Shown here in pieces: positions 1 through 64,000 of a stretch of 64,000 nt of DNA. Numbering within the stretch: position 1 is the stretch's first letter; each line of letters starts with the position of its first letter. The translations under genes and the position numbers were made by a program. A model generated the notes under the pieces. The model was given only the letters and a program-made list of their open reading frames with translations. It was not told the origin of the DNA and did no database searches. The stretch comes from Chitinophaga vietnamensis (GTDB lineage Bacteria > Bacteroidota > Bacteroidia > Chitinophagales > Chitinophagaceae), in contig NZ_CABHMS010000003.1 of assembly GCF_902167635.1 (NCBI RefSeq), positions 186,001 through 250,000 on the forward strand, read 5' to 3'.

Positions 1-11
1 TGCCGGCGCTG

Positions 12-2519
12 ATGGTACACGGTATACCAGAGCAGCAGCCTGTTTGGAGGGCCATCGAAATAGAGGCGGCCTTTCCCGCGGCATTGAAGCCTTTGCAAAA
101 AATCGGCGGCAACCTGTGGTGGTCATGGAACAGCGAAGCCAGGGCGCTATTTGAACATATAGACGCCGCATGCTGGCGGCAATGTCAGCACAATCCGCTG
201 AAAATGTTGAAAACATTAGGTCTTGACGCTTTGCTGCAATTGGAAAAAGATAAAGACTTCCTTGACAGGCTGGCGATAGCAGAGCAAAAGTTTGATGATT
301 ATATGCAGGCGGCGGAGCACAAGGCAGGGCCGCTGATAGCCTATTGTTGCATGGAGTATGGCCTCTGTTCCGGATTGAAATGGTATGCAGGCGGCTTGGG
401 CGTTCTGGCGGGAGATTACCTGAAAGCCGCCAGCGACGCTAATCTGAATATGGTAGCGGTAGGGCTCTTGTACCGGCAAGGATATTTTTCACAAAAAATA
501 ACATGCCAGGGAGATCAGCTGGCAGTGCCCGAAACCTTTGATCTGAACAGTCTGCCCGTGTATCCCGTGAAGAATGCCGATGGCCGTCCTTTGTTGCTGC
601 CGCTGGCATTTCCCGGGCGCATGGTTTCGGCAGCTATCTGGAAAGTCGCGGTAGGACGTATCACCCTCTACCTGCTCGATACTGATGTTGCCGGCAACCA
701 GGCAGACGACCGGCAGATCACGGCGCAGCTATACAATAGCGAACCGGATATGCGTTTGAAACAAGAGATATTACTGGGCATCGGCGGCGCGCGGATGTTG
801 GCCCTGCTGGGCATCCGGCCTGATGTTTATCATATCAATGAAGGCCACGCCGCTTTTGCGGGCCTTGAAAGGATACACGCCATCATGCAGGAAGCCAACC
901 TCCCTTTTGATGCCGCATTAGAAATAATACGTGCCAGCACACAATTCACTACGCATACCGCAATGCCTGCGGCGGTTGACCTGTTCAGCGAAGAGTTGCT
1001 GCGCGCCTATTTATCATACCTGGCGCGGGATTTTAATATCAGCTGGGAACAAATAATGGCGCTGGGGAGAAAAGATGCTGCTGATAAAGAAGAGCGATTC
1101 TCTATGTTGTACCTGGCCGCACGGCTGTCGCAGGAGATAAATGCCGTCAGCAAGTTGCACCGCCAGGTGTCTGCCAGGATGCTGCAGGTATTGTGGAAAG
1201 ACTTCCGGCCGGCGGAGCTGCATCTCACCGCTATTACCAATGGCGTGCATGTGCCTACCTGGCTCGCTGAAGAATGGAAAAAAGCCCAGGGTAGCACAGG
1301 CAGCATAGCGGATATGAAGGATATAACGGTATGGGGTATACGAATAGAAGCTAAGAAAGCATTGATGCGGATCATCAGGGAACGCGTGCGCGAAGCACGC
1401 ATCGCCAGGCATGAAAGCCCCGCAAAGATACGCCAGGCGCTGGATAGCATCAGTGAAAATGCCTTGTTCATAGGATTTGCACGACGTTTTGCCCCCTATA
1501 AGAGAGCGGGCTTGCTCTTCACAGATATACAAAGGCTGAAACGCATCGTACAAAATAATGCCCGTCCTGTGCTGATACTACTTGCCGGCAAGGCGCATCC
1601 CAAAGACGAAGAAGGCATCGTCATCCTGCGGCAGATCATGGCCGTCACCAGGATGCCGGAACTGGAAAACAAGGTACTGTTTCTGGAAGACTATGACCTG
1701 GAACTAGCCGCGATGCTCGTGCAGGGAGTAGATGTATGGCTTAATACGCCCCGATTAAACACCGAAGCCTCCGGTACAAGCGGCATGAAAGCCCTGTGGA
1801 ATGGTGTACTGCAATGCAGCACAAAAGATGGCTGGTGGGCGGAAGCGTTCCGCGAAGACCTTGGATGGGCACTGGATTCCAGCATCTTTTACGACAAAGA
1901 AGAACAAACAGATGAAGAGGATGCGGCGATGCTGTATAGCCTGTTGGAAAACGAGATCATCCCGCTTTTCTTTGACCGTAATCCTGCCGGTATCCCGGAA
2001 AAGTGGATCAGCAGGATAAAAGCGGGGATCAGTACCCTGGCGCCGGATTACAGCATGCAACGGGTAGTGAAGGAATATGGCAGTTGTTATGATAAATTAT
2101 ATAACAGAAGCCGGCAACTCAGCAGGGACCAATACAAATCAGCAATAGCACTGGCGGCCTGGAAGAAAGATGTGCGCGCCAGCTGGGGGCAGCTGCATGT
2201 GATGGAAATGGAACATCCTCCCGGTGATCAGCCCCTGCAAACGCTGGCCACCACCTTTCATACCAGGGTAGTGCTTTATACCGGCGAGCTGCCCGCAAAT
2301 GATATCGGCGTGGAGATCGTATATGCCCGCAAAGACAATACAGACAGCTATGTACTGGTACAGGAACTGGCGCTTGCCGCGGTAGAGGGCAGCAGGGCTA
2401 CCTTTGCCTGTAAAGTGCCGCTGGCCTTTTCGGGATCATACGTCTACAGTTTCAGGATATTTCCCAAGCACGCGCTTTTACCACATCGCCTGGACTTTCC
2501 ACTTATCATGTGGATCTGA
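12..2519 (+). CDS. glgP: alpha-glucan (glycogen) phosphorylase
   Basis: This enzyme removes glucose 1-phosphate from alpha-1,4-glucans in the cytoplasm. The N-terminus shows the DUF3417-type segment typical of the bacterial/archaeal alpha-glucan phosphorylase branch (WRAIEIEAAFP, then NLWWSWN, residues about 12-40). The PLP-site motif EASGTSGMKA is present and puts the Schiff-base lysine at K593. The size, 835 residues, fits this branch. The frame stays open to base 1, so the true start may lie upstream, but the first ATG is already close to the family's usual N-terminus. A split-barrel protein gene follows 21 bases downstream on the same strand, with no obvious functional tie. Confidence 0.93.
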   Translation: MVHGIPEQQPVWRAIEIEAAFPAALKPLQKIGGNLWWSWNSEARALFEHIDAACWRQCQHNPLKMLKTLGLDALLQLEKDKDFLDRLAIAEQKFDDYMQAAEHKAGPLIAYCCMEYGLCSGLKWYAGGLGVLAGDYLKAASDANLNMVAVGLLYRQGYFSQKITCQGDQLAVPETFDLNSLPVYPVKNADGRPLLLPLAFPGRMVSAAIWKVAVGRITLYLLDTDVAGNQADDRQITAQLYNSEPDMRLKQEILLGIGGARMLALLGIRPDVYHINEGHAAFAGLERIHAIMQEANLPFDAALEIIRASTQFTTHTAMPAAVDLFSEELLRAYLSYLARDFNISWEQIMALGRKDAADKEERFSMLYLAARLSQEINAVSKLHRQVSARMLQVLWKDFRPAELHLTAITNGVHVPTWLAEEWKKAQGSTGSIADMKDITVWGIRIEAKKALMRIIRERVREARIARHESPAKIRQALDSISENALFIGFARRFAPYKRAGLLFTDIQRLKRIVQNNARPVLILLAGKAHPKDEEGIVILRQIMAVTRMPELENKVLFLEDYDLELAAMLVQGVDVWLNTPRLNTEASGTSGMKALWNGVLQCSTKDGWWAEAFREDLGWALDSSIFYDKEEQTDEEDAAMLYSLLENEIIPLFFDRNPAGIPEKWISRIKAGISTLAPDYSMQRVVKEYGSCYDKLYNRSRQLSRDQYKSAIALAAWKKDVRASWGQLHVMEMEHPPGDQPLQTLATTFHTRVVLYTGELPANDIGVEIVYARKDNTDSYVLVQELALAAVEGSRATFACKVPLAFSGSYVYSFRIFPKHALLPHRLDFPLIMWI

Positions 2520-2540
2520 TCATACTAAAATTTTAAAACT

Positions 2541-3002
2541 ATGTTAGGTGTTTTAATGAAAGAGGACATTGACCAGGTACTGACCCGGAATATTACCGGC
2601 AGGCTGGGCTGCACCGATGGCGAGAAAGTGTACATCGTGCCGGTGAGCTATGCTTTTAATGATACTTACCTGGTGGCGCATTCCCGCGAAGGAATGAAGA
2701 TCGACATCATGCGGAAGCATCCGCATATATGCTTCCAGATAGATGAGATAGATGACCTGTCTAACTGGCGCAGCGTAATTTTATGGGGCGATTATGAAGA
2801 GGTGACCGACCCGAAAGAAAGATACTATGCTATGAAATTCCTTGTCGGCCGCCTGATGCACATACCTGTGAGCGAAACCGCCGGCGTGCATGAAATGAGC
2901 CAGGAACTGGAACATTCGCCTGCGGAGCCTTCCATCGTAAGACCGGTGGTTTACAAGATCAGGATCAGGGAAAAAACGGGCCGCTTTGAAAAAACTGAAT
3001 AG
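2541..3002 (+). CDS. pyridoxamine 5'-phosphate oxidase family (FMN split-barrel) protein
   Basis: The 153-residue product has the split-barrel pattern of small flavin-binding proteins related to NimA and PNPOx: GRLGCTDGEKVYIVPVSY, then a stretch of short strands (VILWGDYEEV) and a helix around residues 93-103. Such proteins usually bind FMN and reduce or oxidise small substrates; the substrate cannot be read from sequence. An in-frame ATG lies five codons downstream of the chosen start and could be the real one. It is probably cotranscribed with the phosphorylase 21 bases upstream. Confidence 0.82.
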   Translation: MLGVLMKEDIDQVLTRNITGRLGCTDGEKVYIVPVSYAFNDTYLVAHSREGMKIDIMRKHPHICFQIDEIDDLSNWRSVILWGDYEEVTDPKERYYAMKFLVGRLMHIPVSETAGVHEMSQELEHSPAEPSIVRPVVYKIRIREKTGRFEKTE

Positions 3003-3036
3003 CCATTTCAGCTTCCTGTTTATGACAAGCGCTCAT

Positions 3037-3603
3037 TTACATCCTGCGGCTGCGTATACGACTGAGCGTTTCGCGGGCAATGCCCAGGTAGGAAGAGAGC
3101 TGGCTGAGCGACACTCTTTGCAGTAGCGCCGGATCATTTTCTTCCAGGTATTCATAGCGCTCCTGCGCTGTCATGAGCTTATAGAGCGCCGCATGTTTTT
3201 CCTGTTTGGCGGCGATCAGTTGCAGGCATTTGCGGCCCAATACCTCTATCTGCGGGTCTTTCACGGCTACCTCCCGCAATAATTTTTTATCCAGGCGGAT
3301 AGCTTCCACTGGTTCGAGGGCCTGTATAGCAAACCCGGACTTTTCCCCGGAAGCAAAACTGTTGATGTTGGTAGCGATATCATGTTCAAAGAAGAAAGCG
3401 GTATTGATATCCTGCCCGTCTTTATCATAGAAGGCCCTGCAATGGCCGCTGCTGATAAAGAAGAGGGCATCGCATACTTTGCCGGCTTCCAGCAGGTAGC
3501 CGTTTTTCGGGAATGATACGGCTGTCAGGGCCGGAGAGAGCGTTTGCCAGCTTTCCGCAGAGAAGCTGGTGAGCGAGTGGATATATGCCAGGAAACTATT
3601 CAT
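3037..3603 (-). CDS. Crp/Fnr-family transcriptional regulator
   Basis: The 188-residue protein has a cyclic-nucleotide-binding-like beta-roll (about residues 25-115, with 'FPKNGYLLEAGKVCDALFFI') and a C-terminal winged helix with recognition helix 'LSQLSSYLGIARETLSRIRS'. No cysteine cluster for an Fe-S centre is present, and no clear phosphate-binding cassette, so its ligand is unknown; many Bacteroidota members of this type are single regulators without known effector. It converges on the split-barrel gene with a 34-base gap. Confidence 0.88.
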   Translation of the reverse strand: MNSFLAYIHSLTSFSAESWQTLSPALTAVSFPKNGYLLEAGKVCDALFFISSGHCRAFYDKDGQDINTAFFFEHDIATNINSFASGEKSGFAIQALEPVEAIRLDKKLLREVAVKDPQIEVLGRKCLQLIAAKQEKHAALYKLMTAQERYEYLEENDPALLQRVSLSQLSSYLGIARETLSRIRSRRM

Positions 3604-3793
3604 CCGCGCGAAGGTAGCATATTAACAGGATAACGTGCACGGCTATACGCTTTATCTCCCGGGGCTTTTAACACGAGTTTAACAGCCGCCTGGCGGGTGA
3701 GCGATAGGAAGATGCTTCAAGGGCCTGTTTTATTCTCGTAAACGGGCGGTTATCAGACCGGCTGATATTTAAATAACAAAAAAAAACAGCATC

Positions 3794-4000
3794 ATGAACT
3801 ACAGGTCCATTCTTACAGCAGTGTTGGTAACTGCCATCACCGCAGTATCAGCAACCGGCGCAATGGCGCAGAATCCATCTAAAGAACACCGCAAACCAGC
3901 AGATACAGGCAGGAAAGCGCCGGTGCATACAGCAACACCAGCTCCGAAGCCAGGATTCAAGGCAGATACTGCAAAAAAGCCGGTTAAAAAACATCTCTAG
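3794..4000 (+). CDS. small secreted protein, function unknown
   Basis: A 68-residue protein with a clear signal peptide (MNYRSILTAVLVTAITAVSA, cleavage likely after AMA-Q near residue 26), followed by a mature part rich in lysine, proline and threonine (KPADTGRKAPVHTATPAPKPG). The mature chain looks disordered and basic. A hairpin terminator follows 24 bases downstream, which supports a single-gene transcript. No family recognised. Confidence 0.6.
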   Translation: MNYRSILTAVLVTAITAVSATGAMAQNPSKEHRKPADTGRKAPVHTATPAPKPGFKADTAKKPVKKHL

Positions 4001-4024
4001 CGTTAGCTGTTAAGCGCTGGATAC

Positions 4025-4056
4025 AAGGTCTCTTGCTTTGGCAGAGGCCTTTTTGT
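4025..4056 (+). terminator. intrinsic terminator after small secreted protein
   Basis: AAGGTCTCTTGC and GGCAGAGGCCTT pair around a short loop with two imperfect positions and are followed by a run of T. It ends the transcript of the secreted-protein gene. Confidence 0.65.
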
Positions 4057-4196
4057 GTTAGCGCTTTATTTGTTATCGAAATAGAGGGAGAAAAGGAAAA
4101 TCCCGTCTCTAGTTAAATATACGGGGCCGGCGGTATGGCCTGTAATGCGCGCCACGAGTCGCATCAGAAGTACAGTAGTATATTTTATTAAAATTT

Positions 4197-4742
4197 TTGT
4201 TTGTGCGTGCAGATGGTCTATATGAACAGTTCCGGCTGGTATTTGAAAGGTTTTACAACCCCCTTTGCGGGTACGCGAACAGCTTTGTGAAAGAACAAAG
4301 CATATGTGAAGATATTGTACAGGAGGTGTTTATCCGGATATGGGAAACCCGCAGAGACCTGCTACAGTCCGACTCCATACGGTTTTATCTTTTCACGGCG
4401 GTGCGTAATAATTGTCTTACGCATCTCAGCAGGGAACAGAAACGGGCGATATACAGCCTGTCTGACCTCGACCCTGAAGATGAAGATGGCATCGCCGACG
4501 CGGAGCCGCCGGCAGGCGAGGCCGTTAATTACCAGGCTTTGCTAGGCGCGGGCATCGAGAAGCTACCTCCCAAATGCAAGGAGGTGTTCCTGCTCGCCCG
4601 GATGGGAGAGCTCAGCAACCAGCAGGTGGCCGATACCCTCGGCATCTCTGTAAAAACGGTGAACAACCAGCTGTGGAAGGCTTTGAAACTATTAAAAGCT
4701 TTCGCAAGGAGCGTTAACAGCTGGCTATTATTTTTTTTATGA
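4197..4742 (+). CDS. ECF RNA polymerase sigma factor
   Basis: The 181-residue protein carries sigma region 2 ('YANSFVKEQSICEDIVQEVFIRIWE', residues about 25-50) and region 4 ('LPPKCKEVFLLARMGELSNQQVADTLGISVKTVNNQL', about 125-160). No ATG is available in a sensible place; translation probably begins at TTG 4197 or GTG 4203. It is followed by a FecR-type anti-sigma gene and a TonB receptor, so it most likely serves a cell-surface signalling circuit that induces the receptor when its substrate is bound. Confidence 0.88.
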   Translation: MFVRADGLYEQFRLVFERFYNPLCGYANSFVKEQSICEDIVQEVFIRIWETRRDLLQSDSIRFYLFTAVRNNCLTHLSREQKRAIYSLSDLDPEDEDGIADAEPPAGEAVNYQALLGAGIEKLPPKCKEVFLLARMGELSNQQVADTLGISVKTVNNQLWKALKLLKAFARSVNSWLLFFL

Positions 4743-4784
4743 AACAGATAGGAATATGGCGGATGATCCTGTTTTGTCAAGTAG

Positions 4785-4790
4785 AGGAGG
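4785..4790 (+). promoter_or_regulatory. strong Shine-Dalgarno site (AGGAGG) before fecR
   Basis: A perfect AGGAGG sits 9 bases before the ATG at 4800. Such sites are uncommon in Bacteroidota and support this start. Confidence 0.55.
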
Positions 4791-4799
4791 ACGGAAAAT

Positions 4800-5771
4800 A
4801 TGACGGTAATACCCGATAACATACAGTACATTATTGTAAACAAATTACAGGGGCTCGCTACGCCGGCAGAGGAAACGATGCTGGAAGCATGGCGATTGGA
4901 AAGTGCGGCACATGACGAGGAATTGCAGCACTACTACAGCTTGTGGGCCGCCAGCGGCTGGGCATTGTCACATGCAGATTTTGATACCGCCCGTGCCTGG
5001 CAGCGGGTGGACAGTCGTTTGCGACGCAGCGCCTCACCACGCATGGTCTATCTCAAAGTGGCCGCAGCAGCGGCTGTGGCGCTGCTGCTCGTCTTTGCAG
5101 GCTGGCAACTGTTTAACCGCCAGCGCGAAAAGGTGAGCGAAGAAGTAGTAGTAGTGGCACAAAATACCAATATGTATGTGCGCCTGCCCGACAGCTCGCT
5201 GGTATTGCTCCGCAAAGGCGCTACGATCCGCTATCCGGCTACTTTCGGACGCCGCAACAGGCAACTCTCGCTCAGCGGCGATGCCTACTTCGACATCGCA
5301 CAAAAAGCTGACCTGCCTTTCCAGGTACAGACAGACCGGTCCCTGGTGAAAGTACTCGGCACCTCCTTCGTGATCAATACCAGCGCGAAGAACGACCATA
5401 TCGTAGTCATCACCGGAAAGGTAATGTTCTCTGCCAATGCAGACCCGGAGCAGCATTGTACCCTTGCCGCACAGGAAGAAGCATCTTATAACGGAAAATC
5501 TATCGAGAAGAAAAAAGTTAGTGATGCTAACTATCTGTCATGGCAAACGGATGCGCTTTCCTTTACCAACGCTCCCCTTGAGGAAGTAGTAAAAGACCTC
5601 TCCGCCTATTACAAACTGACGATTAAATTGAATGATACACTGAATGCAGCCGGTGTAAAGGTTACTGCCAGCTTCCGTAAACAACCCTTACGGGAAGTGC
5701 TGGACGAAATAACCGCCATCACCGGCCTGCATTATCACAACTTAAAAAAAGATACGCTGATCATTTACTGA
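4800..5771 (+). CDS. FecR-family anti-sigma factor
   Basis: The 323-residue protein has the FecR layout: a cytoplasmic N-terminal part that would hold the sigma factor, one membrane span (about residues 81-99, VYLKVAAAAAVALLLVFAGWQ), and a periplasmic FecR domain containing 'LPDSSLVLLRKGATIRYPATFG' and 'FQVQTDRSLVKVLGTSFVI'. The C-terminal DUF4974-like part ('LEEVVKDLSAYYKLTIKL') contacts the TonB receptor's signalling domain in related systems. It lies 57 bases after the sigma gene and 14 bases before the receptor gene. Confidence 0.9.
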   Translation: MTVIPDNIQYIIVNKLQGLATPAEETMLEAWRLESAAHDEELQHYYSLWAASGWALSHADFDTARAWQRVDSRLRRSASPRMVYLKVAAAAAVALLLVFAGWQLFNRQREKVSEEVVVVAQNTNMYVRLPDSSLVLLRKGATIRYPATFGRRNRQLSLSGDAYFDIAQKADLPFQVQTDRSLVKVLGTSFVINTSAKNDHIVVITGKVMFSANADPEQHCTLAAQEEASYNGKSIEKKKVSDANYLSWQTDALSFTNAPLEEVVKDLSAYYKLTIKLNDTLNAAGVKVTASFRKQPLREVLDEITAITGLHYHNLKKDTLIIY

Positions 5772-5785
5772 ATCACCAAGAGTGA

Positions 5786-8362
5786 GTGGCCACCCCGCTA
5801 CGATATAAGAAAGCAGGACTGAGATTTTTTTTATCGCTGATGATCCTTGTCACCGGCAGCCGATGTGTACTTGCACAGCAGCGGCTGCTGGAACGGCGCT
5901 TCACATGCCATGCCGCCAAAGGTTCCGTACCCTTCCTGCTGGCCAGGGTCAGCGCCGACAGCCACGCAGCCATTGAATATGCCGCGCAGTACCTCGAAGG
6001 CGGCAGCCCCATGGAGCTGAAGGAAGGAGAAACCACGCTGGGCCAGGTGCTGAATGGCTTGCTGGCAGGCAGGAAAGTGAAGGTAGATGAAAGGAACGGG
6101 AAGATCATGCTCATCCCCGCCGACCTTACATTGGCCGTCACGAAAGTGGATGACCATTATAACCTGTTCGGCTATACGAAAGAAGAGAGCAGCCTGGAAC
6201 CCTTGCCCTATGCGGTGATCACAGACCTCGAATCCGGACAGGCCTGCCAGTCGAACATGTTCGGATACTACAGCCTTCGCCTCACACAAGGCATGCACCA
6301 TGTAAAGATCATGCAGGCTGGCCGCCCGCCACAGGTGGCTGAAGTATTCATCAGTGGCCCCACCAGGAAGAACTTCACTTTAAGCCCCACATTATTGCCA
6401 GAGGTGAAGGTCAGCTCCGGCAACATGCTACAAAAGGATGGCGGTTCCAATATGGAGAAATATCTTTCTTCTACCTATAATAATATGCTCGGAGAGAGCG
6501 ACCCGGTGCGGTCTTTATACCTGATGCCCGGCAACATCGAATCGCAGGAAACCGCCGGCCGCCTGATGGTGCGCGGCGGAGACCCCGAACAAAGCATATT
6601 CCTGCTGGATGGTAACCGCGTATTCAATCCCACCCACTTGTTGGGCGAGATATCCATCATCAATGAGAGTTCACTGAAATCGATCCGGCAATTTAAAAAT
6701 GATTTCCCTACGCGCTTCGATGGCGCTTTATCGTCTGTAACAGAGGTGAACACCAAAGATGGCAGCATGGACAAATGGGGCGGCGAGCTGAATGCCAGCC
6801 TGCTGGCCGCTGCGGCCGCCATAGAGGGCCCGCTGCAAAAGGGGCGTACCAGTATGATGGCTTCATTCCGGCAAAGCTGGTCCAATCCTTTGTTGAATGT
6901 GCTCGATAGTAATTATCGCCTGCGCTTCCATGATATTCATTTCAAGGTCACCCACCTGTTCGATAATAACAACAAAGTGATGTTCAGCGGCTACCTGGGC
7001 GGCGACCGTTTACAACTGAAACAGGAAGGCTTGCAGAACTTCCAGGTGTGGGGAAACCGGCTGGCAACCATCAACTGGAATCATGTGATAGGCCCGCGCG
7101 CCTTTATGAACACCACGTTGAATGTAAGCAACTATCACAATCTTGCCGGCTTTAAACTAACTTTTGTAGACGACTCCACCGGCGAAGTAAAAGAATCAAA
7201 AGCCTACAATAACTATGCATCTATAGCGCGTTACGAGGCGAAGACGCAGTTTGAGTTCAATGCATTTGCCCGCACGCAGTTTCATTTCGGAGCCAAGGTG
7301 CAGCGTATGGTGATCCGTCCTTTCAATACCAATATTTCTTCTGAATTGCAGGAAGAAACCGGTGGTTACAAACCGATGGATCGATTGCCATTTACAGAGA
7401 TGTCGCTGTATTATGAAAATGAGTTCCGGCTGGGCCGCCGGCTGCTGATCAGGCCAGGCGTCAATTTCAGTACCTATTGGTTCCGGGATTATCGCTACAG
7501 CGCTCTTCAGCCGAGATTCTTTGCAGCCTACCGCATCAACAAATACCAGCAGCTCACTTTCGCCTATGCGCGGATGGGGCAGTACCTGCACCAGGTGTCG
7601 AGCCCGGCGCTCGGTGTGAACAGTGAGTTGTGGGTGCCCAGTACATCCATATTGCAGCCTGCGGAAAATGACCTGTTTGACCTGGGCTATCATCTCCACA
7701 ACGACAAAGGCATTTTATTATCGGCCAATCTCTACTACAGGAAGATGAACAACGTTACCAACTTCGCCAACAAGGGGAACGTTTTTTATAACCAGGATAC
7801 CTGGGAGCAGGACATCACCACTGGCAAGGGCTGGAGCTATGGTGCAGAACTGCTGGCCGCAAAAAGAATGAAGCGCTGGCAGCTGCAACTGGCTTATACG
7901 CTGTCCTGGAGCTGGCGGCAGTTCGATGATGTGAACAATGGTGAAAAATTTCCATTCCGCTACGACAGGCGTCATATCCTTAGCCTGGCGGCTAATTACC
8001 GGCCCGACAAACACTGGGACCTCGGCATGATATGGCTGTTCAGCACCGGCGACTGGATACCGCCACAAGTGGGCACGCTGCCAGATATTGAAGGAGATAA
8101 TAATGCCGGTAATTTTCAATACCGGGGATCTTCCTATTATGATCGTCGTGCGCCAGCCCGCCATCAGCTTAACTGTAATGTGAATTATTATTTCAACACG
8201 GGTACATTGAAACATAAAATATCTACCGGCCTGTATAACGCCATACACTCCAGAGCCAGCTACCCGAATGAAGTGTGGAATGTAGATAATGGCAGTTTCA
8301 CAGTATCAGACAAGCATGTATTTAATCTCACTTATTATCTCTCTTATACATTAAGTTTCTAA
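5786..8362 (+). CDS. TonB-dependent outer-membrane receptor with STN and carboxypeptidase-like domains
   Basis: The start is GTG; a signal peptide follows (FFLSLMILVTGSRCVLAQQ). Residues about 35-112 form a secretin/TonB short N-terminal (STN) domain, about 125-195 a carboxypeptidase-regulatory-like beta-sandwich, and about 215-330 the plug ('LMVRGGDPEQSIFLLDGNRVF'). The rest is a 22-strand barrel ending in aromatic 'LSYTLSF'. At 858 residues it is shorter than SusC proteins and no SusD follows, so it is more likely an importer of a small ligand such as a siderophore or metal chelate, with the STN domain signalling to the FecR next door. Confidence 0.88.
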   Translation: MATPLRYKKAGLRFFLSLMILVTGSRCVLAQQRLLERRFTCHAAKGSVPFLLARVSADSHAAIEYAAQYLEGGSPMELKEGETTLGQVLNGLLAGRKVKVDERNGKIMLIPADLTLAVTKVDDHYNLFGYTKEESSLEPLPYAVITDLESGQACQSNMFGYYSLRLTQGMHHVKIMQAGRPPQVAEVFISGPTRKNFTLSPTLLPEVKVSSGNMLQKDGGSNMEKYLSSTYNNMLGESDPVRSLYLMPGNIESQETAGRLMVRGGDPEQSIFLLDGNRVFNPTHLLGEISIINESSLKSIRQFKNDFPTRFDGALSSVTEVNTKDGSMDKWGGELNASLLAAAAAIEGPLQKGRTSMMASFRQSWSNPLLNVLDSNYRLRFHDIHFKVTHLFDNNNKVMFSGYLGGDRLQLKQEGLQNFQVWGNRLATINWNHVIGPRAFMNTTLNVSNYHNLAGFKLTFVDDSTGEVKESKAYNNYASIARYEAKTQFEFNAFARTQFHFGAKVQRMVIRPFNTNISSELQEETGGYKPMDRLPFTEMSLYYENEFRLGRRLLIRPGVNFSTYWFRDYRYSALQPRFFAAYRINKYQQLTFAYARMGQYLHQVSSPALGVNSELWVPSTSILQPAENDLFDLGYHLHNDKGILLSANLYYRKMNNVTNFANKGNVFYNQDTWEQDITTGKGWSYGAELLAAKRMKRWQLQLAYTLSWSWRQFDDVNNGEKFPFRYDRRHILSLAANYRPDKHWDLGMIWLFSTGDWIPPQVGTLPDIEGDNNAGNFQYRGSSYYDRRAPARHQLNCNVNYYFNTGTLKHKISTGLYNAIHSRASYPNEVWNVDNGSFTVSDKHVFNLTYYLSYTLSF

Positions 8363-8443
8363 ACGCGTAGGAAGAATACCTCATTTGCTGTTTTATGATT
8401 GAATAGAGTACTGTACCATTCATTCAATAAATAATCAGCACAT

Positions 8444-9181
8444 ATGAAACAAGTAAGAATGTCTCTGAAAGGCATTGCCTTTACACTGTTGGCTGGCGCC
8501 GTATTTACTTCCTGCAAGAAAAAAGATGATCCGGCTCCGCCTCCTACGAAGACTGCCGCGATACAACTGGTGCACGCTTCCCCCAAAACAGGTGAATTGA
8601 CAGCGGAGATCAATGGAAAGAAAAGCCAGGACAAGCTGGTGTTCCTGGGCCAGCCCAAAGGCTATGTGAGCGTGTCTGCAGACAAAGAAGCACAATTGAA
8701 ATTTTCGCTGGATGGCAACAAAGTGGTACTGGATGGAAAGTATACACTGGAGAATAAAGGAAACTATTCTTTGTTCCTTTATGATACGCTGTCGAACAGC
8801 AAGATCAGGGCTTTGTTGTTGAAAGATGATCTGGGTGATCCGGGAAAAGGAAAAGCTAATCTGCGTTTTTTGCACCTGTCGCCAAATACTGCCAATGTGG
8901 ATATTGATGTATTCAAGGCGAAAGACAGTGTGCGGCTCGCGAGCAATGTATCTTATATCGGCGAAAGGCCGGATGCAGTGGCGCTTTCAGCGTTCAAGTC
9001 TATTGCTGCCGGCGATTATCGTGTGAAAATTAAAACCAAAACAGGAACGAAAGTGACGACTATTGTGGATATTCCTTCTGTTAAACTGGTAGAAGGAAAA
9101 GTTGTGACGCTTTACCTTAGCGGGTTAACCAACGCTATAGGAGCCACAGGGGTGGGGCTTCAGGCATGGCAACACAAATAG
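8444..9181 (+). CDS. DUF4397-containing lipoprotein
   Basis: The 245-residue product has a lipoprotein signal with lipobox AVFTSC followed by KKKDD, then the DUF4397 pattern: 'AIQLVHASPKTGELTAEING' and the repeat 'ANLRFLHLSPNTANVDIDVF'. DUF4397 proteins are surface or periplasmic beta-sandwich lipoproteins of unknown role. It sits 81 bases downstream of the TonB receptor and is closed by a strong terminator, so it is likely the last gene of the sigma/FecR/receptor operon or a short transcript of its own. Confidence 0.85.
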   Translation: MKQVRMSLKGIAFTLLAGAVFTSCKKKDDPAPPPTKTAAIQLVHASPKTGELTAEINGKKSQDKLVFLGQPKGYVSVSADKEAQLKFSLDGNKVVLDGKYTLENKGNYSLFLYDTLSNSKIRALLLKDDLGDPGKGKANLRFLHLSPNTANVDIDVFKAKDSVRLASNVSYIGERPDAVALSAFKSIAAGDYRVKIKTKTGTKVTTIVDIPSVKLVEGKVVTLYLSGLTNAIGATGVGLQAWQHK

Positions 9182-9205
9182 ATGGTAACAGGAGTCATGA
9201 AAACG

Positions 9206-9235
9206 AAGGCCGCCCGTAGAGGCGGCCTTTATGTT
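9206..9235 (+). terminator. strong intrinsic terminator
   Basis: AAGGCCGCC (9206-9214) pairs perfectly with GGCGGCCTT (9221-9229) over a six-base loop, followed by T-rich sequence. It ends the DUF4397 lipoprotein transcript. Confidence 0.85.
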
Positions 9236-9569
9236 TTGTTATTATCATCAGTCCGTACTTTCTCATGCTGGATAAGATTGGAAGCGAATTTAATGCTGTT
9301 TTAATATGCGTATTTAGCTTGTACTGACAGCGATTTTTATCGTTGTCGTTTATCATTAACAAAAACGCACTTGTTTGAAATACGAAAAATATCCTATATT
9401 AGTTTAGGTCTTGCAAGCACTTACAGGATTAATCCTATTTACATCTAATTCGGTCGCGACGAATAGAGAAGCATCAAACCCTGTGCATTCCCTAGCACGC
9501 TAAAAATTGGACGCTGAACATCCGAACCATGGCGAGAGACAGGAGAGGTATCCTTCTAAAATTCTCATT
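9236..9569. other. AT-rich intergenic region upstream of the GG-leader peptide gene
   Basis: No gene is evident. The stretch must hold the promoter of the peptide-export cassette. A weak candidate pairs TTTG at 9374-9377 with TATATTAG at 9395-9402 (two mismatches to the Bacteroidota TAnnTTTG box). The transcribed leader would then be about 160 bases long, which leaves room for regulation in the RNA. Confidence 0.3.
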
Positions 9570-9758
9570 ATGCAACAAATGACCGTTCTTCAAATGGAAG
9601 AAATTCAAGGTGGTTATTCTGCCAAGCAAGCTATTCTCTGCGGCTTAACAGTGGCTGGCTGGGGATTGTCGTTGGCCTCTTTAATAGCTGCCCCCAATCC
9701 ACTTAGTGCTGTAGGCTATTCAGTAGCAACAGCAGGATTGGCTGGATGCTTTGTATAA
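9570..9758 (+). CDS. double-glycine leader peptide (bacteriocin-like precursor)
   Basis: The ATG at 9570 gives a 62-residue peptide. Its first 15 residues form a short leader ending in GG (TVLQMEEIQGG), with the hydrophobic spacing (L, M, I before GG) recognised by C39 peptidases. The predicted mature peptide, 47 residues, begins YSAKQAILCG, is strongly hydrophobic, glycine- and alanine-rich and has two cysteines (ILCG near its start and GCFV at the C-terminus) that could form a disulfide. An exporter with a C39 peptidase domain lies 1.7 kb downstream on the same strand. The same frame is open back to base 9507, but that extension lacks peptide-like features. It could be an antimicrobial or a signal peptide. 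Confidence 0.72.
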   Translation: MQQMTVLQMEEIQGGYSAKQAILCGLTVAGWGLSLASLIAAPNPLSAVGYSVATAGLAGCFV

Positions 9759-9811
9759 ATCTCTAACCGGGCGGGAACCCATACCCGTTCCCGCCTTATA
9801 AATCTAAAGTT

Positions 9812-10009
9812 ATGCGTAAATATTTTCTGCTTCTTGGAATTGTTGCATTAACCATTGCAGGCCTGATGCTTATTCAGGTGATAAACAGGTATAACGCCTT
9901 TGGCGCCGACAAGTATTTTGTTTTTTACGTATGCGCTGTATTAGGTGCTATGATTGCGGGTATTAATTTTATTATGGCTGACAAAAAACTTAAAAAGGCT
10001 AAAAACTAA
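9812..10009 (+). CDS. small two-span membrane protein, possible immunity protein
   Basis: The 65-residue product has two hydrophobic spans (about residues 4-24 and 34-54) and a lysine-rich tail (ADKKLKKAKN). It lies 53 bases after the GG-leader peptide gene. Small basic two-span proteins in this position are often immunity proteins of bacteriocins, but nothing in the sequence proves this; a part in maturation is equally possible. Confidence 0.55.
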   Translation: MRKYFLLLGIVALTIAGLMLIQVINRYNAFGADKYFVFYVCAVLGAMIAGINFIMADKKLKKAKN

Positions 10010-10013
10010 TTTA

Positions 10014-10115
10014 TTGCGATACGATGATAAAAGGCTGAAGAGTATTGTGCCTCGGGAAGTTTGTACCCTTTTTGAAGATGATCAATGGGATTTGATAGAT
10101 GGTTCCATGATATAA
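10014..10115 (+). other. possible very small ORF or coding remnant
   Basis: A 33-codon frame starting at TTG reads in a protein-like way (RYDDKRLKSIVPREV, then LFEDDQWDLIDG) between the small membrane protein and the next gene. It has no recognisable family and no good start, so it may be the remains of a gene. The rest of the gap to 10286 holds T-rich sequence and no convincing gene. Confidence 0.2.
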
Positions 10116-10286
10116 CATGTCTGTTAATATATACAGTTGATAGCCCTTACCAGAATTGTTTTAAAATCGTCCCCCAACGATGCTGCATAGTTTGTTGTGC
10201 TGCCTATTACCTCTTTTTTCAAAGAGTGCCTTACGAACAACTTCTTTACCACTACAAGATCTTTTTTTAAATAAAAAGTTGGCAAT

Positions 10287-10931
10287 ATGTTGAATGACGT
10301 GCTAAAAGATAATAAGTGGTATTATTTGGGTGCAATAGTATTGATCATTGCCCTCGCCACTTTTTATTTGAATACTTATGTATTGACTGACAGTCTTTAC
10401 TATAACAGTTTTTCAGGGAAGTTAACTGTTGAGCAAATAGAAAATGCACTTGGCATAAAGAAAAGATATTTGTGGGCATCTCTGCTGATGATCCCTGCAT
10501 TACTTTTTATAAAGATCACATTTAACAGTACCGCAGTATATACCAGTGCTTTCCTGCATAACTGTAGTGCGGGTTTTAGCGGGATATTTGATTTGTGCGT
10601 AAAAGCAGAATTGGTTTTTATTGTTCCGCTGGTATTGAAAATATCATTACTGACTTTCTTTAAAAGTCCGGAAACACTTGATGACTGCAACATTATGCCG
10701 TTATCGGTTCACTCTTTGCTTCGTATGATACATTTGCCCAACTGGTCGGTTTATCCGTTACAGTTTCTGAATGTTTTTGAGGTATTTTATGTGCTGTTGT
10801 TGTCAAAACTATTTTCCATCAGGTTCGGGATGTCATTTCGTAAGTCATTTAGTATAGCTGGTATCGGTTATCTTTCAGGCATGGCATTGTGGATACTTGT
10901 GGTTGCATTTCTTACAATAACCTATTTGTAG
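10287..10931 (+). CDS. multi-span membrane protein of the peptide-export cassette
   Basis: The 214-residue protein has about five membrane spans (near residues 12-30, 62-76, 105-125, 155-178 and 188-213). No conserved motif was recognised. It starts 356 bases before the midpoint of the cassette and ends one base before the thioredoxin-like gene, so it is translated with it. Its place between peptide gene and exporter suggests a role in peptide handling, export or immunity. Confidence 0.6.
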   Translation: MLNDVLKDNKWYYLGAIVLIIALATFYLNTYVLTDSLYYNSFSGKLTVEQIENALGIKKRYLWASLLMIPALLFIKITFNSTAVYTSAFLHNCSAGFSGIFDLCVKAELVFIVPLVLKISLLTFFKSPETLDDCNIMPLSVHSLLRMIHLPNWSVYPLQFLNVFEVFYVLLLSKLFSIRFGMSFRKSFSIAGIGYLSGMALWILVVAFLTITYL

Positions 10932-10932
10932 A

Positions 10933-11436
10933 ATGAAACGTATTATAATCGGTATACTTATCGTTCTGGCGGTTGCCTCCCTTATTACCGCTATATTGTT
11001 GAAAACGAATAAGAAGGAAAAGCTGGCCCAATTATCACTTTTTGATGATAGCATCAAACTCAGTTATCTTTCAGGAAGCCCCGCATCATTTGATGCTGAT
11101 ACCTCGAAAGGCACCATCCTGGTGATTTTTAACTCAACTTGTGATGACTGCCAGAAACAGATAGGAGAAATATCCAGGTATGAAAAGGGAAGTGCTAATT
11201 ATCGTGTAATCTTTGTATCAGATGAAGATATTGAAGTGTTGAGGAAGTTTAAAGCTGGTATGAACGCGGCTGAAGGTAAGGGAATGGAAATCCGCTACGA
11301 TATTGGTAATTCGCTCACCCGTATGTTTGGTATTCATCATTTTCCAACATCCCTGATCTTCGACAGAAATGGAAAATTACTGAGAAGAGTAGATGGGTTA
11401 CATGCCGCTGAATTTTTGTTCTCTAGCCCTCTATAG
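10933..11436 (+). CDS. membrane-anchored thioredoxin-like protein
   Basis: The 167-residue protein has one N-terminal membrane anchor (residues 3-23) and a periplasmic thioredoxin fold: 'GTILVIFNSTCDDCQKQ' holds a CDDC active site at C70 and C73, and 'FGIHHFPTSLIFDRNGKLL' contains the cis-proline after which TlpA-type proteins carry on. It probably handles disulfides outside the inner membrane. The mature GG peptide has two cysteines, so oxidation or isomerisation of that peptide is an attractive role. It ends one base before the exporter's ATG. Confidence 0.78.
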   Translation: MKRIIIGILIVLAVASLITAILLKTNKKEKLAQLSLFDDSIKLSYLSGSPASFDADTSKGTILVIFNSTCDDCQKQIGEISRYEKGSANYRVIFVSDEDIEVLRKFKAGMNAAEGKGMEIRYDIGNSLTRMFGIHHFPTSLIFDRNGKLLRRVDGLHAAEFLFSSPL

Positions 11437-11437
11437 T

Positions 11438-13606
11438 ATGAAACCATTTATTATAACACAGCAGGATCAGTCAGATTGCGGGGTTGCCTGTCTTTCCACT
11501 ATTATCACCTTCTATGGTGGGAGCGTAAGCATGGAAACCTTGAGAAGAAACAGTGGAACTTCACGTAGCGGAACAACGCTGCTTGGCCTATTTCAGGCGG
11601 CTAAAGACTGTGGTTTTATATCCAATAGCTACGTGGCAAGCGTGGATGCCTTAAAAGAGCAGCTTGCACCGGTGATCCTGCATGTTGTAATCGACGGACA
11701 TTTACAACATTATGTGGTATGCTTTGGAACGAGGAAGGAGAAGGATGGCGGCTATACCTTTATTATCGGTGACCCGTCGTCAGGGATGGTTTATATGCCT
11801 GCTGAAAAACTCGATGCTATCTGGCGATCAAAAGTATGTTTAACATTGGAGCCTGATAATGATAAGTTCAGAAAGGTGAAAGATATCAGAAGCGAGAAAG
11901 TGAGGTGGATCAGAAACTTGCTAACTGATGATATTGCCATTTTAAGTATCGCTGCTGGTATAGGCGTAGGTATTGCTGTATTGGGGTTGTCTATGGCTAT
12001 TTTCTCCCAACGATTGATAGATGATATCCTTCCTGGGAAGAAGGTCGATAAATTAATACCAGGTATTTTGCTCCTCTTTTTTGTACTTATTGCAAAGGAA
12101 GTATTAGCCTTTTTTAGACAATATTTTCTTATCAGCCAGTCCAAAGGATTTAATACCCGTATCACTGATATCTTTTATTCGCGGTTGCTACACTTGCCTA
12201 AACCTTTTTTTGATTCCCGGAAGGTTGGCGAGCTTACGGCGAGGCTGAATGATACCACCCGTATTCAGCGAGTTATCAGCCAACTCGCCGGCAATACGCT
12301 TATAGATGTGCTGGTGGTGATAGTTACCACCGGTTTTCTATTCTCCTATTCTATTTCAATGGGAGTCCTCTGTATAGTGATATTGCCAACATTCTATTTT
12401 ATTGTTTACCTGCATAACCGTCCCATATTGGAAGGGCAAAAAAAGACAATGGTAGATTATGCCAATACGGAATCCAACTATATTTCTACCCTACAGGGAA
12501 TTGATCCCATCAAAAACCATAATCTGCAACAGATGTTTGCATCGGTAAACAAAACTATTTATCAACGTTACCAGGAATCGATATTCAAACTGGGGAAGAT
12601 ACAGATACGGCTGTCATTCCTGGCTAACAGCCTTGGCGTATTATTTCTCGTAGGAGTGTTATTTTACGGAAGTAAGTTGGTGTTGGCAGATCGTCTGAAG
12701 ACAGGAGAATTGATAGCAATTTTATCTATGTACGGCACGCTATTGCCGTGTATAGCCAATCTTGCATTAATCAGCATCCCCTTGAGTGAAGCGAAGATCG
12801 CCTTTGATCGCATGTTTGAATTTACATCAATAAGCCCGGAAAAGGATGAGGAAACTGAATTGGCAATAGAACAACTTATATCATTAAAGGTTGAACAATT
12901 ATCTTTCCGGTTTGCCGGCAGAAGCCAGATATTAAAAAGTGTATCTTTTGAAGTAAACAGGAGCGAAATAATAGCGATAATGGGAGAGAATGGTTGCGGC
13001 AAGTCAACCTTGGGGCAGGTCTTATTGAAACATTATTTTCCGGAGCATGGAACTATTATGATCAATGAGAGATATTCATTCGGGGATATCAAACTTGATA
13101 AATGGCGGAGTCTTTGTGCGCTGGTGCCACAGAGTATTCATCTTTTCAATGGAACAGTACTGGAGAATATTGCTTTTGAAGATGCTGTCACAAAAACACA
13201 GGAGGTGATATTCTTTTTGCAGCAGTATGGCTTTGCACCTTTTCTGGATAGTTTGCCGCAATCTGTAATGACATTGATTGGTGAGGAAGGCGTCAGCTTG
13301 TCTGGCGGGCAAAAACAGATGATAGCGCTGGCAAGAGCTTTGTACCGGAAACCGCAACTGCTTGTACTCGACGAAGCCACTGCCGCCATGGATCGGGAAC
13401 ACGAGCGCTTTGTGCTTCGCCTGCTGCAACGGCTGAAGCAGGAGATGGCCATTGTTTTTATAACACACCGCCTTCATGTGTTGAAAGCGTTTTGCGACAG
13501 GATATATATATTGGAGAAAGGAACGATAACAGCAGCAGGTAGTCATGATACGCTGCTGAAGACAGATAATCTTTACAGTATTTACTGGACAGATATGGTT
13601 TCCTGA
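11438..13606 (+). CDS. peptidase-containing ABC transporter (C39 bacteriocin exporter)
   Basis: The ATG at 11438 gives 722 residues and begins one base after the previous stop. Residues 1-130 are a C39 peptidase: Q8 and C14 in TQQDQSDCGVACL, the histidine in LQHYVVCF and the aspartate in IIGDPSSG. Six membrane spans follow (about 165-440), then the ATPase with Walker A GENGCGKST, signature VSLSGGQ, Walker B LLVLDEAT and the H-loop ITHR. All catalytic residues are present. It would cut the GG leader and export the peptide across the inner membrane. A HlyD-type adaptor is not found nearby. Confidence 0.93.
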   Translation: MKPFIITQQDQSDCGVACLSTIITFYGGSVSMETLRRNSGTSRSGTTLLGLFQAAKDCGFISNSYVASVDALKEQLAPVILHVVIDGHLQHYVVCFGTRKEKDGGYTFIIGDPSSGMVYMPAEKLDAIWRSKVCLTLEPDNDKFRKVKDIRSEKVRWIRNLLTDDIAILSIAAGIGVGIAVLGLSMAIFSQRLIDDILPGKKVDKLIPGILLLFFVLIAKEVLAFFRQYFLISQSKGFNTRITDIFYSRLLHLPKPFFDSRKVGELTARLNDTTRIQRVISQLAGNTLIDVLVVIVTTGFLFSYSISMGVLCIVILPTFYFIVYLHNRPILEGQKKTMVDYANTESNYISTLQGIDPIKNHNLQQMFASVNKTIYQRYQESIFKLGKIQIRLSFLANSLGVLFLVGVLFYGSKLVLADRLKTGELIAILSMYGTLLPCIANLALISIPLSEAKIAFDRMFEFTSISPEKDEETELAIEQLISLKVEQLSFRFAGRSQILKSVSFEVNRSEIIAIMGENGCGKSTLGQVLLKHYFPEHGTIMINERYSFGDIKLDKWRSLCALVPQSIHLFNGTVLENIAFEDAVTKTQEVIFFLQQYGFAPFLDSLPQSVMTLIGEEGVSLSGGQKQMIALARALYRKPQLLVLDEATAAMDREHERFVLRLLQRLKQEMAIVFITHRLHVLKAFCDRIYILEKGTITAAGSHDTLLKTDNLYSIYWTDMVS

Positions 13607-13608
13607 AG

Positions 13609-13644
13609 AACCCTGCCGGATGGCAACACCCGACAGGGTTTGCA
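13609..13644 (+). terminator. bidirectional hairpin between exporter and susD
   Basis: AACCCTGCCGG (13609-13619) and CCGACAGGGTT (13630-13640) pair with one mismatch. The hairpin lies between two convergent genes and could stop transcription from both sides. Confidence 0.6.
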
Positions 13645-13670
13645 GGGCCGAATTGCCGGCGCAAGAAACA

Positions 13671-15383
13671 TCAATACCCCGGGTTCTGTTTCAATCCTGG
13701 CGCGGCATTGAGCACATTCTGTCCAATGGGATATATGGCGGTGTGCTGATCTGCATCCGGCTTTTTATCCCACCAGGCGCCTGTATTGAAAACGCCCCAC
13801 CGTACCAGGTCCGTTCTCCTTCTGCTTTCCACCAGGAACTCTCTTCCCCATTCATCCAGCATTTCATTGTCGCTGAGCTGGCTGCCATCAGCCTGGTATA
13901 AACTCGGCGAGCCTGCCGGGTAATTGCGCTGGCGCACAGCATTCAACAAGGCGGCTGCACCGGCTTTATCTCCTGCTCTGTATTTGCATTCCGCATAGGA
14001 GTAGTAGATTTCGGCGAACCTTATTTCCGCATAGGCGGAAGAGATCTTGTTGGGATCATTATTGGGATAGTATGGATATTTTACCGGAAAGATACCGGAG
14101 TTATGATCGCCGTGATTCATATCGGACTCCTTATCAGTGATCCTTGTGCCTGGCGGCGCATTCAGGAACATGCCCACCTGGTCGCGGAGGAATAAGGGAT
14201 AGGGGCCTTTGTTGCCTCGCACCGTATCCGCATTGCCGGCCGCATTGATATAAGGCAGATAGCCGAAGAGGAACATGCCTTCCCGTGTGCTGTTGCCGAG
14301 ATTCTTGTATTTACGAAGACGGAAATCATCGGGATAGTGGTAGAATTTTATCAAAGGCTTTCCTAACGTGAACGCATACTCGACGCTGTCCACATCCCTT
14401 CCTGGCTGCAAGGCATACTTGGGATTGGCCTCGCCGAAATCGGTGAAGCCGAAATAACGGGTGGCCTGGTAGGGCATCATCCAGAAGTACATACCACCAT
14501 CATATTGCCAGTGAGTGAGACCGAAGCTGCCGGGAAATCCAAAAACGGTTTCGGGGGATTGACTGTTGTTATAGTCAAAAGGGGCATCCCACCTGGGTTC
14601 CAGGGCATAGCTGCCGTATTTGCCATCGATCAGGTCTTTACACATGGCGGCACAATCGGCGAACCGGTCTTTGCCGGTATATACCTTTGCGTTGAGATAC
14701 AATCTTACGAGCAGGGCGGCAGCGCCGCCTTTCGTCCAGCGCCCGATGGCGTTCTGGCCGAGCGCATCGCGTGTTGGAAGTGCAGGGATGGCGTCCTTCA
14801 ATTCTTTCTCTATAAAATCAAATGCTTCCTGTGGCGTTACCTGCGGCCCCGCTTTGGTTTCGCCTTTTACTTTTGTAACGATCACGATGTTGCGGTATAG
14901 ATCGAGCAGGCGGATATTGAACCATGCGCGCAGGGTTTTCAGTTCTGCAATAAAATCGTCCAGCTGTGCCTGCGTAAGATCAAACCTGCCGGGATCTTTG
15001 ATGCCTTGCAGGTCTTCGAGAGAGTTGGTAGCCAGGTTGACGCCCTGGTACAGCGCATTCCAGGCATCGCTGGTATATCCGTCGTTCGGCGTCCAGGTGT
15101 GATAATGCACGCGTTGGTATTGACCGCCATCGTACCAGTCGCCCTGGCGGTTCAGCGTCATCAGTTCATCGGTGCTGTTTTCCTGCAGCATGAAGGTGGC
15201 GCCGCCCTGGATGCTCCAGTAGGCGTGTTCAAAGGGGCGGAGGAAATCCCGTACCACATCGGCTTTTGTTTGCAGGAAATTGCCGGATGTGATCTTGTCG
15301 TATAACTGTTCATCCAGCTTGGTACAGCTGCTGCCGAGCAGTATCAGCAGGAGGATGAAGCGGATATTTATGTGGTGTTTCAT
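13671..15383 (-). CDS. SusD/RagB-family glycan-binding lipoprotein
   Basis: SusD-like proteins sit on the outer membrane and lid the SusC transporter while binding glycans. The ATG at 15383 gives 570 residues with a lipoprotein signal (FILLLILLGSSC, lipobox cysteine at 20). The SusD pattern follows: 'AYWSIQGGATFM', 'DAWNALYQGVNLAT', 'ELKTLRAWFNIRLLDLYRNI', and near the C-terminus 'FAEIYYSYAECKYRAGDKAGAAALLNAVRQRNYP' and 'EFLVESRRRTDLVRWG'. A longer reading from 15416 would overlap susC and lacks the signal peptide. The gene starts 10 bases after the SusC stop. Confidence 0.93.
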   Translation of the reverse strand: MKHHINIRFILLLILLGSSCTKLDEQLYDKITSGNFLQTKADVVRDFLRPFEHAYWSIQGGATFMLQENSTDELMTLNRQGDWYDGGQYQRVHYHTWTPNDGYTSDAWNALYQGVNLATNSLEDLQGIKDPGRFDLTQAQLDDFIAELKTLRAWFNIRLLDLYRNIVIVTKVKGETKAGPQVTPQEAFDFIEKELKDAIPALPTRDALGQNAIGRWTKGGAAALLVRLYLNAKVYTGKDRFADCAAMCKDLIDGKYGSYALEPRWDAPFDYNNSQSPETVFGFPGSFGLTHWQYDGGMYFWMMPYQATRYFGFTDFGEANPKYALQPGRDVDSVEYAFTLGKPLIKFYHYPDDFRLRKYKNLGNSTREGMFLFGYLPYINAAGNADTVRGNKGPYPLFLRDQVGMFLNAPPGTRITDKESDMNHGDHNSGIFPVKYPYYPNNDPNKISSAYAEIRFAEIYYSYAECKYRAGDKAGAAALLNAVRQRNYPAGSPSLYQADGSQLSDNEMLDEWGREFLVESRRRTDLVRWGVFNTGAWWDKKPDADQHTAIYPIGQNVLNAAPGLKQNPGY

Positions 15384-15393
15384 GAATGAGCAT

Positions 15394-18300
15394 TTAGAAA
15401 TTAACCTGGAGACCAAATAATAATTGCGTGGTGGATGGATAATAAGACAAACTGTTGTTCACGCCCGGATACAGGCCATTCACGGGGATCAGGTCGGGAT
15501 CGCCGCCGGTGAACCTGGTGAAGGTATACAGGTTCCTGGCCGTAGCGTATATGCGAAAACGTTGTACATACTTCCATTTCAGCGGCATGGAATATCCCAG
15601 GCTCACATTGTCTATCTTCACGAAGCTGCCAGGCTCGAGGAAGTAGTCAGACAGGGCCGATGCCGTGCCGGCATTGGTGAGCTTTGAATAACGGCTACCA
15701 TTATACGCAGATGTGAGCACATTGGCATCGGCTTGTGTGGCGGGCGTGCCGAGATAGAACGCGACGGTGTTGAATACCTTGTATCCGAAGGCGCCGCGCA
15801 GGAAGATGCCCAGGTCCCAGTGCTTGTAGCTGAAGTTGTTGCCCAGGCTGGCCGTGAATTGCGGCAGCCCGTTGCCCACGAATTGTTTGTCGTCATTATT
15901 GGCTTTGTCTGCGGTGATCACTTCTCCTTTTTTATTATAGACGAGCAAGGCGCCGTTGGCATCTACGCCCGCAGATCTCAGGGCATAGAAGCTGCCGATG
16001 CGCCTTCCTTCCTGCAAGCGTTGCAGGTTGCCCGGACTGCCGGGCGCCGGCATGCCCACCACATCGATATAAGTTTGCCCCTGGAAGAGATCATTGGAAA
16101 AAGAAACAAACTTGTTGCTGTTAGTAGCGCCTGCAAAAGAGAGACGATAATCGAAATCCTTTTGCTTTACCACGGCTGCATTCAGTTGCAGCTCGAGGCC
16201 CGCGTTCTTCATCGTACCCACGTTGGCGTAGGTTTGCCCTTGTATATTGGGAGGATTGGATACGGAATAATATCCCAACAGGTCTTTATTGGTACGTATG
16301 TAATAATTGATACTACCGCTGATGCGGCTGTTCAATACTTCAAAGTCCAGCCCTGCATTGAAGTTGAGCGCTTTCTCCCAACGCAGGTCGTAGTTGGTGT
16401 TCTGGCTGGGGCCCCACACCTGGTAGGTGACGCCGTTGAAAAGATAATACCCGTATCCGCTGTAAGTATCGAGCGACAGGTAATTGCCGAAGTCCTGGTT
16501 GCCGGTTACGCCATAGTCGGCCCGTAACTTCAGTTCATTCAGCCAGGGGATGCCTTGCAGGAATCTTTCCTGTGCGATGCGCCAGGCAACAGCAACAGCG
16601 GGGAAGTTGCCCCACTTGTTGTTACGCCCGAACTTGGAAGAGCCTTCTCTTCTGATGCTGGCAGACAGATAATACTTCTGATCAAACTCATAATTTATCC
16701 TGCCGAAAAAAGCGATCAGTCTGGAGCTGTTCTTTTCTGATTCTACCCCGTTCTGTCCTTTCTCCAGGTTCCAGAGGCCGGAGCCGAGATTGTTGTAGGT
16801 GAGTACATCAGAAGGAAAATTTTCATTGGAAGCTTTCAATCTTGAATACACAAATTGCTGATAGGAGTACCCGGCGAGCAGTTTGATGGCGTGTTTGCCG
16901 GTATTGATCCCGTAGTTGCCGATCCATTCGAAGGTCTTCTGATCATTCTCGCTATATTCCTGCGAGCCGCTGTTACGGCCGGTTCCACCATTGCTGACGG
17001 ATACATTGGTGTTGGTGCTGGGCGTGAAATTCATGTTGTGAAAAACTGAATTTACCTGGCCTACTGTGAGGATGGTATTGAATCCTTTGAACAGATTGGC
17101 TTTAAAGGATCCATTGATATCAAGGTATTTGATCTCTTGTTGCGAGAGCACTGTTTTCGCGGCTTCCAGCGGATTGTTGGCAAAGAAGCCTGTTTTGATA
17201 TAGGCATATCTTCCTGTGCTGTCAAAAGGAGAAAGCGTAGGATTGAGTGTCAGCGCATAATTGAAGGCGGAATAATCGGCGAGATTGGTTTTGGCCATAC
17301 GTGGCGCTACGTTCAGCGTTACGTTATAGAGGCCGTTTGCCGCGTTGTGATTGAGGTTCAGCCTTGCGCCATATTCTTCTTTGGAAGAACGGTAGTCGAT
17401 CCCGTTGGCTTTCCGGTAATCGGCAGAAGCCATATAGTTTGTACGTTCGGAGCCGCCGGAGAATTGCAGGGTATGTTTTTGGGAGATGGCAGGATCGCGG
17501 CTGACGGTTTTCAGCCAATCCGTATTCCCGCCGAAATCTACGCCACGCTTATGTTCCAGGAATTGTTCCCGGCTCAGTACATGCAGCTTGTTGGTGATAA
17601 AGTCGAGGCCGAGGTAACCATCATAGAAGAGGCGTGATTCGGCCGTGCCTCTTTTGGTGGTGATCACAATAACGCCGTTGCTGCCACGCGTGCCGTAGAT
17701 GGCAGAAGCGGCGCCGCCTTTGAGTACATCGATGGATTCTATATCGTTCTGATTCAGGTTATCGATATTACCGCCCGGAACGCCGTTGATCACGTAGAGT
17801 GGCCCCAGTCCGGCATTGCGGGAGGATACGCCGCGGAGCTGTATCACCGGCGTGGAGTTAGGATCTGCGGCAGCTGTATTGGAAACCGTGAGACCGGCCA
17901 CCTTGCCTTGTAAAGACATCAATGCGCCATTGCCGCCAACAGAAAGCAGGTCTTTGGCCGTGATATGCGTGATGGCGCTGGGTACTTCTTTTTTATTCAG
18001 GGTACCATAACCAACGCTGACGACATTAACGCTCCCCAGGCTTAGACTGGATGGCGGCAGCGCTATATCAATGTACTGGCGGTTCCCGACCGTTATCGAC
18101 CTTTCTGTATACCCGATGAAACTGACGATGATGGTGAAAGCGCCAGCGTTGCGCGGCAAGGCAAATTCTCCTTTTTCATTGGTGACCGTACCTTTGGTGG
18201 TTCCTTTCACGGTGATCGTTGCGCCGCCGAGTGGCAGCCCGGTTTCATCCGTCACCCTTCCACGCAATATGCCTGGCGGCTGCGTGGTATCTGCGGCAAT

Positions 18301-18669
18301 GTTGTTGCGCGCAGGTTTGATGAAGATAACTTTGTCGCGGATCTCGAATGTGAGCGGCAATCCTTTGAGACATTGATCCAGCGCGCTGTTGAGGCTGGCC
18401 TCATGTATTTCTACGCTTACCCTGGTAGATTTATCCACCAGCGATTCATTCCATAGAAAGGAGAAGCCTGTTTGCGCCTCGATCTGCCTGAAGATCTTTT
18501 CCAGTGTAACGTTCCGGGCTACGATGGTGACGCCCTGGGAATACCCTGCCGCACATACGTGAAGCGCTCCTGCGAGCAGCAGTACAACGGTAAGTTTTGC
18601 AGTGGGAAAGAGCCGGGTGATGACGTGGAATTTGCTGGCAATAGCTTTGCCATACGCATGAAGTTGCAT
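15394..18669 (-). CDS. SusC/RagA-family TonB-linked outer-membrane transporter
   Basis: The ATG at 18669 gives 1,091 residues and a signal-like segment 'KLTVVLLLAGALHVCAAGYSQ'; earlier codons back to 18807 add no recognisable sequence. An STN domain (about residues 50-125) shows that it signals to an anti-sigma factor. A carboxypeptidase-like domain (GRVTDETGLPLGGATITVKG), the SusC plug (VGYGTLNKKEV, 'GLGPLYVINGVPGGNIDNLNQNDIESI') and a long barrel ending LFGLQVNF follow. It pairs with the SusD and the FecR/sigma genes upstream to import an oligosaccharide. Confidence 0.95.
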   Translation of the reverse strand: MQLHAYGKAIASKFHVITRLFPTAKLTVVLLLAGALHVCAAGYSQGVTIVARNVTLEKIFRQIEAQTGFSFLWNESLVDKSTRVSVEIHEASLNSALDQCLKGLPLTFEIRDKVIFIKPARNNIAADTTQPPGILRGRVTDETGLPLGGATITVKGTTKGTVTNEKGEFALPRNAGAFTIIVSFIGYTERSITVGNRQYIDIALPPSSLSLGSVNVVSVGYGTLNKKEVPSAITHITAKDLLSVGGNGALMSLQGKVAGLTVSNTAAADPNSTPVIQLRGVSSRNAGLGPLYVINGVPGGNIDNLNQNDIESIDVLKGGAASAIYGTRGSNGVIVITTKRGTAESRLFYDGYLGLDFITNKLHVLSREQFLEHKRGVDFGGNTDWLKTVSRDPAISQKHTLQFSGGSERTNYMASADYRKANGIDYRSSKEEYGARLNLNHNAANGLYNVTLNVAPRMAKTNLADYSAFNYALTLNPTLSPFDSTGRYAYIKTGFFANNPLEAAKTVLSQQEIKYLDINGSFKANLFKGFNTILTVGQVNSVFHNMNFTPSTNTNVSVSNGGTGRNSGSQEYSENDQKTFEWIGNYGINTGKHAIKLLAGYSYQQFVYSRLKASNENFPSDVLTYNNLGSGLWNLEKGQNGVESEKNSSRLIAFFGRINYEFDQKYYLSASIRREGSSKFGRNNKWGNFPAVAVAWRIAQERFLQGIPWLNELKLRADYGVTGNQDFGNYLSLDTYSGYGYYLFNGVTYQVWGPSQNTNYDLRWEKALNFNAGLDFEVLNSRISGSINYYIRTNKDLLGYYSVSNPPNIQGQTYANVGTMKNAGLELQLNAAVVKQKDFDYRLSFAGATNSNKFVSFSNDLFQGQTYIDVVGMPAPGSPGNLQRLQEGRRIGSFYALRSAGVDANGALLVYNKKGEVITADKANNDDKQFVGNGLPQFTASLGNNFSYKHWDLGIFLRGAFGYKVFNTVAFYLGTPATQADANVLTSAYNGSRYSKLTNAGTASALSDYFLEPGSFVKIDNVSLGYSMPLKWKYVQRFRIYATARNLYTFTRFTGGDPDLIPVNGLYPGVNNSLSYYPSTTQLLFGLQVNF

Positions 18670-18853
18670 ACTTTTGTTGAATTGGGTTTTGAAAGTTAAA
18701 CAGTCGTCTTTACTAGAATCTGGTTGAATTAGCTGACAAACCTGCTTGCAAAGGACTCTGATAGCCGTCAGGGTCCTTTCTGTTAAGGCTTGTCTGCCTG
18801 GTAGCATTATCTTTTCATAACTGGTCTGTATTTACTTTTTTTGAATAACGTGT

Positions 18854-20005
18854 TTACGGGAATATCGTCACTGTTTTTCCGCTGGCCTGGTAATGGACGC
18901 CGTTCTCTTCCAGGAACCCGAGCACGACAGACAGGTTAACATTGCGGTGCAGGGAGCCGCCGATCCGCAGTGCTGGCACTTTTCCGGCATAGACAATATC
19001 TACGTCGTACCACCTGGAAATGCTGCGCATTAATCCCGCGAAATCCTCGTTGCTTAATATCAGCTTATCTTTTGTCCATGCGATGACTGGTTCAGTATCT
19101 ACTGTTTTGGTTGATAGCGTTCCCGAGCTTTTGTCGATAGTGGCCTGTGTTCCGGGGCTCAGCACTACTGCCTGGTTGCCGGTTTGCAGTTTTACGGCGC
19201 CGGTTAATAACGTGGTATTGGTATTGTTTTCATCTTCATAGTCGGCGATATTGAAATGTGTGCCCAGCACAGTGATCTTGCTGCCGTGAAGTTGTACGAT
19301 AAAAGGAGCTGCCGGATTTTGCGCTACTTCAAAATAGGCTTCGCCACTCAGTTCCACTTTGCGTTCTTTCGTTGTGAAGCCGGTAGGGAAGCGGATCTTG
19401 CTGCCTGCGTTCAGCCATACCTGCGTGCCGTCGGCCAGCGCCAGTTTGAATTGCCGGCCTCTTGGCGTTGATACCGTATTATAAACAGTTGCTTCCGTAA
19501 CAAGATCGCCTTGTTGCTGGTAGCTGAGTTGGCCGCTTGTTTTTTGCAGGGTGGCTTGTCCCTGGCGTGTGGGCAGGGCGGCATCCATGCTATCCAGCTG
19601 TACCTGGCGGCCATTGGCTAGCGTTAGTATGGCGCCATTTTTTCCTGGCGGCGCATCGAAGACCGTGGGCTGGGGCGCGCGTGCCGGCCGTAAGATAACA
19701 TAAGCCGTTATCGCGATCAGCAGCGCCACCGATGCCGCAGCAAGGCTTTTCCAGAAGGGGAAGGCCCGCTTGCGGGCTTGCATGTGTTCCTGCATTTCCG
19801 CAAATACGATTGCGGGATCATAATCATTGGCCGCGCTGGCATAAGCTGGATCGTTAAAAGTTTCATCCAGCCATTCATCCATCACATCAGCATGGCGCGC
19901 TTGCCCGATGTATTGATAAAGCAGCGGAATGTCATGCGCATCCAATGTGCCATCTCTATATTTCCGTAATAATTGCAGGAACTCATTTTTCTCCCGGGCA
20001 TTCAT
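18854..20005 (-). CDS. FecR-family anti-sigma factor of the Sus locus
   Basis: The 383-residue protein has the usual order: cytoplasmic N-terminus (about 1-85), one span (about 87-105, 'SLAAASVALLIAITAYVIL'), periplasmic FecR domain with 'YNTVSTPRGRQFKLALADGTQVWLNAGSKIRFP', 'ELSGEAYFEVAQNPAAPFIV' and 'ITVLGTHFNIADY', and a C-terminal DUF4974 domain ('RSISRWYDVDIVYAGKVP'). It lies between the sigma gene and susC on the same strand. When the STN domain of SusC is occupied, proteins of this type release the sigma factor. Confidence 0.93.
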   Translation of the reverse strand: MNAREKNEFLQLLRKYRDGTLDAHDIPLLYQYIGQARHADVMDEWLDETFNDPAYASAANDYDPAIVFAEMQEHMQARKRAFPFWKSLAAASVALLIAITAYVILRPARAPQPTVFDAPPGKNGAILTLANGRQVQLDSMDAALPTRQGQATLQKTSGQLSYQQQGDLVTEATVYNTVSTPRGRQFKLALADGTQVWLNAGSKIRFPTGFTTKERKVELSGEAYFEVAQNPAAPFIVQLHGSKITVLGTHFNIADYEDENNTNTTLLTGAVKLQTGNQAVVLSPGTQATIDKSSGTLSTKTVDTEPVIAWTKDKLILSNEDFAGLMRSISRWYDVDIVYAGKVPALRIGGSLHRNVNLSVVLGFLEENGVHYQASGKTVTIFP

Positions 20006-20061
20006 TTACCAAGCTGTTTATTGTTATAGACGGATGAGTAGAGAAAAGGAAAACATCTTTT

Positions 20062-20730
20062 TTAAAAAAAATGAACAAAAAAATAGCAGAGATACAAAAG
20101 CGTCATGATAAGCCGGTAGCTGGGTTCATTCATCAGCGCTTTCCGGAGCAGGAGGAGGGCGCGCACCATATAGGTTTTGGAAGACAGGGGAGAGATGTCC
20201 AGTCGCTCGCCGATCTCTTTATGGCTTAGCCCTTCGAGATGCGCGAGGGTAAATACCTGTTGCAGTTTCGGGGGGAGGCTGTTGATGGCGCTCATCAAAC
20301 GGTTGTTCAGTTGTTTGTGTTCCAGCATCTCCTGCGGTGAGCTTGGCTGTCCCGAGAAATAATGCAGCAGGAACTCTTTGTTGGATTCGCGGAATACCTT
20401 GGCCCTGAGATCGTCTCTTACCATATTGCGGGCGATCGTGAAGAGATAAGCGGTGAAGTTCTTCACTTCTCCCAGCTTATACCTGTTGTCCCATACTTTG
20501 AGAAAGATATCCTGGCTCAGGTCTTTGGCCAGTTCGGGAGATTTCGTCAGATAGAGGCAGGCGCCGAAAATCTGCTTCCAGTGAATGTTGAACAATTGCT
20601 GAAATGCTTGCTGGTCGCCTTCTGCCACCAGCTGTAATAATTCCTGTTCTGTATTTAAGCGCTCGTTATTCAAAAGATTTCCAGGTACTGACCAATCAAA
20701 AATAAAAAGTCCTTTCAATAGAGCGGACAT
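20062..20730 (-). CDS. ECF RNA polymerase sigma factor of the Sus locus
   Basis: The ATG at 20730 gives 222 residues; the open frame reaches further up but would cross the GH18 terminator. Region 2 is 'LYLTKSPELAKDLSQDIFLKVWDNRYKL' and region 4 is 'LPPKLQQVFTLAHLEGLSHKEIGERLDIS', as in Bacteroidota sigma factors that control Sus-type loci. The C-terminus is hydrophobic (LIMTLLYLCYFFVHFF), an unusual tail also seen in some relatives. The gene is 56 bases from fecR. Confidence 0.92.
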   Translation of the reverse strand: MSALLKGLFIFDWSVPGNLLNNERLNTEQELLQLVAEGDQQAFQQLFNIHWKQIFGACLYLTKSPELAKDLSQDIFLKVWDNRYKLGEVKNFTAYLFTIARNMVRDDLRAKVFRESNKEFLLHYFSGQPSSPQEMLEHKQLNNRLMSAINSLPPKLQQVFTLAHLEGLSHKEIGERLDISPLSSKTYMVRALLLLRKALMNEPSYRLIMTLLYLCYFFVHFF

Positions 20731-20734
20731 TTTT

Positions 20735-20787
20735 TTGAAAATACAAAGCCCGGCCAGATCATCTCCGCCCGGGCTTTGTATTTTCAA
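20735..20787 (-). terminator. long hairpin terminator after the GH18 gene
   Basis: A perfect 19-base stem (20735-20753 with 20769-20787) with a 15-base loop, followed on the minus strand by a run of T. It lies between the GH18 stop and the sigma-factor ATG and overlaps the space where the sigma promoter should be. Confidence 0.85.
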
Positions 20788-20794
20788 GGTGTTA

Positions 20795-21700
20795 TTATTT
20801 AGACAAGGCGCGGAATACCGTATTCGTATAGTTGGAATCGAGATTAGCGGCATATACCATGATACCTGCCTTTTTTCCGCTGGCTGGTTGCCATTTCGCG
20901 GCGGCCGTATCGTTCGCGAGATTTTTGAACTGGCTTTCTGCTGAAACGCCCACCATCACTTTGGATACGCCTATGTAGTTCGACCATTGTGTGAAACGGG
21001 ATACATAGTCGCCCCAGTAGCCCATGTCCTCTACAAAGTTGACATACTTTGCCACGCTGGTATCCTTGCCGATGGCGCCGCCTTCAGGCGCTCCGGAATA
21101 GATGGCCGCAGTGTATAATGTAGCAGGCTTGTTAGACAGCGGCCCGAAATATGCGCCCAGCCCCTTCAGAAGAGCGCGATAGCTGGCATTGTTGGTAGCA
21201 CCGTGCTCAATGTCCAGGGCAATGCCGTCCAGTTTCAGGGAATCCAGTACGTACCTTTTTGTTTGCGAGATGAACTGGGTATTATTCAGCACGACGCCGT
21301 TGTACGTTGTGAAAGGCTTGTTGGTGCTCCATCCGGCGTTATCGTCTACATTCATCAATACTTTCACGCCCCTGCTTTGCAGTATCCGTACATCATACAT
21401 CACGGCGCCATAACTTTTGTAATACTGGTTGCCGAAGATGATATCATTGCCGGTATATTTAGTACTGTCAACGAAGCGCCATTCATGCGCCTCGAAGAGC
21501 ACGACTACAGTGGCTTCGCGGGCAAAGTCGATCAGGCGCGGGCCGCCATTGTCGAAGGCATAATAGGCGACTTTGTAGGGTGGACCAGCGAGTAATTCGG
21601 TGCTGGCAGTGGAATGGGAGGGGGGCGTGCTTATCAATGGGTCCTGTTTTTTGCAGGAGAAAAGGGCTAACGCGGCTAACAGCGGTAATACTTTTTTCAT
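20795..21700 (-). CDS. GH18-family glycosidase lipoprotein (endo-beta-N-acetylglucosaminidase/chitinase-like)
   Basis: The 301-residue protein has a lipoprotein signal (LAALALFSC, then KKQ). The GH18 active-site strand reads LDGIALDIEHG: E165 is the expected acid and D163 is two residues before it, while the usual first acidic position of the middle pair is A161. The early strand 'YKVAYYAFDNGG' and 'GVKVLMNVDDNAGW' fit the barrel. GH18 acts by substrate-assisted catalysis on beta-GlcNAc linkages. Its size and motif spacing resemble single-domain enzymes of the EndoF/EndoH type. It lies directly upstream of the sigma/FecR/SusCD locus and likely feeds it. Confidence 0.8.
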   Translation of the reverse strand: MKKVLPLLAALALFSCKKQDPLISTPPSHSTASTELLAGPPYKVAYYAFDNGGPRLIDFAREATVVVLFEAHEWRFVDSTKYTGNDIIFGNQYYKSYGAVMYDVRILQSRGVKVLMNVDDNAGWSTNKPFTTYNGVVLNNTQFISQTKRYVLDSLKLDGIALDIEHGATNNASYRALLKGLGAYFGPLSNKPATLYTAAIYSGAPEGGAIGKDTSVAKYVNFVEDMGYWGDYVSRFTQWSNYIGVSKVMVGVSAESQFKNLANDTAAAKWQPASGKKAGIMVYAANLDSNYTNTVFRALSK

Positions 21701-21782
21701 AACAGATGATTTAGGGTGATAAAATATAGGATGCCAAACTAAAAGACGGACGAGTAGAAAAAATGGACACCTTTAAAATAAA

Positions 21783-21814
21783 AAAGGCTTGTAAGCAGCT
21801 GCTCACAAGCCTTT
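21783..21814 (-). terminator. intrinsic terminator after hypothetical gene
   Basis: AAAGGCTTGT (21783-21792) pairs with ACAAGCCTTT (21805-21814) over a 12-base loop; a T-rich run follows on the minus strand. It serves the gene at 21837-22274. Confidence 0.8.
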
Positions 21815-21836
21815 CGGAGTATTTAGCGAAACTGAG

Positions 21837-22274
21837 TTACTTGCAGGGACCGATCGCGTCCTGTTTTTGTGCGGAGAACAGGCTGGTCAGCAGTGCTTGC
21901 CGGGCCATTTTTTCTACATAGGCTCTTCTGGCATCTGACGAAGCGGTGGCCAGGTTGCCCTGGATATCTGCGCTGGCGATGGTTGTCATGCGTTCAACGC
22001 CGTTTATGTCGATCTGCCAGGTGCGGCCTCCTCCGGCAATGGCGGCTATTACTTCAAGCCGGACGGTCCCTACGTCGATCCGGAAGGGCGGCAGGCGCCA
22101 GATGTCAAAAAATGTCAGCTGTGCAATTGCTTTCTCTGCATCCTGCTGCTGCTGGGAGTTGGGGCTTTGATAGTTTTGAACAGATCCTGCTGCTACAATG
22201 TTGATGACACAATCGGGGTCATTAAATGCCGCGGTAGCAGACGCGCCGGGCGTGCTTTTTTCCTGAGGATTCAT
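21837..22274 (-). CDS. hypothetical protein
   Basis: A 145-residue protein of unrecognised family. It has a short N-terminal flexible part (NPQEKSTPGASAT), a central predicted beta region 'FRIDVGTVRLEVIAAIAGGGRTWQIDINGVERMT' and a helical C-terminus ending CK. There is no signal peptide or membrane span. It stands alone with its own terminator. Its low-complexity QQQQ segment (about residues 41-44) is not a repeat of known function. Confidence 0.6.
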   Translation of the reverse strand: MNPQEKSTPGASATAAFNDPDCVINIVAAGSVQNYQSPNSQQQQDAEKAIAQLTFFDIWRLPPFRIDVGTVRLEVIAAIAGGGRTWQIDINGVERMTTIASADIQGNLATASSDARRAYVEKMARQALLTSLFSAQKQDAIGPCK

Positions 22275-22435
22275 AAGATAACATTTAAAGGGTAAAAGAA
22301 TAGCATGATGGATTCCGGGGGCAAAAACGGGGATTGTTTCAGGCAGAGATATGAAGATACTATTTTTCTTCTTTCAAAGAACGACGCACATGTTTTTCTT
22401 TGTCGGGCATAGCGCGCGCCGGATAATGGAGTGGT

Positions 22436-23461
22436 TTACTTAGTGGGAGACAGCTTTGTATTACGATGAGTTCTTCTCATCTCTCTTCTATATAATACAA
22501 ATCCTATTGGCATGGGCAACCAAAAAGACAATAGCCGGTAGAGCAGTGTAACAACAACAGAGGCGCCTGCGGGCATGCCCAGGTGAACAAAAAAGAACAC
22601 CATACTGCTTTCATACAAAACAAGCGATCCGGGTGAAACGGGCAGGATGGAAATGATGCGGGTGCTGATAAATGCCAGTATCACCACGAAAGGAGCAGCG
22701 CTGATGCCCGTTCCGCGGAACAATGCATACACGGTAAAACTGTCGGCAGTCACCATCAACAGCTGAAACAGCACGCTCACCATTACTTTGCGGCGATGTG
22801 TTTTCAGGAAAGTAAATTCCCGTCCGCCGCTTTTGGGGAAGTCGAACGACAGGTGCTTGCCGATAAATTTTATCTGTTTGATTTTCTTAAACAGGTGAAC
22901 GATAAATTTTTTCCTGCTGGCAAATATGATCAAAGCGCCCAGCAGCAAGAAGATCAGGATGCCGCCAGTCAAAACGCCTTTGAACAGTTGTGGTGTTTTG
23001 TAAACAAAGATGCAGATGAAGAGTGAGGAGATGATCAGTATTTCCAGTGCGCAATAATAGCATACCAGCTCTATCGCGATCAGCGAGATGCGGTCTGCTG
23101 CATGCATTTTAAATCTTTTCAGGAACCTGAAGATAAAAGTATTGCCGCTGATGCCGCCGCTTGGCACGGCCTGGTTAAAGAACAGGGATATAAGGCTGGC
23201 CTTCATCATTTCCCATAGCGGAGGGTACCGTTGTAATGGAAATGATTTCATTAGCAGGCGGTACACCAATGCGGCGAAGAGATAGGTCAGCAGTTGTGAG
23301 CAGATGGCCATGGCGAGCCAATAACCATTCACTTTTCCGAGGAGCAGTACTTCTTTTTTGATATCAGGGAAATAATGGACGATCAGCACCACTGCGAAAA
23401 CAAGGAATACAAGGGACCATACCCAGTAAGCCGGTTTTATTTTTTCTTTTGAGGAAGTCAT
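22436..23461 (-). CDS. lysylphosphatidylglycerol synthase-type / UPF0104 membrane protein
   Basis: The 341-residue protein has about eight membrane spans and the pattern of the YbhN/UPF0104 family: 'LFFNQAVPSGGISGNTFIFRFLKRF' and 'ISTRIISILPVSPGSLVLYESSMVFFFVHLG'. These are flippase-like integral membrane proteins, related to the membrane part of MprF. There is no soluble acyltransferase domain, so amino-acylation of lipid is not indicated. A lipid or polysaccharide transport role is only inferred. The gene stands alone on its strand. Confidence 0.8.
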   Translation of the reverse strand: MTSSKEKIKPAYWVWSLVFLVFAVVLIVHYFPDIKKEVLLLGKVNGYWLAMAICSQLLTYLFAALVYRLLMKSFPLQRYPPLWEMMKASLISLFFNQAVPSGGISGNTFIFRFLKRFKMHAADRISLIAIELVCYYCALEILIISSLFICIFVYKTPQLFKGVLTGGILIFLLLGALIIFASRKKFIVHLFKKIKQIKFIGKHLSFDFPKSGGREFTFLKTHRRKVMVSVLFQLLMVTADSFTVYALFRGTGISAAPFVVILAFISTRIISILPVSPGSLVLYESSMVFFFVHLGMPAGASVVVTLLYRLLSFWLPMPIGFVLYRREMRRTHRNTKLSPTK

Positions 23462-23670
23462 TATTTGAATTGCTCATGATGCAGCCTCCAAAGGCCGTGC
23501 CTATTGGTACGGCAGGGTTCCTGTGCCGCCAGATTTGCTGGAAACATGAATTGTTGTCCCGCAAATGCGGTGCCGTAAAAAGTATGTTATTATCTAGCAA
23601 TTAGAATAAATCTCTATTCATTACATTTTTTCTATTTTCATCCAACTAATCATCAACGAAAATAACCCAC

Positions 23671-24795
23671 ATGCGATACTTATCCGTTATTGGCAGCCTA
23701 GCACTGCTGACCTTCCATGTAACAATTGCCACCGCACAAATAAAGGCCCTCAATGGAAAGAGCATTCCGGATGAAGCAATGGACCGGTTTCTGAAAAAAG
23801 CAATGGACTCTTTTCATATACCGGGATTATCCATTGCTTTTATCAATAACAGCAAAATAGTGTACCACCGTGCACTAGGTTATGCAGATATCGCTTCAGC
23901 AAAAAAAACGGACGACGAGAGCTTGTTTGAGGCAGCCTCTATGAGCAAAACTGTTTTTGCCTTCTTTATTCTCAAAATGGCGGAAAAAGGAGTGATTGCG
24001 CTGGATACCCCTTTGTATACCTATCTTCCCAACCCTGATCTTGCTTATGATGAAAGATACAAGCTTATCACCGCCAGGATGGTGCTGGAGCATACTACAG
24101 GTATGCCCAATTGGCGTGAATACGATCTGGCAGACTCTTCCCTGCATATCAAAAAAGGCATGCTTTATCTCAAATTCAAGCCGGGAAAGACTTTCTCCTA
24201 TTCGGGGGAGGCATATCAATACCTGGTAGATGTGATCGCGCACTTATTGCATACCAGCGTTACAGACCTTGGTGATATTGTATACCGCGAAGTTTGTGCG
24301 CCGCTGGGAATGAAGCACGCCTATTTTTCCTGGAATGATTATGTGCGACAGCACCGCGCCACCGGATACCGGCTTGAGCATGATAGTATTAATACTCCCG
24401 GCGAGTTGAAAAAATTTGAAGCCTTCAGTGCAGCAGGCGGCTTGCGCACCAGCGCGCTGGATTACGCAAACTTCATCATAGCCTTGCTGGAAAAAAGGGG
24501 GCTGAAGAAAAGTTCTTTCCGGGAAATGTTGAAGCCTGGCGTATATCTAACGGATACGGCCATGATAAAAGACACCGGAGAAGCGTGGGGGCTTGGGCTT
24601 GCCATCAAACATACACCCTATGGCGTAAGATATATGCATAGCGGGAACAATGGCGACTACACCGCATATTTTGTTATCTACAATGAAAAAAGATCCGGAT
24701 TTGTTTTTCTTGTGAATAACAGTGAGGCCGGAGAATTATTCGATACGCTGCTGCCTTTGTTTACAGATGGTGTGTCTGGAATAAAGAGTAACTAA
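23671..24795 (+). CDS. class C beta-lactamase-fold serine hydrolase
   Basis: The 374-residue protein has a signal peptide (MRYLSVIGSLALLTFHVTIATAQ) and the serine-hydrolase layout: S90 and K93 in ASMSKTV, a tyrosine in FSYSGEAYQ in place of the YxN motif, and HSG in 'YMHSGNNGDY' in place of KTG. It belongs to the wide family of periplasmic or outer-membrane esterases, DD-peptidases and class C enzymes, and the substrate cannot be told. It ends 23 bases before the stop of the convergent lipoprotein gene. Confidence 0.88.
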   Translation: MRYLSVIGSLALLTFHVTIATAQIKALNGKSIPDEAMDRFLKKAMDSFHIPGLSIAFINNSKIVYHRALGYADIASAKKTDDESLFEAASMSKTVFAFFILKMAEKGVIALDTPLYTYLPNPDLAYDERYKLITARMVLEHTTGMPNWREYDLADSSLHIKKGMLYLKFKPGKTFSYSGEAYQYLVDVIAHLLHTSVTDLGDIVYREVCAPLGMKHAYFSWNDYVRQHRATGYRLEHDSINTPGELKKFEAFSAAGGLRTSALDYANFIIALLEKRGLKKSSFREMLKPGVYLTDTAMIKDTGEAWGLGLAIKHTPYGVRYMHSGNNGDYTAYFVIYNEKRSGFVFLVNNSEAGELFDTLLPLFTDGVSGIKSN

Positions 24796-24818
24796 CATAA
24801 AGCGTCGCAGGCTGCCTG

Positions 24819-25721
24819 CTACGGCGCCAGCGTTTTATAATGGTATTCAAACAGCAAATTCATCTCCTTAAATTCCTGCGTTTGTGCGTAGCCGTTACCC
24901 AGCATGGTGTACGTTGCTGCCGAACTTAGGGGCGCCGCATCATTATGGGTGTACCGCAGGAATGAAACGTAGTGCTCACTGCCCAGGAAAGGGTACATGG
25001 CATTGCGGGGGAGAGGAAACACCTCGCCGGCCAATGATCGCAGTAGTAAGGGATTCCGCGCTACAACGCGGAAAAGGGGATTGGTATAAGGACCATATTC
25101 CATATCATACTGCAACTTTTTTTTTACCTCCGGACTGTTGAGGACAAGGAAATAATTGATATCCTGTAGCCGGCTGATATCATTTTCTTTGAAATCGTAT
25201 TGCAGAAACATCAGGGATTTCAGTACAATAGCGCCCAGGTGCCTGATGGTATCCCTTGTTCCGGCAAGGTTTATTTGTTGTTGTGCATTCAGTTGGTAAA
25301 AGGAAGTATCGCGGCCGGACATCTCAACGCCATAGGCGCGGTACATTACGCTATAGATGACCATTTTGCCTGCCAGCCAAACTACAGAATCTGTTTGTGT
25401 AAGGTCGCGGATATTGGCCCGCAGTTCGCTGAAATACCCTGCGCCGGTAATATAGCCATTGGCGTTATAAGTATACCTGGTGTAGTTTTGCCAGTGATGA
25501 TAGGTTTTCGTATAGTCCCATTTTTCAATTACCTGCCCAAGACTGTTATAGACCAAGCTGTCGCGCGGAACACCATTCAGATAAATGGACACCACCACTT
25601 CCTGCTTATCTGGCGGCCGCGGGGGATTTGCAACAGGATGATCTTTACGGCATTGCCAGGAAAGCACGGCCAGCAACAGCATCGTGAAATGGTATGTAAA
25701 GGGTTTTGTAAACAAACGCAT
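24819..25721 (-). CDS. hypothetical lipoprotein with YD-like strand repeats
   Basis: The 300-residue product has a lipoprotein signal (MLLLAVLSWQC, then RKD) and a proline-rich linker (PPRPPDK). Next come strands of the type 'DSLVYNSLGQVIEKWDYT' and 'YTRYTYNANGYITGAGYF', as in Bacteroidota lipoproteins distantly related to YD-repeat and DUF4595 proteins. It is probably on the cell surface or in the periplasm. No catalytic motif is seen. Confidence 0.65.
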   Translation of the reverse strand: MRLFTKPFTYHFTMLLLAVLSWQCRKDHPVANPPRPPDKQEVVVSIYLNGVPRDSLVYNSLGQVIEKWDYTKTYHHWQNYTRYTYNANGYITGAGYFSELRANIRDLTQTDSVVWLAGKMVIYSVMYRAYGVEMSGRDTSFYQLNAQQQINLAGTRDTIRHLGAIVLKSLMFLQYDFKENDISRLQDINYFLVLNSPEVKKKLQYDMEYGPYTNPLFRVVARNPLLLRSLAGEVFPLPRNAMYPFLGSEHYVSFLRYTHNDAAPLSSAATYTMLGNGYAQTQEFKEMNLLFEYHYKTLAP

Positions 25722-25814
25722 ATCGTTCCCGGTTTAAATACCTGGTACCAGTTAAAGATACGTCTTCGGCATGCGGGAAGGTTGGGGCGGCAAACCATCA
25801 TCTTTCAGAAACTT

Positions 25815-25857
25815 ATCCAGGTATGATACACTGCCCGTCAATATATCATACCTGGAT
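25815..25857 (-). terminator. perfect 14-base inverted repeat
   Basis: ATCCAGGTATGATA (25815-25828) pairs with 25844-25857 around a 15-base loop. It sits just after the SRPBCC stop on the minus strand. It has no clear T run, so it may be a stabilising hairpin rather than a classical terminator. Confidence 0.55.
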
Positions 25858-25867
25858 GAGGGTGGCG

Positions 25868-26377
25868 CTATTTTTTTAAAGAAGGCAGCAGTTCGGCCAG
25901 CTGGTCGAGACCCATGGTGAACCCTTCTTTGAATCCCATCTGGATCATGGTTTCCAGGTGGGCCACATCTTCGTAAGTGATGAGTATATCCACCAGTGTT
26001 ACAGCATCTTTTTCCGTGAAAGTCAGATTCCATTTAGATTGGGGGAAATCTTTGTTGATGTTGCCGTCGGCATCAGCGAAGCCGCTACGGCAGATAAATT
26101 GCTTTTGTGGCTGAACGCTTTCAAACTCGGCGTAGCTCCAGTGTTCTTCGCCCTGAGGCCCTACCATGGCGTAGAGCCAGCGGCCGCCGTCCCGGAAGTC
26201 CATAGATTTTGTCCTTGCTTTCCAGGGCTTGGGTCCCCACCATTGGTCGAGGATCTCGCTTTTCGTATAGGCGTCCCACACTAAAGAGCGTTCAGCAGCA
26301 AACTCTCTTTTCACATGAATGGATTTGTTCTCCTTATTTACAGAGAAGTCAAATGCTAAATTGTTGTTCATTTTCAT
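25868..26377 (-). CDS. SRPBCC (AHSA1/START-like) domain protein
   Basis: The 169-residue protein shows the AHSA1 pattern: 'VKREFAAERSLVWDAYTKSEILDQWWGPKPW', 'DFRDGGRWLYAMVGPQGEEHWSYAEFESVQP', and a C-terminal helix 'MIQMGFKEGFTMGLDQLAELL'. This fold has a deep hydrophobic pocket. Members in Bacteroidota are usually cotranscribed with an ArsR-type repressor; none is here, although a two-site operator lies upstream. The start MKMNNN could also be two codons further in. Confidence 0.87.
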   Translation of the reverse strand: MKMNNNLAFDFSVNKENKSIHVKREFAAERSLVWDAYTKSEILDQWWGPKPWKARTKSMDFRDGGRWLYAMVGPQGEEHWSYAEFESVQPQKQFICRSGFADADGNINKDFPQSKWNLTFTEKDAVTLVDILITYEDVAHLETMIQMGFKEGFTMGLDQLAELLPSLKK

Positions 26378-26394
26378 TGCTTTTTTATAGTTAA

Positions 26395-26402
26395 CAAATA
26401 TA
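26395..26402 (-). promoter_or_regulatory. candidate -7 box of the SRPBCC gene
   Basis: On the minus strand the sequence reads TATATTTG, an exact match to the Bacteroidota TAnnTTTG element, 18 bases upstream of the ATG. A second exact TATATTTG lies at 26433-26440. Confidence 0.45.
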
Positions 26403-26417
26403 TCTCATGATTAATTG

Positions 26418-26459
26418 GCAACTGTTCGGTTGCAAATATAAAAGCAACCAATCAGTTGC
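26418..26459. promoter_or_regulatory. paired operator: two GCAAC-N6-GTTGC palindromes
   Basis: GCAAC-N6-GTTGC occurs twice, at 26418-26433 and 26444-26459, 26 bases apart from start to start. The first overlaps the -33 region of the SRPBCC promoter on the minus strand. Two dyads at this spacing are typical of a dimeric repressor such as an ArsR- or TetR-type protein bound side by side on the helix. Confidence 0.6.
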
Positions 26460-26526
26460 GCAAATTTATTTTTGTGTTATATGTAAGATTCACGGAAGTT
26501 TGGCTTTCTGTAAAAAAGGAATTGTT

Positions 26527-26735
26527 ATGCCCGTTAAAAGAGGATTGTTATTGATGGAAATTGATCACTTTGCCTGGCTGGAATATAAAGACAAGGACCA
26601 ATGCTCCATGTAGACCAGCTCATTTTTGATTACCTGAAAGATAAAGACCTGATAGATTAGAAAATTTGAGCGTTTGGTCTTGGAGATAATGAAATTCGTC
26701 GAGCATTTTAATGCCGCTTACTTCTTTTGCTTAAC
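26527..26735 (+). pseudogene. possible broken gene divergent from the SRPBCC gene
   Basis: Several short protein-like readings lie in different frames: MPVKRGLLLMEIDHFAWLEY ending at 26613, then HVDQLIFDYLKDKDLID ending at a stop near 26660, then KFERLVLEIMKFVEHFN. An exact TAnnTTTG box (TATTTTTG, 26467-26474) lies upstream on the same strand. This would suit a small regulator gene damaged by frameshifts, but no family can be named and chance is not excluded. Confidence 0.25.
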
Positions 26736-26806
26736 TTGAAGCTATTGTTGAAACCCGGTTGACAAATTTTATTCTGTACTTTTTTATTCACCCAAAACCC
26801 TTTCTC

Positions 26807-26956
26807 ATGAAAAAGAAACCCTCAAAAAAACTTCATCTCGTCAAAATCAAAGTTTCCAAATTGTCTGCAGCAGATGCCAAAGACGAACCTGTAACCGGTA
26901 CTACCAGACCAACATTGGGAATTGCCTGTAGTATTCTTTATTGCAATGCACGATAA
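26807..26956 (+). CDS. class I lanthipeptide-type precursor peptide, orphan
   Basis: The ATG at 26807 gives a 49-residue peptide. The leader MKKKPSKKLHLVKIKVSKL matches the Bacteroidota lanthipeptide-leader pattern of a lysine-rich start, then KLxLxKxxxxxL. The likely core (about residues 25-49) holds T30, T32, T33, T36, S42 and the cysteines C41 and C46, so two thioether rings are possible. A near-perfect terminator follows 14 bases after the stop. No LanB, LanC, LanM or protease gene is in the window. The frame is open 16 codons further up, without leader features. Confidence 0.65.
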   Translation: MKKKPSKKLHLVKIKVSKLSAADAKDEPVTGTTRPTLGIACSILYCNAR

Positions 26957-26970
26957 GAATATTAGCGTTA

Positions 26971-27005
26971 ATATTGAGAGCCGGCCAGCCGGCTCTCAAT
27001 ATTTT
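26971..27005 (+). terminator. strong intrinsic terminator after the lanthipeptide-type gene
   Basis: A 15-base perfect stem (26971-26985 with 26988-27002, core GAGAGCCGGC/GCCGGCTCTC) is followed by T residues. Because of its symmetry it may also end the Nramp-related transcript coming from the other side. Confidence 0.88.
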
Positions 27006-28243
27006 CATAACAAGCATAATAACAATATTGCAGCGATGGTCATCAATATGAAAGTAAATGCGCCCAAAATATTTTCCCATTTTTTGTTTGTCTTATCCTT
27101 CATGATCCGCTTATTATTGCAGATGTGCAATATTATCAGCAACAGGACGGGGGTTGTTAATCCATATAAAACTGCTGTATAAAAAAGCCCCTGTATGGGC
27201 GTGATCCCGATATAATTAATGGCTATGCCCAATACCAGGGAAATAGCGATGATAGTATAAAAGACGGTGGCTTGATGGAACTTTTTATCGAGCCCTTGTT
27301 CCCACCCGAATGTTTCCGCTAAAATATATGATAAGGAACCGCTGAGCACAGGTATTGCCAACATACCGGTGCCAAATACGCCTATGGCAAACAGGTAATA
27401 AGAGAATCTTCCGGCAATAGGCCTTAGCGCACTCGCTGCCTGCTCTACAGTCAGGATATGGCGTATGCCGTGCGTATATAATGTGCTGCCGCAGGTGAGA
27501 ATAATGAACAGCATAACGATGTTGGAGAAGAACATGCCTGTGGTCACATCCTGCCAGATATCGGCCAGTATATGTTTGTTAACAACAACCCGCCGCGTAT
27601 AATGTTTTATGTTTTCGGCTTCCATATTGGCCTGCCAGAAAAAGAGGTAGGGAGACAGGGTAGTGCCTAAAATGGCCACCAATACTTCAATGTAGTCTTT
27701 GGAAAATGAGATTTGCGGCAGGAAGATAGCCTTTATCGCTGCTGTCCAGTCGGTATTTAACAGGAAGGGAACGATCAGGTATGCTATCAGTGTCAGACAG
27801 GTATATTTAAGTATACTGGCTATCTTCTGATAGGAAAAGAAAATCATGCACAGCATAATAAGAACACTGAAAAGGATACAGAATACGTAAGCGGGGATAG
27901 CGGGTATGATCAGCGTAGCCACGGCGCCCATGCCTGCTATATCCGCCCCGATATTTAATACAATAGCAGGGAAACTTGTCAGTATCACCAGCCATAGTAT
28001 CCATTTGGGGTAGTGCTGCCGCAGTACGCCTGTCAGCCCTTGTTTTGTTACCACGCCTATGCGGGCGCACATGCCCTGCACTGCCACCATCAGCGGGAAG
28101 GTGACCAGGGCTGTCCATAAGGTCATAAACCCGAATTGCGCCCCGGCTTGTGAATAGGTAGTAATGCCAGATGGATCATCGTCACTTGCGCCCGTTATAA
28201 GCCCGGGGCCCAGGATCTTGAAATACCTTTTCATATTTTTCAT
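27005..28243 (-). CDS. Nramp-related divalent metal transporter
   Basis: The ATG at 28243 gives 412 residues and about eleven membrane spans. The TM1 metal-site region reads GASDDDPSGI where classical Nramp proteins have DPGN, and the TM6 region reads 'LSPYLFFWQANMEAE' without the MPH motif. This marks a divergent branch common in bacteria, whose ion (Mn, Mg or another) cannot be assigned. Longer starts at 28282 and 28363 are possible but add a non-conserved extension. Confidence 0.85.
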   Translation of the reverse strand: MKNMKRYFKILGPGLITGASDDDPSGITTYSQAGAQFGFMTLWTALVTFPLMVAVQGMCARIGVVTKQGLTGVLRQHYPKWILWLVILTSFPAIVLNIGADIAGMGAVATLIIPAIPAYVFCILFSVLIMLCMIFFSYQKIASILKYTCLTLIAYLIVPFLLNTDWTAAIKAIFLPQISFSKDYIEVLVAILGTTLSPYLFFWQANMEAENIKHYTRRVVVNKHILADIWQDVTTGMFFSNIVMLFIILTCGSTLYTHGIRHILTVEQAASALRPIAGRFSYYLFAIGVFGTGMLAIPVLSGSLSYILAETFGWEQGLDKKFHQATVFYTIIAISLVLGIAINYIGITPIQGLFYTAVLYGLTTPVLLLIILHICNNKRIMKDKTNKKWENILGAFTFILMTIAAILLLCLL

Positions 28244-28619
28244 GGTGAACCGGGTCCCGGGTGCTGTACACTTTTTTTTCATGTGGGGTAAATATATCCG
28301 GTTTACAGGAGCAGAAATCCGGCCAAGGCCGGATACCCTGAAGAATGGCCGCTTATCAGGCACTGTAAGTTTAAAACTGCGGAACTATATACTCATTTGA
28401 TGGGGAATTATAGCATCATTGTTTGCAGGCCTTTTAGCCGGCATTGTCGTATAGCCGACGACGTAAGGCGCCCGGGCGTGGCATAATAACAAAAAGATAA
28501 TGTGATAGATGATATCCAAATATAGTATTATCTACTGTGATCAAGACAACAGTCAGTATACCTAACTTTGAATGACCCTGCTGTCATTATTGTAAATAAT
28601 AAATTAAAAAATACTTTCT
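28244..28619. other. divergent promoter region between transporter and acyl cluster
   Basis: No gene is seen. The region holds the promoter of the Nramp-related gene on the minus strand and of the acyl-chain cluster on the plus strand, where TAACTTTG at 28563-28570 is an exact TAnnTTTG box. Confidence 0.35.
28563..28570 (+). promoter_or_regulatory. candidate -7 box of the acyl-chain cluster
   Basis: TAACTTTG matches TAnnTTTG exactly and lies 49 bases before the ATG of the hotdog-protein gene. No clear TTTG -33 box was found. Confidence 0.4.
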
Positions 28620-30074
28620 ATGAACGCCCCTGATAGCAAGTCCTGTCCTCATTTGCATGCCAGGAGAGATGAAGATGTGCATCACCCTTATATGTGCGCT
28701 GCTGAAATAATAGCGCAATTTTTCCCGCCAAATATTTCCGCATCAGCATTTGGCCTCTCAGATACTATCACTGCATTTTATGGACTGGTGCTGCAAAGAG
28801 CGGCACTGCTGAATGGCCCCGGTATGATAGATGCCTTATCGCAGGCCGCTATTTATGAGCTGGGCAAACGCAAAACAGCCGAGGCTTTGGATGCCTGTCC
28901 TGACCTGGATAAAGATGCACGCAGTGTTTTCCTCATCCTGATCATCGCTTTTTTTTCTTCCAGTACTGAATGCAAATTTAAAGTGGTCGAATTTAAACCG
29001 GAACTGGTCAGAGTAGTCATTAAAGGAGTAGACCACTACCACAGGATGGCGACTGAATTAAATATAGTAACGCATCTTACATGGCCGGTCTTCCTTCCAT
29101 TTCTCAGGGGAGCCATCGATATGATCTCATCACAGCTGTTTGTTTACGCGCAGATAAATCAACTTGCGGATGATAGTAGTTGTAATTATGAGTTGACGAT
29201 CCGGCATGAGGTGGAAAGCCGGCAAGCGCCCATATCGCAGATCGCGATGACGCCTCCCTTCTTCACACTGCCCGAAGGGAAAATAAGTAGTTATGGTCAT
29301 CTGTTATACGCCCCCATTGGTCATGCACATGATTTCGAAGCAGCTGACTTTGTAAATCTGATAAAAACGCAAGTGTCTATGGAGGCTTACAATAATGAAA
29401 GGATACATCAACCCCGCAGCACGCAATATATGTCGGGGATATCGTTCAGAGCCATCAGGTGCGGCGCTTTTGAAAGGGACACGGAGTTTAATATGCTGGT
29501 AGAAAGCCAGCTGGTAAATAACCGCAAGCGAAAAAGCACTGCGAAGATATTGACTGACCGCGGCGAACAGGTCTATCAGCTTCTCTTCCATTATTATTCA
29601 CTGGATGAAACAACATTCCAGGAAAAATTTGAAACGATAAAAACAACCGAACCTGTCATACCGGCAACAGGCGAATTGCCTTTGCCGCGCATTAAGCGGA
29701 CAAACTTTACAGATCCCTACGCTTACCGCGCGGTGCTGTCTCCTTTCGAATATGAACATTGCGCCGGGCACTTTCCTGGCTATCCTCTCGTGCCGGTATT
29801 ATTGGTGTATCAGTGTATGGCAACGGAAGATGAAAAATGGTTGAGAGAGCAGATAGAGATACCATCTTCCATAAGGCCGGTGGTGGATAATATAGAAATG
29901 TTCCCGGTGAGGATAATGCCTGTCAAAACCGTTTTTCTTGTTGATATATCTGTGTACCGCTTATCGAAGCAGGTCTTCAAGTTTGTACACAAGGTCATGG
30001 CCGTAGAAGCCCCTGCAAAATTGCATGCGATCATTACGATTGACATGGAAGTTCCGCCGCTAAGCCAGGCATAA
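28620..30074 (+). CDS. hotdog-fold (FabZ/AfsA-like) protein with an unassigned N-terminal domain
   Basis: The 484-residue protein has two parts. The C-terminal part (about residues 345-484) holds the hotdog-type segment EHCAGHFPGYPLVPVLLV, with H384 at the place of the FabZ catalytic histidine. The middle part (about 255-340, 'FRAIRCGAFERDTEF', 'QVYQLLFHYY') may be a second hotdog repeat as in AfsA-like proteins. The first 230 residues match no family recognised here. It is the first gene of a cluster with an acyl-CoA dehydrogenase and two KAS III genes, so it likely handles an acyl thioester, for example by dehydration or transfer. Confidence 0.6.
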   Translation: MNAPDSKSCPHLHARRDEDVHHPYMCAAEIIAQFFPPNISASAFGLSDTITAFYGLVLQRAALLNGPGMIDALSQAAIYELGKRKTAEALDACPDLDKDARSVFLILIIAFFSSSTECKFKVVEFKPELVRVVIKGVDHYHRMATELNIVTHLTWPVFLPFLRGAIDMISSQLFVYAQINQLADDSSCNYELTIRHEVESRQAPISQIAMTPPFFTLPEGKISSYGHLLYAPIGHAHDFEAADFVNLIKTQVSMEAYNNERIHQPRSTQYMSGISFRAIRCGAFERDTEFNMLVESQLVNNRKRKSTAKILTDRGEQVYQLLFHYYSLDETTFQEKFETIKTTEPVIPATGELPLPRIKRTNFTDPYAYRAVLSPFEYEHCAGHFPGYPLVPVLLVYQCMATEDEKWLREQIEIPSSIRPVVDNIEMFPVRIMPVKTVFLVDISVYRLSKQVFKFVHKVMAVEAPAKLHAIITIDMEVPPLSQA

Positions 30075-30108
30075 GCCCCGTAGGGGCGAAAGCCCGGTAG
30101 GCCCGGAT
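30073..30108. repeat. possible REP-like palindromic element
   Basis: GCCCCGTAGGGGC forms a five-base-pair hairpin, directly followed by GAAAGCCCGGTAGGCCCGG, a second GC-rich near-palindrome. It lies in the 82-base gap between two genes of the acyl cluster. Only one copy was noticed here, so its repetitive nature is unproven. Confidence 0.3.
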
Positions 30109-30156
30109 GCCGCGACAGATGCACAACCCTATTTTCAAACGTATATTCTTTTGCCT

Positions 30157-31599
30157 ATGCAACTAACTGATCTATCTTCAGCAGCGTTCTTACAACATGT
30201 AGAAGAAACGCTTCGCAGTTTTGACTGCTATACTTATCCATATGAGAACATGCCCAGGGCCGACTGGCAAAAGTTGGTGAAGGCAGGCATTGTTCATCCC
30301 ATCATCCCCCGCGCATACGGTGGCAGGGAAAGCCATGAGGAAATGGTGCGGGTGATGGAAAGAGCGGCTTATTATAATCTCTCGCTGGCGATGTATGTGC
30401 TTACGCAGGATGTCATCGTTTGCCGCAATATTGCCGCTTTCGGGCACGATGACCTGCAAAGGGAAGTGTTTGAGGATATCCTTGTAAACGGCGCGCTGAC
30501 AGGCTTTGCTGTGGTTGATCCCGATGCGCCTTCCGGCATTTCCACTATGAGAACTTTATATGAAACAGTAGAGGGAGGATATCATATCTACGGACGCAAA
30601 CACTGGCAGGGATGCAGCGCAACAGCCAACTGGTGGCTTACCCTAGCTAAAAACAAAAGCGAAGGTATAGACGGCGACAGAATGGACCTCTTCGTTCACA
30701 AGGCAAATAACGGAGCATGGCGCACTACTGAAACCTACACGCCGCTGGGCTTACGGCTCATTGATTTCGGGATGAATGAAGTGGATGCGCTGGCGCCCGG
30801 GCATGGAAAGCTGAATATCGGCCACCTCAATTTTGAAGGAGTGCTGAATCTGATAGGAGGTACGTGGTCGCAGTTCGCTGCCATGGGCGCCGGCTTTCTG
30901 CAACGCGTGCATGAATCAGCCACTGCATACGTCACGCAAAGGCAAACACGCGCTGGTACGCTGTTTCAGCTTGGTTATGTTCGTTACAGGCTGCGGGTCA
31001 TCGCTGCCTGCCGGGATATATGCCGGACATTGTTTCATTATGTGCTGAACAAAACCGACATGCGGCAACCGCTAATAGCAGACCTGTTCATTCAACAGGC
31101 GATGAAGACATGCTGCGCAGACCTGATGTTCACCGGCGCCAATCATTACCTGGAACTCTGCGGTGCGGAAGGCTACCGTATCGGAGCGGCGTCCAACTTC
31201 GCCGCCACGGCGATGTTGGACGCGAGGGCATTCAGTATCCTTGGCGGCGCAAACGATCTGCTGTACGCGATGCTAACGCAATATAGTCTTCGTGCAACAA
31301 AAGCCGCAGCAGGCACGCCTTTTCATGAGGTGATCAAGCAGTTTTCGCATACTGCCGATGCCGCTGATCTTATTGAAGATAAACGGGAACTATTAGAAAA
31401 ATATCCGACAGATAACCTGGAGCAAGTAACATACGGCAAAATATTGGCCCGCCTGTTTGCAGTATCCCTGATAAGAGCCTTTGGTATTGAAGCAGGACTA
31501 TCCGAATCAGAACAGGCTTTTGCGATCGCACGATGTAAAATAGAGATCGACGAGGCGCTCGATGCCTTGACTTTCAGCCTGCATGCATTTACATCGTAG
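30157..31599 (+). CDS. acyl-CoA dehydrogenase-family flavoprotein
   Basis: The ATG at 30157 gives 480 residues; a TTG two codons earlier is also possible. The N-terminal helical part, the beta-domain ('GALTGFAVVDPDAPSG', 'YHIYGRKHWQGCSATANWWLTLA') and the C-terminal four-helix domain ('AGTLFQLGYVRYRLRVIAACRDI', 'CGAEGYRIGAASNFAATAMLDARAFSILGGANDLL') follow the acyl-CoA dehydrogenase plan. Enzymes of this kind use FAD to oxidise an acyl thioester to the enoyl form. The usual catalytic glutamate could not be placed with certainty. It lies between the hotdog protein and the KAS III pair. Confidence 0.8.
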   Translation: MQLTDLSSAAFLQHVEETLRSFDCYTYPYENMPRADWQKLVKAGIVHPIIPRAYGGRESHEEMVRVMERAAYYNLSLAMYVLTQDVIVCRNIAAFGHDDLQREVFEDILVNGALTGFAVVDPDAPSGISTMRTLYETVEGGYHIYGRKHWQGCSATANWWLTLAKNKSEGIDGDRMDLFVHKANNGAWRTTETYTPLGLRLIDFGMNEVDALAPGHGKLNIGHLNFEGVLNLIGGTWSQFAAMGAGFLQRVHESATAYVTQRQTRAGTLFQLGYVRYRLRVIAACRDICRTLFHYVLNKTDMRQPLIADLFIQQAMKTCCADLMFTGANHYLELCGAEGYRIGAASNFAATAMLDARAFSILGGANDLLYAMLTQYSLRATKAAAGTPFHEVIKQFSHTADAADLIEDKRELLEKYPTDNLEQVTYGKILARLFAVSLIRAFGIEAGLSESEQAFAIARCKIEIDEALDALTFSLHAFTS

Positions 31600-31650
31600 C
31601 GCTGATGCGCACATAAAATTGATCAAGTTAACCATTAAAGCACGCTAACC

Positions 31651-32646
31651 ATGAAAAAGATCACTGCTGCCATTACAGCTGTAGGGGGCTATGTGCCCGA
31701 TTATATCCTCACCAATGCCGAATTGGAACAGATGGTGGATACTTCCGATGACTGGATCACAGCACGTTTCGGGATTAAGGAACGGCGTATCCTCAAAGGG
31801 ATAGACAAAGGGACTTCTGAACTATGCGCTCCCGTAGCATTGGAAATATGCCGTAAACGCGGCATACGCCCGGAGGAGATTGAAGTGCTGATATTATCTA
31901 CCGCTACACCCGACAGGATCACTCCCTCCACTTCCCTGATCGTTATGAATAAGATAGGCGCCAACAGCGCATGGGGCCTCGATATTAATGCGGCTTGTTC
32001 CGGCTTCCTCTGTGGTTTGAACATTGGCGCCAGCTTTATTGAGAGTGGCCGCTATCGGAACGTGATGGTGATCAGCGGAGATAAAATGAGCGCCGTCATT
32101 GACTATAAAGACCGCAGCACCTGCGTCCTCTTCGGAGATGGCGCCGGAGGCGTGCTCCTGGAGCCAAGCGAAGGCGGGTTTGGCATAATGGATGTGCTGT
32201 TGCGCAGCGATGTAAGCGATATAGACGGCTTGCATATCAAAGCCGGAGGCTCTGCCCGCCCTGCCACCAGCATTACGGTAGATAACCGGGAGCATTTTGT
32301 GCAGATGAATGGCAAGACAGTCCTCAAATATGCCGTCCCTGGCATGATCCAGGCCGTACAGGATATCCTGCATCGTAATCAGCTAAGTGTTGCAGATATC
32401 GACTGGCTTGTACCACATCAGGCCAATAAACGCATCCTTGAAGTGGTGGCCCGGGAACTGGGCATTCCCATAGAAAAAGTAATGATCAATATACACCGGT
32501 ACGGCAATACCTCCGCAGGCACCGTTCCGCTCTGCCTTTGGGATTATCGCGATAAACTAAAAAAAGGCGATAAACTGATATTGGTCTCCATCGGTGCAGG
32601 CTTTATCTGGGGAGCGAGCTACGTGCGTTGGGGCGAGGGTAATTAA
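31651..32646 (+). CDS. 3-oxoacyl-ACP synthase III (FabH-like), first of two
   Basis: The 331-residue protein carries the full KAS III triad C116 (AACSGF), H256 (PHQAN) and N286 (NTSAGT). Such enzymes condense an acyl-CoA starter with malonyl-ACP. It is very similar to the next gene along its whole length, but differs in the substrate region ('ATPDRITPSTSLIV' against 'ITPDMPMPCTANIV'). A second FabH copy beside it suggests that at least one uses a special starter rather than acetyl-CoA. The gap to the next gene is 26 bases. Confidence 0.9.
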   Translation: MKKITAAITAVGGYVPDYILTNAELEQMVDTSDDWITARFGIKERRILKGIDKGTSELCAPVALEICRKRGIRPEEIEVLILSTATPDRITPSTSLIVMNKIGANSAWGLDINAACSGFLCGLNIGASFIESGRYRNVMVISGDKMSAVIDYKDRSTCVLFGDGAGGVLLEPSEGGFGIMDVLLRSDVSDIDGLHIKAGGSARPATSITVDNREHFVQMNGKTVLKYAVPGMIQAVQDILHRNQLSVADIDWLVPHQANKRILEVVARELGIPIEKVMINIHRYGNTSAGTVPLCLWDYRDKLKKGDKLILVSIGAGFIWGASYVRWGEGN

Positions 32647-32672
32647 TTACAAACCATCCAGCATGAATAACT

Positions 32673-33701
32673 ATGAAAAAGATAACAGCAGCCATTACAG
32701 CGGTAGGCGGTTATGTACCGGATTACCTGTTAACCAATAGTGAATTGGAGACCTTTGCGCCGGTCTCTGATGAATGGATTGTATCCCGTTCTGGTATCCA
32801 GGAACGGCGCATTCTGAAAGGAGAGGGGAAGGCCACCTCCGATCTCTGTGTACCCATTGCAGAGGAGATCTGCCGTAAACGCGGTATCACTCCTGAAGAA
32901 GTGGAGGCCATTATTGTGGCGACCATTACGCCAGACATGCCCATGCCCTGCACCGCCAATATTGTAACAGATAAAATAGGCGCCCGCAATGCCTGGGGGA
33001 TCGATGTAAATGCAGCCTGCTCCGGTTTCCTTTATGCGATGGATATAGGCGCCCGCTTCATCGAAAGCGGGCGTTATAAAAATGTGATGGTAATAGGAGC
33101 CGATAAGATGAGCGCTATCGTTGATTATACAGATAAAGTCACCTGCGGTATTTTCGGAGATGGCGGTGGCGGCGTACTGCTGGAGCCTAATGACGAAGGC
33201 TATGGCGTATTAGACAGTATCCTGCAAACAGACGGAAGTGGATGGAAACATCTCAACGTGCGTGCAGGCGGCTCCGCACGTCCCGCCAACGCTGATACGG
33301 TGGCGGAACGTGCGCATTATATTTACATGAACGGAGGCGCCGTCTATAAACATGCCGTTTCCCAATTGGAAAAGGTGGCCAGAGAGCTGATGAACAGGAA
33401 CCATCTCAGCGTGGCAGATATCAACTGGCTGGTACCGCACCAGGCTAACAAACGCATTGTGGACGTCGTGTCTCAACAGCTGAGTCTCGACGCTGATAAG
33501 GTAATGCTGAACATACACCGCTATGGTAATACATCCGCGGGTACCTTGCCATTATGCATCTGGGATTATGAACAGCAGTTGAAAAAAGACGATAAACTGT
33601 TGCTGGTTGCTTTTGGAGCGGGTTTTATGTGGGGTAGCAGTTATATCAAGTGGGCTTATGATGGTAATACGGTTAGTGAGAAAGGTATCCGCCATCAATA
33701 G
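32673..33701 (+). CDS. 3-oxoacyl-ACP synthase III (FabH-like), second of two
   Basis: The 342-residue protein has the same triad at the same numbers (C116, H256, N286) and shares the N-terminus MKKITAAITAVGGYVPDY with the first copy. It looks like a tandem duplicate that has since diverged. Its C-terminal extension (AYDGNTVSEKGIRHQ) overlaps the convergent SDR gene by 29 bases, which may mean that the original stop was lost or that the two genes interfere with each other. Confidence 0.9.
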   Translation: MKKITAAITAVGGYVPDYLLTNSELETFAPVSDEWIVSRSGIQERRILKGEGKATSDLCVPIAEEICRKRGITPEEVEAIIVATITPDMPMPCTANIVTDKIGARNAWGIDVNAACSGFLYAMDIGARFIESGRYKNVMVIGADKMSAIVDYTDKVTCGIFGDGGGGVLLEPNDEGYGVLDSILQTDGSGWKHLNVRAGGSARPANADTVAERAHYIYMNGGAVYKHAVSQLEKVARELMNRNHLSVADINWLVPHQANKRIVDVVSQQLSLDADKVMLNIHRYGNTSAGTLPLCIWDYEQQLKKDDKLLLVAFGAGFMWGSSYIKWAYDGNTVSEKGIRHQ

Positions 33702-34425
33702 GATAATAGGAGCCGTTCACGTAGGATGCAGCAGGGCTGCTTAACCACAATACCAGCTCTGCTACTTCCGCCGCTTTTCCGAAGCGGCCCAGCGGATGCC
33801 GTGGCAGGAGGAAGTCGAGTTGTTCCTTGGTGAAATTGTTATCTACCATGGGCGTTTCAATGATGGCTGGACCTACAGCATTGATACGGATGCCATTTGC
33901 GCCATACTCCAGTGCCGCCGTTTTGGTAAGGCCGATAATCGCATGTTTGCTGGCGGCATAAGCGCTGATCCCGGGAAAAGTGATCTGTCCCGCAACAGAA
34001 GACATATTCACAATCACTCCTTGTCCTTGTGGCAGCATGGCTTTCAGCTGGTATTGCATACAGTAGAACGTACCATTCAGGTTCACATTGATGATATGCT
34101 GCCACAGGTCATGGTCAAAGTCTGCAAGGGGCACGGTGGCATGAAAGATGCCTGCATTATTACAAGCGATATCCAAACCAGAGAATGTGTCGATGGTGCG
34201 GCTCACCAGCATAGCGCATTCTTCTGCCTTGCCAACATCTGCTTTTATAAAAACAGCCGTGCCGCCTTTGTCGTTGATTTCCTGCGCTACTTCTTTTCCA
34301 CGGATTTCATTGGTTCCGTTTACCACTACTTTCGCGCCTTCGCGTGCGTATGCGATTGCAATGCTTCTTCCTATGCCGGAAGTGGCGCCTGTTACCAGGG
34401 CAACCTTGTTTTGTAATTGTTCCAT
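33673..34425 (-). CDS. short-chain dehydrogenase/reductase
   Basis: The 250-residue protein has the SDR marks: TGATSGIG (cofactor loop, residues 13-20), NNAG near 90, the catalytic serine in IVNMSSVAG, and YAASK (Y155-K159 area). It is classical and probably NAD(P)(H)-dependent. The proline-containing tail 'GSYYPIDGGYLSH' also fits. It faces the KAS III gene and overlaps its end, so it may not belong to that operon. Its closest match in this window is the SDR at 42443. Confidence 0.92.
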   Translation of the reverse strand: MEQLQNKVALVTGATSGIGRSIAIAYAREGAKVVVNGTNEIRGKEVAQEINDKGGTAVFIKADVGKAEECAMLVSRTIDTFSGLDIACNNAGIFHATVPLADFDHDLWQHIINVNLNGTFYCMQYQLKAMLPQGQGVIVNMSSVAGQITFPGISAYAASKHAIIGLTKTAALEYGANGIRINAVGPAIIETPMVDNNFTKEQLDFLLPRHPLGRFGKAAEVAELVLWLSSPAASYVNGSYYPIDGGYLSH

Positions 34426-34522
34426 AAGATAGTATTTTGTTTGCGCAAAAATAGGAGGAGATGATGTAAGGAGGCGTCAGTGAGGAATCCATATGAGAAT
34501 GATGATCTAAACTAAAAAGACA

Positions 34523-34909
34523 ATGGCGGGTCTTATTTCAATATTAAAACAGAAAGTAAAATTATTAAAGCAGGAATGCCATGCGCTTTACCTGGCCTAC
34601 CGGCATCCCGATACGCCCTGGTATGCCAAGGTATTGATTGCATTCACGCTTGCTTACCTGTTAAGCCCCGTTGATCTGATCCCCGACTTCATACCCATAC
34701 TGGGATACCTGGATGACCTGCTGATCGTTCCTTTACTCATCACCTTATCCGTCCGGTTGATACCGATGCCTGTAATGGAGCAATGCCGGAAGCAGGCAGG
34801 TGAAAATCCCGTAACCTTGAAAAAGAGCTGGCAGGGAGCAGTGGTGATCATTATGATATGGCTGGTGCTGTTGGTGGTGCTTATCAAATGGGTAGTATAC
34901 CGGGTATGA
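34523..34909 (+). CDS. DUF1232 (YkvA-type) membrane protein
   Basis: The 128-residue protein has the DUF1232 core 'TPWYAKVLIAFTLAYLLSPVDLIPDFIPILGYLDDL', a short membrane-embedded motif, and one further C-terminal span (about residues 105-125). The function of the family is unknown. It is a single gene between a divergent SDR and the chromate cluster. Confidence 0.88.
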   Translation: MAGLISILKQKVKLLKQECHALYLAYRHPDTPWYAKVLIAFTLAYLLSPVDLIPDFIPILGYLDDLLIVPLLITLSVRLIPMPVMEQCRKQAGENPVTLKKSWQGAVVIIMIWLVLLVVLIKWVVYRV

Positions 34910-35002
34910 ATAAACGAAATGATGGCAGTACCCATAGTTGTCTGTATCAACAATCTCATTCGAAGAATTTTAACAGCTGCCATTACTGACAAACAGGGCC
35001 TG

Positions 35003-35010
35003 TATTTTTG
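35003..35010 (+). promoter_or_regulatory. candidate -7 box of the chromate-resistance cluster
   Basis: TATTTTTG matches TAnnTTTG exactly, 64 bases before the ATG of the ChrB-AraC gene. No -33 box stands out. Confidence 0.4.
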
Positions 35011-35074
35011 AAACTCCCTAAAAGTTTCATATTATGAGAACGCAAACCTGATTTACAGCGTTTATCATAATTTT

Positions 35075-35917
35075 ATGAAATGGATTACCCGTGAACGTCC
35101 TAAGATAGACAGGCTCGCCTGCCCCTGGCTAATCAAAAGATTTGTAGATTCTGCCGCAGAATTTATCTATGTGCCTTTTGATCAGGTACTCATCAGAGCC
35201 AAGGCGGAAGGCGCTATCCCTTTCGATGTTACAGGCGTGGAGTACACGCATTATGATGACCTGTGTACTTTTGATTATATTATCAGGAAGCATAAGATAG
35301 AGGATGCTGCCGTCCTGAAAATGGCTCCCATTGTTCGCGGTGCTGACACCGACCGGCATAAGCTGGCGAGCCAGTCATCGGGGTTATGGGCTATTTCCGC
35401 TGGTATGGCTTATAATGAACCGGATGATCAGGTTTTATTGGAAAAAGGCATGCTGTTATACGATGCCCTCTACAGCTGGGCTAAGTATCTTCAGCAGATA
35501 AAGCATACGCAACAGCCGTTTGAAAGCCAATTGCTGGATATTTTCAAAACATTCCTGCAACAGGAAAAGGATAGCCGGAAGATACCTGTATGGGCAAAAG
35601 AATTAAAGGAGATCATCCAGGATCAGATCGATACCAACTTAAACCTCAGTCTGAAGGGCCTGTCAGAAACATTGCAGGTACATCCGGCTTACCTGTCACG
35701 GGAGTTCTCCAAATATTTTGATGATCTGTCTTTCGGCGATTATGTCCGCAAGCTGCGAATTGACAAGGCAGTTCAGCTCTTAAACAGTACTACTCATTCC
35801 CTCACTGAGATTGCTTATCTCACCGGCTTTTCCGATCAGAGCCATTTTACCCGCATCTTCAAAAAAGTAATGGGAAAGAGCCCTTCCGCCTATAGAAAAG
35901 GTTTGTTGAAAAAGTAA
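35075..35917 (+). CDS. ChrB-domain / AraC-type HTH fusion regulator
   Basis: Residues about 1-150 match the ChrB C-terminal domain (KWITRERPKIDRLACPWLIKRFVD, then 'FDVTGVEYTHYDDLCTFDYII' and 'IVRGADTDRH'), which occurs in chromate-responsive regulators and chromate-resistance proteins. Residues about 180-280 are an AraC-type DNA-binding domain ('LSLKGLSETLQVHPAYLSREFSKYF', 'SLTEIAYLTGFSDQSHFTRIFKKVMGKSPSAYR'). The fusion suggests that the ChrB part senses chromate or a related oxidant and the AraC part drives the ChrA transporter gene two genes downstream. Confidence 0.85.
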   Translation: MKWITRERPKIDRLACPWLIKRFVDSAAEFIYVPFDQVLIRAKAEGAIPFDVTGVEYTHYDDLCTFDYIIRKHKIEDAAVLKMAPIVRGADTDRHKLASQSSGLWAISAGMAYNEPDDQVLLEKGMLLYDALYSWAKYLQQIKHTQQPFESQLLDIFKTFLQQEKDSRKIPVWAKELKEIIQDQIDTNLNLSLKGLSETLQVHPAYLSREFSKYFDDLSFGDYVRKLRIDKAVQLLNSTTHSLTEIAYLTGFSDQSHFTRIFKKVMGKSPSAYRKGLLKK

Positions 35918-35995
35918 AAAATAGACTAAACCTTAGCATTCATTCTATTTTTTAGTGACACAGAGCGGGAACTTGCGGGTGTAAATACATCTTTT

Positions 35996-36973
35996 ATGAC
36001 TCGTACTATTTTATGTGTACTTTTTTCTGTCTCTGTTGTCATATTGACAATGTCAGCCTGCAATAATTCCATACAACCCGCCACCAATGCAGATAGCAGC
36101 AAACGCACCAATATCCTTTGCCCACCGGGAAGCAGTAAACTGGATGTGCAAAAAATTGAGCAGCTTACCGGTATGAAAGGAGCCGCAAAGAATGGTGAAT
36201 ACAAAATAACCGTTCCACAAAATGACCTGAAGGTAGTGGTAGACGGATTCAGGATCATTCCACCTATGGGATTGGGAAGCTGGGCCGCTTTTACTCCCTG
36301 TGGCGACAGCGTGATGGTAATGGGAGACATTATCGTAACCGAAACTGATCTGGCTCCGGTGCAACGCGAAGTAATACAACAAGGCTTTACCATTACTGCG
36401 ATCCACAATCATTTTGTACGCAATCATCCAAACGTGATGTACATGCATATCGATGGCAGCGGCAAGTTAGAGAAAGTATCGGCCAGTGCCAAAGCTATCT
36501 TTGATAAAGTGAAAGAAGTGCGTGGCAAGGATCCAAAGGGAAGTCCGGCAGATAGCGTACAGAACACCATCAACATTGCCCGTCTGGATTCCATTATCGG
36601 GTATAAAGGAGAACGAAGCAAAGGAGTCTACAAATACACTATCGGCAGGCCGGATATTGCATTACAGGAACATGGTATCCCGGTGAGCGCATTTATGGGC
36701 TTTAATACCTGGGCTGCATGGCAGGGCACAGATGAAAAAGCCGCAGTAGCAGGGGATTTCACCATGCTGGAGAACGAAGTGGAACCTGTTATCAAGGCAT
36801 TGGTTGAAAACGGCATCGAAGTGGTAGCAGTGCACAATCACATGGTGCATGAACAGCCCCGGATATTTTTCCTTCACTACTGGGGTGTTGGCCCTGCTGG
36901 AAAGCTGGCAAAAGGATTCAGGGCCGCACTGGATCAAACTGGAGATAAGCAACACAAAGTATTGTCAATCTGA
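35996..36973 (+). CDS. DUF1259 (LppY/LpqO-type) lipoprotein
   Basis: The 325-residue protein has a lipoprotein signal (VVILTMSAC, then NNS). It holds two copies of a DUF1259 unit of about 140 residues, each with a histidine pair: 'TAIHNHFVRNHPNVMYMHIDG' and 'VAVHNHMVHEQPRIFFLHYWG'. The family often stands next to chromate genes, and a metal-binding role for the HNH histidines is a reasonable inference. It lies 78 bases after the ChrB-AraC gene and 35 before chrA. Confidence 0.85.
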   Translation: MTRTILCVLFSVSVVILTMSACNNSIQPATNADSSKRTNILCPPGSSKLDVQKIEQLTGMKGAAKNGEYKITVPQNDLKVVVDGFRIIPPMGLGSWAAFTPCGDSVMVMGDIIVTETDLAPVQREVIQQGFTITAIHNHFVRNHPNVMYMHIDGSGKLEKVSASAKAIFDKVKEVRGKDPKGSPADSVQNTINIARLDSIIGYKGERSKGVYKYTIGRPDIALQEHGIPVSAFMGFNTWAAWQGTDEKAAVAGDFTMLENEVEPVIKALVENGIEVVAVHNHMVHEQPRIFFLHYWGVGPAGKLAKGFRAALDQTGDKQHKVLSI

Positions 36974-37008
36974 AAAACATTCCTGGAATCCTTCTTTATC
37001 TGTAACAA

Positions 37009-38187
37009 ATGAAGAGCAACGAAACAACTGTTCCGTATAGCCTGCGGAATATGATTATATACTTCCTGAAATTAGGCGCCTGGGGATTTGGCGGGCCAGT
37101 GGCCCTCGCAGGCTATATGCATCGTGACCTGGTTGAAAATAAACGTTGGATTAGTGAAGAAGACTACCGGGAGGGGATGGCATTGGCCCAGTTGGCACCG
37201 GGACCGCTGGCTGCACAACTGGGTATCTATATGGGGTATGTGCATTACCGTCTGTTGGGCGCAACACTGACCGGACTGGCATTTGTGCTTCCCTCATTCT
37301 GTATGGTGCTGGGTATTGGATTTATTTACACCCGCTGGCAGGGTATTGCCTGGATACAAGCTGTTTTTTATGGCGTGGGCGCTGCCGTTATCGGGATCAT
37401 CGCCATGACTGCGTACAAGCTCACGCGGAAGTCATTAGGAAATGATAAGATGCTGACTGTTATCTATGTTGTGGCTGGTATCTATACTGTTTGGCAAGAA
37501 AGCGAAAACATCTGGTTATTCCTCGGCGCGGGAACCCTTTACTGGCTAAGCAAAGCGCCGCCTGGCAGGTTTTCTTTCTTACGTAATCGCGCTGTCCATC
37601 CAAAAATGTTGGTAGTTTCTGTATTGCTGAATAATAATATTACAGCCAATGCTTCGGGAAAGACACTGTGGCAAATATGCTGGTATTTCACTAAGGCAGG
37701 TGCATTTGTGTTTGGAAGCGGTCTCGCTATTGTTCCATTTTTGTACGGTGGTGTAGTAAAAGAATATGGCTGGTTAAACGAACAACAATTTGTAGATGCC
37801 GTAGCTGTTGCCATGATCACACCCGGTCCGGTTGTGATCACCGTAGGATTCATCGGGTATCTTACGGCAGGCCTCTATGGGGCTTGCATAGCAGCATTTG
37901 CCACCTTTTTTCCGTGCTACCTGTTCACAGTATTACCGGCGCCTTATTTCCGAAAATATGGTAAGCACCCTGGCATCAAGGCTTTTGTTGACGGTGTTAC
38001 CGCCGCAGCCATAGGAGCTATTTCTGGCGCGGTGATCGTGCTGGCCAAACGGACGTTAACAGATGTGTACACCATAGGAATAGCGGCGGTAAGTGTTCTC
38101 ATTCTATGGCGGTTTAAAAAAATTCCTGAACCGGTTATTATATTGGCAGCGGCAATTACAGGACTTTTATTGAAGGCAGTATTTTAG
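37009..38187 (+). CDS. chrA: ChrA chromate efflux transporter
   Basis: The 392-residue inner-membrane protein contains two CHR domains, each with the typical opening: 'FLKLGAWGFGGPVALAGYM' (about 14-32) and 'FTKAGAFVFGSGLAIVPFLYGGVV' (about 228-250), and 'LAQLAPGPLAAQLGIYMGY' and 'MITPGPVVITVGFIGYL'. ChrA exports chromate using the proton motive force. It completes a three-gene resistance cluster with the regulator and the DUF1259 lipoprotein. Confidence 0.95.
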   Translation: MKSNETTVPYSLRNMIIYFLKLGAWGFGGPVALAGYMHRDLVENKRWISEEDYREGMALAQLAPGPLAAQLGIYMGYVHYRLLGATLTGLAFVLPSFCMVLGIGFIYTRWQGIAWIQAVFYGVGAAVIGIIAMTAYKLTRKSLGNDKMLTVIYVVAGIYTVWQESENIWLFLGAGTLYWLSKAPPGRFSFLRNRAVHPKMLVVSVLLNNNITANASGKTLWQICWYFTKAGAFVFGSGLAIVPFLYGGVVKEYGWLNEQQFVDAVAVAMITPGPVVITVGFIGYLTAGLYGACIAAFATFFPCYLFTVLPAPYFRKYGKHPGIKAFVDGVTAAAIGAISGAVIVLAKRTLTDVYTIGIAAVSVLILWRFKKIPEPVIILAAAITGLLLKAVF

Positions 38188-38291
38188 CAGCAGGCGAAAA
38201 GTTGTAGATGAGTTTTATCTGGCGCTGGAAATAATTCGTAATTATCGAAATTGTAATCGTAATATCGCGATATAGGTATCACGAAAATACT

Positions 38292-38798
38292 ATGCAAATA
38301 ACAGCAATGTTGCCAGACTACTGGCCCGATGTGAAAAACATTTATGAAAGCGGATTGGCTACAGGTAATGCATCATTCCAAACCAGTGCTCCGTCCTGGA
38401 ACGAATGGGATCAGTCTCATCTCCAGCATAGCCGTCTGATTGCTCTGGATGGGCATGTAGTTGTCGGATGGGTGGCTCTCACGCCTGTATCTGGCAGATG
38501 CGTATACGCAGGTGTTGCAGAAGTAAGTATCTACATCAGTGATGCTTACCGTGGCCGCGGTGTAGGTAAGGCCTTGCTGAAAGCGCTTATCGCATCCAGT
38601 GAAACAAATAATATCTGGACGCTGCAAGCTGGTATTTTTCCTGAGAACGTGGCCAGCGTGAAACTCCATGAACAAGCTGGTTTCAGACAAGTAGGTTGCC
38701 GGGAAAAGATTGGCAAGATGCGTGACAGGTGGCGGGATACTTTGTTATTGGAGCGCCGAAGCAAAGTGGTTGGTGTTGATGGTGTTCGGCAATCGTAG
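38292..38798 (+). CDS. GNAT acetyltransferase, phosphinothricin/methionine sulfoximine type
   Basis: The 168-residue protein has the PAT-like layout: 'YESGLATGNASFQTSAPSWNEW' near the start, the acetyl-CoA loop 'VSIYISDAYRGRGVGKALLKALI' (about residues 78-100) and 'FPENVASVKLHEQAGFRQVG'. Such enzymes acetylate phosphinothricin or, more often in nature, methionine derivatives. The C-terminal ten residues are not conserved. It stands alone. Confidence 0.88.
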   Translation: MQITAMLPDYWPDVKNIYESGLATGNASFQTSAPSWNEWDQSHLQHSRLIALDGHVVVGWVALTPVSGRCVYAGVAEVSIYISDAYRGRGVGKALLKALIASSETNNIWTLQAGIFPENVASVKLHEQAGFRQVGCREKIGKMRDRWRDTLLLERRSKVVGVDGVRQS

Positions 38799-39359
38799 AA
38801 GAATAATTTAGAAATCCGTGCAGCTTTGTTTTTTATTTGATAGCACAATAGCACACAACGATTCCTTATAACAGATGTGCTCAGAATTCTGCGAAAATCG
38901 GATACTGGTATCTCTGCACCCATACTAAAATCTCTGAAGTCGTCATTGAAAATAGTACGCATTAATCATTCAATTTCCTGCTGGAAAAATAACTCCTGTC
39001 TAATTTGGGTTGATTGGACATGGAGAAACCATAAGCCTGGGAAATAAGGTGGTGTTCCTTCCTCTCTACGCAATTTCCCTATATCGACGCAAATCTAATG
39101 AAAAATCCTTATTCCACTGAGGCACTTTGGGCGGGTAAAAAGAATATTCTCGTTAGCGCTATTAAATAGAAATCTGTTTTTCATTTATCTCAATACCGTG
39201 TTAAGTAGCTTTTAACAATATTTGTCTCCATTATACTGATATACATTTTCAGGGCATGCGGTATATTTTTGTAATAACGCCACAGTATTAACCCGACAGC
39301 ACTTTGGACCCTATACTTATTCGCACCTGATCAACAACCTGTACCTATTTAATCATAAA
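38799..39359. other. 561-base gap with no gene recognised
   Basis: The sequence is AT-rich and no protein-like frame was found. It holds the promoter of the T9SS protein gene near its right end. The base composition from here to about 54.9 kb is visibly lower in GC than the first 25 kb. Confidence 0.4.
39264..39271 (+). promoter_or_regulatory. candidate -7 box of the T9SS-secreted protein gene
   Basis: TATTTTTG is an exact TAnnTTTG match, 88 bases before the ATG. Confidence 0.35.
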
Positions 39360-41297
39360 ATGCTAAAATCCATGAAGAAATTCTATTCAGTCGAAGGCAA
39401 TATGCTGCTTTCATTAGCAATTTTCATTTTTTGTCTTTCATTTCCCGGTAAATTGTCTGCTCAAGTCTACGCTAACAGTCAAACAAATGGTGTTACAGGG
39501 TTATGTCTGTTGTGTGGCGTAGCAAATCCGGATAATGCTGTTAACACCGACCTTACTGATTATTCTACTTTTAATATTACAGCTGGTCTGCTGGGGACAA
39601 CAGTACAGCAAACGCTGATCTTTCCCGCTATAAGTAGTACTGGCTGTGATTCGCTGGTCATAAGAGTAGGAAGCGACAACGCGGTATTGTCAGTCAATCT
39701 CTTTGGTGGCGTCACCGTACAAACTTTCAATGGCAGCACGGCCAACAATGATGCACATGTTGTAGATAGTGCATCATTGCGTCTTTTGCAGAATAACACA
39801 CAGGCGTTTGTTGTGTTGCATCCTACTCAGTCATTCGACCGTGTGAAGATTACATTAAACAGCAGTTTGCTCGGGCTGTTGAGTGGGTTCCGGGTATATT
39901 ATGCTTATCATAATTCCGGCAAGCCATCCAATCCCGTTTTTGCCGTACCACAGGGCAATACCTGTGGTACACAGCTGTTGCCTATAGTCAATCACCGACA
40001 GGGAACTAATTATAATGTCCGACTGAAATACACAAATGTGTTATCACAAGTCCTTCTTGATACTTCTTTTTCCATCATTAATAATGATACCGTTCATGTT
40101 CCCGGCATAGTTTCTCCATTGAGTGTGCAGGTGAACGTTTATCTGCAGGCTGTCAATCCATTCACTGGCTGTGTTTCAGATACTGTGCTGATGGCATTTA
40201 TTGCCGGTGGCTCAGGGGGGCTGCCACAGGTAGACGCAGATAGCATCACTATCTGCAAAGGCAACAGTGCAACACTACATGCATTTATTCCTGGCAATAC
40301 CTTGCCAACGATGAGATGGTATAGCGCTCCATCTGGTGGAAATTTGCTATACTCAGGTAATTACTTTACCGTTTCGCCAGATTCTACTACTACCTATTAT
40401 GTTACCGCGCTGCTTGTATGCGAATATCCGGGCCGTAGACCTGTTAATGTAAAAGTTACTAAATTGCCAGACCCTGTTTACCAGGTCCCGCAAGGCTTTG
40501 TATGTGGTAATGCTTATCTGCCGGTACAAAACCACGTTAATGGCATAAACTATTACGTAAGGATCAAGTATGTCCCTAATGTAGGGTTGCCATCCTCCGA
40601 TACGTCTTTTACAGTAATTAATAAGGATACTATTATAGTTCCTGGGAAATCTCTTTTTGCCGTCACAACCACTGAGGTGTATGTTCAGGCATTTGATCCG
40701 CTGTCTGGCTGCAGATCAGATTCTGTGCATCAGACGCTTACACTTGGCCCTACAGGCCCTGTCCCTAATGTAGACGCAGATAGTTTGAATATTTGTGATA
40801 CGGATAGCGTTACTTTGCATGCTTATACTCCCGGGGCTGACTTCCCTCAGATTCGCTGGTATGATGCTCCAACGGGAGGGAACCTGTTACATGTCGGTAA
40901 CTATTATACCGTCAAACCTGCCACAACGATGACTTACTACGTGACTTCGGCTATCAGCTGCGAAAATCCGGTTCGCAGGTCTGTTATTGTAATTGTTCGT
41001 CATTGTCTGAATACAAGTACATCACCCCACATAGCAGCCAGTAAGACGCCAGCCCCGGCTGTTACTACATTGGCATTCTATCCTAATCCAACGCATGGGG
41101 AAGTCAGGTTCACAGCTGACAAAGACCTTACAGGTAGTATTCTTTCCATAAAAGATGTAAGCGGCAGAGAAGTACAACGTGAACAATTAAAGTCGAACGG
41201 ATTCAGGATAATCAATCAGACATTGAAAGGCATCTATATTGTGGAAGTAGTAACTAAAGAAAGGCAAGTGTACATTGGTAAGATAGTGCTGCAATAA
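39360..41297 (+). CDS. T9SS-secreted repeat protein with Ig-like domains and type A sorting signal
   Basis: The 645-residue protein has a signal peptide ending near 'PGKLSAQ', an N-terminal beta domain, and two tandem units of about 180 residues. Each unit has 'VPQG..CG....P..NH..G.NY.VR.KY' and then an Ig-like part 'VDADS..IC....TLHA..PG' and 'RWY.AP.GGNLL..GNY.TV.P'. The last 75 residues are a type A T9SS sorting domain (FYPNPTHGEVRF, then 'GIYIVEVVTKERQVYIGKIVLQ'). It would be exported and attached to the outer surface. An ATG four codons later is also possible. Confidence 0.88.
   Translation: MLKSMKKFYSVEGNMLLSLAIFIFCLSFPGKLSAQVYANSQTNGVTGLCLLCGVANPDNAVNTDLTDYSTFNITAGLLGTTVQQTLIFPAISSTGCDSLVIRVGSDNAVLSVNLFGGVTVQTFNGSTANNDAHVVDSASLRLLQNNTQAFVVLHPTQSFDRVKITLNSSLLGLLSGFRVYYAYHNSGKPSNPVFAVPQGNTCGTQLLPIVNHRQGTNYNVRLKYTNVLSQVLLDTSFSIINNDTVHVPGIVSPLSVQVNVYLQAVNPFTGCVSDTVLMAFIAGGSGGLPQVDADSITICKGNSATLHAFIPGNTLPTMRWYSAPSGGNLLYSGNYFTVSPDSTTTYYVTALLVCEYPGRRPVNVKVTKLPDPVYQVPQGFVCGNAYLPVQNHVNGINYYVRIKYVPNVGLPSSDTSFTVINKDTIIVPGKSLFAVTTTEVYVQAFDPLSGCRSDSVHQTLTLGPTGPVPNVDADSLNICDTDSVTLHAYTPGADFPQIRWYDAPTGGNLLHVGNYYTVKPATTMTYYVTSAISCENPVRRSVIVIVRHCLNTSTSPHIAASKTPAPAVTTLAFYPNPTHGEVRFTADKDLTGSILSIKDVSGREVQREQLKSNGFRIINQTLKGIYIVEVVTKERQVYIGKIVLQ
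39921..41007 (+). repeat. two ~540-base tandem repeat units within the T9SS protein gene
   Basis: Two units start near 39921 and 40461 and code for related segments of about 180 residues that share many conserved positions. The DNA has diverged, so this is an old duplication. Confidence 0.65.
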
Positions 41298-41348
41298 ATT
41301 AATAAGAGTGCCGATCTTAAGTGTAATAGCCTCAGATGAATATTGGTT

Positions 41349-41384
41349 GAAGAAAGCCGTCTCAAAACAAGAGACGGCTTCTTC
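41349..41384 (+). terminator. intrinsic terminator after the T9SS protein gene
   Basis: GAAGAAAGCCGTCTC (41349-41363) pairs with GAGACGGCTTCTTC (41371-41384) with one bulged base. It lies 51 bases after the stop. Confidence 0.75.
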
Positions 41385-41629
41385 AGTCAATCATTCCTGG
41401 AAATTCATGCGCACAAATTTTTCGGAGACAAATAAGGTATCATCAAAGTGCGACTGTTTATTTATTAATAACAATCGAAAATTTAATTACTGAAAAAAAA
41501 TTGCAGGATCAATTATTATGTTTGTAATATTAATTCTTTCGCTGTATCCCCCGGAAGAATGCGCTATGCCTGGCTATTGCTATCCCGCTTCCATCAGATA
41601 ACTACATTAGTCGTTAAAATAAATTTCCC
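41385..41629. other. promoter region of the polyketide cluster
   Basis: AT-rich, no gene seen. TATGTTTG at 41517-41524 is an exact TAnnTTTG box, 106 bases before the first start codon of the BudA-like gene. The only nearby TTG (41501-41503) is too close to be an ideal -33 box. Confidence 0.35.
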
Positions 41630-42394
41630 ATGGTGGAGAAAATGGCGACAGGTTTGTCCTTAAGAGATTTCATGTATCAGTATTCCTTTATGGATGCGCT
41701 GTTGGCTGGCGTGTATGATGGAAACTTATTTTTACGTGAACTTAAAAACTGGGGGGACTTCGGCATAGGCACTTTGAACGGTTTGGAAGGAGAGCTGATT
41801 ATTTATGAAGGAAAAGTGTTTAAGACTCAGGAAAATGGCGCTATTAAAGATTTTGCCGAAAATGATCTGACACCTTTTGCTATCGTGAAATATTTCAACA
41901 GGAGTGACTCGTTTTTTGTTTCTATTGACTCCATGGACTATCACACCTTGAAAACGGAGATTGATAAGCGGGTAATAAAAAATAAAATGTACGCGGTCTG
42001 TCTCCGGGGAACTTTTTCCATGATCCATGCAAGGTCAGTAACCCTCGCCCGGCGGCCTTATCTGGAAATGGCAGCGCATATCAGCAATGGAGGGCAAAAA
42101 GAATATTGGTATACGAACATTGAAGCAATTTGTGTTGGATTTCTCCTGCCCCAGCATATCGGATCGATCAATGTTCCCGGATACCATCTTCATTTTATTT
42201 CTGAAGATCTACAAGTAGGAGGTCATGTTTTTGATTTCAGAGCCGATAAACTGGAAGTATCTTTGGACTCCGTTAAAGGATATATCATAGAGTTGAATAC
42301 TCATCCTGATTTTTATCGGACTGATTTTTCGAAAGACCGGAAATCAGACATGACTGAAGTAGAAGCACGATCAAAGAAAATCAGAAATGAATGA
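41630..42394 (+). CDS. acetolactate decarboxylase-like protein (BudA/AlsD family)
   Basis: The 254-residue protein has the family marks: 'WGDFGIGTLNGLEGELI', 'CLRGTFSMIHARSV' and the zinc-site motif GYHLHFISED with GGHVFDF. The three zinc histidines fall at H186, H188 and H199. True members convert alpha-acetolactate to acetoin. Here it opens a cluster with an SDR and a small polyketide synthase, not with acetolactate synthase, so it may act on a beta-keto acid made by that synthase. A second ATG lies four codons in. Confidence 0.88.
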   Translation: MVEKMATGLSLRDFMYQYSFMDALLAGVYDGNLFLRELKNWGDFGIGTLNGLEGELIIYEGKVFKTQENGAIKDFAENDLTPFAIVKYFNRSDSFFVSIDSMDYHTLKTEIDKRVIKNKMYAVCLRGTFSMIHARSVTLARRPYLEMAAHISNGGQKEYWYTNIEAICVGFLLPQHIGSINVPGYHLHFISEDLQVGGHVFDFRADKLEVSLDSVKGYIIELNTHPDFYRTDFSKDRKSDMTEVEARSKKIRNE

Positions 42395-42442
42395 TGTCTG
42401 TTTGTCTTTGAGGAGTAATTTTTAACCCTTAATATTTATTTT

Positions 42443-43195
42443 ATGTCAGAATTACAAGGCAAAGTAGCTATCGTTACAGGTGGTGGTACCGGAATAGGAA
42501 AGGCAATTGCCGAGATCTATGCCAGCAATGGTGCAAAAGTAGTGATTGGCGGTCGCGATGAAAAACGTAATCAATCAGTGGTAGATGCAATCATGAACAA
42601 GGGAGGTGAAGCTATATTTATCCAAACGGATGTAAGCAAGCGACAGGATTGCGAAAGGCTGGTAGAAAAAACCCTGGAAAAATATCAAAGGTTGGATATT
42701 GCCTGCAATAATGCTGCAAAGATCAGCCCGTTGACATCCGTTGGAGAATATGATATCGATGAATGGGAGAATGTTATTGATACAAACCTGAATGGTGTGT
42801 TCTATGGTATGCGTTATCAGATACCTGCTATGCTGGCTTCAGGCGGAGGAGTGATTGTCAATATCGGGTCTATAGCATCACAGGTGGCTGTTCGGGGCCT
42901 GGCGGCTTATGTTGCCGCCAAACATGGATTACTGGGCCTGACAAGGGTTGCCGCTGTGGAATACGCCGATAAGGGGATCCGGGTTAATGTTATCGGCCCT
43001 GCCTATATACGTACTCCATTGCTCAATGATATTCTTTCCGATGAAGGGATTTCTGATCTGGCGGACATCCATCCCATTGGCCGTATCGGTGTACCGGAGG
43101 AAGTTGCTGAACTGGCACTTTGGCTAAGTTCAGACAAGTCTTCTTTCGTTACCGGAAGTTATTATACGATTGATGGTGCATACACAGCCCAATAA
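42443..43195 (+). CDS. short-chain dehydrogenase/reductase of the polyketide cluster
   Basis: The 250-residue protein has TGGGTGIG (cofactor loop), 'IACNNAAKISP' where most SDRs have NNAG, the serine in VNIGSIAS and 'YVAAKHG' with the catalytic tyrosine and lysine. A purine-rich GAGGAG stretch lies upstream of the start. It follows the BudA-like gene by 48 bases and precedes the PKS. The synthase has no ketoreductase domain, so this enzyme could reduce its product. Confidence 0.9.
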   Translation: MSELQGKVAIVTGGGTGIGKAIAEIYASNGAKVVIGGRDEKRNQSVVDAIMNKGGEAIFIQTDVSKRQDCERLVEKTLEKYQRLDIACNNAAKISPLTSVGEYDIDEWENVIDTNLNGVFYGMRYQIPAMLASGGGVIVNIGSIASQVAVRGLAAYVAAKHGLLGLTRVAAVEYADKGIRVNVIGPAYIRTPLLNDILSDEGISDLADIHPIGRIGVPEEVAELALWLSSDKSSFVTGSYYTIDGAYTAQ

Positions 43196-43389
43196 ATATA
43201 TCAACCATTTTATCCCTGAACAATACCCCTGCGTTTTATAACCAATGTCTCCCGTAGGTTTAACCCGTTCCACAGCACGAATAAATTCTTCCAAAAATGC
43301 CCTACCTGAAATTATATGTTCTGACTGGGCTTTCGATTGCAGGAAATGGTCGCCTAAGAAAATTGTTTGTTTAATTAAAATCGAAAATA

Positions 43390-46300
43390 ATGAATGATAT
43401 GAGTGAAGGCAATGTGTTTGCGCCAGCAGCGCAAAAAGAACCTGTTGCCGTTATAGGCATGTCGTGCCGGTTTCCTGGTGCTGCTAATTTAGAGGAGTTT
43501 TGGGATATATTGTATTCCGGGAAGGATACAGTGGATGCGATTCCACCAGATCGATGGAAGATGGAGGACTATTTTGATCCAGACCCCTATGCTGACCAAA
43601 AAACCAATCAACAGCATGCTTCCATGCTGAAAGGCATTCATGACTTTGATCCCTTATTTTTTGATATTTCTCCGGCCGAAGCTATAGAGATCAGCCCTTC
43701 TCAAAAGTTGATGCTTGAATTGGCCTGGGAAGCAATTGAGCATACCTGTATTCCATTGGATCATTTCAGGCAAGGAAAAACGGGCGTGTATATTGGAAGT
43801 ACCTGGAGCGACTTTGAGCATTTCAGGCGAGAAAGGAATTCTTCTATAACAGCTCATTCTGCATTGGGGCAATCCCCCAATATCATTGCCGGCAGGATAT
43901 CCTATAAACTAGGATTGACAGGCCCCAGCCTTGTTGTAGATACCGGGTGTTCTGCTTCATTGGTGGCCCTGCATCTCGCTTGTCAGGCTTTGCTGGATGG
44001 AAGTATTGATGTGGCGATGGTGGGAGGCGTTAATCATCTGCTTGATCCGGTCCAGTATGTTTTTCTTTCGAAATTCGGTGGCCTTTCTTCCAGTGGCAGA
44101 TGCAACGCTTTTGATAGCAAGGCCGATGGTTTTGTCAGAGGAGAAGGTGGGGGGATCATCATTCTGAAAAAACTATCTAACGCAGTGAAGGATGAAAACA
44201 GGGTTCTGGCCCTAATCCGAAAAACCGGCGTTAACAACAATGGGTTTAATGTCAGCCTTCCAGCTACCAGCCAGGAAGGTCAGTTGAGGTTATTGGAAGA
44301 TACTTATAGGGACAGTGGGGTTGATCCAAGTCTGGTGCACTATGTGGAAGCACATGGCACAGGAACCGCTGTAGGAGATCCTGTTGAAGCGACTGCACTG
44401 GGGATGTTTTTTCGCCGGGGTAGAGAACAGCCCCTGAGCATAGGGTCAGTAAAAACGAATATCGGGCACCTCGAAGGGGCTGCAGGTATAGCGGGCTTCA
44501 TTAAAGTGGTTTTGTCCATGAAGCACAGGGTACTTCCTTCAAATCTTCATTACCATCAGCCCAATCCAGGAATATTGTTCGATGAACTTATGCTTACTGT
44601 ACAACAAAAAAACAGCCCATGGCCGGTATTGGATGGAGAAACTTTTAAAGCAGGGATTAACTCATTTGGTTGGGGAGGAACTAATGCTCATGCGATTCTG
44701 GAAGAGTATCCCGCACAAACGAATGTACAAAGAGAGCCGCCTGCACTAAATTATTATTGCTTACCCTTGTCTGCCAGGGCTTTGGGCGCCCTGAACGAAT
44801 ACGTTGAAAAATATATCAGGACCATAACAACCTGCTCAGACGATAGTTTCGTGGACATTTGCATAGCTACTGCGCTTGTCAAACCATCTTTTGAATACAG
44901 GGCATTATTTGCGGGAAGAGACAGAAATGAAGTGTTGAACAATTTGAAGGCATTTAAAGAGAATACAGGTACAGCCCCTCTTAATGACTGTATCTCTTCA
45001 GGTGGCAGGACCGTTATGGTATTTCCCGGTCAGGGATCACAATGGAAAGGAATGGGGCAGGAACTGTATCGACTGGAACCGGTGTTCCGGAAAGTGATCG
45101 ATACCTGTGACGAGGTTTTTAAGATTTATTCCGATTGGTCATTGAAAGAGTTATTGCTATCTGACAGTGAACGATCAAATAAAAGTCTGGAAGAAATTAA
45201 CGTCATTCAGCCTGTTCTGTTTGCGGTAGAATTGGCGCTGGCACAATGGTGGCTATCAATAGGAATACGGCCTGATGCAGTTGTCGGCCATAGTATGGGA
45301 GAGGTAGCTGCGGCCTTCATTGCAGGGGCCCTTGATCTGGAAGATGCGGTAAGGATAATCTTCATGCGAAGTCAATTGATGAGAAAGGTTAGTGGAAAAG
45401 GAGGAGGCATGTTGGTGACCGAATTATCCTCTACTGACGCTGCTGGCTTCATCCTAAAATATCCGGAACTATCTATCGCTGCCATCAACAGCCCAAGATC
45501 CACTGTACTGGCGGGTAACCAAAATTTACTTGGCCATGTCCAGTCAGAGCTGGAATCCAGTGGATTATTTGCCAGACCAGTAAAGGTGGATGTTGCTTCG
45601 CACAGCAAACATATGGATAGCCTGACAGAAGAATTATCTAATACCTTGCAGGGAATCATTCCTCATCCTCCTTCCATTCCATTTTACTCCACGGTGATGC
45701 CGGGTTTGGTTGAAAGTGCAGATGCGGCATATTGGGTGAAGAACTTGCGGCATACCGTTCAGTTTAGCCCCGCCATACAACAATTGATAAGCACAGGGCA
45801 TACTAATTTTATTGAAATAAGCCCCCATCCGATCCTCGTAAATGCGATCCGGGAATGTGCGGAAGCGGTTGATGGACGCGATATTCATTGTATCCCTTCG
45901 CTATTTCGGGAAAGCCCTGAACAAAGCTCGTTATATGCTAACCTGTGTCTGGCATATTCGTATGGCTGTCCAGTGGATTGGATAAAATATTACCGGACGA
46001 AAACAGCTCCGGCTATTGACCTTCCTTCTTATCCTTTTCAGAGAGAACATCTTGAACTGGAGGATAACTCGCAACTATCTAAATTATGGAGACCGGAAAA
46101 AGGTCATTCAGAACGCAAGGTAGTAATACCGTCAACTCCCCTGGCCGTCAACCATAAGGAGCAAGGCCAATCGCCGGCAAGGCTTCCACAAAGTCAGCCT
46201 GAAATGCAACAATTGCTGGCAGGAAAAGTTGCTTCTATAACCAGAGTGCCTTATTCCAGGATCAGGCTGAATATCACCTTAAAATCAATGGGGATCGATT

Positions 46301-47172
46301 CTTTGATGATGGTGCAATTACAAAGATCTATTGAAAAGGACCTCTGTATGCAAATCCCAAAAAATATCATCCAATCGCATTTGCGATTAGACAGAATAGC
46401 TTCAGCCTTATTCCAATTCATAGAAGGGAACCATGTAATTGATAGTAGTTCCTGGTATACCATCCCCATTCCCGTACCTTCTGCCAGCTACCGGATTTTC
46501 TGTTTCCATGATGCCGGAGGTTCTTCAAATTTGTTCTTTCCTCTCGCAGAATTTGTGGACAAGGATACAGAGCTGGTCTGTATTGACTTGCCCGGAAGAG
46601 CCAATAGCCCTCATAAAAAGATATATGAGCATATCAATGATCTTATCACAGATATGTTGCCTGTGATGGCGCCTTTATTTGATAAACCTTTTTTATTTAT
46701 TGGTCATAGCATGGGGGCGCTGGTGGCATTTGAACTCACCCGTGCCCTACGAAGGAATAACATGCCTCAACCTATAAAACTCATTACCTCTTCCATGCCA
46801 GCCGTAAGCAGGTATAGAATGCCGGATGCTTATACTGCCCTTGACGAAATGGAACTGGCAAAATTATTCCCCTACCTTGATAAATCAAGGATGTTGGACG
46901 ATGATTCCCGGCAGATGTTTTTAGAAGTACTCAGCAACGACCTGAGATTGATGAAGACTTATCAATACACGAACGATGATCCACTCGATATAGACATTAT
47001 TGCTATTTATGGATTGATGGATGATCGGGTAAATGAAGAAAATGCAGCACCCTGGTCTGAAGAAACGACAAAGAGTTTCCGCTTGGTGTCACGTCCCGGC
47101 GGGCACCAACTTACAGATGAGAACCTGGTATTTCTTGTTCCCCTGATCAATATTTCTTCGTATTCCCGGTAG
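43390..47172 (+). CDS. type I polyketide synthase, domains KS-AT-ACP-TE
   Basis: The 1,260-residue protein has one ketosynthase (about 16-440): C187 in VDTGCSASL, histidines in VEAHGTGTAVGDP and NIGHLEGAAG. The acyltransferase (about 535-870) has FPGQGSQWKGMG and S635 in GHSMGE; its specificity loop reads VASH (735-738), nearer to the methylmalonyl YASH than to the malonyl HAFH. An ACP with S971 in MGIDSLMM follows (about 930-1010), then a thioesterase (about 1020-1255) with S1107 in GHSMGA and the histidine in GGHQL. No KR, DH, ER or MT domain is present. One round would give an unreduced beta-keto acid. Confidence 0.93.
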   Translation: MNDMSEGNVFAPAAQKEPVAVIGMSCRFPGAANLEEFWDILYSGKDTVDAIPPDRWKMEDYFDPDPYADQKTNQQHASMLKGIHDFDPLFFDISPAEAIEISPSQKLMLELAWEAIEHTCIPLDHFRQGKTGVYIGSTWSDFEHFRRERNSSITAHSALGQSPNIIAGRISYKLGLTGPSLVVDTGCSASLVALHLACQALLDGSIDVAMVGGVNHLLDPVQYVFLSKFGGLSSSGRCNAFDSKADGFVRGEGGGIIILKKLSNAVKDENRVLALIRKTGVNNNGFNVSLPATSQEGQLRLLEDTYRDSGVDPSLVHYVEAHGTGTAVGDPVEATALGMFFRRGREQPLSIGSVKTNIGHLEGAAGIAGFIKVVLSMKHRVLPSNLHYHQPNPGILFDELMLTVQQKNSPWPVLDGETFKAGINSFGWGGTNAHAILEEYPAQTNVQREPPALNYYCLPLSARALGALNEYVEKYIRTITTCSDDSFVDICIATALVKPSFEYRALFAGRDRNEVLNNLKAFKENTGTAPLNDCISSGGRTVMVFPGQGSQWKGMGQELYRLEPVFRKVIDTCDEVFKIYSDWSLKELLLSDSERSNKSLEEINVIQPVLFAVELALAQWWLSIGIRPDAVVGHSMGEVAAAFIAGALDLEDAVRIIFMRSQLMRKVSGKGGGMLVTELSSTDAAGFILKYPELSIAAINSPRSTVLAGNQNLLGHVQSELESSGLFARPVKVDVASHSKHMDSLTEELSNTLQGIIPHPPSIPFYSTVMPGLVESADAAYWVKNLRHTVQFSPAIQQLISTGHTNFIEISPHPILVNAIRECAEAVDGRDIHCIPSLFRESPEQSSLYANLCLAYSYGCPVDWIKYYRTKTAPAIDLPSYPFQREHLELEDNSQLSKLWRPEKGHSERKVVIPSTPLAVNHKEQGQSPARLPQSQPEMQQLLAGKVASITRVPYSRIRLNITLKSMGIDSLMMVQLQRSIEKDLCMQIPKNIIQSHLRLDRIASALFQFIEGNHVIDSSSWYTIPIPVPSASYRIFCFHDAGGSSNLFFPLAEFVDKDTELVCIDLPGRANSPHKKIYEHINDLITDMLPVMAPLFDKPFLFIGHSMGALVAFELTRALRRNNMPQPIKLITSSMPAVSRYRMPDAYTALDEMELAKLFPYLDKSRMLDDDSRQMFLEVLSNDLRLMKTYQYTNDDPLDIDIIAIYGLMDDRVNEENAAPWSEETTKSFRLVSRPGGHQLTDENLVFLVPLINISSYSR

Positions 47173-47349
47173 TCGTATTTTACTAACTGCAAAGCTATTT
47201 CGTGGCGTAAGTGTAGTTTTACATGAAGAAGATGCATCTGTACATCTATCCTTGTTTAAGATCGATTAACAATGATAACCCTTAATCTGAGTGATCTTTT
47301 TTATGTTCCCTGAAAACATACCCCATAATCATCTGATAAAAATTATTTT

Positions 47350-47793
47350 ATGCAGGAGTTTATCAAAGAAAAAATTATCGGCGCCTGGCAGCTGCTGTCA
47401 TGGACATATAATAATGACAAAGGTGAAACGATTCATTACTTTGGAGAGAATGTTATGGGAATAATTATTTATGACCGAAGCGGTTATATGAATGCTCAGA
47501 TCATGAAGGCGTCACGTCCGCTTTTCAGTACTTCATCCCTTAACGCCGGAACCCCTGAGGAAACGTTTTCCGCATTCAGCGGCTATCTTGCTTATTATGG
47601 GAGGTATGTTGAAAATAAACCCGGAGAATTGGTGCATATTATCGAAGGTAGTCTCTTCCCTAATTGGATTGGTAATGGGCAAGTAAGGTATGTAAGCATT
47701 GAGGACGACCGGTTGACGATACGCACTCCCCCCATTTTGTCAAAAGACGGGGAGGTTGTCTTCCACCTTGCGTGGAGAAGGGTTTCATGCTAG
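47350..47793 (+). CDS. lipocalin-like domain protein of the polyketide cluster
   Basis: The 147-residue protein follows the Lipocalin_5 pattern: 'IIGAWQLLSWTYNNDKGETIHYFGENVMGIIIYDRSGYMNAQIM' and the C-terminal strand 'LTIRTPPILSKDGEVVFHLAWRR'. Proteins of this kind are frequent next to polyketide genes and can act as small-molecule binding or shaping proteins. No signal peptide is visible. It lies 177 bases after the PKS and is followed by a terminator. Confidence 0.75.
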   Translation: MQEFIKEKIIGAWQLLSWTYNNDKGETIHYFGENVMGIIIYDRSGYMNAQIMKASRPLFSTSSLNAGTPEETFSAFSGYLAYYGRYVENKPGELVHIIEGSLFPNWIGNGQVRYVSIEDDRLTIRTPPILSKDGEVVFHLAWRRVSC

Positions 47794-47826
47794 GCTTGTC
47801 GTCTGTATATGTAATTTGGTCTATAA

Positions 47827-47862
47827 AATCCCAACAGCAGATTGTGTTGTTGGGATTTTTTT
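47827..47862 (+). terminator. intrinsic terminator closing the polyketide cluster
   Basis: AATCCCAACA (47827-47836) pairs with TGTTGGGATT (47848-47857), followed by seven T. It marks the end of the BudA-SDR-PKS-lipocalin transcript. Confidence 0.85.
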
Positions 47863-48138
47863 AAATACAAATTTAAAATTTCCTCCTGCCAAGTAATGGC
47901 AATGTCATTTTTTTAAATCATATTTTATCCTGCTTGTATATAGTAAGGAATGCAAACATATTTTTTGTTAAAATAAAATAGCCTATTCTTATTAATTAAA
48001 AAAATGAAAAATAATTAGGAACTGCGTAACTTGATATTCTCAATCAAATAACCATAACTATATTTTCATAACCCTGTTCAACTCCAGAGATAACTATATT
48101 TTCAGGCTTCCCACAGTTGTTACTTTCAAAAGTGTATT
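47863..48138. other. very AT-rich spacer before the glycosyltransferase gene
   Basis: No gene is seen. The sequence contains long A and T runs, and near 47962 a box close to TAnnTTTG with one base too many. It should hold the promoter of the glycosyltransferase gene. Confidence 0.3.
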
Positions 48139-49512
48139 ATGAATATTGTCCATGTGCACCTTCAAGGGTTCTACCATCCTTCCGGCGGTATTCGTGACGG
48201 CATTGATACAGGCGGGCAAACACGCGTGGTGCACGAACTGGCGCGCGCGCAGGCGCAGCAAGGACATACAGTCACCGTTGTAACACGGCTGATCAACGAG
48301 GCTGTTTCGGGATCATTAGAATCAATGTTGCAAAGGCAAACGTATCAACAAGGAACTGATGCTCCTTATTTTATCCGTCGTATTTCATTCGGTGACAGCC
48401 TGAAATTTATCCGCAAAGAGGATATGTACCCGCTGGCCTCTTTAATTGCCGATGCTATCTTCAACACATTATCACAGGAACTTGAGAAAGTGGATATTTT
48501 AATAAGCCACTATGCAGATGCCGGCTTGACAGCCGAGTACTTAAAATACCTTTTGTATCAACAAAACGGACGTATTATTCCACATATCCATGTTCCGCAC
48601 TCCATGGGATATGCCAAACTCAAAAGTATGCCCGCATATAGTGCAGATGAAGGAACATCAGCATACAATTTCAATGACCGGATTGCGGCGGAGTCCTATA
48701 TCTATCGTCATGCAGATCTGTTAGCACACTCATCTCAAACCCAGGCAGAACTGGGACAGCGGTATCCCTACTGTGCTGCTACTACTCCTGTGTTGGTGGT
48801 CTGTCCTGGCTATAATAAAAGTGTGTTTTATATGTCGCCGCAATCCAAAGAGCAACGCATACAACAATTGAAAGCATCAGGTTTCACAGGTCTGGGGGCA
48901 GATGATTTTATTATTTGCATGGCTGCGCGATTTGTTCCGGAAAAAGGTTTTTCCCGTCTCATTAGTGCATTACCTTATATTTTGAAAGAGAAACCCCATA
49001 CCAAGGTGTTGATAATTGGAGGGAGTTATACCGCAGCGGAAAGAGCGCTGTTAACCGCATTGCAAACCCAAAGCAGAATGAATAATAGCGCGCACATCAT
49101 CAGCTGGCATAAAGGATTGCCACAGGAGAAGCTGGCCGCTGTTATGCGGAACATTGATGTATTTGTTGCTGCCCGACGCCATGAACCATTCGGGATGGCA
49201 TCACTGGAGGCGCTGGCATGTGGTGCATATTGCATAGCTGATAAGACCAGCGGAATAGTGGAAATGCTGCCTGATGGTATGATTACCGCTTGCAATACTG
49301 ATAATCCCCAAGCATTGGCACGAGCCATTATAAACGTTCCGGCACTACGTAGTGAAAATGTTTTTGAACCTGCACTTGCCAATTATACCTGGGATGTTAT
49401 CTGCCAGAAATTTGATGCAGCAATAAGCACCATCAATCCCAGGCAGCCTTACCCGGTTTCCACCATAGATTATTTAGTAAATAACAGCCACACGATTCAA
49501 TACGGCCCATAA
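48139..49512 (+). CDS. GT4-family glycosyltransferase, sucrose-phosphate-synthase-like
   Basis: The 457-residue GT-B protein has 'GGIRDGIDTGGQTRVVHELARAQAQQGHTVTVVTR' near the N-terminus, as in sucrose-phosphate-synthase-like enzymes, 'MAARFVPEKGFSRLISALPYI' at the nucleotide-sugar domain and the retaining GT4 motif E349-x7-E357 in HEPFGMASLE. It uses an activated sugar such as UDP- or ADP-glucose, but the acceptor is unknown. Its place after the polyketide cluster invites the idea that it glycosylates the product, but a terminator separates them. Confidence 0.85.
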   Translation: MNIVHVHLQGFYHPSGGIRDGIDTGGQTRVVHELARAQAQQGHTVTVVTRLINEAVSGSLESMLQRQTYQQGTDAPYFIRRISFGDSLKFIRKEDMYPLASLIADAIFNTLSQELEKVDILISHYADAGLTAEYLKYLLYQQNGRIIPHIHVPHSMGYAKLKSMPAYSADEGTSAYNFNDRIAAESYIYRHADLLAHSSQTQAELGQRYPYCAATTPVLVVCPGYNKSVFYMSPQSKEQRIQQLKASGFTGLGADDFIICMAARFVPEKGFSRLISALPYILKEKPHTKVLIIGGSYTAAERALLTALQTQSRMNNSAHIISWHKGLPQEKLAAVMRNIDVFVAARRHEPFGMASLEALACGAYCIADKTSGIVEMLPDGMITACNTDNPQALARAIINVPALRSENVFEPALANYTWDVICQKFDAAISTINPRQPYPVSTIDYLVNNSHTIQYGP

Positions 49513-49550
49513 AATTTCTATGCTAACAAATATTTATAGCTATCACTGAC

Positions 49551-49820
49551 TTGGCAATTCATTGTGCCATGCTACCTTCAGGCTGTATGCTGATCCGCAG
49601 GGATTTAATATTACAGGAAGTGAAAAAAGAAAAGCTGAATAGCAGTGCTTTCCGGCTGGAAGGTATAGATGGCCTATATCTGATAAGAATAATTACCCGC
49701 GAACGGATAATATATCAAAGCCAAGATTATATTACAAAAGTGATAGAAGTGTTTGAAATCACGGAGCACATTCATTTCGAAAATGCGCTCCGTAATTCTA
49801 CTCTTAATGTTCCGTCCTAA
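49551..49820 (+). pseudogene. remnant of a T9SS type A sorting domain
   Basis: An 89-codon frame starting at TTG has no signal peptide and ends abruptly. Its middle (VKKEKLNSSAFRLEGIDGLY, then LIRIITRERIIYQSQ) aligns by eye with the C-terminal sorting domain of the T9SS protein at 39360 (VQREQLKSNGFRIINQTLKG, then IYIVEVVTKERQVYIGK). It seems to be the decayed tail of another secreted protein gene. A short reading from ATG 49569 is also possible. Confidence 0.5.
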
Positions 49821-49931
49821 AATAGCTATGCAAAAAAAGTTAAACGCATTAAACTAACCGCACTGCAAGATGATTTCAATATGCTGACTTATCTTTAATT
49901 TAACTGTTTCACGCCAAAATCCAATTCCACA

Positions 49932-50975
49932 ATGATTAAAACAAAGGCATATGCCGCACAAAGCGCGAACGTACCTTTAACACCATTTGAATTTGAACGA
50001 AGACCTGTTGGAGATCACGACATTCTGATTGAAATACTTTACTGTGGTGTATGTCATACAGATATTCATGCTGTGCGCAATGACTGGGGAGGCACCATGT
50101 ACCCTATTGTTCCCGGGCATGAAATAATAGGGCGCGTTATTCAGACAGGTAAGGCTGTAACCAGGTTTAAGATAAACGATATTTCCGGGGCCGGTTATTT
50201 GTACGACTCCTGCCGGCATTGTTATCAATGTGCCCACGACGCCGAACAGTATTGCGAAAACGGCATAACACCTATTATGGGCGGACAGGAAAGGGAAACC
50301 GGAGCGCCTTTATATGGTGGATATGCCTCCAAGCTGGTAATAGATGAACGCTATGCGGTAAAGGTACCTGCTGCACTTCCATTGGCTGCTGCTGCCCCTT
50401 TATTATGCGCCGGTATAACTACATATTCCCCCCTTAAATACATCAAGGCCGGGCCGGGGCATAAAATTGGTATCGCAGGTTTAGGAGGCCTCGGGCATAT
50501 GGCGGTAAAATTCGCCAAAGCACTGGGAGCAGAAGTAACAGTTTTAAGTACCTCAACCGCTAAAGAACAAGATGCGGAAAAATTAGGTGCGGACCATTTT
50601 GTGTGGTTGTCAGACCTGGAAGCAATTAAAACATTATATGGACATTTTGATTTTATTATTGATACAATATCAGCGCCGCATGACTATAACATTTATGTGA
50701 ACCTGCTTAAAGTAAATGGTTCTTTAATACTTGTAGGTTTGCCAGGTACCCCTTTGCAGTTGGATGTTTCGGGGCTTATCTTTAAAAGGCGAAGCATAAG
50801 CGGTTCTTTAATTGGCAGCATCCATGAAACCCAGGAAATGCTGGAATTTTGCGCAGAAAAAAATATTGTAGCTGATATAGAGATTATTCCTGTCAGCCGT
50901 ATCAATGAAGCCTACGAACGGATGATCAAAGGGGATATAAAATATAGATTTGTGATTGATATGGCGACCTTGTGA
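49932..50975 (+). CDS. zinc-dependent alcohol dehydrogenase, cinnamyl-alcohol-dehydrogenase type
   Basis: The 347-residue protein has catalytic zinc ligands C41 (GVCHTD), H63 with E64 (PGHE) and C159, structural zinc cysteines C94, C97, C100 and C108, and a nucleotide-binding loop GIAGLGGLGHMA. The pattern matches the NADP-dependent YahK/CAD group, which reduces aldehydes to alcohols. It may reduce an aldehyde or ketone from the nearby polyketide cluster, but a separate housekeeping role is as likely. It converges on the ABC transporter gene with a gap of 14 bases. Confidence 0.93.
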   Translation: MIKTKAYAAQSANVPLTPFEFERRPVGDHDILIEILYCGVCHTDIHAVRNDWGGTMYPIVPGHEIIGRVIQTGKAVTRFKINDISGAGYLYDSCRHCYQCAHDAEQYCENGITPIMGGQERETGAPLYGGYASKLVIDERYAVKVPAALPLAAAAPLLCAGITTYSPLKYIKAGPGHKIGIAGLGGLGHMAVKFAKALGAEVTVLSTSTAKEQDAEKLGADHFVWLSDLEAIKTLYGHFDFIIDTISAPHDYNIYVNLLKVNGSLILVGLPGTPLQLDVSGLIFKRRSISGSLIGSIHETQEMLEFCAEKNIVADIEIIPVSRINEAYERMIKGDIKYRFVIDMATL

Positions 50976-50989
50976 AGACTGTATACCGG

Positions 50990-52603
50990 TCATGCTACAA
51001 TGATGGTACGATTTTCTTTTAGCTGGTCTAAAAAAACGTCTATTTTCTCCCGTATTTTGTCATCAAAACTCTTCGGCAGGTCGTCGATCAGTATAATTTT
51101 TTTATCGCTCAATAATGCTCTTGCAACCAGTAGTTTTTTATACTGCGAACCGGATAAGTGGCTTGCATTTTCCCCGATTCCGGTATCCAGGTCAATGATA
51201 TCATTACTATTGTCATTTGAAAAATGAAGTGATCGTAATAATTCCACTGCTCTTTGCCGTGCACCGGCATCAGTTTTCAGAAAAAGACATTTTGAAATGG
51301 TGTTGCCATATAATGGAGCTTTATCGGAAATAAATGCAATATGATGCCGGAAAGATTTTTTTAATAAACCTTTGGCATCACTGCCATCAAATAGTATGGA
51401 TCCGCTATCGGGGGTGTAAATACCCAGTATTAATTTCAGAATAGTGCTTTTGTAATTGCCATGAAGTTGATTTATTGCTCCTGGCCCGCATTGAAAATTC
51501 AGGTTATTTAAAATGGTTTCCCTGTCGGAGTAGCTAAACGACACATCCCTGAATTCAATGATGCCTTTTACTGGTTGATATTCCATCTTATCTTCCCCAT
51601 ACTCTTCCAGTGGAAGATTAAGGATGGAATAAATTTTTAAAAAAGCTATGTTGCCTGCCTGCCAAATGCTACTCACTCCTAAAAATCGTTTGTATGTAGG
51701 AAACATTAAAATAACAAGGATGATGAATGGAATAAACATACGTGCCGGATCCGGGTTATTTTGCCCTGCGGTGTATGGCATATGGCCAATAAAAATCAGC
51801 AAAAGCGAAAAGAATAAAAATGCCGGTACGATGGCTTTGTTAAAGCTGTTCAGCAATAAAAACCGCCTGCTGGTATGCTCCAGTTTTTCCATTTTCCTTT
51901 TATAGCTTTTTATTACAGCATACTCCTGGTTGTAAGCCTTAACAGTAGTTAATGCCTGTAAAGCGCCAAGTACAAAATGCAAATTGGAAGAAAGCATATC
52001 CCTGCGTTGGGATTGTATATGGCGGAGTTTTCTGTTAATGCTATTCAAAAGCAGAAAGCCGGCTATCAGTGTTGCTATTGTTGTGAGCGTTGTTGTTGTA
52101 TTAATACTTAGTAAAAAAGCTAATGAAATCAACATAAATATGCAATCGGATATGAAACGAAAAATACCTTTAGAAACATACTTACGAATGCTGGCCATGT
52201 CGCCACTGTAGCGGAGCAGGTATTTGCCCACCGGTTTTTGTATAAAATCCTTTGTATCCATCCGCACCTGGTGACGAAACAATTTTTTTTGCAGCGATAG
52301 CGAGATTGTTAGCGCTATCATTTCAGAATAATAGGTTTCCAAGAAGTGTAAAATCAGCTTACATATAATTACAGCTCCAAAAACAGGAAAAAAAATAGTT
52401 GGATGATGCGGCAGTTCAATATGCAACTGATGTAATAACCGGCTCTTGTTTGAATGGTGCTGACTGAGCATCTCGTAGTATACCCCTATGCTAAGCGAAA
52501 GCAGTACAGTGATGCAACTGTTAATTACACCCAGTAGCACAATCGCAAAACATGCGATTACTCTTCGCTTAAAGTGGCTCTTGATGATATCCCAATGTTT
52601 CAT
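50990..52603 (-). CDS. ABC transporter with degenerate, truncated ATPase domain
   Basis: The 537-residue protein has a six-span exporter domain (about 15-320) and an ATPase domain (about 345-537). The Walker A region is altered to LHGNYKST: K385 and S386 are kept but the glycine before K is Y384. The signature is LSGSQ (483-487) and Walker B is IILIDD with D508 where glutamate is expected. The chain stops right at 'NRTIIVA', just before the H-loop histidine. ATP hydrolysis is doubtful. It lies 18 bases after the P-loop gene in one operon. Confidence 0.8.
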   Translation of the reverse strand: MKHWDIIKSHFKRRVIACFAIVLLGVINSCITVLLSLSIGVYYEMLSQHHSNKSRLLHQLHIELPHHPTIFFPVFGAVIICKLILHFLETYYSEMIALTISLSLQKKLFRHQVRMDTKDFIQKPVGKYLLRYSGDMASIRKYVSKGIFRFISDCIFMLISLAFLLSINTTTTLTTIATLIAGFLLLNSINRKLRHIQSQRRDMLSSNLHFVLGALQALTTVKAYNQEYAVIKSYKRKMEKLEHTSRRFLLLNSFNKAIVPAFLFFSLLLIFIGHMPYTAGQNNPDPARMFIPFIILVILMFPTYKRFLGVSSIWQAGNIAFLKIYSILNLPLEEYGEDKMEYQPVKGIIEFRDVSFSYSDRETILNNLNFQCGPGAINQLHGNYKSTILKLILGIYTPDSGSILFDGSDAKGLLKKSFRHHIAFISDKAPLYGNTISKCLFLKTDAGARQRAVELLRSLHFSNDNSNDIIDLDTGIGENASHLSGSQYKKLLVARALLSDKKIILIDDLPKSFDDKIREKIDVFLDQLKENRTIIVA

Positions 52604-52621
52604 TGAGCATTTATTATTACA

Positions 52622-53668
52622 CTATGCATATTTCACCATAGGCCATTTGAACAGGTGGTTAAACTTCCCTTCCATCCATTCTGCAATTGTTACTACCGGT
52701 ATTTGTGTTTGCCCTTTTACTTCTTTTACAAGCAATGGACTTGCAGTAAATAAGCCACTCAGTGCTGTAGGGTAAATATCTATTTGTTTGAGTGTGTCAA
52801 TTCCATATAAAGCACTCAAACTATCGCAACAGGAAAATATAACCTGACCAATCAGCGACATAAAGTGTTTATTTTCCAGCAACATTTTGGTTTCACGCTG
52901 CAAAATGCCATCAGCAATTTCCACCACCACATGTTCAGCGCCATCTGTCATTACATCTTGCATAAGAGATTCAAACAGGTCAAGCAATTCCTGTTCGGGG
53001 CACATATAGGTAGACGGGAACCCGAAATCGGAGAAATCGGCAGTTATATCCGCTCCACAATCATAAACCATATCCCTGTCTTTTGTATAAACGGTTCCAG
53101 TAAGTTTTATAAATGCGACTTTGTGCCCTTGGGTTTTCAATCCCCTGACTATGTAAGCTGCGGTGGTAGTTTTGCCGCTGTCCATTGAAGATCCTATTGA
53201 AAGAATAATATTACTTCTTTTTGTTGCTATGCCGCTGAAAGGAATGAGTGACCTGCTAATCTTCCTGGTATTAACTATGTTTCCCATCTGGTTGGTCACA
53301 TAACCAACTATTCTAAGCACGGTGGGGCCCACGTCACTAAAAGAATCGTGCATGCTTTCAACAACTCCAATGGTTCCACCGGCGCCAAGTATATGAAAAG
53401 TATCCCGGCAATCAGCTGGCACATATCCTTCAAATTGAGCAGAAGCATAGCGTGTACCAAAAGCTCCCATAATCAGGTCGCCCGGCAGGATGAGAACATT
53501 TAGTTTATCATCAGCCTGAACCCGTTTATGTTTGCCAATAGAAATGATTTCAAAAATGGCCACGTCCCCAACCTGCGGAATATAATAGTTGATTTTTGAT
53601 TTATTGATTGTGCACCTTTCCAGATCAACATTTTTACAAATAATTGTTTTCTTGATTCTTGTATGCAT
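52622..53668 (-). CDS. P-loop NTPase of unknown role (MobB/DUF1611-like)
   Basis: The 348-residue protein has an N-terminal beta-rich part (about 20-145, 'QVGDVAIFEIISIGKHKRVQ') and a P-loop domain with SIGSSMDSGKTTTA (G159 to T168), in the style of MobB, DUF1611 or dethiobiotin synthetase proteins. The cysteines 'FSCCDSLSALYG' lie further on. No substrate can be named. It is in the middle of a three-gene operon between an outer-membrane protein and a degenerate ABC transporter. Confidence 0.6.
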   Translation of the reverse strand: MHTRIKKTIICKNVDLERCTINKSKINYYIPQVGDVAIFEIISIGKHKRVQADDKLNVLILPGDLIMGAFGTRYASAQFEGYVPADCRDTFHILGAGGTIGVVESMHDSFSDVGPTVLRIVGYVTNQMGNIVNTRKISRSLIPFSGIATKRSNIILSIGSSMDSGKTTTAAYIVRGLKTQGHKVAFIKLTGTVYTKDRDMVYDCGADITADFSDFGFPSTYMCPEQELLDLFESLMQDVMTDGAEHVVVEIADGILQRETKMLLENKHFMSLIGQVIFSCCDSLSALYGIDTLKQIDIYPTALSGLFTASPLLVKEVKGQTQIPVVTIAEWMEGKFNHLFKWPMVKYA

Positions 53669-53708
53669 AGCGGCAATTTTATAGTCAGCAGATTAAAAGA
53701 CTTTAGCA

Positions 53709-54473
53709 TTAGTCTTTACCAAATACAAATTGAATTGAAAGCCCGATTGCATTAAAATTGTCATAGGCTTTTGAAATTTTACCTGTAGCTGGATTTACAA
53801 CATTGATATTCCGGTTAGGGGCAGTGAACAGATTGAACTCCTGTTGGTTTATATAAAATAAACTCAGTCTGACATGTTCGCTAATTTTAGAATTGAGTGT
53901 TATAAATAATCTCCCCCTGTGAAAACCATCGGGTGTTTGTGAAGCAATGGGCTTTCCGGCTTCATCGTAGTATTGTACTCCTGTGCCCCCCACATTATAA
54001 TATAGCCAGTATGAGACAGAGGGTCGTAAACGCGGCGCAGAAAAACGTTTCCTTAAACTCAGACCATTAATGAAGATGATTCTTTGAGAATAGCGATGCT
54101 CGTTTTTATCATGAACTTCAAACTGAAGGCTATGTTCTGCTTTTAACATTTTATCAAGATTGTAGTCGAAAGTTCCTCTCAGATAAATCCTGTTTCGCCA
54201 TGATCGGTTGCTATCAGGAATATAGTTTACCTGGTCACCCGCACGTAGCGAAAAGTTCCTGCTTATTTTATAGTTTAAACCAAAATGTGTTTGAGCAAAA
54301 TTGAGCTGGAAATTATTGGCAGGGGAAAATGAGCCTAATTCGCTTATATGAAGGTCTGTTTTTTTACCTAATGAAATTTTTGCGCTAATTGAATTCCAGT
54401 TCTGCAGATCATTTTTTTGTGCAACTGCTACCAGGCCGATGCTGAAAATCAGAAAGAAAATGCAAACTTTCAT
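53709..54473 (-). CDS. DUF2490-type outer-membrane beta-barrel protein
   Basis: The 254-residue protein has a signal peptide (MKVCIFFLIFSIGLVAVAQK) and a row of amphipathic strands. 'DLQNWNSISAKISLGKKTDLHISELGSF', 'YRINKISRNFSLRAG'-like strands and the C-terminal 'FNAIGLSIQFVFGKD' fit DUF2490 barrels. Such proteins are thought to be porins. It is the first gene of the operon with the P-loop protein and the ABC transporter; an outer-membrane exit for whatever the pump moves is possible. Confidence 0.72.
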   Translation of the reverse strand: MKVCIFFLIFSIGLVAVAQKNDLQNWNSISAKISLGKKTDLHISELGSFSPANNFQLNFAQTHFGLNYKISRNFSLRAGDQVNYIPDSNRSWRNRIYLRGTFDYNLDKMLKAEHSLQFEVHDKNEHRYSQRIIFINGLSLRKRFSAPRLRPSVSYWLYYNVGGTGVQYYDEAGKPIASQTPDGFHRGRLFITLNSKISEHVRLSLFYINQQEFNLFTAPNRNINVVNPATGKISKAYDNFNAIGLSIQFVFGKD

Positions 54474-54946
54474 AAAGAAATTAATTTTCTAAAAATGCTT
54501 GGGATTGATACTCGTAGCAACTGACTGTTAGTATTTTGCTATTCTGGTATAATCCTATATTAGGAAGACATCAAACTTCCTATTGTTCCTACTACTATAT
54601 ATTTTTTCTGTTTTTTTTAACATTATGAAGGGGGAGCCTGTGATAAAATAGGTGTTTGAAGAAGTAGTGAGAGGGATATATAATATGATCCTCCCATGAG
54701 CCCATTATTACGGCCGGGCTAATCAAGGAAGTGCGAGATATTTTAAATGGCCGAAAAAGAAAGTTCCCCTCAAAGCAAACGGCAAAGGAAGAACTGCTGC
54801 TAAGAGGATATTTGATATGCAAACAATATGGTGGAAAAATAACCGGTGTCTGAAAATGAGGAAAGTTTCGAATTTTCGGAGCTTTCCAATCTGGTGCCCT
54901 GAAAGGAAAAATGAAACGGCGCAGCTGTTGTTTCTCAGTGTAACGT
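54474..54946. other. 473-base gap with no gene recognised
   Basis: No convincing gene or repeat. It holds the promoter for the DUF2490 operon on the minus strand. No exact TAnnTTTG box was found on that strand near the start. Confidence 0.35.
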
Positions 54947-55579
54947 TTAGCCGCGTTCCTTTTGTATAACATCCACTTCTTTCCGGTGCCGGGATAGCTC
55001 TTTTTTTACATCCTTTATCTGACAGAACAGCATCAGCGCTGATGAAAGCAAAAAAATAAATCCTATGCCCGGCAGCTTTTTTTGTAATGTCTGTCTCGCT
55101 TTGGTGAAATGGTATTTGATAGTATGAAGGCTGATGTTCAGCCGTTGGGCAGCTTCTTTATAGGACAGTCCTTCTTCCTGTATAAGTTGATATACCTGTC
55201 GTCTTTTATCAGGGAGCAAGCGTACGGACTCCTCATATCCGGCTATTGCTTCTTTCATGTCTAATATTTCATCTGCTTCACAGGTGGTGCGCCGTTGCTC
55301 ATAAAACACGGCGCTTCTTTGTTGGTCACTCGCCGCTTTACGCAAGACATCTATTGTAACGCGCATCACAATGGTACGTAGCAGGGGAAGTATCTTCTCA
55401 TCATCCTGCAGGTTTTCAAGGTGTTCCCATAACCGTATATAGCTGTCTTGCAGAATATCTTTGATGGCATCGTTCTCCTTTACATATCGCTTGGCAAACA
55501 GGTACAATTTATCATACGTAGCAGCGTAAATATTTTCAAATCTTTTGATCAGTAACTGTTGGTTTGGAATAGCATTCAT
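54947..55579 (-). CDS. ECF RNA polymerase sigma factor
   Basis: The ATG at 55579 gives 210 residues; a GTG two codons earlier is possible. Region 2 reads 'LFAKRYVKENDAIKDILQDSYIRLWEHL' and region 4 'LPDKRRQVYQLIQEEGLSYKEAAQRLNISLHTIKYHFTKARQTL'. A hydrophobic C-terminal segment ('GIGFIFLLSSALMLFCQI') follows, as in some Bacteroidota ECF factors. It is divergent from the FecR gene, with a 14-base palindrome between them. Confidence 0.9.
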   Translation of the reverse strand: MNAIPNQQLLIKRFENIYAATYDKLYLFAKRYVKENDAIKDILQDSYIRLWEHLENLQDDEKILPLLRTIVMRVTIDVLRKAASDQQRSAVFYEQRRTTCEADEILDMKEAIAGYEESVRLLPDKRRQVYQLIQEEGLSYKEAAQRLNISLHTIKYHFTKARQTLQKKLPGIGFIFLLSSALMLFCQIKDVKKELSRHRKEVDVIQKERG

Positions 55580-55640
55580 AACCACATGTCAGTGTTTTAC
55601 GGGATATAAAAGTAAGCTGGCCCGGGCTGATCCTGTGTTA

Positions 55641-55654
55641 ACTTAATATTAAGT
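55641..55654. promoter_or_regulatory. 14-base perfect palindrome in the sigma/fecR divergent region
   Basis: ACTTAATATTAAGT is a perfect palindrome 62 bases upstream of the sigma-factor ATG and 49 upstream of the fecR start. It may be an operator for both genes. Confidence 0.4.
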
Positions 55655-55702
55655 CGCATGATCGTACTACCCATTTCTTTTAACTGTTTCGTGTAGTATA
55701 GT

Positions 55703-56734
55703 ATGATAATAGGTAAACCACTGATCCGGAAATTCCTGGAAGGAAAATGTGATCCGGCAGAGAAAGAAAAGATAGTAGCTTATTTGTCTGATGGAAAGGC
55801 AGACCTCACGTTATGGTATGAAGTGATGGCGGAGTCATGGGAACAGCTACCAGATGTGGCATTGCCTGAAGAACAAGCCGCAAAAGCGGCGCTACTGGAC
55901 ACACTGCGCCAACAGCTCTATCCTGAATGGAACACAACAGTAACGCCCGCTAAAAACCGTTTAAGGCACTTATGGTATAAGATAGCCGCATCCATCCTGG
56001 TGGCGGGCATTGCTGCATGGTGGCTGATGAGCAGTTACCGTACTGCTTCACATCAACAACTGGCGTCAGTTGTTCCTGCTATAAAATGGGATACGCTTTT
56101 CAATAAGAGCGCTCATGTAAAGTATGCGGTATTGCCAGATAGCACCAAAGTATGGCTGCATCCAGGTGGCAGACTATCCTTTACCATGCGGGACAGCGCC
56201 GCCCGAAGGGCCATTTGTTTGCAGGGAGAAGCTTTTTTTGATGTGAAGCGGGATGAAGCACATCCATTTATGGTATATACGGGCGATATCGCTACCAAAG
56301 TGCTGGGCACCGCCTTTAATGTGGAAGCTTATGCAAAAGAGGCTTCTATCAGGATTTCATTGGTAAGCGGAAAAGTGTCCGTAGAGCAGGTTGCGGAGAA
56401 AAGGAATGCAGCGCTGTTACACGCAGGAGAAATGATAGACTATAATAAAGAAAAACATAGTGCAGCTACCTCTCCCTTGAAGATCCGCAGTATGGAGGAA
56501 TGGACCAACGGCTATCTCGTATGCAATGATCTGCTGATAACAGATGCATTGGAGAGAGTAGCTATCAGGTATGGTCTGAAAGTGGTATATGATAAGGGTT
56601 TGAACCTTGATGGAAAACGGATCACTACTGTTTTCAGGCAGGAAACCGTACATGAGATACTGGATATTATACTATTTGTTTCGAGATGTAACTATACCAT
56701 AAAAGGATCAATACTGGAAGTGACCAGGAAATAA
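55703..56734 (+). CDS. FecR-family anti-sigma factor
   Basis: The 343-residue protein has an N-terminal cytoplasmic part, one span (about 95-112, 'IAASILVAGIAAWWLM'), the FecR domain ('YAVLPDSTKVWLHPGGRLSFTM', 'CLQGEAFFDVKRDEAHPFMVYTGDIATKVLGTAFNVEAY') and a DUF4974 tail ('ITDALERVAIRYGLKVVYDKG'). The neighbouring receptor has an STN domain, so the three genes form one surface signalling unit. Confidence 0.92.
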   Translation: MIIGKPLIRKFLEGKCDPAEKEKIVAYLSDGKADLTLWYEVMAESWEQLPDVALPEEQAAKAALLDTLRQQLYPEWNTTVTPAKNRLRHLWYKIAASILVAGIAAWWLMSSYRTASHQQLASVVPAIKWDTLFNKSAHVKYAVLPDSTKVWLHPGGRLSFTMRDSAARRAICLQGEAFFDVKRDEAHPFMVYTGDIATKVLGTAFNVEAYAKEASIRISLVSGKVSVEQVAEKRNAALLHAGEMIDYNKEKHSAATSPLKIRSMEEWTNGYLVCNDLLITDALERVAIRYGLKVVYDKGLNLDGKRITTVFRQETVHEILDIILFVSRCNYTIKGSILEVTRK

Positions 56735-56774
56735 CCCCACATCCAAAGAGACAGCTATCAAAATCAAAAATCTT

Positions 56775-59700
56775 ATGATATTTATTTACACACAGGCAAG
56801 AAAATATGCTTGTTTTCTTTTGCTGGTATGGTGGGTAACCATCTCCATTCCATCAGGAGCGCAGGATAAATTTTCTCCGCTGACCGCGAAGGTCAGCTAT
56901 ACGGCCAAAGCCGCCAATGCCGCAGCGTTGCTACAGGTATTGCAACAACAGACCGGTTATACTTTCTCATTTAACAAAGCGGAGATGACCGCCATCACAC
57001 TGCACAATCTTGAATACAAAGATGTGCCCCTGGGCAATGTGTTGCGGCAATTGCGCGACAGAGAAGGTCTGTCCTTTTTGATCACGGGAAGAAATATCGC
57101 CGTTATAAAGGATAATACTATAAAAAGACAGTTGCCACCGCAGGCGACAGAGAAAGGCGTTATCAAAGGTCGTGTAGTGGATTTTGAAACCACGCAGCCT
57201 ATGCCCGGTGCTACTGTGCAATTGGCAGAAACAGGTACCGTTGCGCTGGCAGATGAAAAAGGTTATTATGAGTTCAAAAATCTTTCTGCAGGAAAATATA
57301 CGTTGCGTGCCAGCTTTATAGGTTATCAGCATAATATCCTGCCCGGTATTGTTTTGGCAGATGGTAAAACGGTGATATCTGATGTAAAAATGGAAGGCGG
57401 ACGTTCATTGAGCGAAGTAGTAGTCACCTCTGGTCCCCGCCAGCTGAAAGCGGTCACCCATACTACTGACAAACAGCTGATCAGTGAGATACGCACTGCC
57501 AACAGCGTTGTCACTGGTATCTCCAGCGAACAGATCAGCAAAATGGCCGACCGCAATGCTGCCCAGGTGATACAGCGTACATCTGGCGTAACGATCAGGG
57601 ATGATAAATTTCCGGTGATAAGAGGCATGGATCCCCGCTATAATGTTATTTATCTCAATGATAATATTGCTCCCTCTACAGAGCTTTACAGTCGCGCCTT
57701 CGCGATGGATCTCATTCCCAGCCGCATCCTTGACCGCATTATGATTTATAAGTCTCCTGCGCCGGATATTTATGGAGATATGAGCGGCGGCGCTGTAAAA
57801 ATATACACCAAAGACGCCAAATCGGTGAAACATCTCGATATAGAAATAGTAGCAAGCGACCATGTGGGTACCAGCTTCAAGCCCCTGCTTACCTACGCCG
57901 GCGGCAAGTATGATTACCTCGGCTTTGACGACGGTACCCGCAAATTGCCCGCAGGTGTACCGGGATTTGGCGATCTGCATAAAGCATCACTTACACAGCA
58001 GCAATATGTGCAGAATTTTTCACCCATATTGCAATATCGCTACAAGACGGCACTTCCGGACCTGCAGGCAACCCTGAATGCCTACAACTCATTCAGGATA
58101 GGTAAGGCCGGCATCTCTTCCCTTACAGCGCTTAACTATCGCTATGAAGCGCAACGGAACGACATCTACACGCAAACCGGGAATACCAACACACTTCCCC
58201 ATGGGTATGGCTATGATAAAATAGGTAGTGAAGACCAGAACATCGAGAATACACAGATGAACCTGTTGCAGAATTTCAGCATGAAGCTCAAAGACTCCAG
58301 CAAGTTGTATTTCCGGAACTTCTTACTGGAAGACGCTTCCAAATCCGTAGTGGTGCGGTTAAATCATGATAATGTCCTTCCAACAGCGGGCCCGCTTAAT
58401 TATTTCACGGCCATGCGTAAAGATAATATTCTCTCCTTCACCCAGCGTTTTCTGTATGCAGGTAACCTCGGTGGTATCCACTACCTGCGCCGGCGGCAGC
58501 GCCTTAAATGGAACCTGGGCTATACCTATAGCCGTCAGGATATTCCCGACCAAAGGGTTATTCGCCTGCAACACCGTACCACCACCATGTATCCGGATGT
58601 ATATACAATGCCCGATGGTGTAGCACGCGCCGCAGAGGGGACAGGGCTTGGCTGGGAGCCTTATTACCGTGGGCAGTCATCTGAAGTAGACTATCAGCCT
58701 ACCTATGGGATGATCACCCGTTTGTGGTTAAAGAATATGGAAGGAGTATACAATGCCACGGCAGATTATGATGTGCGCCTGCGTTCCTGGATGACTTTGA
58801 AAGCCGGCACTTTCCAGCAATGGAAAGAAAGAAAGGTATACCGCAAACAATTCAAAGTGAATGACGGACAGGAACAGTTAAGTAGTTATCCGCCGGGATA
58901 CTACAGCTATGCAGACTGGAGCAGGATAGGCTTTAAAGAGCAGGACCTGTCCAAAGTATGGAGCAATGATTACCTGCGCGATGATGGTACAGCCCTGAAA
59001 GTATACGACAACACCCAAACACAGGATAGTTACATCGCCACTGAACAACTGAATGCCGGTTACCTGGCCTTACTGGCGCAGCCTGCGAATAGCCGGCTGG
59101 ATATTTACGGCGGCTTGCGTGTTGAATACGATCGTCAGAAGCTGGCAGCAGCCCCCGGCGATGTTAGCGGTACCACGCCTATATTGGTGAACCGCCCAGT
59201 ATGGTCCTGGTTGCCGTCTCTTAATATCAGTTATCATCCTGCAGATGACTTGATAGTTAGGACTGCTTATGGACGTAGTGTAAACCGGCCTGAGTTCAGG
59301 GAAATAAGTCCATTCTCCAACCTGGATTTTATTTCCAATGAGCTGATCTTCGGTAACCCGCTGCTGGTAAGCGCCAGGCTGGATAATTTTGATCTACGCG
59401 CAGAATGGTATCCCAAAAGCAGCCGGCAGGATGAAATGATCACCATTGGTGGATTCTATAAAGCATTGAAGAATCCGATTGAGCGCATCCGCAAGCAGGC
59501 CGCGGTGGGAGAGGATCTTACTACCATCAGCTTCCAGAACGCAGATAAAGGAACCTTATACGGCCTGGAAGCAGAACTGCACAAAAACCTTGGCTTCATT
59601 CCCGGCCGCTTCTTCCGCAACCTGTATATCATTGCCAATGGAGCCTTGATCCACAGTGAAATAACCGTGCAGGACACTGTTCGCCTGGGCGGCTATCAAA

Positions 59701-60182
59701 GTAATGGATATAAGCGCCCGCTGCAAGGACAGGCACCCTATACAGCTAATGTGGGCTTATTCTATGATAATGCCGGTACCGGTACGCGCGCATCGCTATC
59801 TTATAACGTAGCCGGCACACGCATCTATGCTGTTGGCTACTTTGAGCCTCTGGGGGGCAGTATATCACAAAGCGTTTACCGGGGCAGTATTCTTGAGCTG
59901 CCACGCCACCTGGTGGATTTCAGCATTACACAACGCATCGTCCGTTCCTTGCAGGTGAAGCTGAGTATACAGAATCTGCTGAATGAAGCAGTGACCTATG
60001 TAGAGGATAACAATTTCAACTATAAGTACGATAAGGAAAAACTGACGCCCCTATACCGGAGCGATGGAAGCCCGTTGCTGAACCCAGACGGTTCACAGCA
60101 AACAGCTTATAAGGGAGATAATATCTTTCGCAAATATTATCCAAATAAGTATATCAGGGCAACGTTCACTTATTCTTTTTAA
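56775..60182 (+). CDS. TonB-dependent receptor with STN and carboxypeptidase-like domains
   Basis: The 1,135-residue protein starts with a signal peptide ending near 'IPSGAQ'. STN domain (about 35-110), carboxypeptidase-like domain (about 130-215, 'GRVVDFETTQPMPGATVQLAE'), plug ('AAQVIQRTSGVTIRDDKFPVIRGMDPRYNVIYLNDN') and a barrel ending 'YIRATFTYSF' follow. The plug resembles large TonB receptors for metallophores or peptides rather than SusC proteins, and no SusD gene follows. The two lipoprotein genes downstream probably work with it. Confidence 0.9.
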   Translation: MIFIYTQARKYACFLLLVWWVTISIPSGAQDKFSPLTAKVSYTAKAANAAALLQVLQQQTGYTFSFNKAEMTAITLHNLEYKDVPLGNVLRQLRDREGLSFLITGRNIAVIKDNTIKRQLPPQATEKGVIKGRVVDFETTQPMPGATVQLAETGTVALADEKGYYEFKNLSAGKYTLRASFIGYQHNILPGIVLADGKTVISDVKMEGGRSLSEVVVTSGPRQLKAVTHTTDKQLISEIRTANSVVTGISSEQISKMADRNAAQVIQRTSGVTIRDDKFPVIRGMDPRYNVIYLNDNIAPSTELYSRAFAMDLIPSRILDRIMIYKSPAPDIYGDMSGGAVKIYTKDAKSVKHLDIEIVASDHVGTSFKPLLTYAGGKYDYLGFDDGTRKLPAGVPGFGDLHKASLTQQQYVQNFSPILQYRYKTALPDLQATLNAYNSFRIGKAGISSLTALNYRYEAQRNDIYTQTGNTNTLPHGYGYDKIGSEDQNIENTQMNLLQNFSMKLKDSSKLYFRNFLLEDASKSVVVRLNHDNVLPTAGPLNYFTAMRKDNILSFTQRFLYAGNLGGIHYLRRRQRLKWNLGYTYSRQDIPDQRVIRLQHRTTTMYPDVYTMPDGVARAAEGTGLGWEPYYRGQSSEVDYQPTYGMITRLWLKNMEGVYNATADYDVRLRSWMTLKAGTFQQWKERKVYRKQFKVNDGQEQLSSYPPGYYSYADWSRIGFKEQDLSKVWSNDYLRDDGTALKVYDNTQTQDSYIATEQLNAGYLALLAQPANSRLDIYGGLRVEYDRQKLAAAPGDVSGTTPILVNRPVWSWLPSLNISYHPADDLIVRTAYGRSVNRPEFREISPFSNLDFISNELIFGNPLLVSARLDNFDLRAEWYPKSSRQDEMITIGGFYKALKNPIERIRKQAAVGEDLTTISFQNADKGTLYGLEAELHKNLGFIPGRFFRNLYIIANGALIHSEITVQDTVRLGGYQSNGYKRPLQGQAPYTANVGLFYDNAGTGTRASLSYNVAGTRIYAVGYFEPLGGSISQSVYRGSILELPRHLVDFSITQRIVRSLQVKLSIQNLLNEAVTYVEDNNFNYKYDKEKLTPLYRSDGSPLLNPDGSQQTAYKGDNIFRKYYPNKYIRATFTYSF

Positions 60183-60185
60183 AAA

Positions 60186-61940
60186 ATGCAACCAGAACAA
60201 ATTATGAAACGAAATAAGGGGAAAATAATTGGGGAGATAATAGCGTGCCTGTTCCTGCTGGTTTATACTGGCTGTAAGAAAACCGACAACTATTACGGAC
60301 AACTGAGTAATACGCCGGAGATCTATACCAGTCTGAAGCTCGATTACAGCAGGGACGATCGCGGTGTTGGCCGTCAGTATCATGTTGGAGATACCTTGCG
60401 GATAAACGGCCGCTTTAACGCTGCACCGTCTCAGGTGAATGTGCAGATAGGGAAGGGGGATGCAACGGTAATTGGTATAGATAGAACAGACAGTATTACT
60501 AACGCCGATCAGGTGACATATAACAAATCAGTAGAAACGATCCGCATCGTGCTTACAGCAGCCATGGGCACTGGCCGGCTCTCGGTAAAGGTTAACTGTC
60601 GCGGATATACGCTGGAAGGCCCATTGCTGTTCCTGGTACCTAAAGGCAACTTGCCGCCGGTAACAGATACGTTGGTATGGAAACAGCAATTGTGTTTCCA
60701 GGCTTTTTCAAATATCGCTTCCAATCCCTTGATAGATTCTTTTCTGGCCCACCCGGTATTCTATCCTTCCTACTCGGGTACCGGCAATGTGTTTTTTAGT
60801 AAAAAAAGTAAAATACAATTACTGCGTCCAGATGGAAATATAGTACCTGTTACCGACCTGCAAAACCTCAGCGATGCCAGGGGACCGTTCAGCATTATTA
60901 AAATGTACAACGGCGCCGTTGACCAACAGGAGCATACCCTGTATTTCTCTGCGCTCACCAGCGACCATTACAAAACTCCCGGTACGCCAGGACCCGCCGC
61001 TGATGCAGACAGCAACTGGATTTTCCGCTATTGCAAACTGGATATGCAAACAAAGCTGTTGCAGGTAGTGAACCGTACAATTGTTCCCATTTACCAGAAT
61101 AGTGTGAATGCGCTTGGATCAAGTATCCAGTTACAAACATTGTATACCGGTGAAGGACAGGCATCGCAGGTGAACCTGTTGCCATTCTCCCAGGCCTGGG
61201 CTGATAACCAGGGGGATGTTTATTTTACGCCCATCGGTTTAGTTTTCAACAGATGGGGATTTGACGCTACAGGCCGGGTCAGCGCCTATCCCCAGGTGTA
61301 TAACGGTACCTTATACCTGTTGAACGGATATAATTACCTGGGTAAAATTACTCCCGACGGAAAGGTGCAATACCTGATGAAAACCAGAAACGACTGGCCC
61401 GGTGGCGGCGCTATCAAAAACACTATATTATCACTGGATCCTGTGAAGGGGATCATGTTTACCAAAGCCAGTATCGGCGGCAATCTGCAAATTACTTTAT
61501 ATGATCTCAACAGCCGCAGTATAATCTCCCAACTATATCCTACCATTATGGGCGGCGGCCCTACCGGGCCCTTTAACCTGCTGGATGCGATGACGCCCGC
61601 CAGTAATGCCACTTATAGTGCGTTAGGGGGAGAGAACGGGCGCCTGGCGCCCTTGCCTGGCAGCGCTAACCGTTTTCTCGATGATCTCGCAGGTATTGTA
61701 TATGATTTTACCGGTCAGCAGGCTTACTACTATGCACCTGTTATAAAGGACAGCATCGGATTTCGCGCACCCGCCGGCGCTTATGACCAGTTTACCGGCA
61801 CGCGGGAAGATCTGCCTGCTATATTACTTAACTATGATCAGCAGGGCAACCTTTACAGGATTGCTCCTTTTTATAAAGTGCTGTTGCCAGCTTATGCTTT
61901 TTATTATGATGTGCGCCGCACTTATGCTTTAAAACACTAA
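60186..61940 (+). CDS. surface lipoprotein with beta-propeller-like C-terminal part
   Basis: The 584-residue protein has a lipoprotein signal; from the second methionine it reads MKRNKGKIIGEIIACLFLLVYTGC, and the translation start may be there, at 60204. An N-terminal Ig/IPT-like part (about 40-150) is followed by a long section with repeated short sensor-type strands ('GKVQYLMKTRNDWPGG', 'IITQQGNLYRIAPFY'-like), suggestive of a propeller. It begins 3 bases after the TonB receptor's stop. It likely binds or processes the receptor's substrate on the cell surface. Confidence 0.7.
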   Translation: MQPEQIMKRNKGKIIGEIIACLFLLVYTGCKKTDNYYGQLSNTPEIYTSLKLDYSRDDRGVGRQYHVGDTLRINGRFNAAPSQVNVQIGKGDATVIGIDRTDSITNADQVTYNKSVETIRIVLTAAMGTGRLSVKVNCRGYTLEGPLLFLVPKGNLPPVTDTLVWKQQLCFQAFSNIASNPLIDSFLAHPVFYPSYSGTGNVFFSKKSKIQLLRPDGNIVPVTDLQNLSDARGPFSIIKMYNGAVDQQEHTLYFSALTSDHYKTPGTPGPAADADSNWIFRYCKLDMQTKLLQVVNRTIVPIYQNSVNALGSSIQLQTLYTGEGQASQVNLLPFSQAWADNQGDVYFTPIGLVFNRWGFDATGRVSAYPQVYNGTLYLLNGYNYLGKITPDGKVQYLMKTRNDWPGGGAIKNTILSLDPVKGIMFTKASIGGNLQITLYDLNSRSIISQLYPTIMGGGPTGPFNLLDAMTPASNATYSALGGENGRLAPLPGSANRFLDDLAGIVYDFTGQQAYYYAPVIKDSIGFRAPAGAYDQFTGTREDLPAILLNYDQQGNLYRIAPFYKVLLPAYAFYYDVRRTYALKH

Positions 61941-61947
61941 TCAACTT

Positions 61948-62847
61948 ATGCCAATGAACCAGTTGAATAATAAATATGTAAAGATTACCGCCTTGGTGCT
62001 TGGGTTGCTGAGTCAGTCCTGTACCAAAACCGGTCATTCCATAGATGCCCCGGCTTCCACTTCCATTAATGTTTTCAACGCATCTCATGTGTATGATTCC
62101 ATGGCCGCAGGCACAACCAGGCCAAGACTTGTATGGATGTCGGGCTTTGATACTGCTGGTACACTATTGCGGACGCAATTTTCAGCATACGGCAATTATG
62201 AAATTCCAGACGACGGGCCGCAGGAAGCCATCCGCCGGGATCGTTCTATGCGCTATTATGATTTTATAGCCGGCAGTCAGCGTGTACGCTTCGCCGATAC
62301 AGCCGGCATTATTGTAGCAGATACTATGCTTGATTTTTCATCCGGCAGCTACAACAGTATTTATCTGGCAGATGATACCACCCATGTGAATGCAAGTACC
62401 AGGAGTGGTTTGTTCCGCGTATTCAGCTTTCCTGAAGAGAAGACCAGTACGGCCGGAAAAGTAAGGCTGCGGTATATTGACCTAGTGCTGGATAAAGACA
62501 CCCTCAATGGTTATATCTTTGCCTCGAACGGGCGTAAGTTCTCCAGCAATGCCACACCTCATGCGCTTACCTATGGCACTGCCAGCAGTTATTATGACCT
62601 GGATACCGCCGGGCTGGTGATAAACGGAGAAATGCGGTTGCGGATATTCCCGAAAGCAGATACAACAAGCGTAATAACGCAGGTGCCCATACCTGCTACG
62701 CCCGGCCGCACCTATACTGTCCTGCTCTTTGGTCATGTTAATACATGGAACTGCAGATTTGCTGTGAAACAGCCGGATGGCAGTGTCATGCAAAGGCTGG
62801 TGAGTTTTCCCGGCAACGTCAGGGGCTGCGTCAGAACGGTCAATTAA
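61948..62847 (+). CDS. DUF4397-like surface lipoprotein
   Basis: The 299-residue protein has a lipoprotein signal (ALVLGLLSQSC, then TKT) and a beta-sandwich pattern resembling DUF4397: 'TSINVFNASHVYDSM' and 'GKVRLRYIDLVLDKDTLNGYIFA'. It follows the previous gene by 7 bases and ends the operon. The first module in the window (3.8-9.2 kb) also ends with a DUF4397 lipoprotein. Confidence 0.65.
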   Translation: MPMNQLNNKYVKITALVLGLLSQSCTKTGHSIDAPASTSINVFNASHVYDSMAAGTTRPRLVWMSGFDTAGTLLRTQFSAYGNYEIPDDGPQEAIRRDRSMRYYDFIAGSQRVRFADTAGIIVADTMLDFSSGSYNSIYLADDTTHVNASTRSGLFRVFSFPEEKTSTAGKVRLRYIDLVLDKDTLNGYIFASNGRKFSSNATPHALTYGTASSYYDLDTAGLVINGEMRLRIFPKADTTSVITQVPIPATPGRTYTVLLFGHVNTWNCRFAVKQPDGSVMQRLVSFPGNVRGCVRTVN

Positions 62848-62857
62848 CTGTTGAACG

Positions 62858-63085
62858 ATGATTTTAATGACACACAATTTTTCGTCCAGCGGCAATCGAC
62901 GCGCTTTTTCCATTTGTTTCAAACCATATCTCAAAGTGGAGGAGGCTATGATTTATTGCAATCTGGGGCGGACACAGTTTGCAAAAAGATGTACCGAGAG
63001 TATGGTGTTCAAAACTGACGGCGGTTATTATATACGTGAGGAATTGAATAGAATGATGGCCGGCGGAAAAACAGATGCCAGATAG
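62858..63085 (+). CDS. excisionase/MerR-type small helix-turn-helix protein
   Basis: The 75-residue protein fits the helix-turn-helix type used by excisionases: 'YLKVEEAMIYCNLGRTQFAKRC' followed by the wing 'MVFKTDGGYYIREELNRMM'. It lies 10 bases after the lipoprotein stop and faces the integrase gene across a hairpin terminator. Together they look like the attachment end of a mobile element. Confidence 0.6.
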   Translation: MILMTHNFSSSGNRRAFSICFKPYLKVEEAMIYCNLGRTQFAKRCTESMVFKTDGGYYIREELNRMMAGGKTDAR

Positions 63086-63115
63086 TTTCAGGGTTTTGCA
63101 ATGTCGTTATGCGTT

Positions 63116-63167
63116 ATATCCAACACAAAGAAGAGGTGCCAGCATGTTCTTTGTGTTGGATATTTTT
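63116..63167 (+). terminator. intrinsic terminator after the HTH gene
   Basis: A 17-base perfect stem (63116-63132 with 63147-63163) with a 14-base loop is followed by T residues. It lies between the convergent HTH and integrase genes. Confidence 0.85.
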
Positions 63168-63176
63168 ATTTGATTC

Positions 63177-64000
63177 TTATATGTTATGGGAAATATCGTC
63201 AGGACAAGGAAGAAGATTTATTGATTTCTTCGCGTCCTTGGGCCTTATTCTTTTATAATTCGCGAGCACATATTTTGGCGTCGTATGTCCCATTAGAAGT
63301 GCTACTGTTACGGCTTCCACATTTTTATCCTGTAGCAGTATGGAAAAACTCAGCCTCGCGCAGTGCCAGGTGATATGGCTTTCTATACCAGCATTCTTGC
63401 ACCACACTTCCAGCGCATAGTTGCATGCCCGAAGAGATGGTAGTCTGAAAATGGGCCCTTTTCTTTTCTCCGGGGGAAGACGCTGGTAACGTCTGGAAAG
63501 TATTTCGATGCTTACCGGGTGGAGTGTAATTGATAATGGGATGCCGGTTTTATTCTGTGTGAGTTCTCCAAATCCTTTTTCTAAAGATATAGTTTCCCAG
63601 GCAAATGGGGATACGTCGCAGAACCGGAATCCCTGGTAACAGGAGATGATGAATGCTTCACGGATATCCTCATTGAAAAGAGGTGTACGAAGCAACTTTA
63701 AATAGTCCTCTGCCTCCAGATTAGCTTTGACGCGCTTGTTCTTTTTTTCCTTTCCTTTAACATCTTCAACCGGATTATCGACGAAGTATCCTGCTTTGGT
63801 GGCAGCTTTGATCATTCTCCGAAAGGGCCTGAAATAGTTGGCCGGGCATTCTCCATTCAAGCGCTCCAATAGATACTGGCGATAGTCTTTACATAATTCC
63901 TCGGTGATCTCCTTCGGAGAGATATATTCTACTTTGATAAAGTTCTTGAAATGATATAAGCTGTAATAAAGGTGCTTATTATTATCCTTTTTGTTCTTCT
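63177..64000 (-). CDS. tyrosine recombinase/phage-type integrase, incomplete at the window edge
   Basis: The reading frame is open to base 64000, so the N-terminus lies outside. The visible part has a SAM-like core-binding domain ('KDYRQYLLERLNGECPANYFRPFRRMIKAATKAGY') and the catalytic domain: arginine in 'YQGFRFCDVS', HCAR in 'ITWHCARLSFSI', MGHTTPKYV, and the tyrosine in 'LANYKRI'. All tyrosine-recombinase residues appear to be present, so it is probably active. A TTG at 63867 is an unlikely start because the frame continues upstream with good protein sequence. Confidence 0.88.
   Translation of the reverse strand, partial: KNKKDNNKHLYYSLYHFKNFIKVEYISPKEITEELCKDYRQYLLERLNGECPANYFRPFRRMIKAATKAGYFVDNPVEDVKGKEKKNKRVKANLEAEDYLKLLRTPLFNEDIREAFIISCYQGFRFCDVSPFAWETISLEKGFGELTQNKTGIPLSITLHPVSIEILSRRYQRLPPEKRKGPIFRLPSLRACNYALEVWCKNAGIESHITWHCARLSFSILLQDKNVEAVTVALLMGHTTPKYVLANYKRIRPKDAKKSINLLPCPDDISHNI

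Follow-up and report, generated by a model that had tools for sequence, protein, structure and literature searches.

Candidate partnership between a KS-AT-ACP-TE polyketide synthase and a lipocalin at a Chitinophaga vietnamensis locus

Layout of the four-gene block

Within the window, by which we mean the whole 64,000-nucleotide stretch of Chitinophaga vietnamensis DNA analyzed here, four genes for a BudA/AlsD-type acetolactate decarboxylase (hereafter BudA), an SDR oxidoreductase, a type I polyketide synthase (PKS) and a lipocalin lie between two hairpins (Table 1). An earlier note on this DNA had described four genes in one orientation ended by a strong terminator: the ORF coordinates agree exactly, and folding confirms the 3′ terminator as a hairpin that a consensus scan misses.

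Table 1. Genes and hairpins of the locus (window coordinates)
Feature	Position	Strand	Evidence
Terminator-like hairpin, between upstream gene 39360-41297 and the four-gene block	41348..41385	+	fold -22.5 kcal/mol
AAL_decarboxy (BudA/AlsD-type acetolactate decarboxylase, 254 aa)	41630..42394	+	PF03306 9.8e-63, TIGR01252, PDB 4bt2 2.1e-43, alignment
Classical SDR oxidoreductase, 250 aa	42443..43195	+	PF13561/PF00106; adh_short_C2 2.1e-62
Type I PKS KS-AT-ACP-TE, 1260 aa	43390..47172	+	Pfam, motif scan, alignment with the G295 relative
Lipocalin_5 protein, 147 aa	47350..47793	+	PF13924 1.1e-32; G295 fusion; predicted barrel
Intrinsic terminator, 15-pair stem 47825-47859 then T-run	47825..47862	+	fold -20.7 kcal/mol

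By ORF positions the genes are separated by gaps of 48, 194 and 177 bp, the latter two being long for a tight operon. The motif TANNTTTG, which we take to be the Bacteroidota -7 element, occurs twice on the + strand between 41200 and 48200, at 41517, upstream of the BudA gene, and at 42258, within the BudA coding sequence, 185 bp upstream of the SDR gene; over the same range and strand it is absent from all three intergenic gaps, and neither copy has a TTG 17-23 bases away. Sigma-70-like sites are about as frequent as expected by chance (29 vs. 28.4). From the sequence, cotranscription of the four genes is plausible. A glycosyltransferase gene (48139) and an aldehyde reductase gene (49932) were considered as further members and rejected, as both lie past the terminator; no relative of the glycosyltransferase reaches E ≤ 1e-60 in the 78 other genomes of the genus.

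The synthase, its lipocalin and their relatives

Pfam assigns the synthase the domain order ketoacyl-synt, Ketoacyl-synt_C, Acyl_transf_1, PP-binding and Thioesterase in one protein, with no KR, DH or ER match at E ≤ 0.001, in line with the single unreduced module with its own thioesterase previously proposed. A motif scan recovers all eight active-site patterns (DTGCS, EAHGTGT, NIGH, GHSMGE, VASH, GIDSL, GHSMG and GGH), of which we take VASH as a hint at a methyl-branched extender. The KS begins at residue 17, the sole PP-binding stretch spans residues 942-1004, and the nearest PDB relative of the TE is RifR, a type II thioesterase. The ORFs between 38000 and 51000 include no NRPS; nor is any partner module, carrier or starter-loading gene recognized adjoining the PKS, which thus seems to stand alone. 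The same isolation would suit an iterative nonreducing enzyme, as single-module PKSs can work iteratively: at least two malonyl units would yield a tri- or tetraketide, which would cyclize to a pyrone or a resorcinol while the lipocalin served as a cyclase-like scaffold. We hold this to be quite improbable, given that the TE is nearest to a hydrolytic editing type, that Pfam finds no product-template or cyclase domain in the PKS, and that the parallel PqsD/PqsE pathway discussed below comprises one condensation followed by hydrolysis.

Only one other full-length relative of the PKS was found among 79 genomes of the genus, with the eight best candidates per genome scored. This protein, from the genome designated G295, is a 1412-aa KS-AT-ACP-TE-Lipocalin_5 fusion with 49% identity over residues 18-1253; six of the eight motif patterns are literal, the KS Cys and TE Ser are kept amid neighboring substitutions, and the catalytic positions are conserved in the alignment. 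Its C-terminal domain is 61% identical to the window lipocalin. A search of 394 family genomes at E ≤ 1e-205 gave five other relatives that match over KS-AT only (43-45%), with no lipocalin match at the five loci, and a contig search with the PKS returned three loci, with PKSs of Byssovorax (two) and Streptomyces (one) at 39-42% identity over all or part of KS-AT and no lipocalin among their ORFs as judged by eye.

The window lipocalin scores 113.4 bits against the Lipocalin_5 model PF13924 (gathering cut-off 25), carries no signal peptide by eye and is predicted to form a lipocalin barrel (pLDDT 88.8). VIA-align yields the common lipocalin barrel and no catalytic parallel, and a seven-member lipocalin profile detected no sequence relative among solved structures (best E 0.56). 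Lipocalin matches at E ≤ 0.001 occur in 30 of the 79 genus genomes, own included, and the six at 45% identity or above, again own included, form a clade with support 100/99. The five closest (45-61%) all accompany a condensing enzyme and a thioester hydrolase: across the clade, two lipocalins go with a KS-AT-ACP-TE PKS, and four sit 39-44 bp upstream of an operon encoding a ligase, a KASIII and a metallo-hydrolase. In one such operon (genome G346) the best PDB matches are PqsA for the ligase (2.7e-79, with benzoate-CoA ligase near at 1.5e-76), PqsD for the KASIII (3e-111, the next being of FabH type at 2.9e-60) and PqsE for the metallo-hydrolase (1.4e-34); gene-by-gene comparison of the other three sets with this one gives 47-72% identity. 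A PqsD-like KASIII at E ≤ 1e-80 is present in those four genus genomes only, and none is found in the window's own genome. Since the four PqsADE-type cases are orthologous to one another, as are the two PKS cases, the clade offers two independent contexts.

Among the 24 genus lipocalins outside the clade, 23 have no KS-AT, ACP-TE or PqsA/D/E match within ±1.5 kb; the remaining one (G355, 31%) adjoins a TEII and a fully reducing PKS (KS-AT-DH-ER-KR-ACP), so that the pairing extends beyond beta-keto acids. At E ≤ 1e-20 the window lipocalin has, besides itself, one relative in 394 family and two in 395 phylum genomes (33-36%), none with a KS-AT, ACP-TE or PqsA/D/E match within ±1.5 kb. A KS lies nearby at only one of 15 plasmid lipocalin loci, that of Brasilonema, which reads NRPS, PKS (KS-AT-MT-ACP-TE), Lipocalin_5 22 bp later, and TEII; this lipocalin (34%) was left out of the tree. 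Of the earlier suggestion of a carrier or shaping role for the lipocalin, the link to the PKS is supported, through the gene fusion in G295, and the role itself is a prediction.

The decarboxylase and the SDR

BudA scores 198.1 bits against the acetolactate decarboxylase model TIGR01252 (curated cut-off 180.65), and alignment finds conserved zinc-ligand-like His residues and a conserved C-terminal Glu. BudA homologues are present in 16 of 294 family genomes, counting its own. By eye the window BudA has no signal peptide, whereas 18 of the 19 other family loci have a signal-like or lipoprotein-like start, the lone exception (L009) adjoining an apparent acetolactate synthase gene; the substrate here is thus probably intracellular, and BudA resembles a canonical acetolactate decarboxylase, albeit a cytosolic one. 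The closest homologue (G112, 50%) is lipoprotein-like, with no PKS match in 36 kb, and there is none at any of the 19 other loci (flanks of ±1.5 kb or less). A contig pattern search with BudA gave 19 matches, none of them confirmed. As for the SDR, of the 25 listed among 230 NCBIfam matches NF005559, a broad SDR subfamily, is alone above its cut-off (226.8 vs. 215). At E ≤ 1e-60 the SDR has relatives in 43 of the 79 genus genomes, counting its own, and at eight such loci inspected by eye (±1.5 kb) none lies beside a PKS.

The earlier note had joined all four genes in one pathway, in which a beta-keto acid from the PKS would lose CO2 through the BudA-like enzyme, a ketone would be reduced by the SDR, and the product would be carried or shaped by the lipocalin. 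The common strand, the 48-bp BudA-SDR gap, the hairpins on both sides and the gaps free of TANNTTTG speak for such a pathway, as do the probably intracellular substrate of BudA and an SDR gene upstream of the G295 PKS. That SDR, however, belongs to another subfamily (27% identity) and lies 1.5 kb off with another gene intervening, and the 43 kb surrounding the G295 PKS contain no BudA relative. The substrates of acetolactate decarboxylases are 2-hydroxy-3-oxo acids, whose 2-hydroxyl group is missing from a plain beta-keto acid. In the CorA study such an acid is moreover proposed to lose CO2 spontaneously (PMC10979478), so that a decarboxylase need not be required. With no PKS at the 19 BudA loci or beside the eight SDR relatives, comparison does not back either tailoring role, and we regard the four-gene pathway as unlikely.

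A better candidate, although somewhat short of an even chance, is that BudA and the SDR constitute an acetoin/2,3-butanediol side branch that lies by chance upstream of an independent PKS-lipocalin unit. The TIGR01252 score and conserved residues fit this reading, an acetolactate synthase at C5:498738 in the same genome, scoring above the cut-off of TIGR00118, could supply acetolactate, and the SDR, whose relatives are widespread in the genus, matches the meso-2,3-butanediol dehydrogenase model NF052558 at 5.2e-58. That match is nevertheless below cut-off (196.6 vs. 270) and outscored by several other SDR models, no acetolactate synthase gene adjoins BudA (TIGR00118 matches lie only on contigs C5 and C6, the window being on C3), and both genes share the hairpin-bounded block with the PKS. 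Either account of BudA and the SDR is compatible with a PKS-lipocalin unit, and across the genomes compared the lipocalin, not the decarboxylase or the SDR, appears to be the PKS's most reliable partner.

Proposed mechanism and comparison with known systems

The PKS probably joins two building blocks and then releases an unstable product. We lean, with moderate confidence, toward a small two-protein device of PKS and lipocalin, performing one condensation and TE release, with the lipocalin handling the product. The KS would accept an acyl starter and the AT would load a malonyl-type extender, possibly methyl-branched as VASH hints; one Claisen condensation would give a beta-ketoacyl-ACP, whose thioester the RifR-like TE would hydrolyze to a free beta-keto acid. 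The cytosolic barrel might then bind the unstable acid and shield it, deliver it or aid its cyclization or decarboxylation, and the adjacent acetolactate decarboxylase and SDR may be tailoring enzymes recruited here for CO2 loss and ketone reduction, or unrelated neighbors. One condensation to a beta-keto acid, as first suggested for this locus, is supported by the domain order, the intact motifs and the CorA precedent. Against the device, PKS and lipocalin are separate genes in the window, 177 bp apart, and the PKS could be iterative. A broader reading, speculative and rather unlikely, is that this lineage's Lipocalin_5 proteins serve as a general post-release factor, acting on free beta-keto acids in type I PKS, NRPS/PKS and PqsADE-type pathways, with the window BudA additionally drafted as a dedicated tailoring enzyme: the barrel would capture the acid from the thioesterase and steer cyclization or decarboxylation, having become a permanent PKS domain in one congener.

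What becomes of the unstable beta-keto acids once they are released is often ascribed to spontaneous chemistry. If our proposal is true, a cytosolic lipocalin, whether fused to unrelated beta-keto-acid-releasing enzymes or encoded beside them, would represent a new post-assembly element; it would offer a small, directly testable system and a role for part of the Lipocalin_5 family. Among the open-access matches listed, we found no described cluster with all four genes, as the earlier note had surmised, and apparently no acetolactate decarboxylase in a PKS cluster; for promiscuity of that enzyme toward beta-keto acids nothing was relevant by title among the matches listed. Titles likewise gave nothing relevant on Lipocalin_5/PF13924 or on a lipocalin-PKS-thioesterase pairing in cyanobacteria, and literature searches found neither a Chitinophaga with PqsD nor a lipocalin with 2-aminobenzoylacetate.

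Several known systems share parts of this architecture. Mycobacterial Pks13 has a KS-AT-ACP-TE core and an additional N-terminal ACP, and performs one condensation to an alpha-branched beta-keto product; the window PKS shares the core but has no ACP before the KS and scores 733.6 bits against a Pks13 model cut-off of 2100. The excised KS-AT-ACP-TE unit of CorA from Corallococcus exiguus, functional when expressed alone, converts Leu-Val-SNAC and malonyl-CoA to coralinone 1, in its authors' model via a beta-keto acid intermediate and spontaneous decarboxylation (PMC10979478). Unlike the window PKS, beside which no NRPS was found, CorA is an NRPS/PKS (A-T-C-A-T-KS-AT-ACP-TE), and the word lipocalin is absent from that paper, whereas the window PKS has a lipocalin neighbor. 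For lipocalin-like domains in PKS gene clusters, the open-access match was PBP-type thioesterases (SurE-like) only, which combine a penicillin-binding-protein-type hydrolase domain with a C-terminal lipocalin-like domain (PMC11735501); the window TE is instead an alpha/beta-hydrolase (PF00975). In bud/als operons for acetoin and 2,3-butanediol an acetolactate decarboxylase likewise adjoins an SDR, but the window has a PKS and a lipocalin and no adjacent acetolactate synthase. The Brasilonema octagenarum plasmid pBOCT1 (CP030122) matches in its nonreducing PKS with TE, directly followed by Lipocalin_5 and TEII, and differs in its upstream NRPS, the MT domain in its PKS, its phylum and the mere 34% identity of its lipocalin to that of the window. 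Finally, PqsA-PqsD-PqsE, which yields 2-aminobenzoylacetate, resembles the proposed route in performing one condensation followed by thioester hydrolysis, albeit with a KASIII and a metallo-hydrolase in place of a type I PKS and TE. Photobacterium and Burkholderia pqs/hmq-like loci have no such lipocalin within 7 kb, whereas a close relative of the window lipocalin heads the PqsADE-type operons of four congeners, which suggest a PqsADE-like branch outside Proteobacteria.

The PKS-lipocalin fusion and the four-gene block

The earlier note read four genes of the 6.3-Mb C. vietnamensis genome (G000; the window is C3:186001-250000) as one cluster in which a polyketide synthase (PKS) makes a beta-keto acid, BudA decarboxylates it, an SDR reduces the product and a lipocalin carries or shapes it. 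All four open reading frames are present on the plus strand with their family assignments upheld (table), and one copy of the TANNTTTG box, the Bacteroidota -7 promoter element, lies ahead of the first gene and another within the BudA frame, with none found in the block's intergenic gaps on scanning the plus strand of 41200-48200.

Features of the window and a BudA homologue elsewhere in the genome
Feature	Position	Strand	Observation
Protein without Pfam match (484 aa), acyl-CoA-dehydrogenase-like protein, two tandem KASIII genes	28620-34425		
Hairpin	41348-41385		frames block on one side (folding)
BudA-type decarboxylase	41630-42394	+	
SDR	42443-43195	+	
PKS	43390-47172	+	
Lipocalin_5	47350-47793	+	
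Hairpin	47825-47859		frames block on other side (folding)
Glycosyltransferase	48139-49512		faintly resembles sucrose-phosphate synthase; the remaining 78 genomes of the genus yielded no relative at E<=1e-60
Second BudA homologue (L002, L085)	G000:C10:147941-148627		29%, signal-like start

The PKS holds KS, AT, ACP and TE domains only and matches all eight short motif patterns (KS Cys, TE Ser and so on); its AT motif VASH is a hint of a methyl-branched extender, and the nearest solved structure to its TE is the type II thioesterase RifR (8.5e-32). When the best eight candidates in each of the 79 genus genomes were scored, the only other full-length relative was that of G295, a congener (49%, residues 18-1253); matches at E<=1e-190 in four further genomes cover KS-AT only. 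The G295 protein matches six of the eight patterns literally, and its KS Cys and TE Ser patterns align with those of the window PKS with neighbouring substitutions. Its reading frame continues into a Lipocalin_5 domain, which shares 61% identity with the stand-alone lipocalin of the window, and this fusion is strong evidence for a function shared by PKS and lipocalin. This link is the real finding at the locus, and the cluster reading is partly supported. The fusion leaves BudA out (no relative was found at E<=1e-6 within the 43 kb examined around the G295 PKS) and lends the window SDR no support, the G295 SDR lying 1.5 kb upstream beyond one intervening gene and belonging to another subfamily (27%). 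By eye, five family genomes (L131-L135) share a recurring set of ligase, luciferase-like monooxygenase and PKS, the PKS having an N-terminal carrier, an NRPS-like condensation part and a KS-AT 43-45% identical to that of the window PKS.

The decarboxylase and the SDR

The window BudA scores above the curated family cut-off and retains in alignment the pattern of His and Glu residues typical of acetolactate decarboxylases. Homologues occur in 16 of 294 family genomes, own included, and most appear exported; because 18 of the 19 other loci begin signal-like by eye, the window protein is an unusual, putatively cytosolic acetolactate decarboxylase homologue. The sole other exception, L009, adjoins an apparent acetolactate synthase (by eye), and the window's own genome encodes such a synthase above its family cut-off. 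SDR relatives at E<=1e-60 are found in 43 of the 79 genus genomes, own included, with no PKS beside them in the eight loci read. These observations on BudA and SDR fit both a pair drafted into tailoring the PKS product and an unrelated acetoin branch, and we lean to the acetoin branch. A further SDR, 49% identical to that of the block, follows the tandem KASIII genes on the opposite strand; the 28620-34425 region is possibly a second small pathway.

Lipocalin relatives within and beyond the genus

Lipocalin matches at E<=0.001 occur in 30 of the 79 genus genomes, own included, and the six that are at least 45% identical, again including the window's, form a single clade (support 100/99; tree of 41 rows, the Brasilonema lipocalin left out). 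The four members without a PKS each head an operon of lipocalin, AMP-ligase, KASIII and metallo-hydrolase, in which the lipocalin and ligase genes are 39-44 bp apart. In the G346 set, which was compared with the PDB, the best matches are the anthranilate-CoA ligase PqsA (2.7e-79; a benzoate-CoA ligase is near at 1.5e-76), PqsD (3e-111; next, a FabH type at 2.9e-60) and PqsE (1.4e-34), and, compared one gene at a time, the remaining three sets share 47-72% identity with it. PqsD-like KASIII enzymes at E<=1e-80 are found in exactly these four of the 79 genomes. PqsD and PqsE respectively form and hydrolyse a beta-ketoacyl-CoA, PqsE being named 2-aminobenzoylacetyl-CoA thioesterase in the PDB, and this chemistry resembles that expected of the window KS-AT-ACP-TE. 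These congener operons (L079-L082) may make 2-aminobenzoylacetate-type compounds; no second, PqsB/PqsC-like KASIII was recognised by eye in the stretches read. No such lipocalin lies within 7 kb of two pqs/hmq-like loci from outside the genus, one in Photobacterium and one in Burkholderia.

In G355, another congener, a distant lipocalin outside the clade (31%) precedes a TEII and a PKS, all in one orientation. This PKS, however, is of the fully reducing kind, which weakens the tie of the lipocalin to beta-keto acids. At the remaining 23 loci of the genus, no KS-AT, ACP-TE or PqsA/D/E match lies within 1.5 kb on either side. Among 95 plasmid records with a lipocalin match, 15 were hand-picked, partly by host, so that the single locus near a KS (1/15) is not a rate: on Brasilonema octagenarum pBOCT1 (CP030122, L121), Lipocalin_5 lies 22 bp beyond NRPS and KS-AT-MT-ACP-TE genes, and a TEII comes next. 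The lipocalin gene is annotated there as hypothetical, and beyond TEII lie a separate AT and HlyD and ABC exporter genes.

Proposed route and precedent

Most likely, the window PKS would perform one condensation, hydrolysis would release the product, and this would be handed to the lipocalin. Work on Corallococcus exiguus describes the KS-AT-ACP-TE part excised from the NRPS/PKS CorA, which converted Leu-Val-SNAC and malonyl-CoA to coralinone 1, in its authors' model through a beta-keto acid intermediate that spontaneously loses CO2 (PMC10979478). The excised enzyme is a precedent for the condensation and hydrolysis steps proposed here. The locus shows known parts in a new arrangement.
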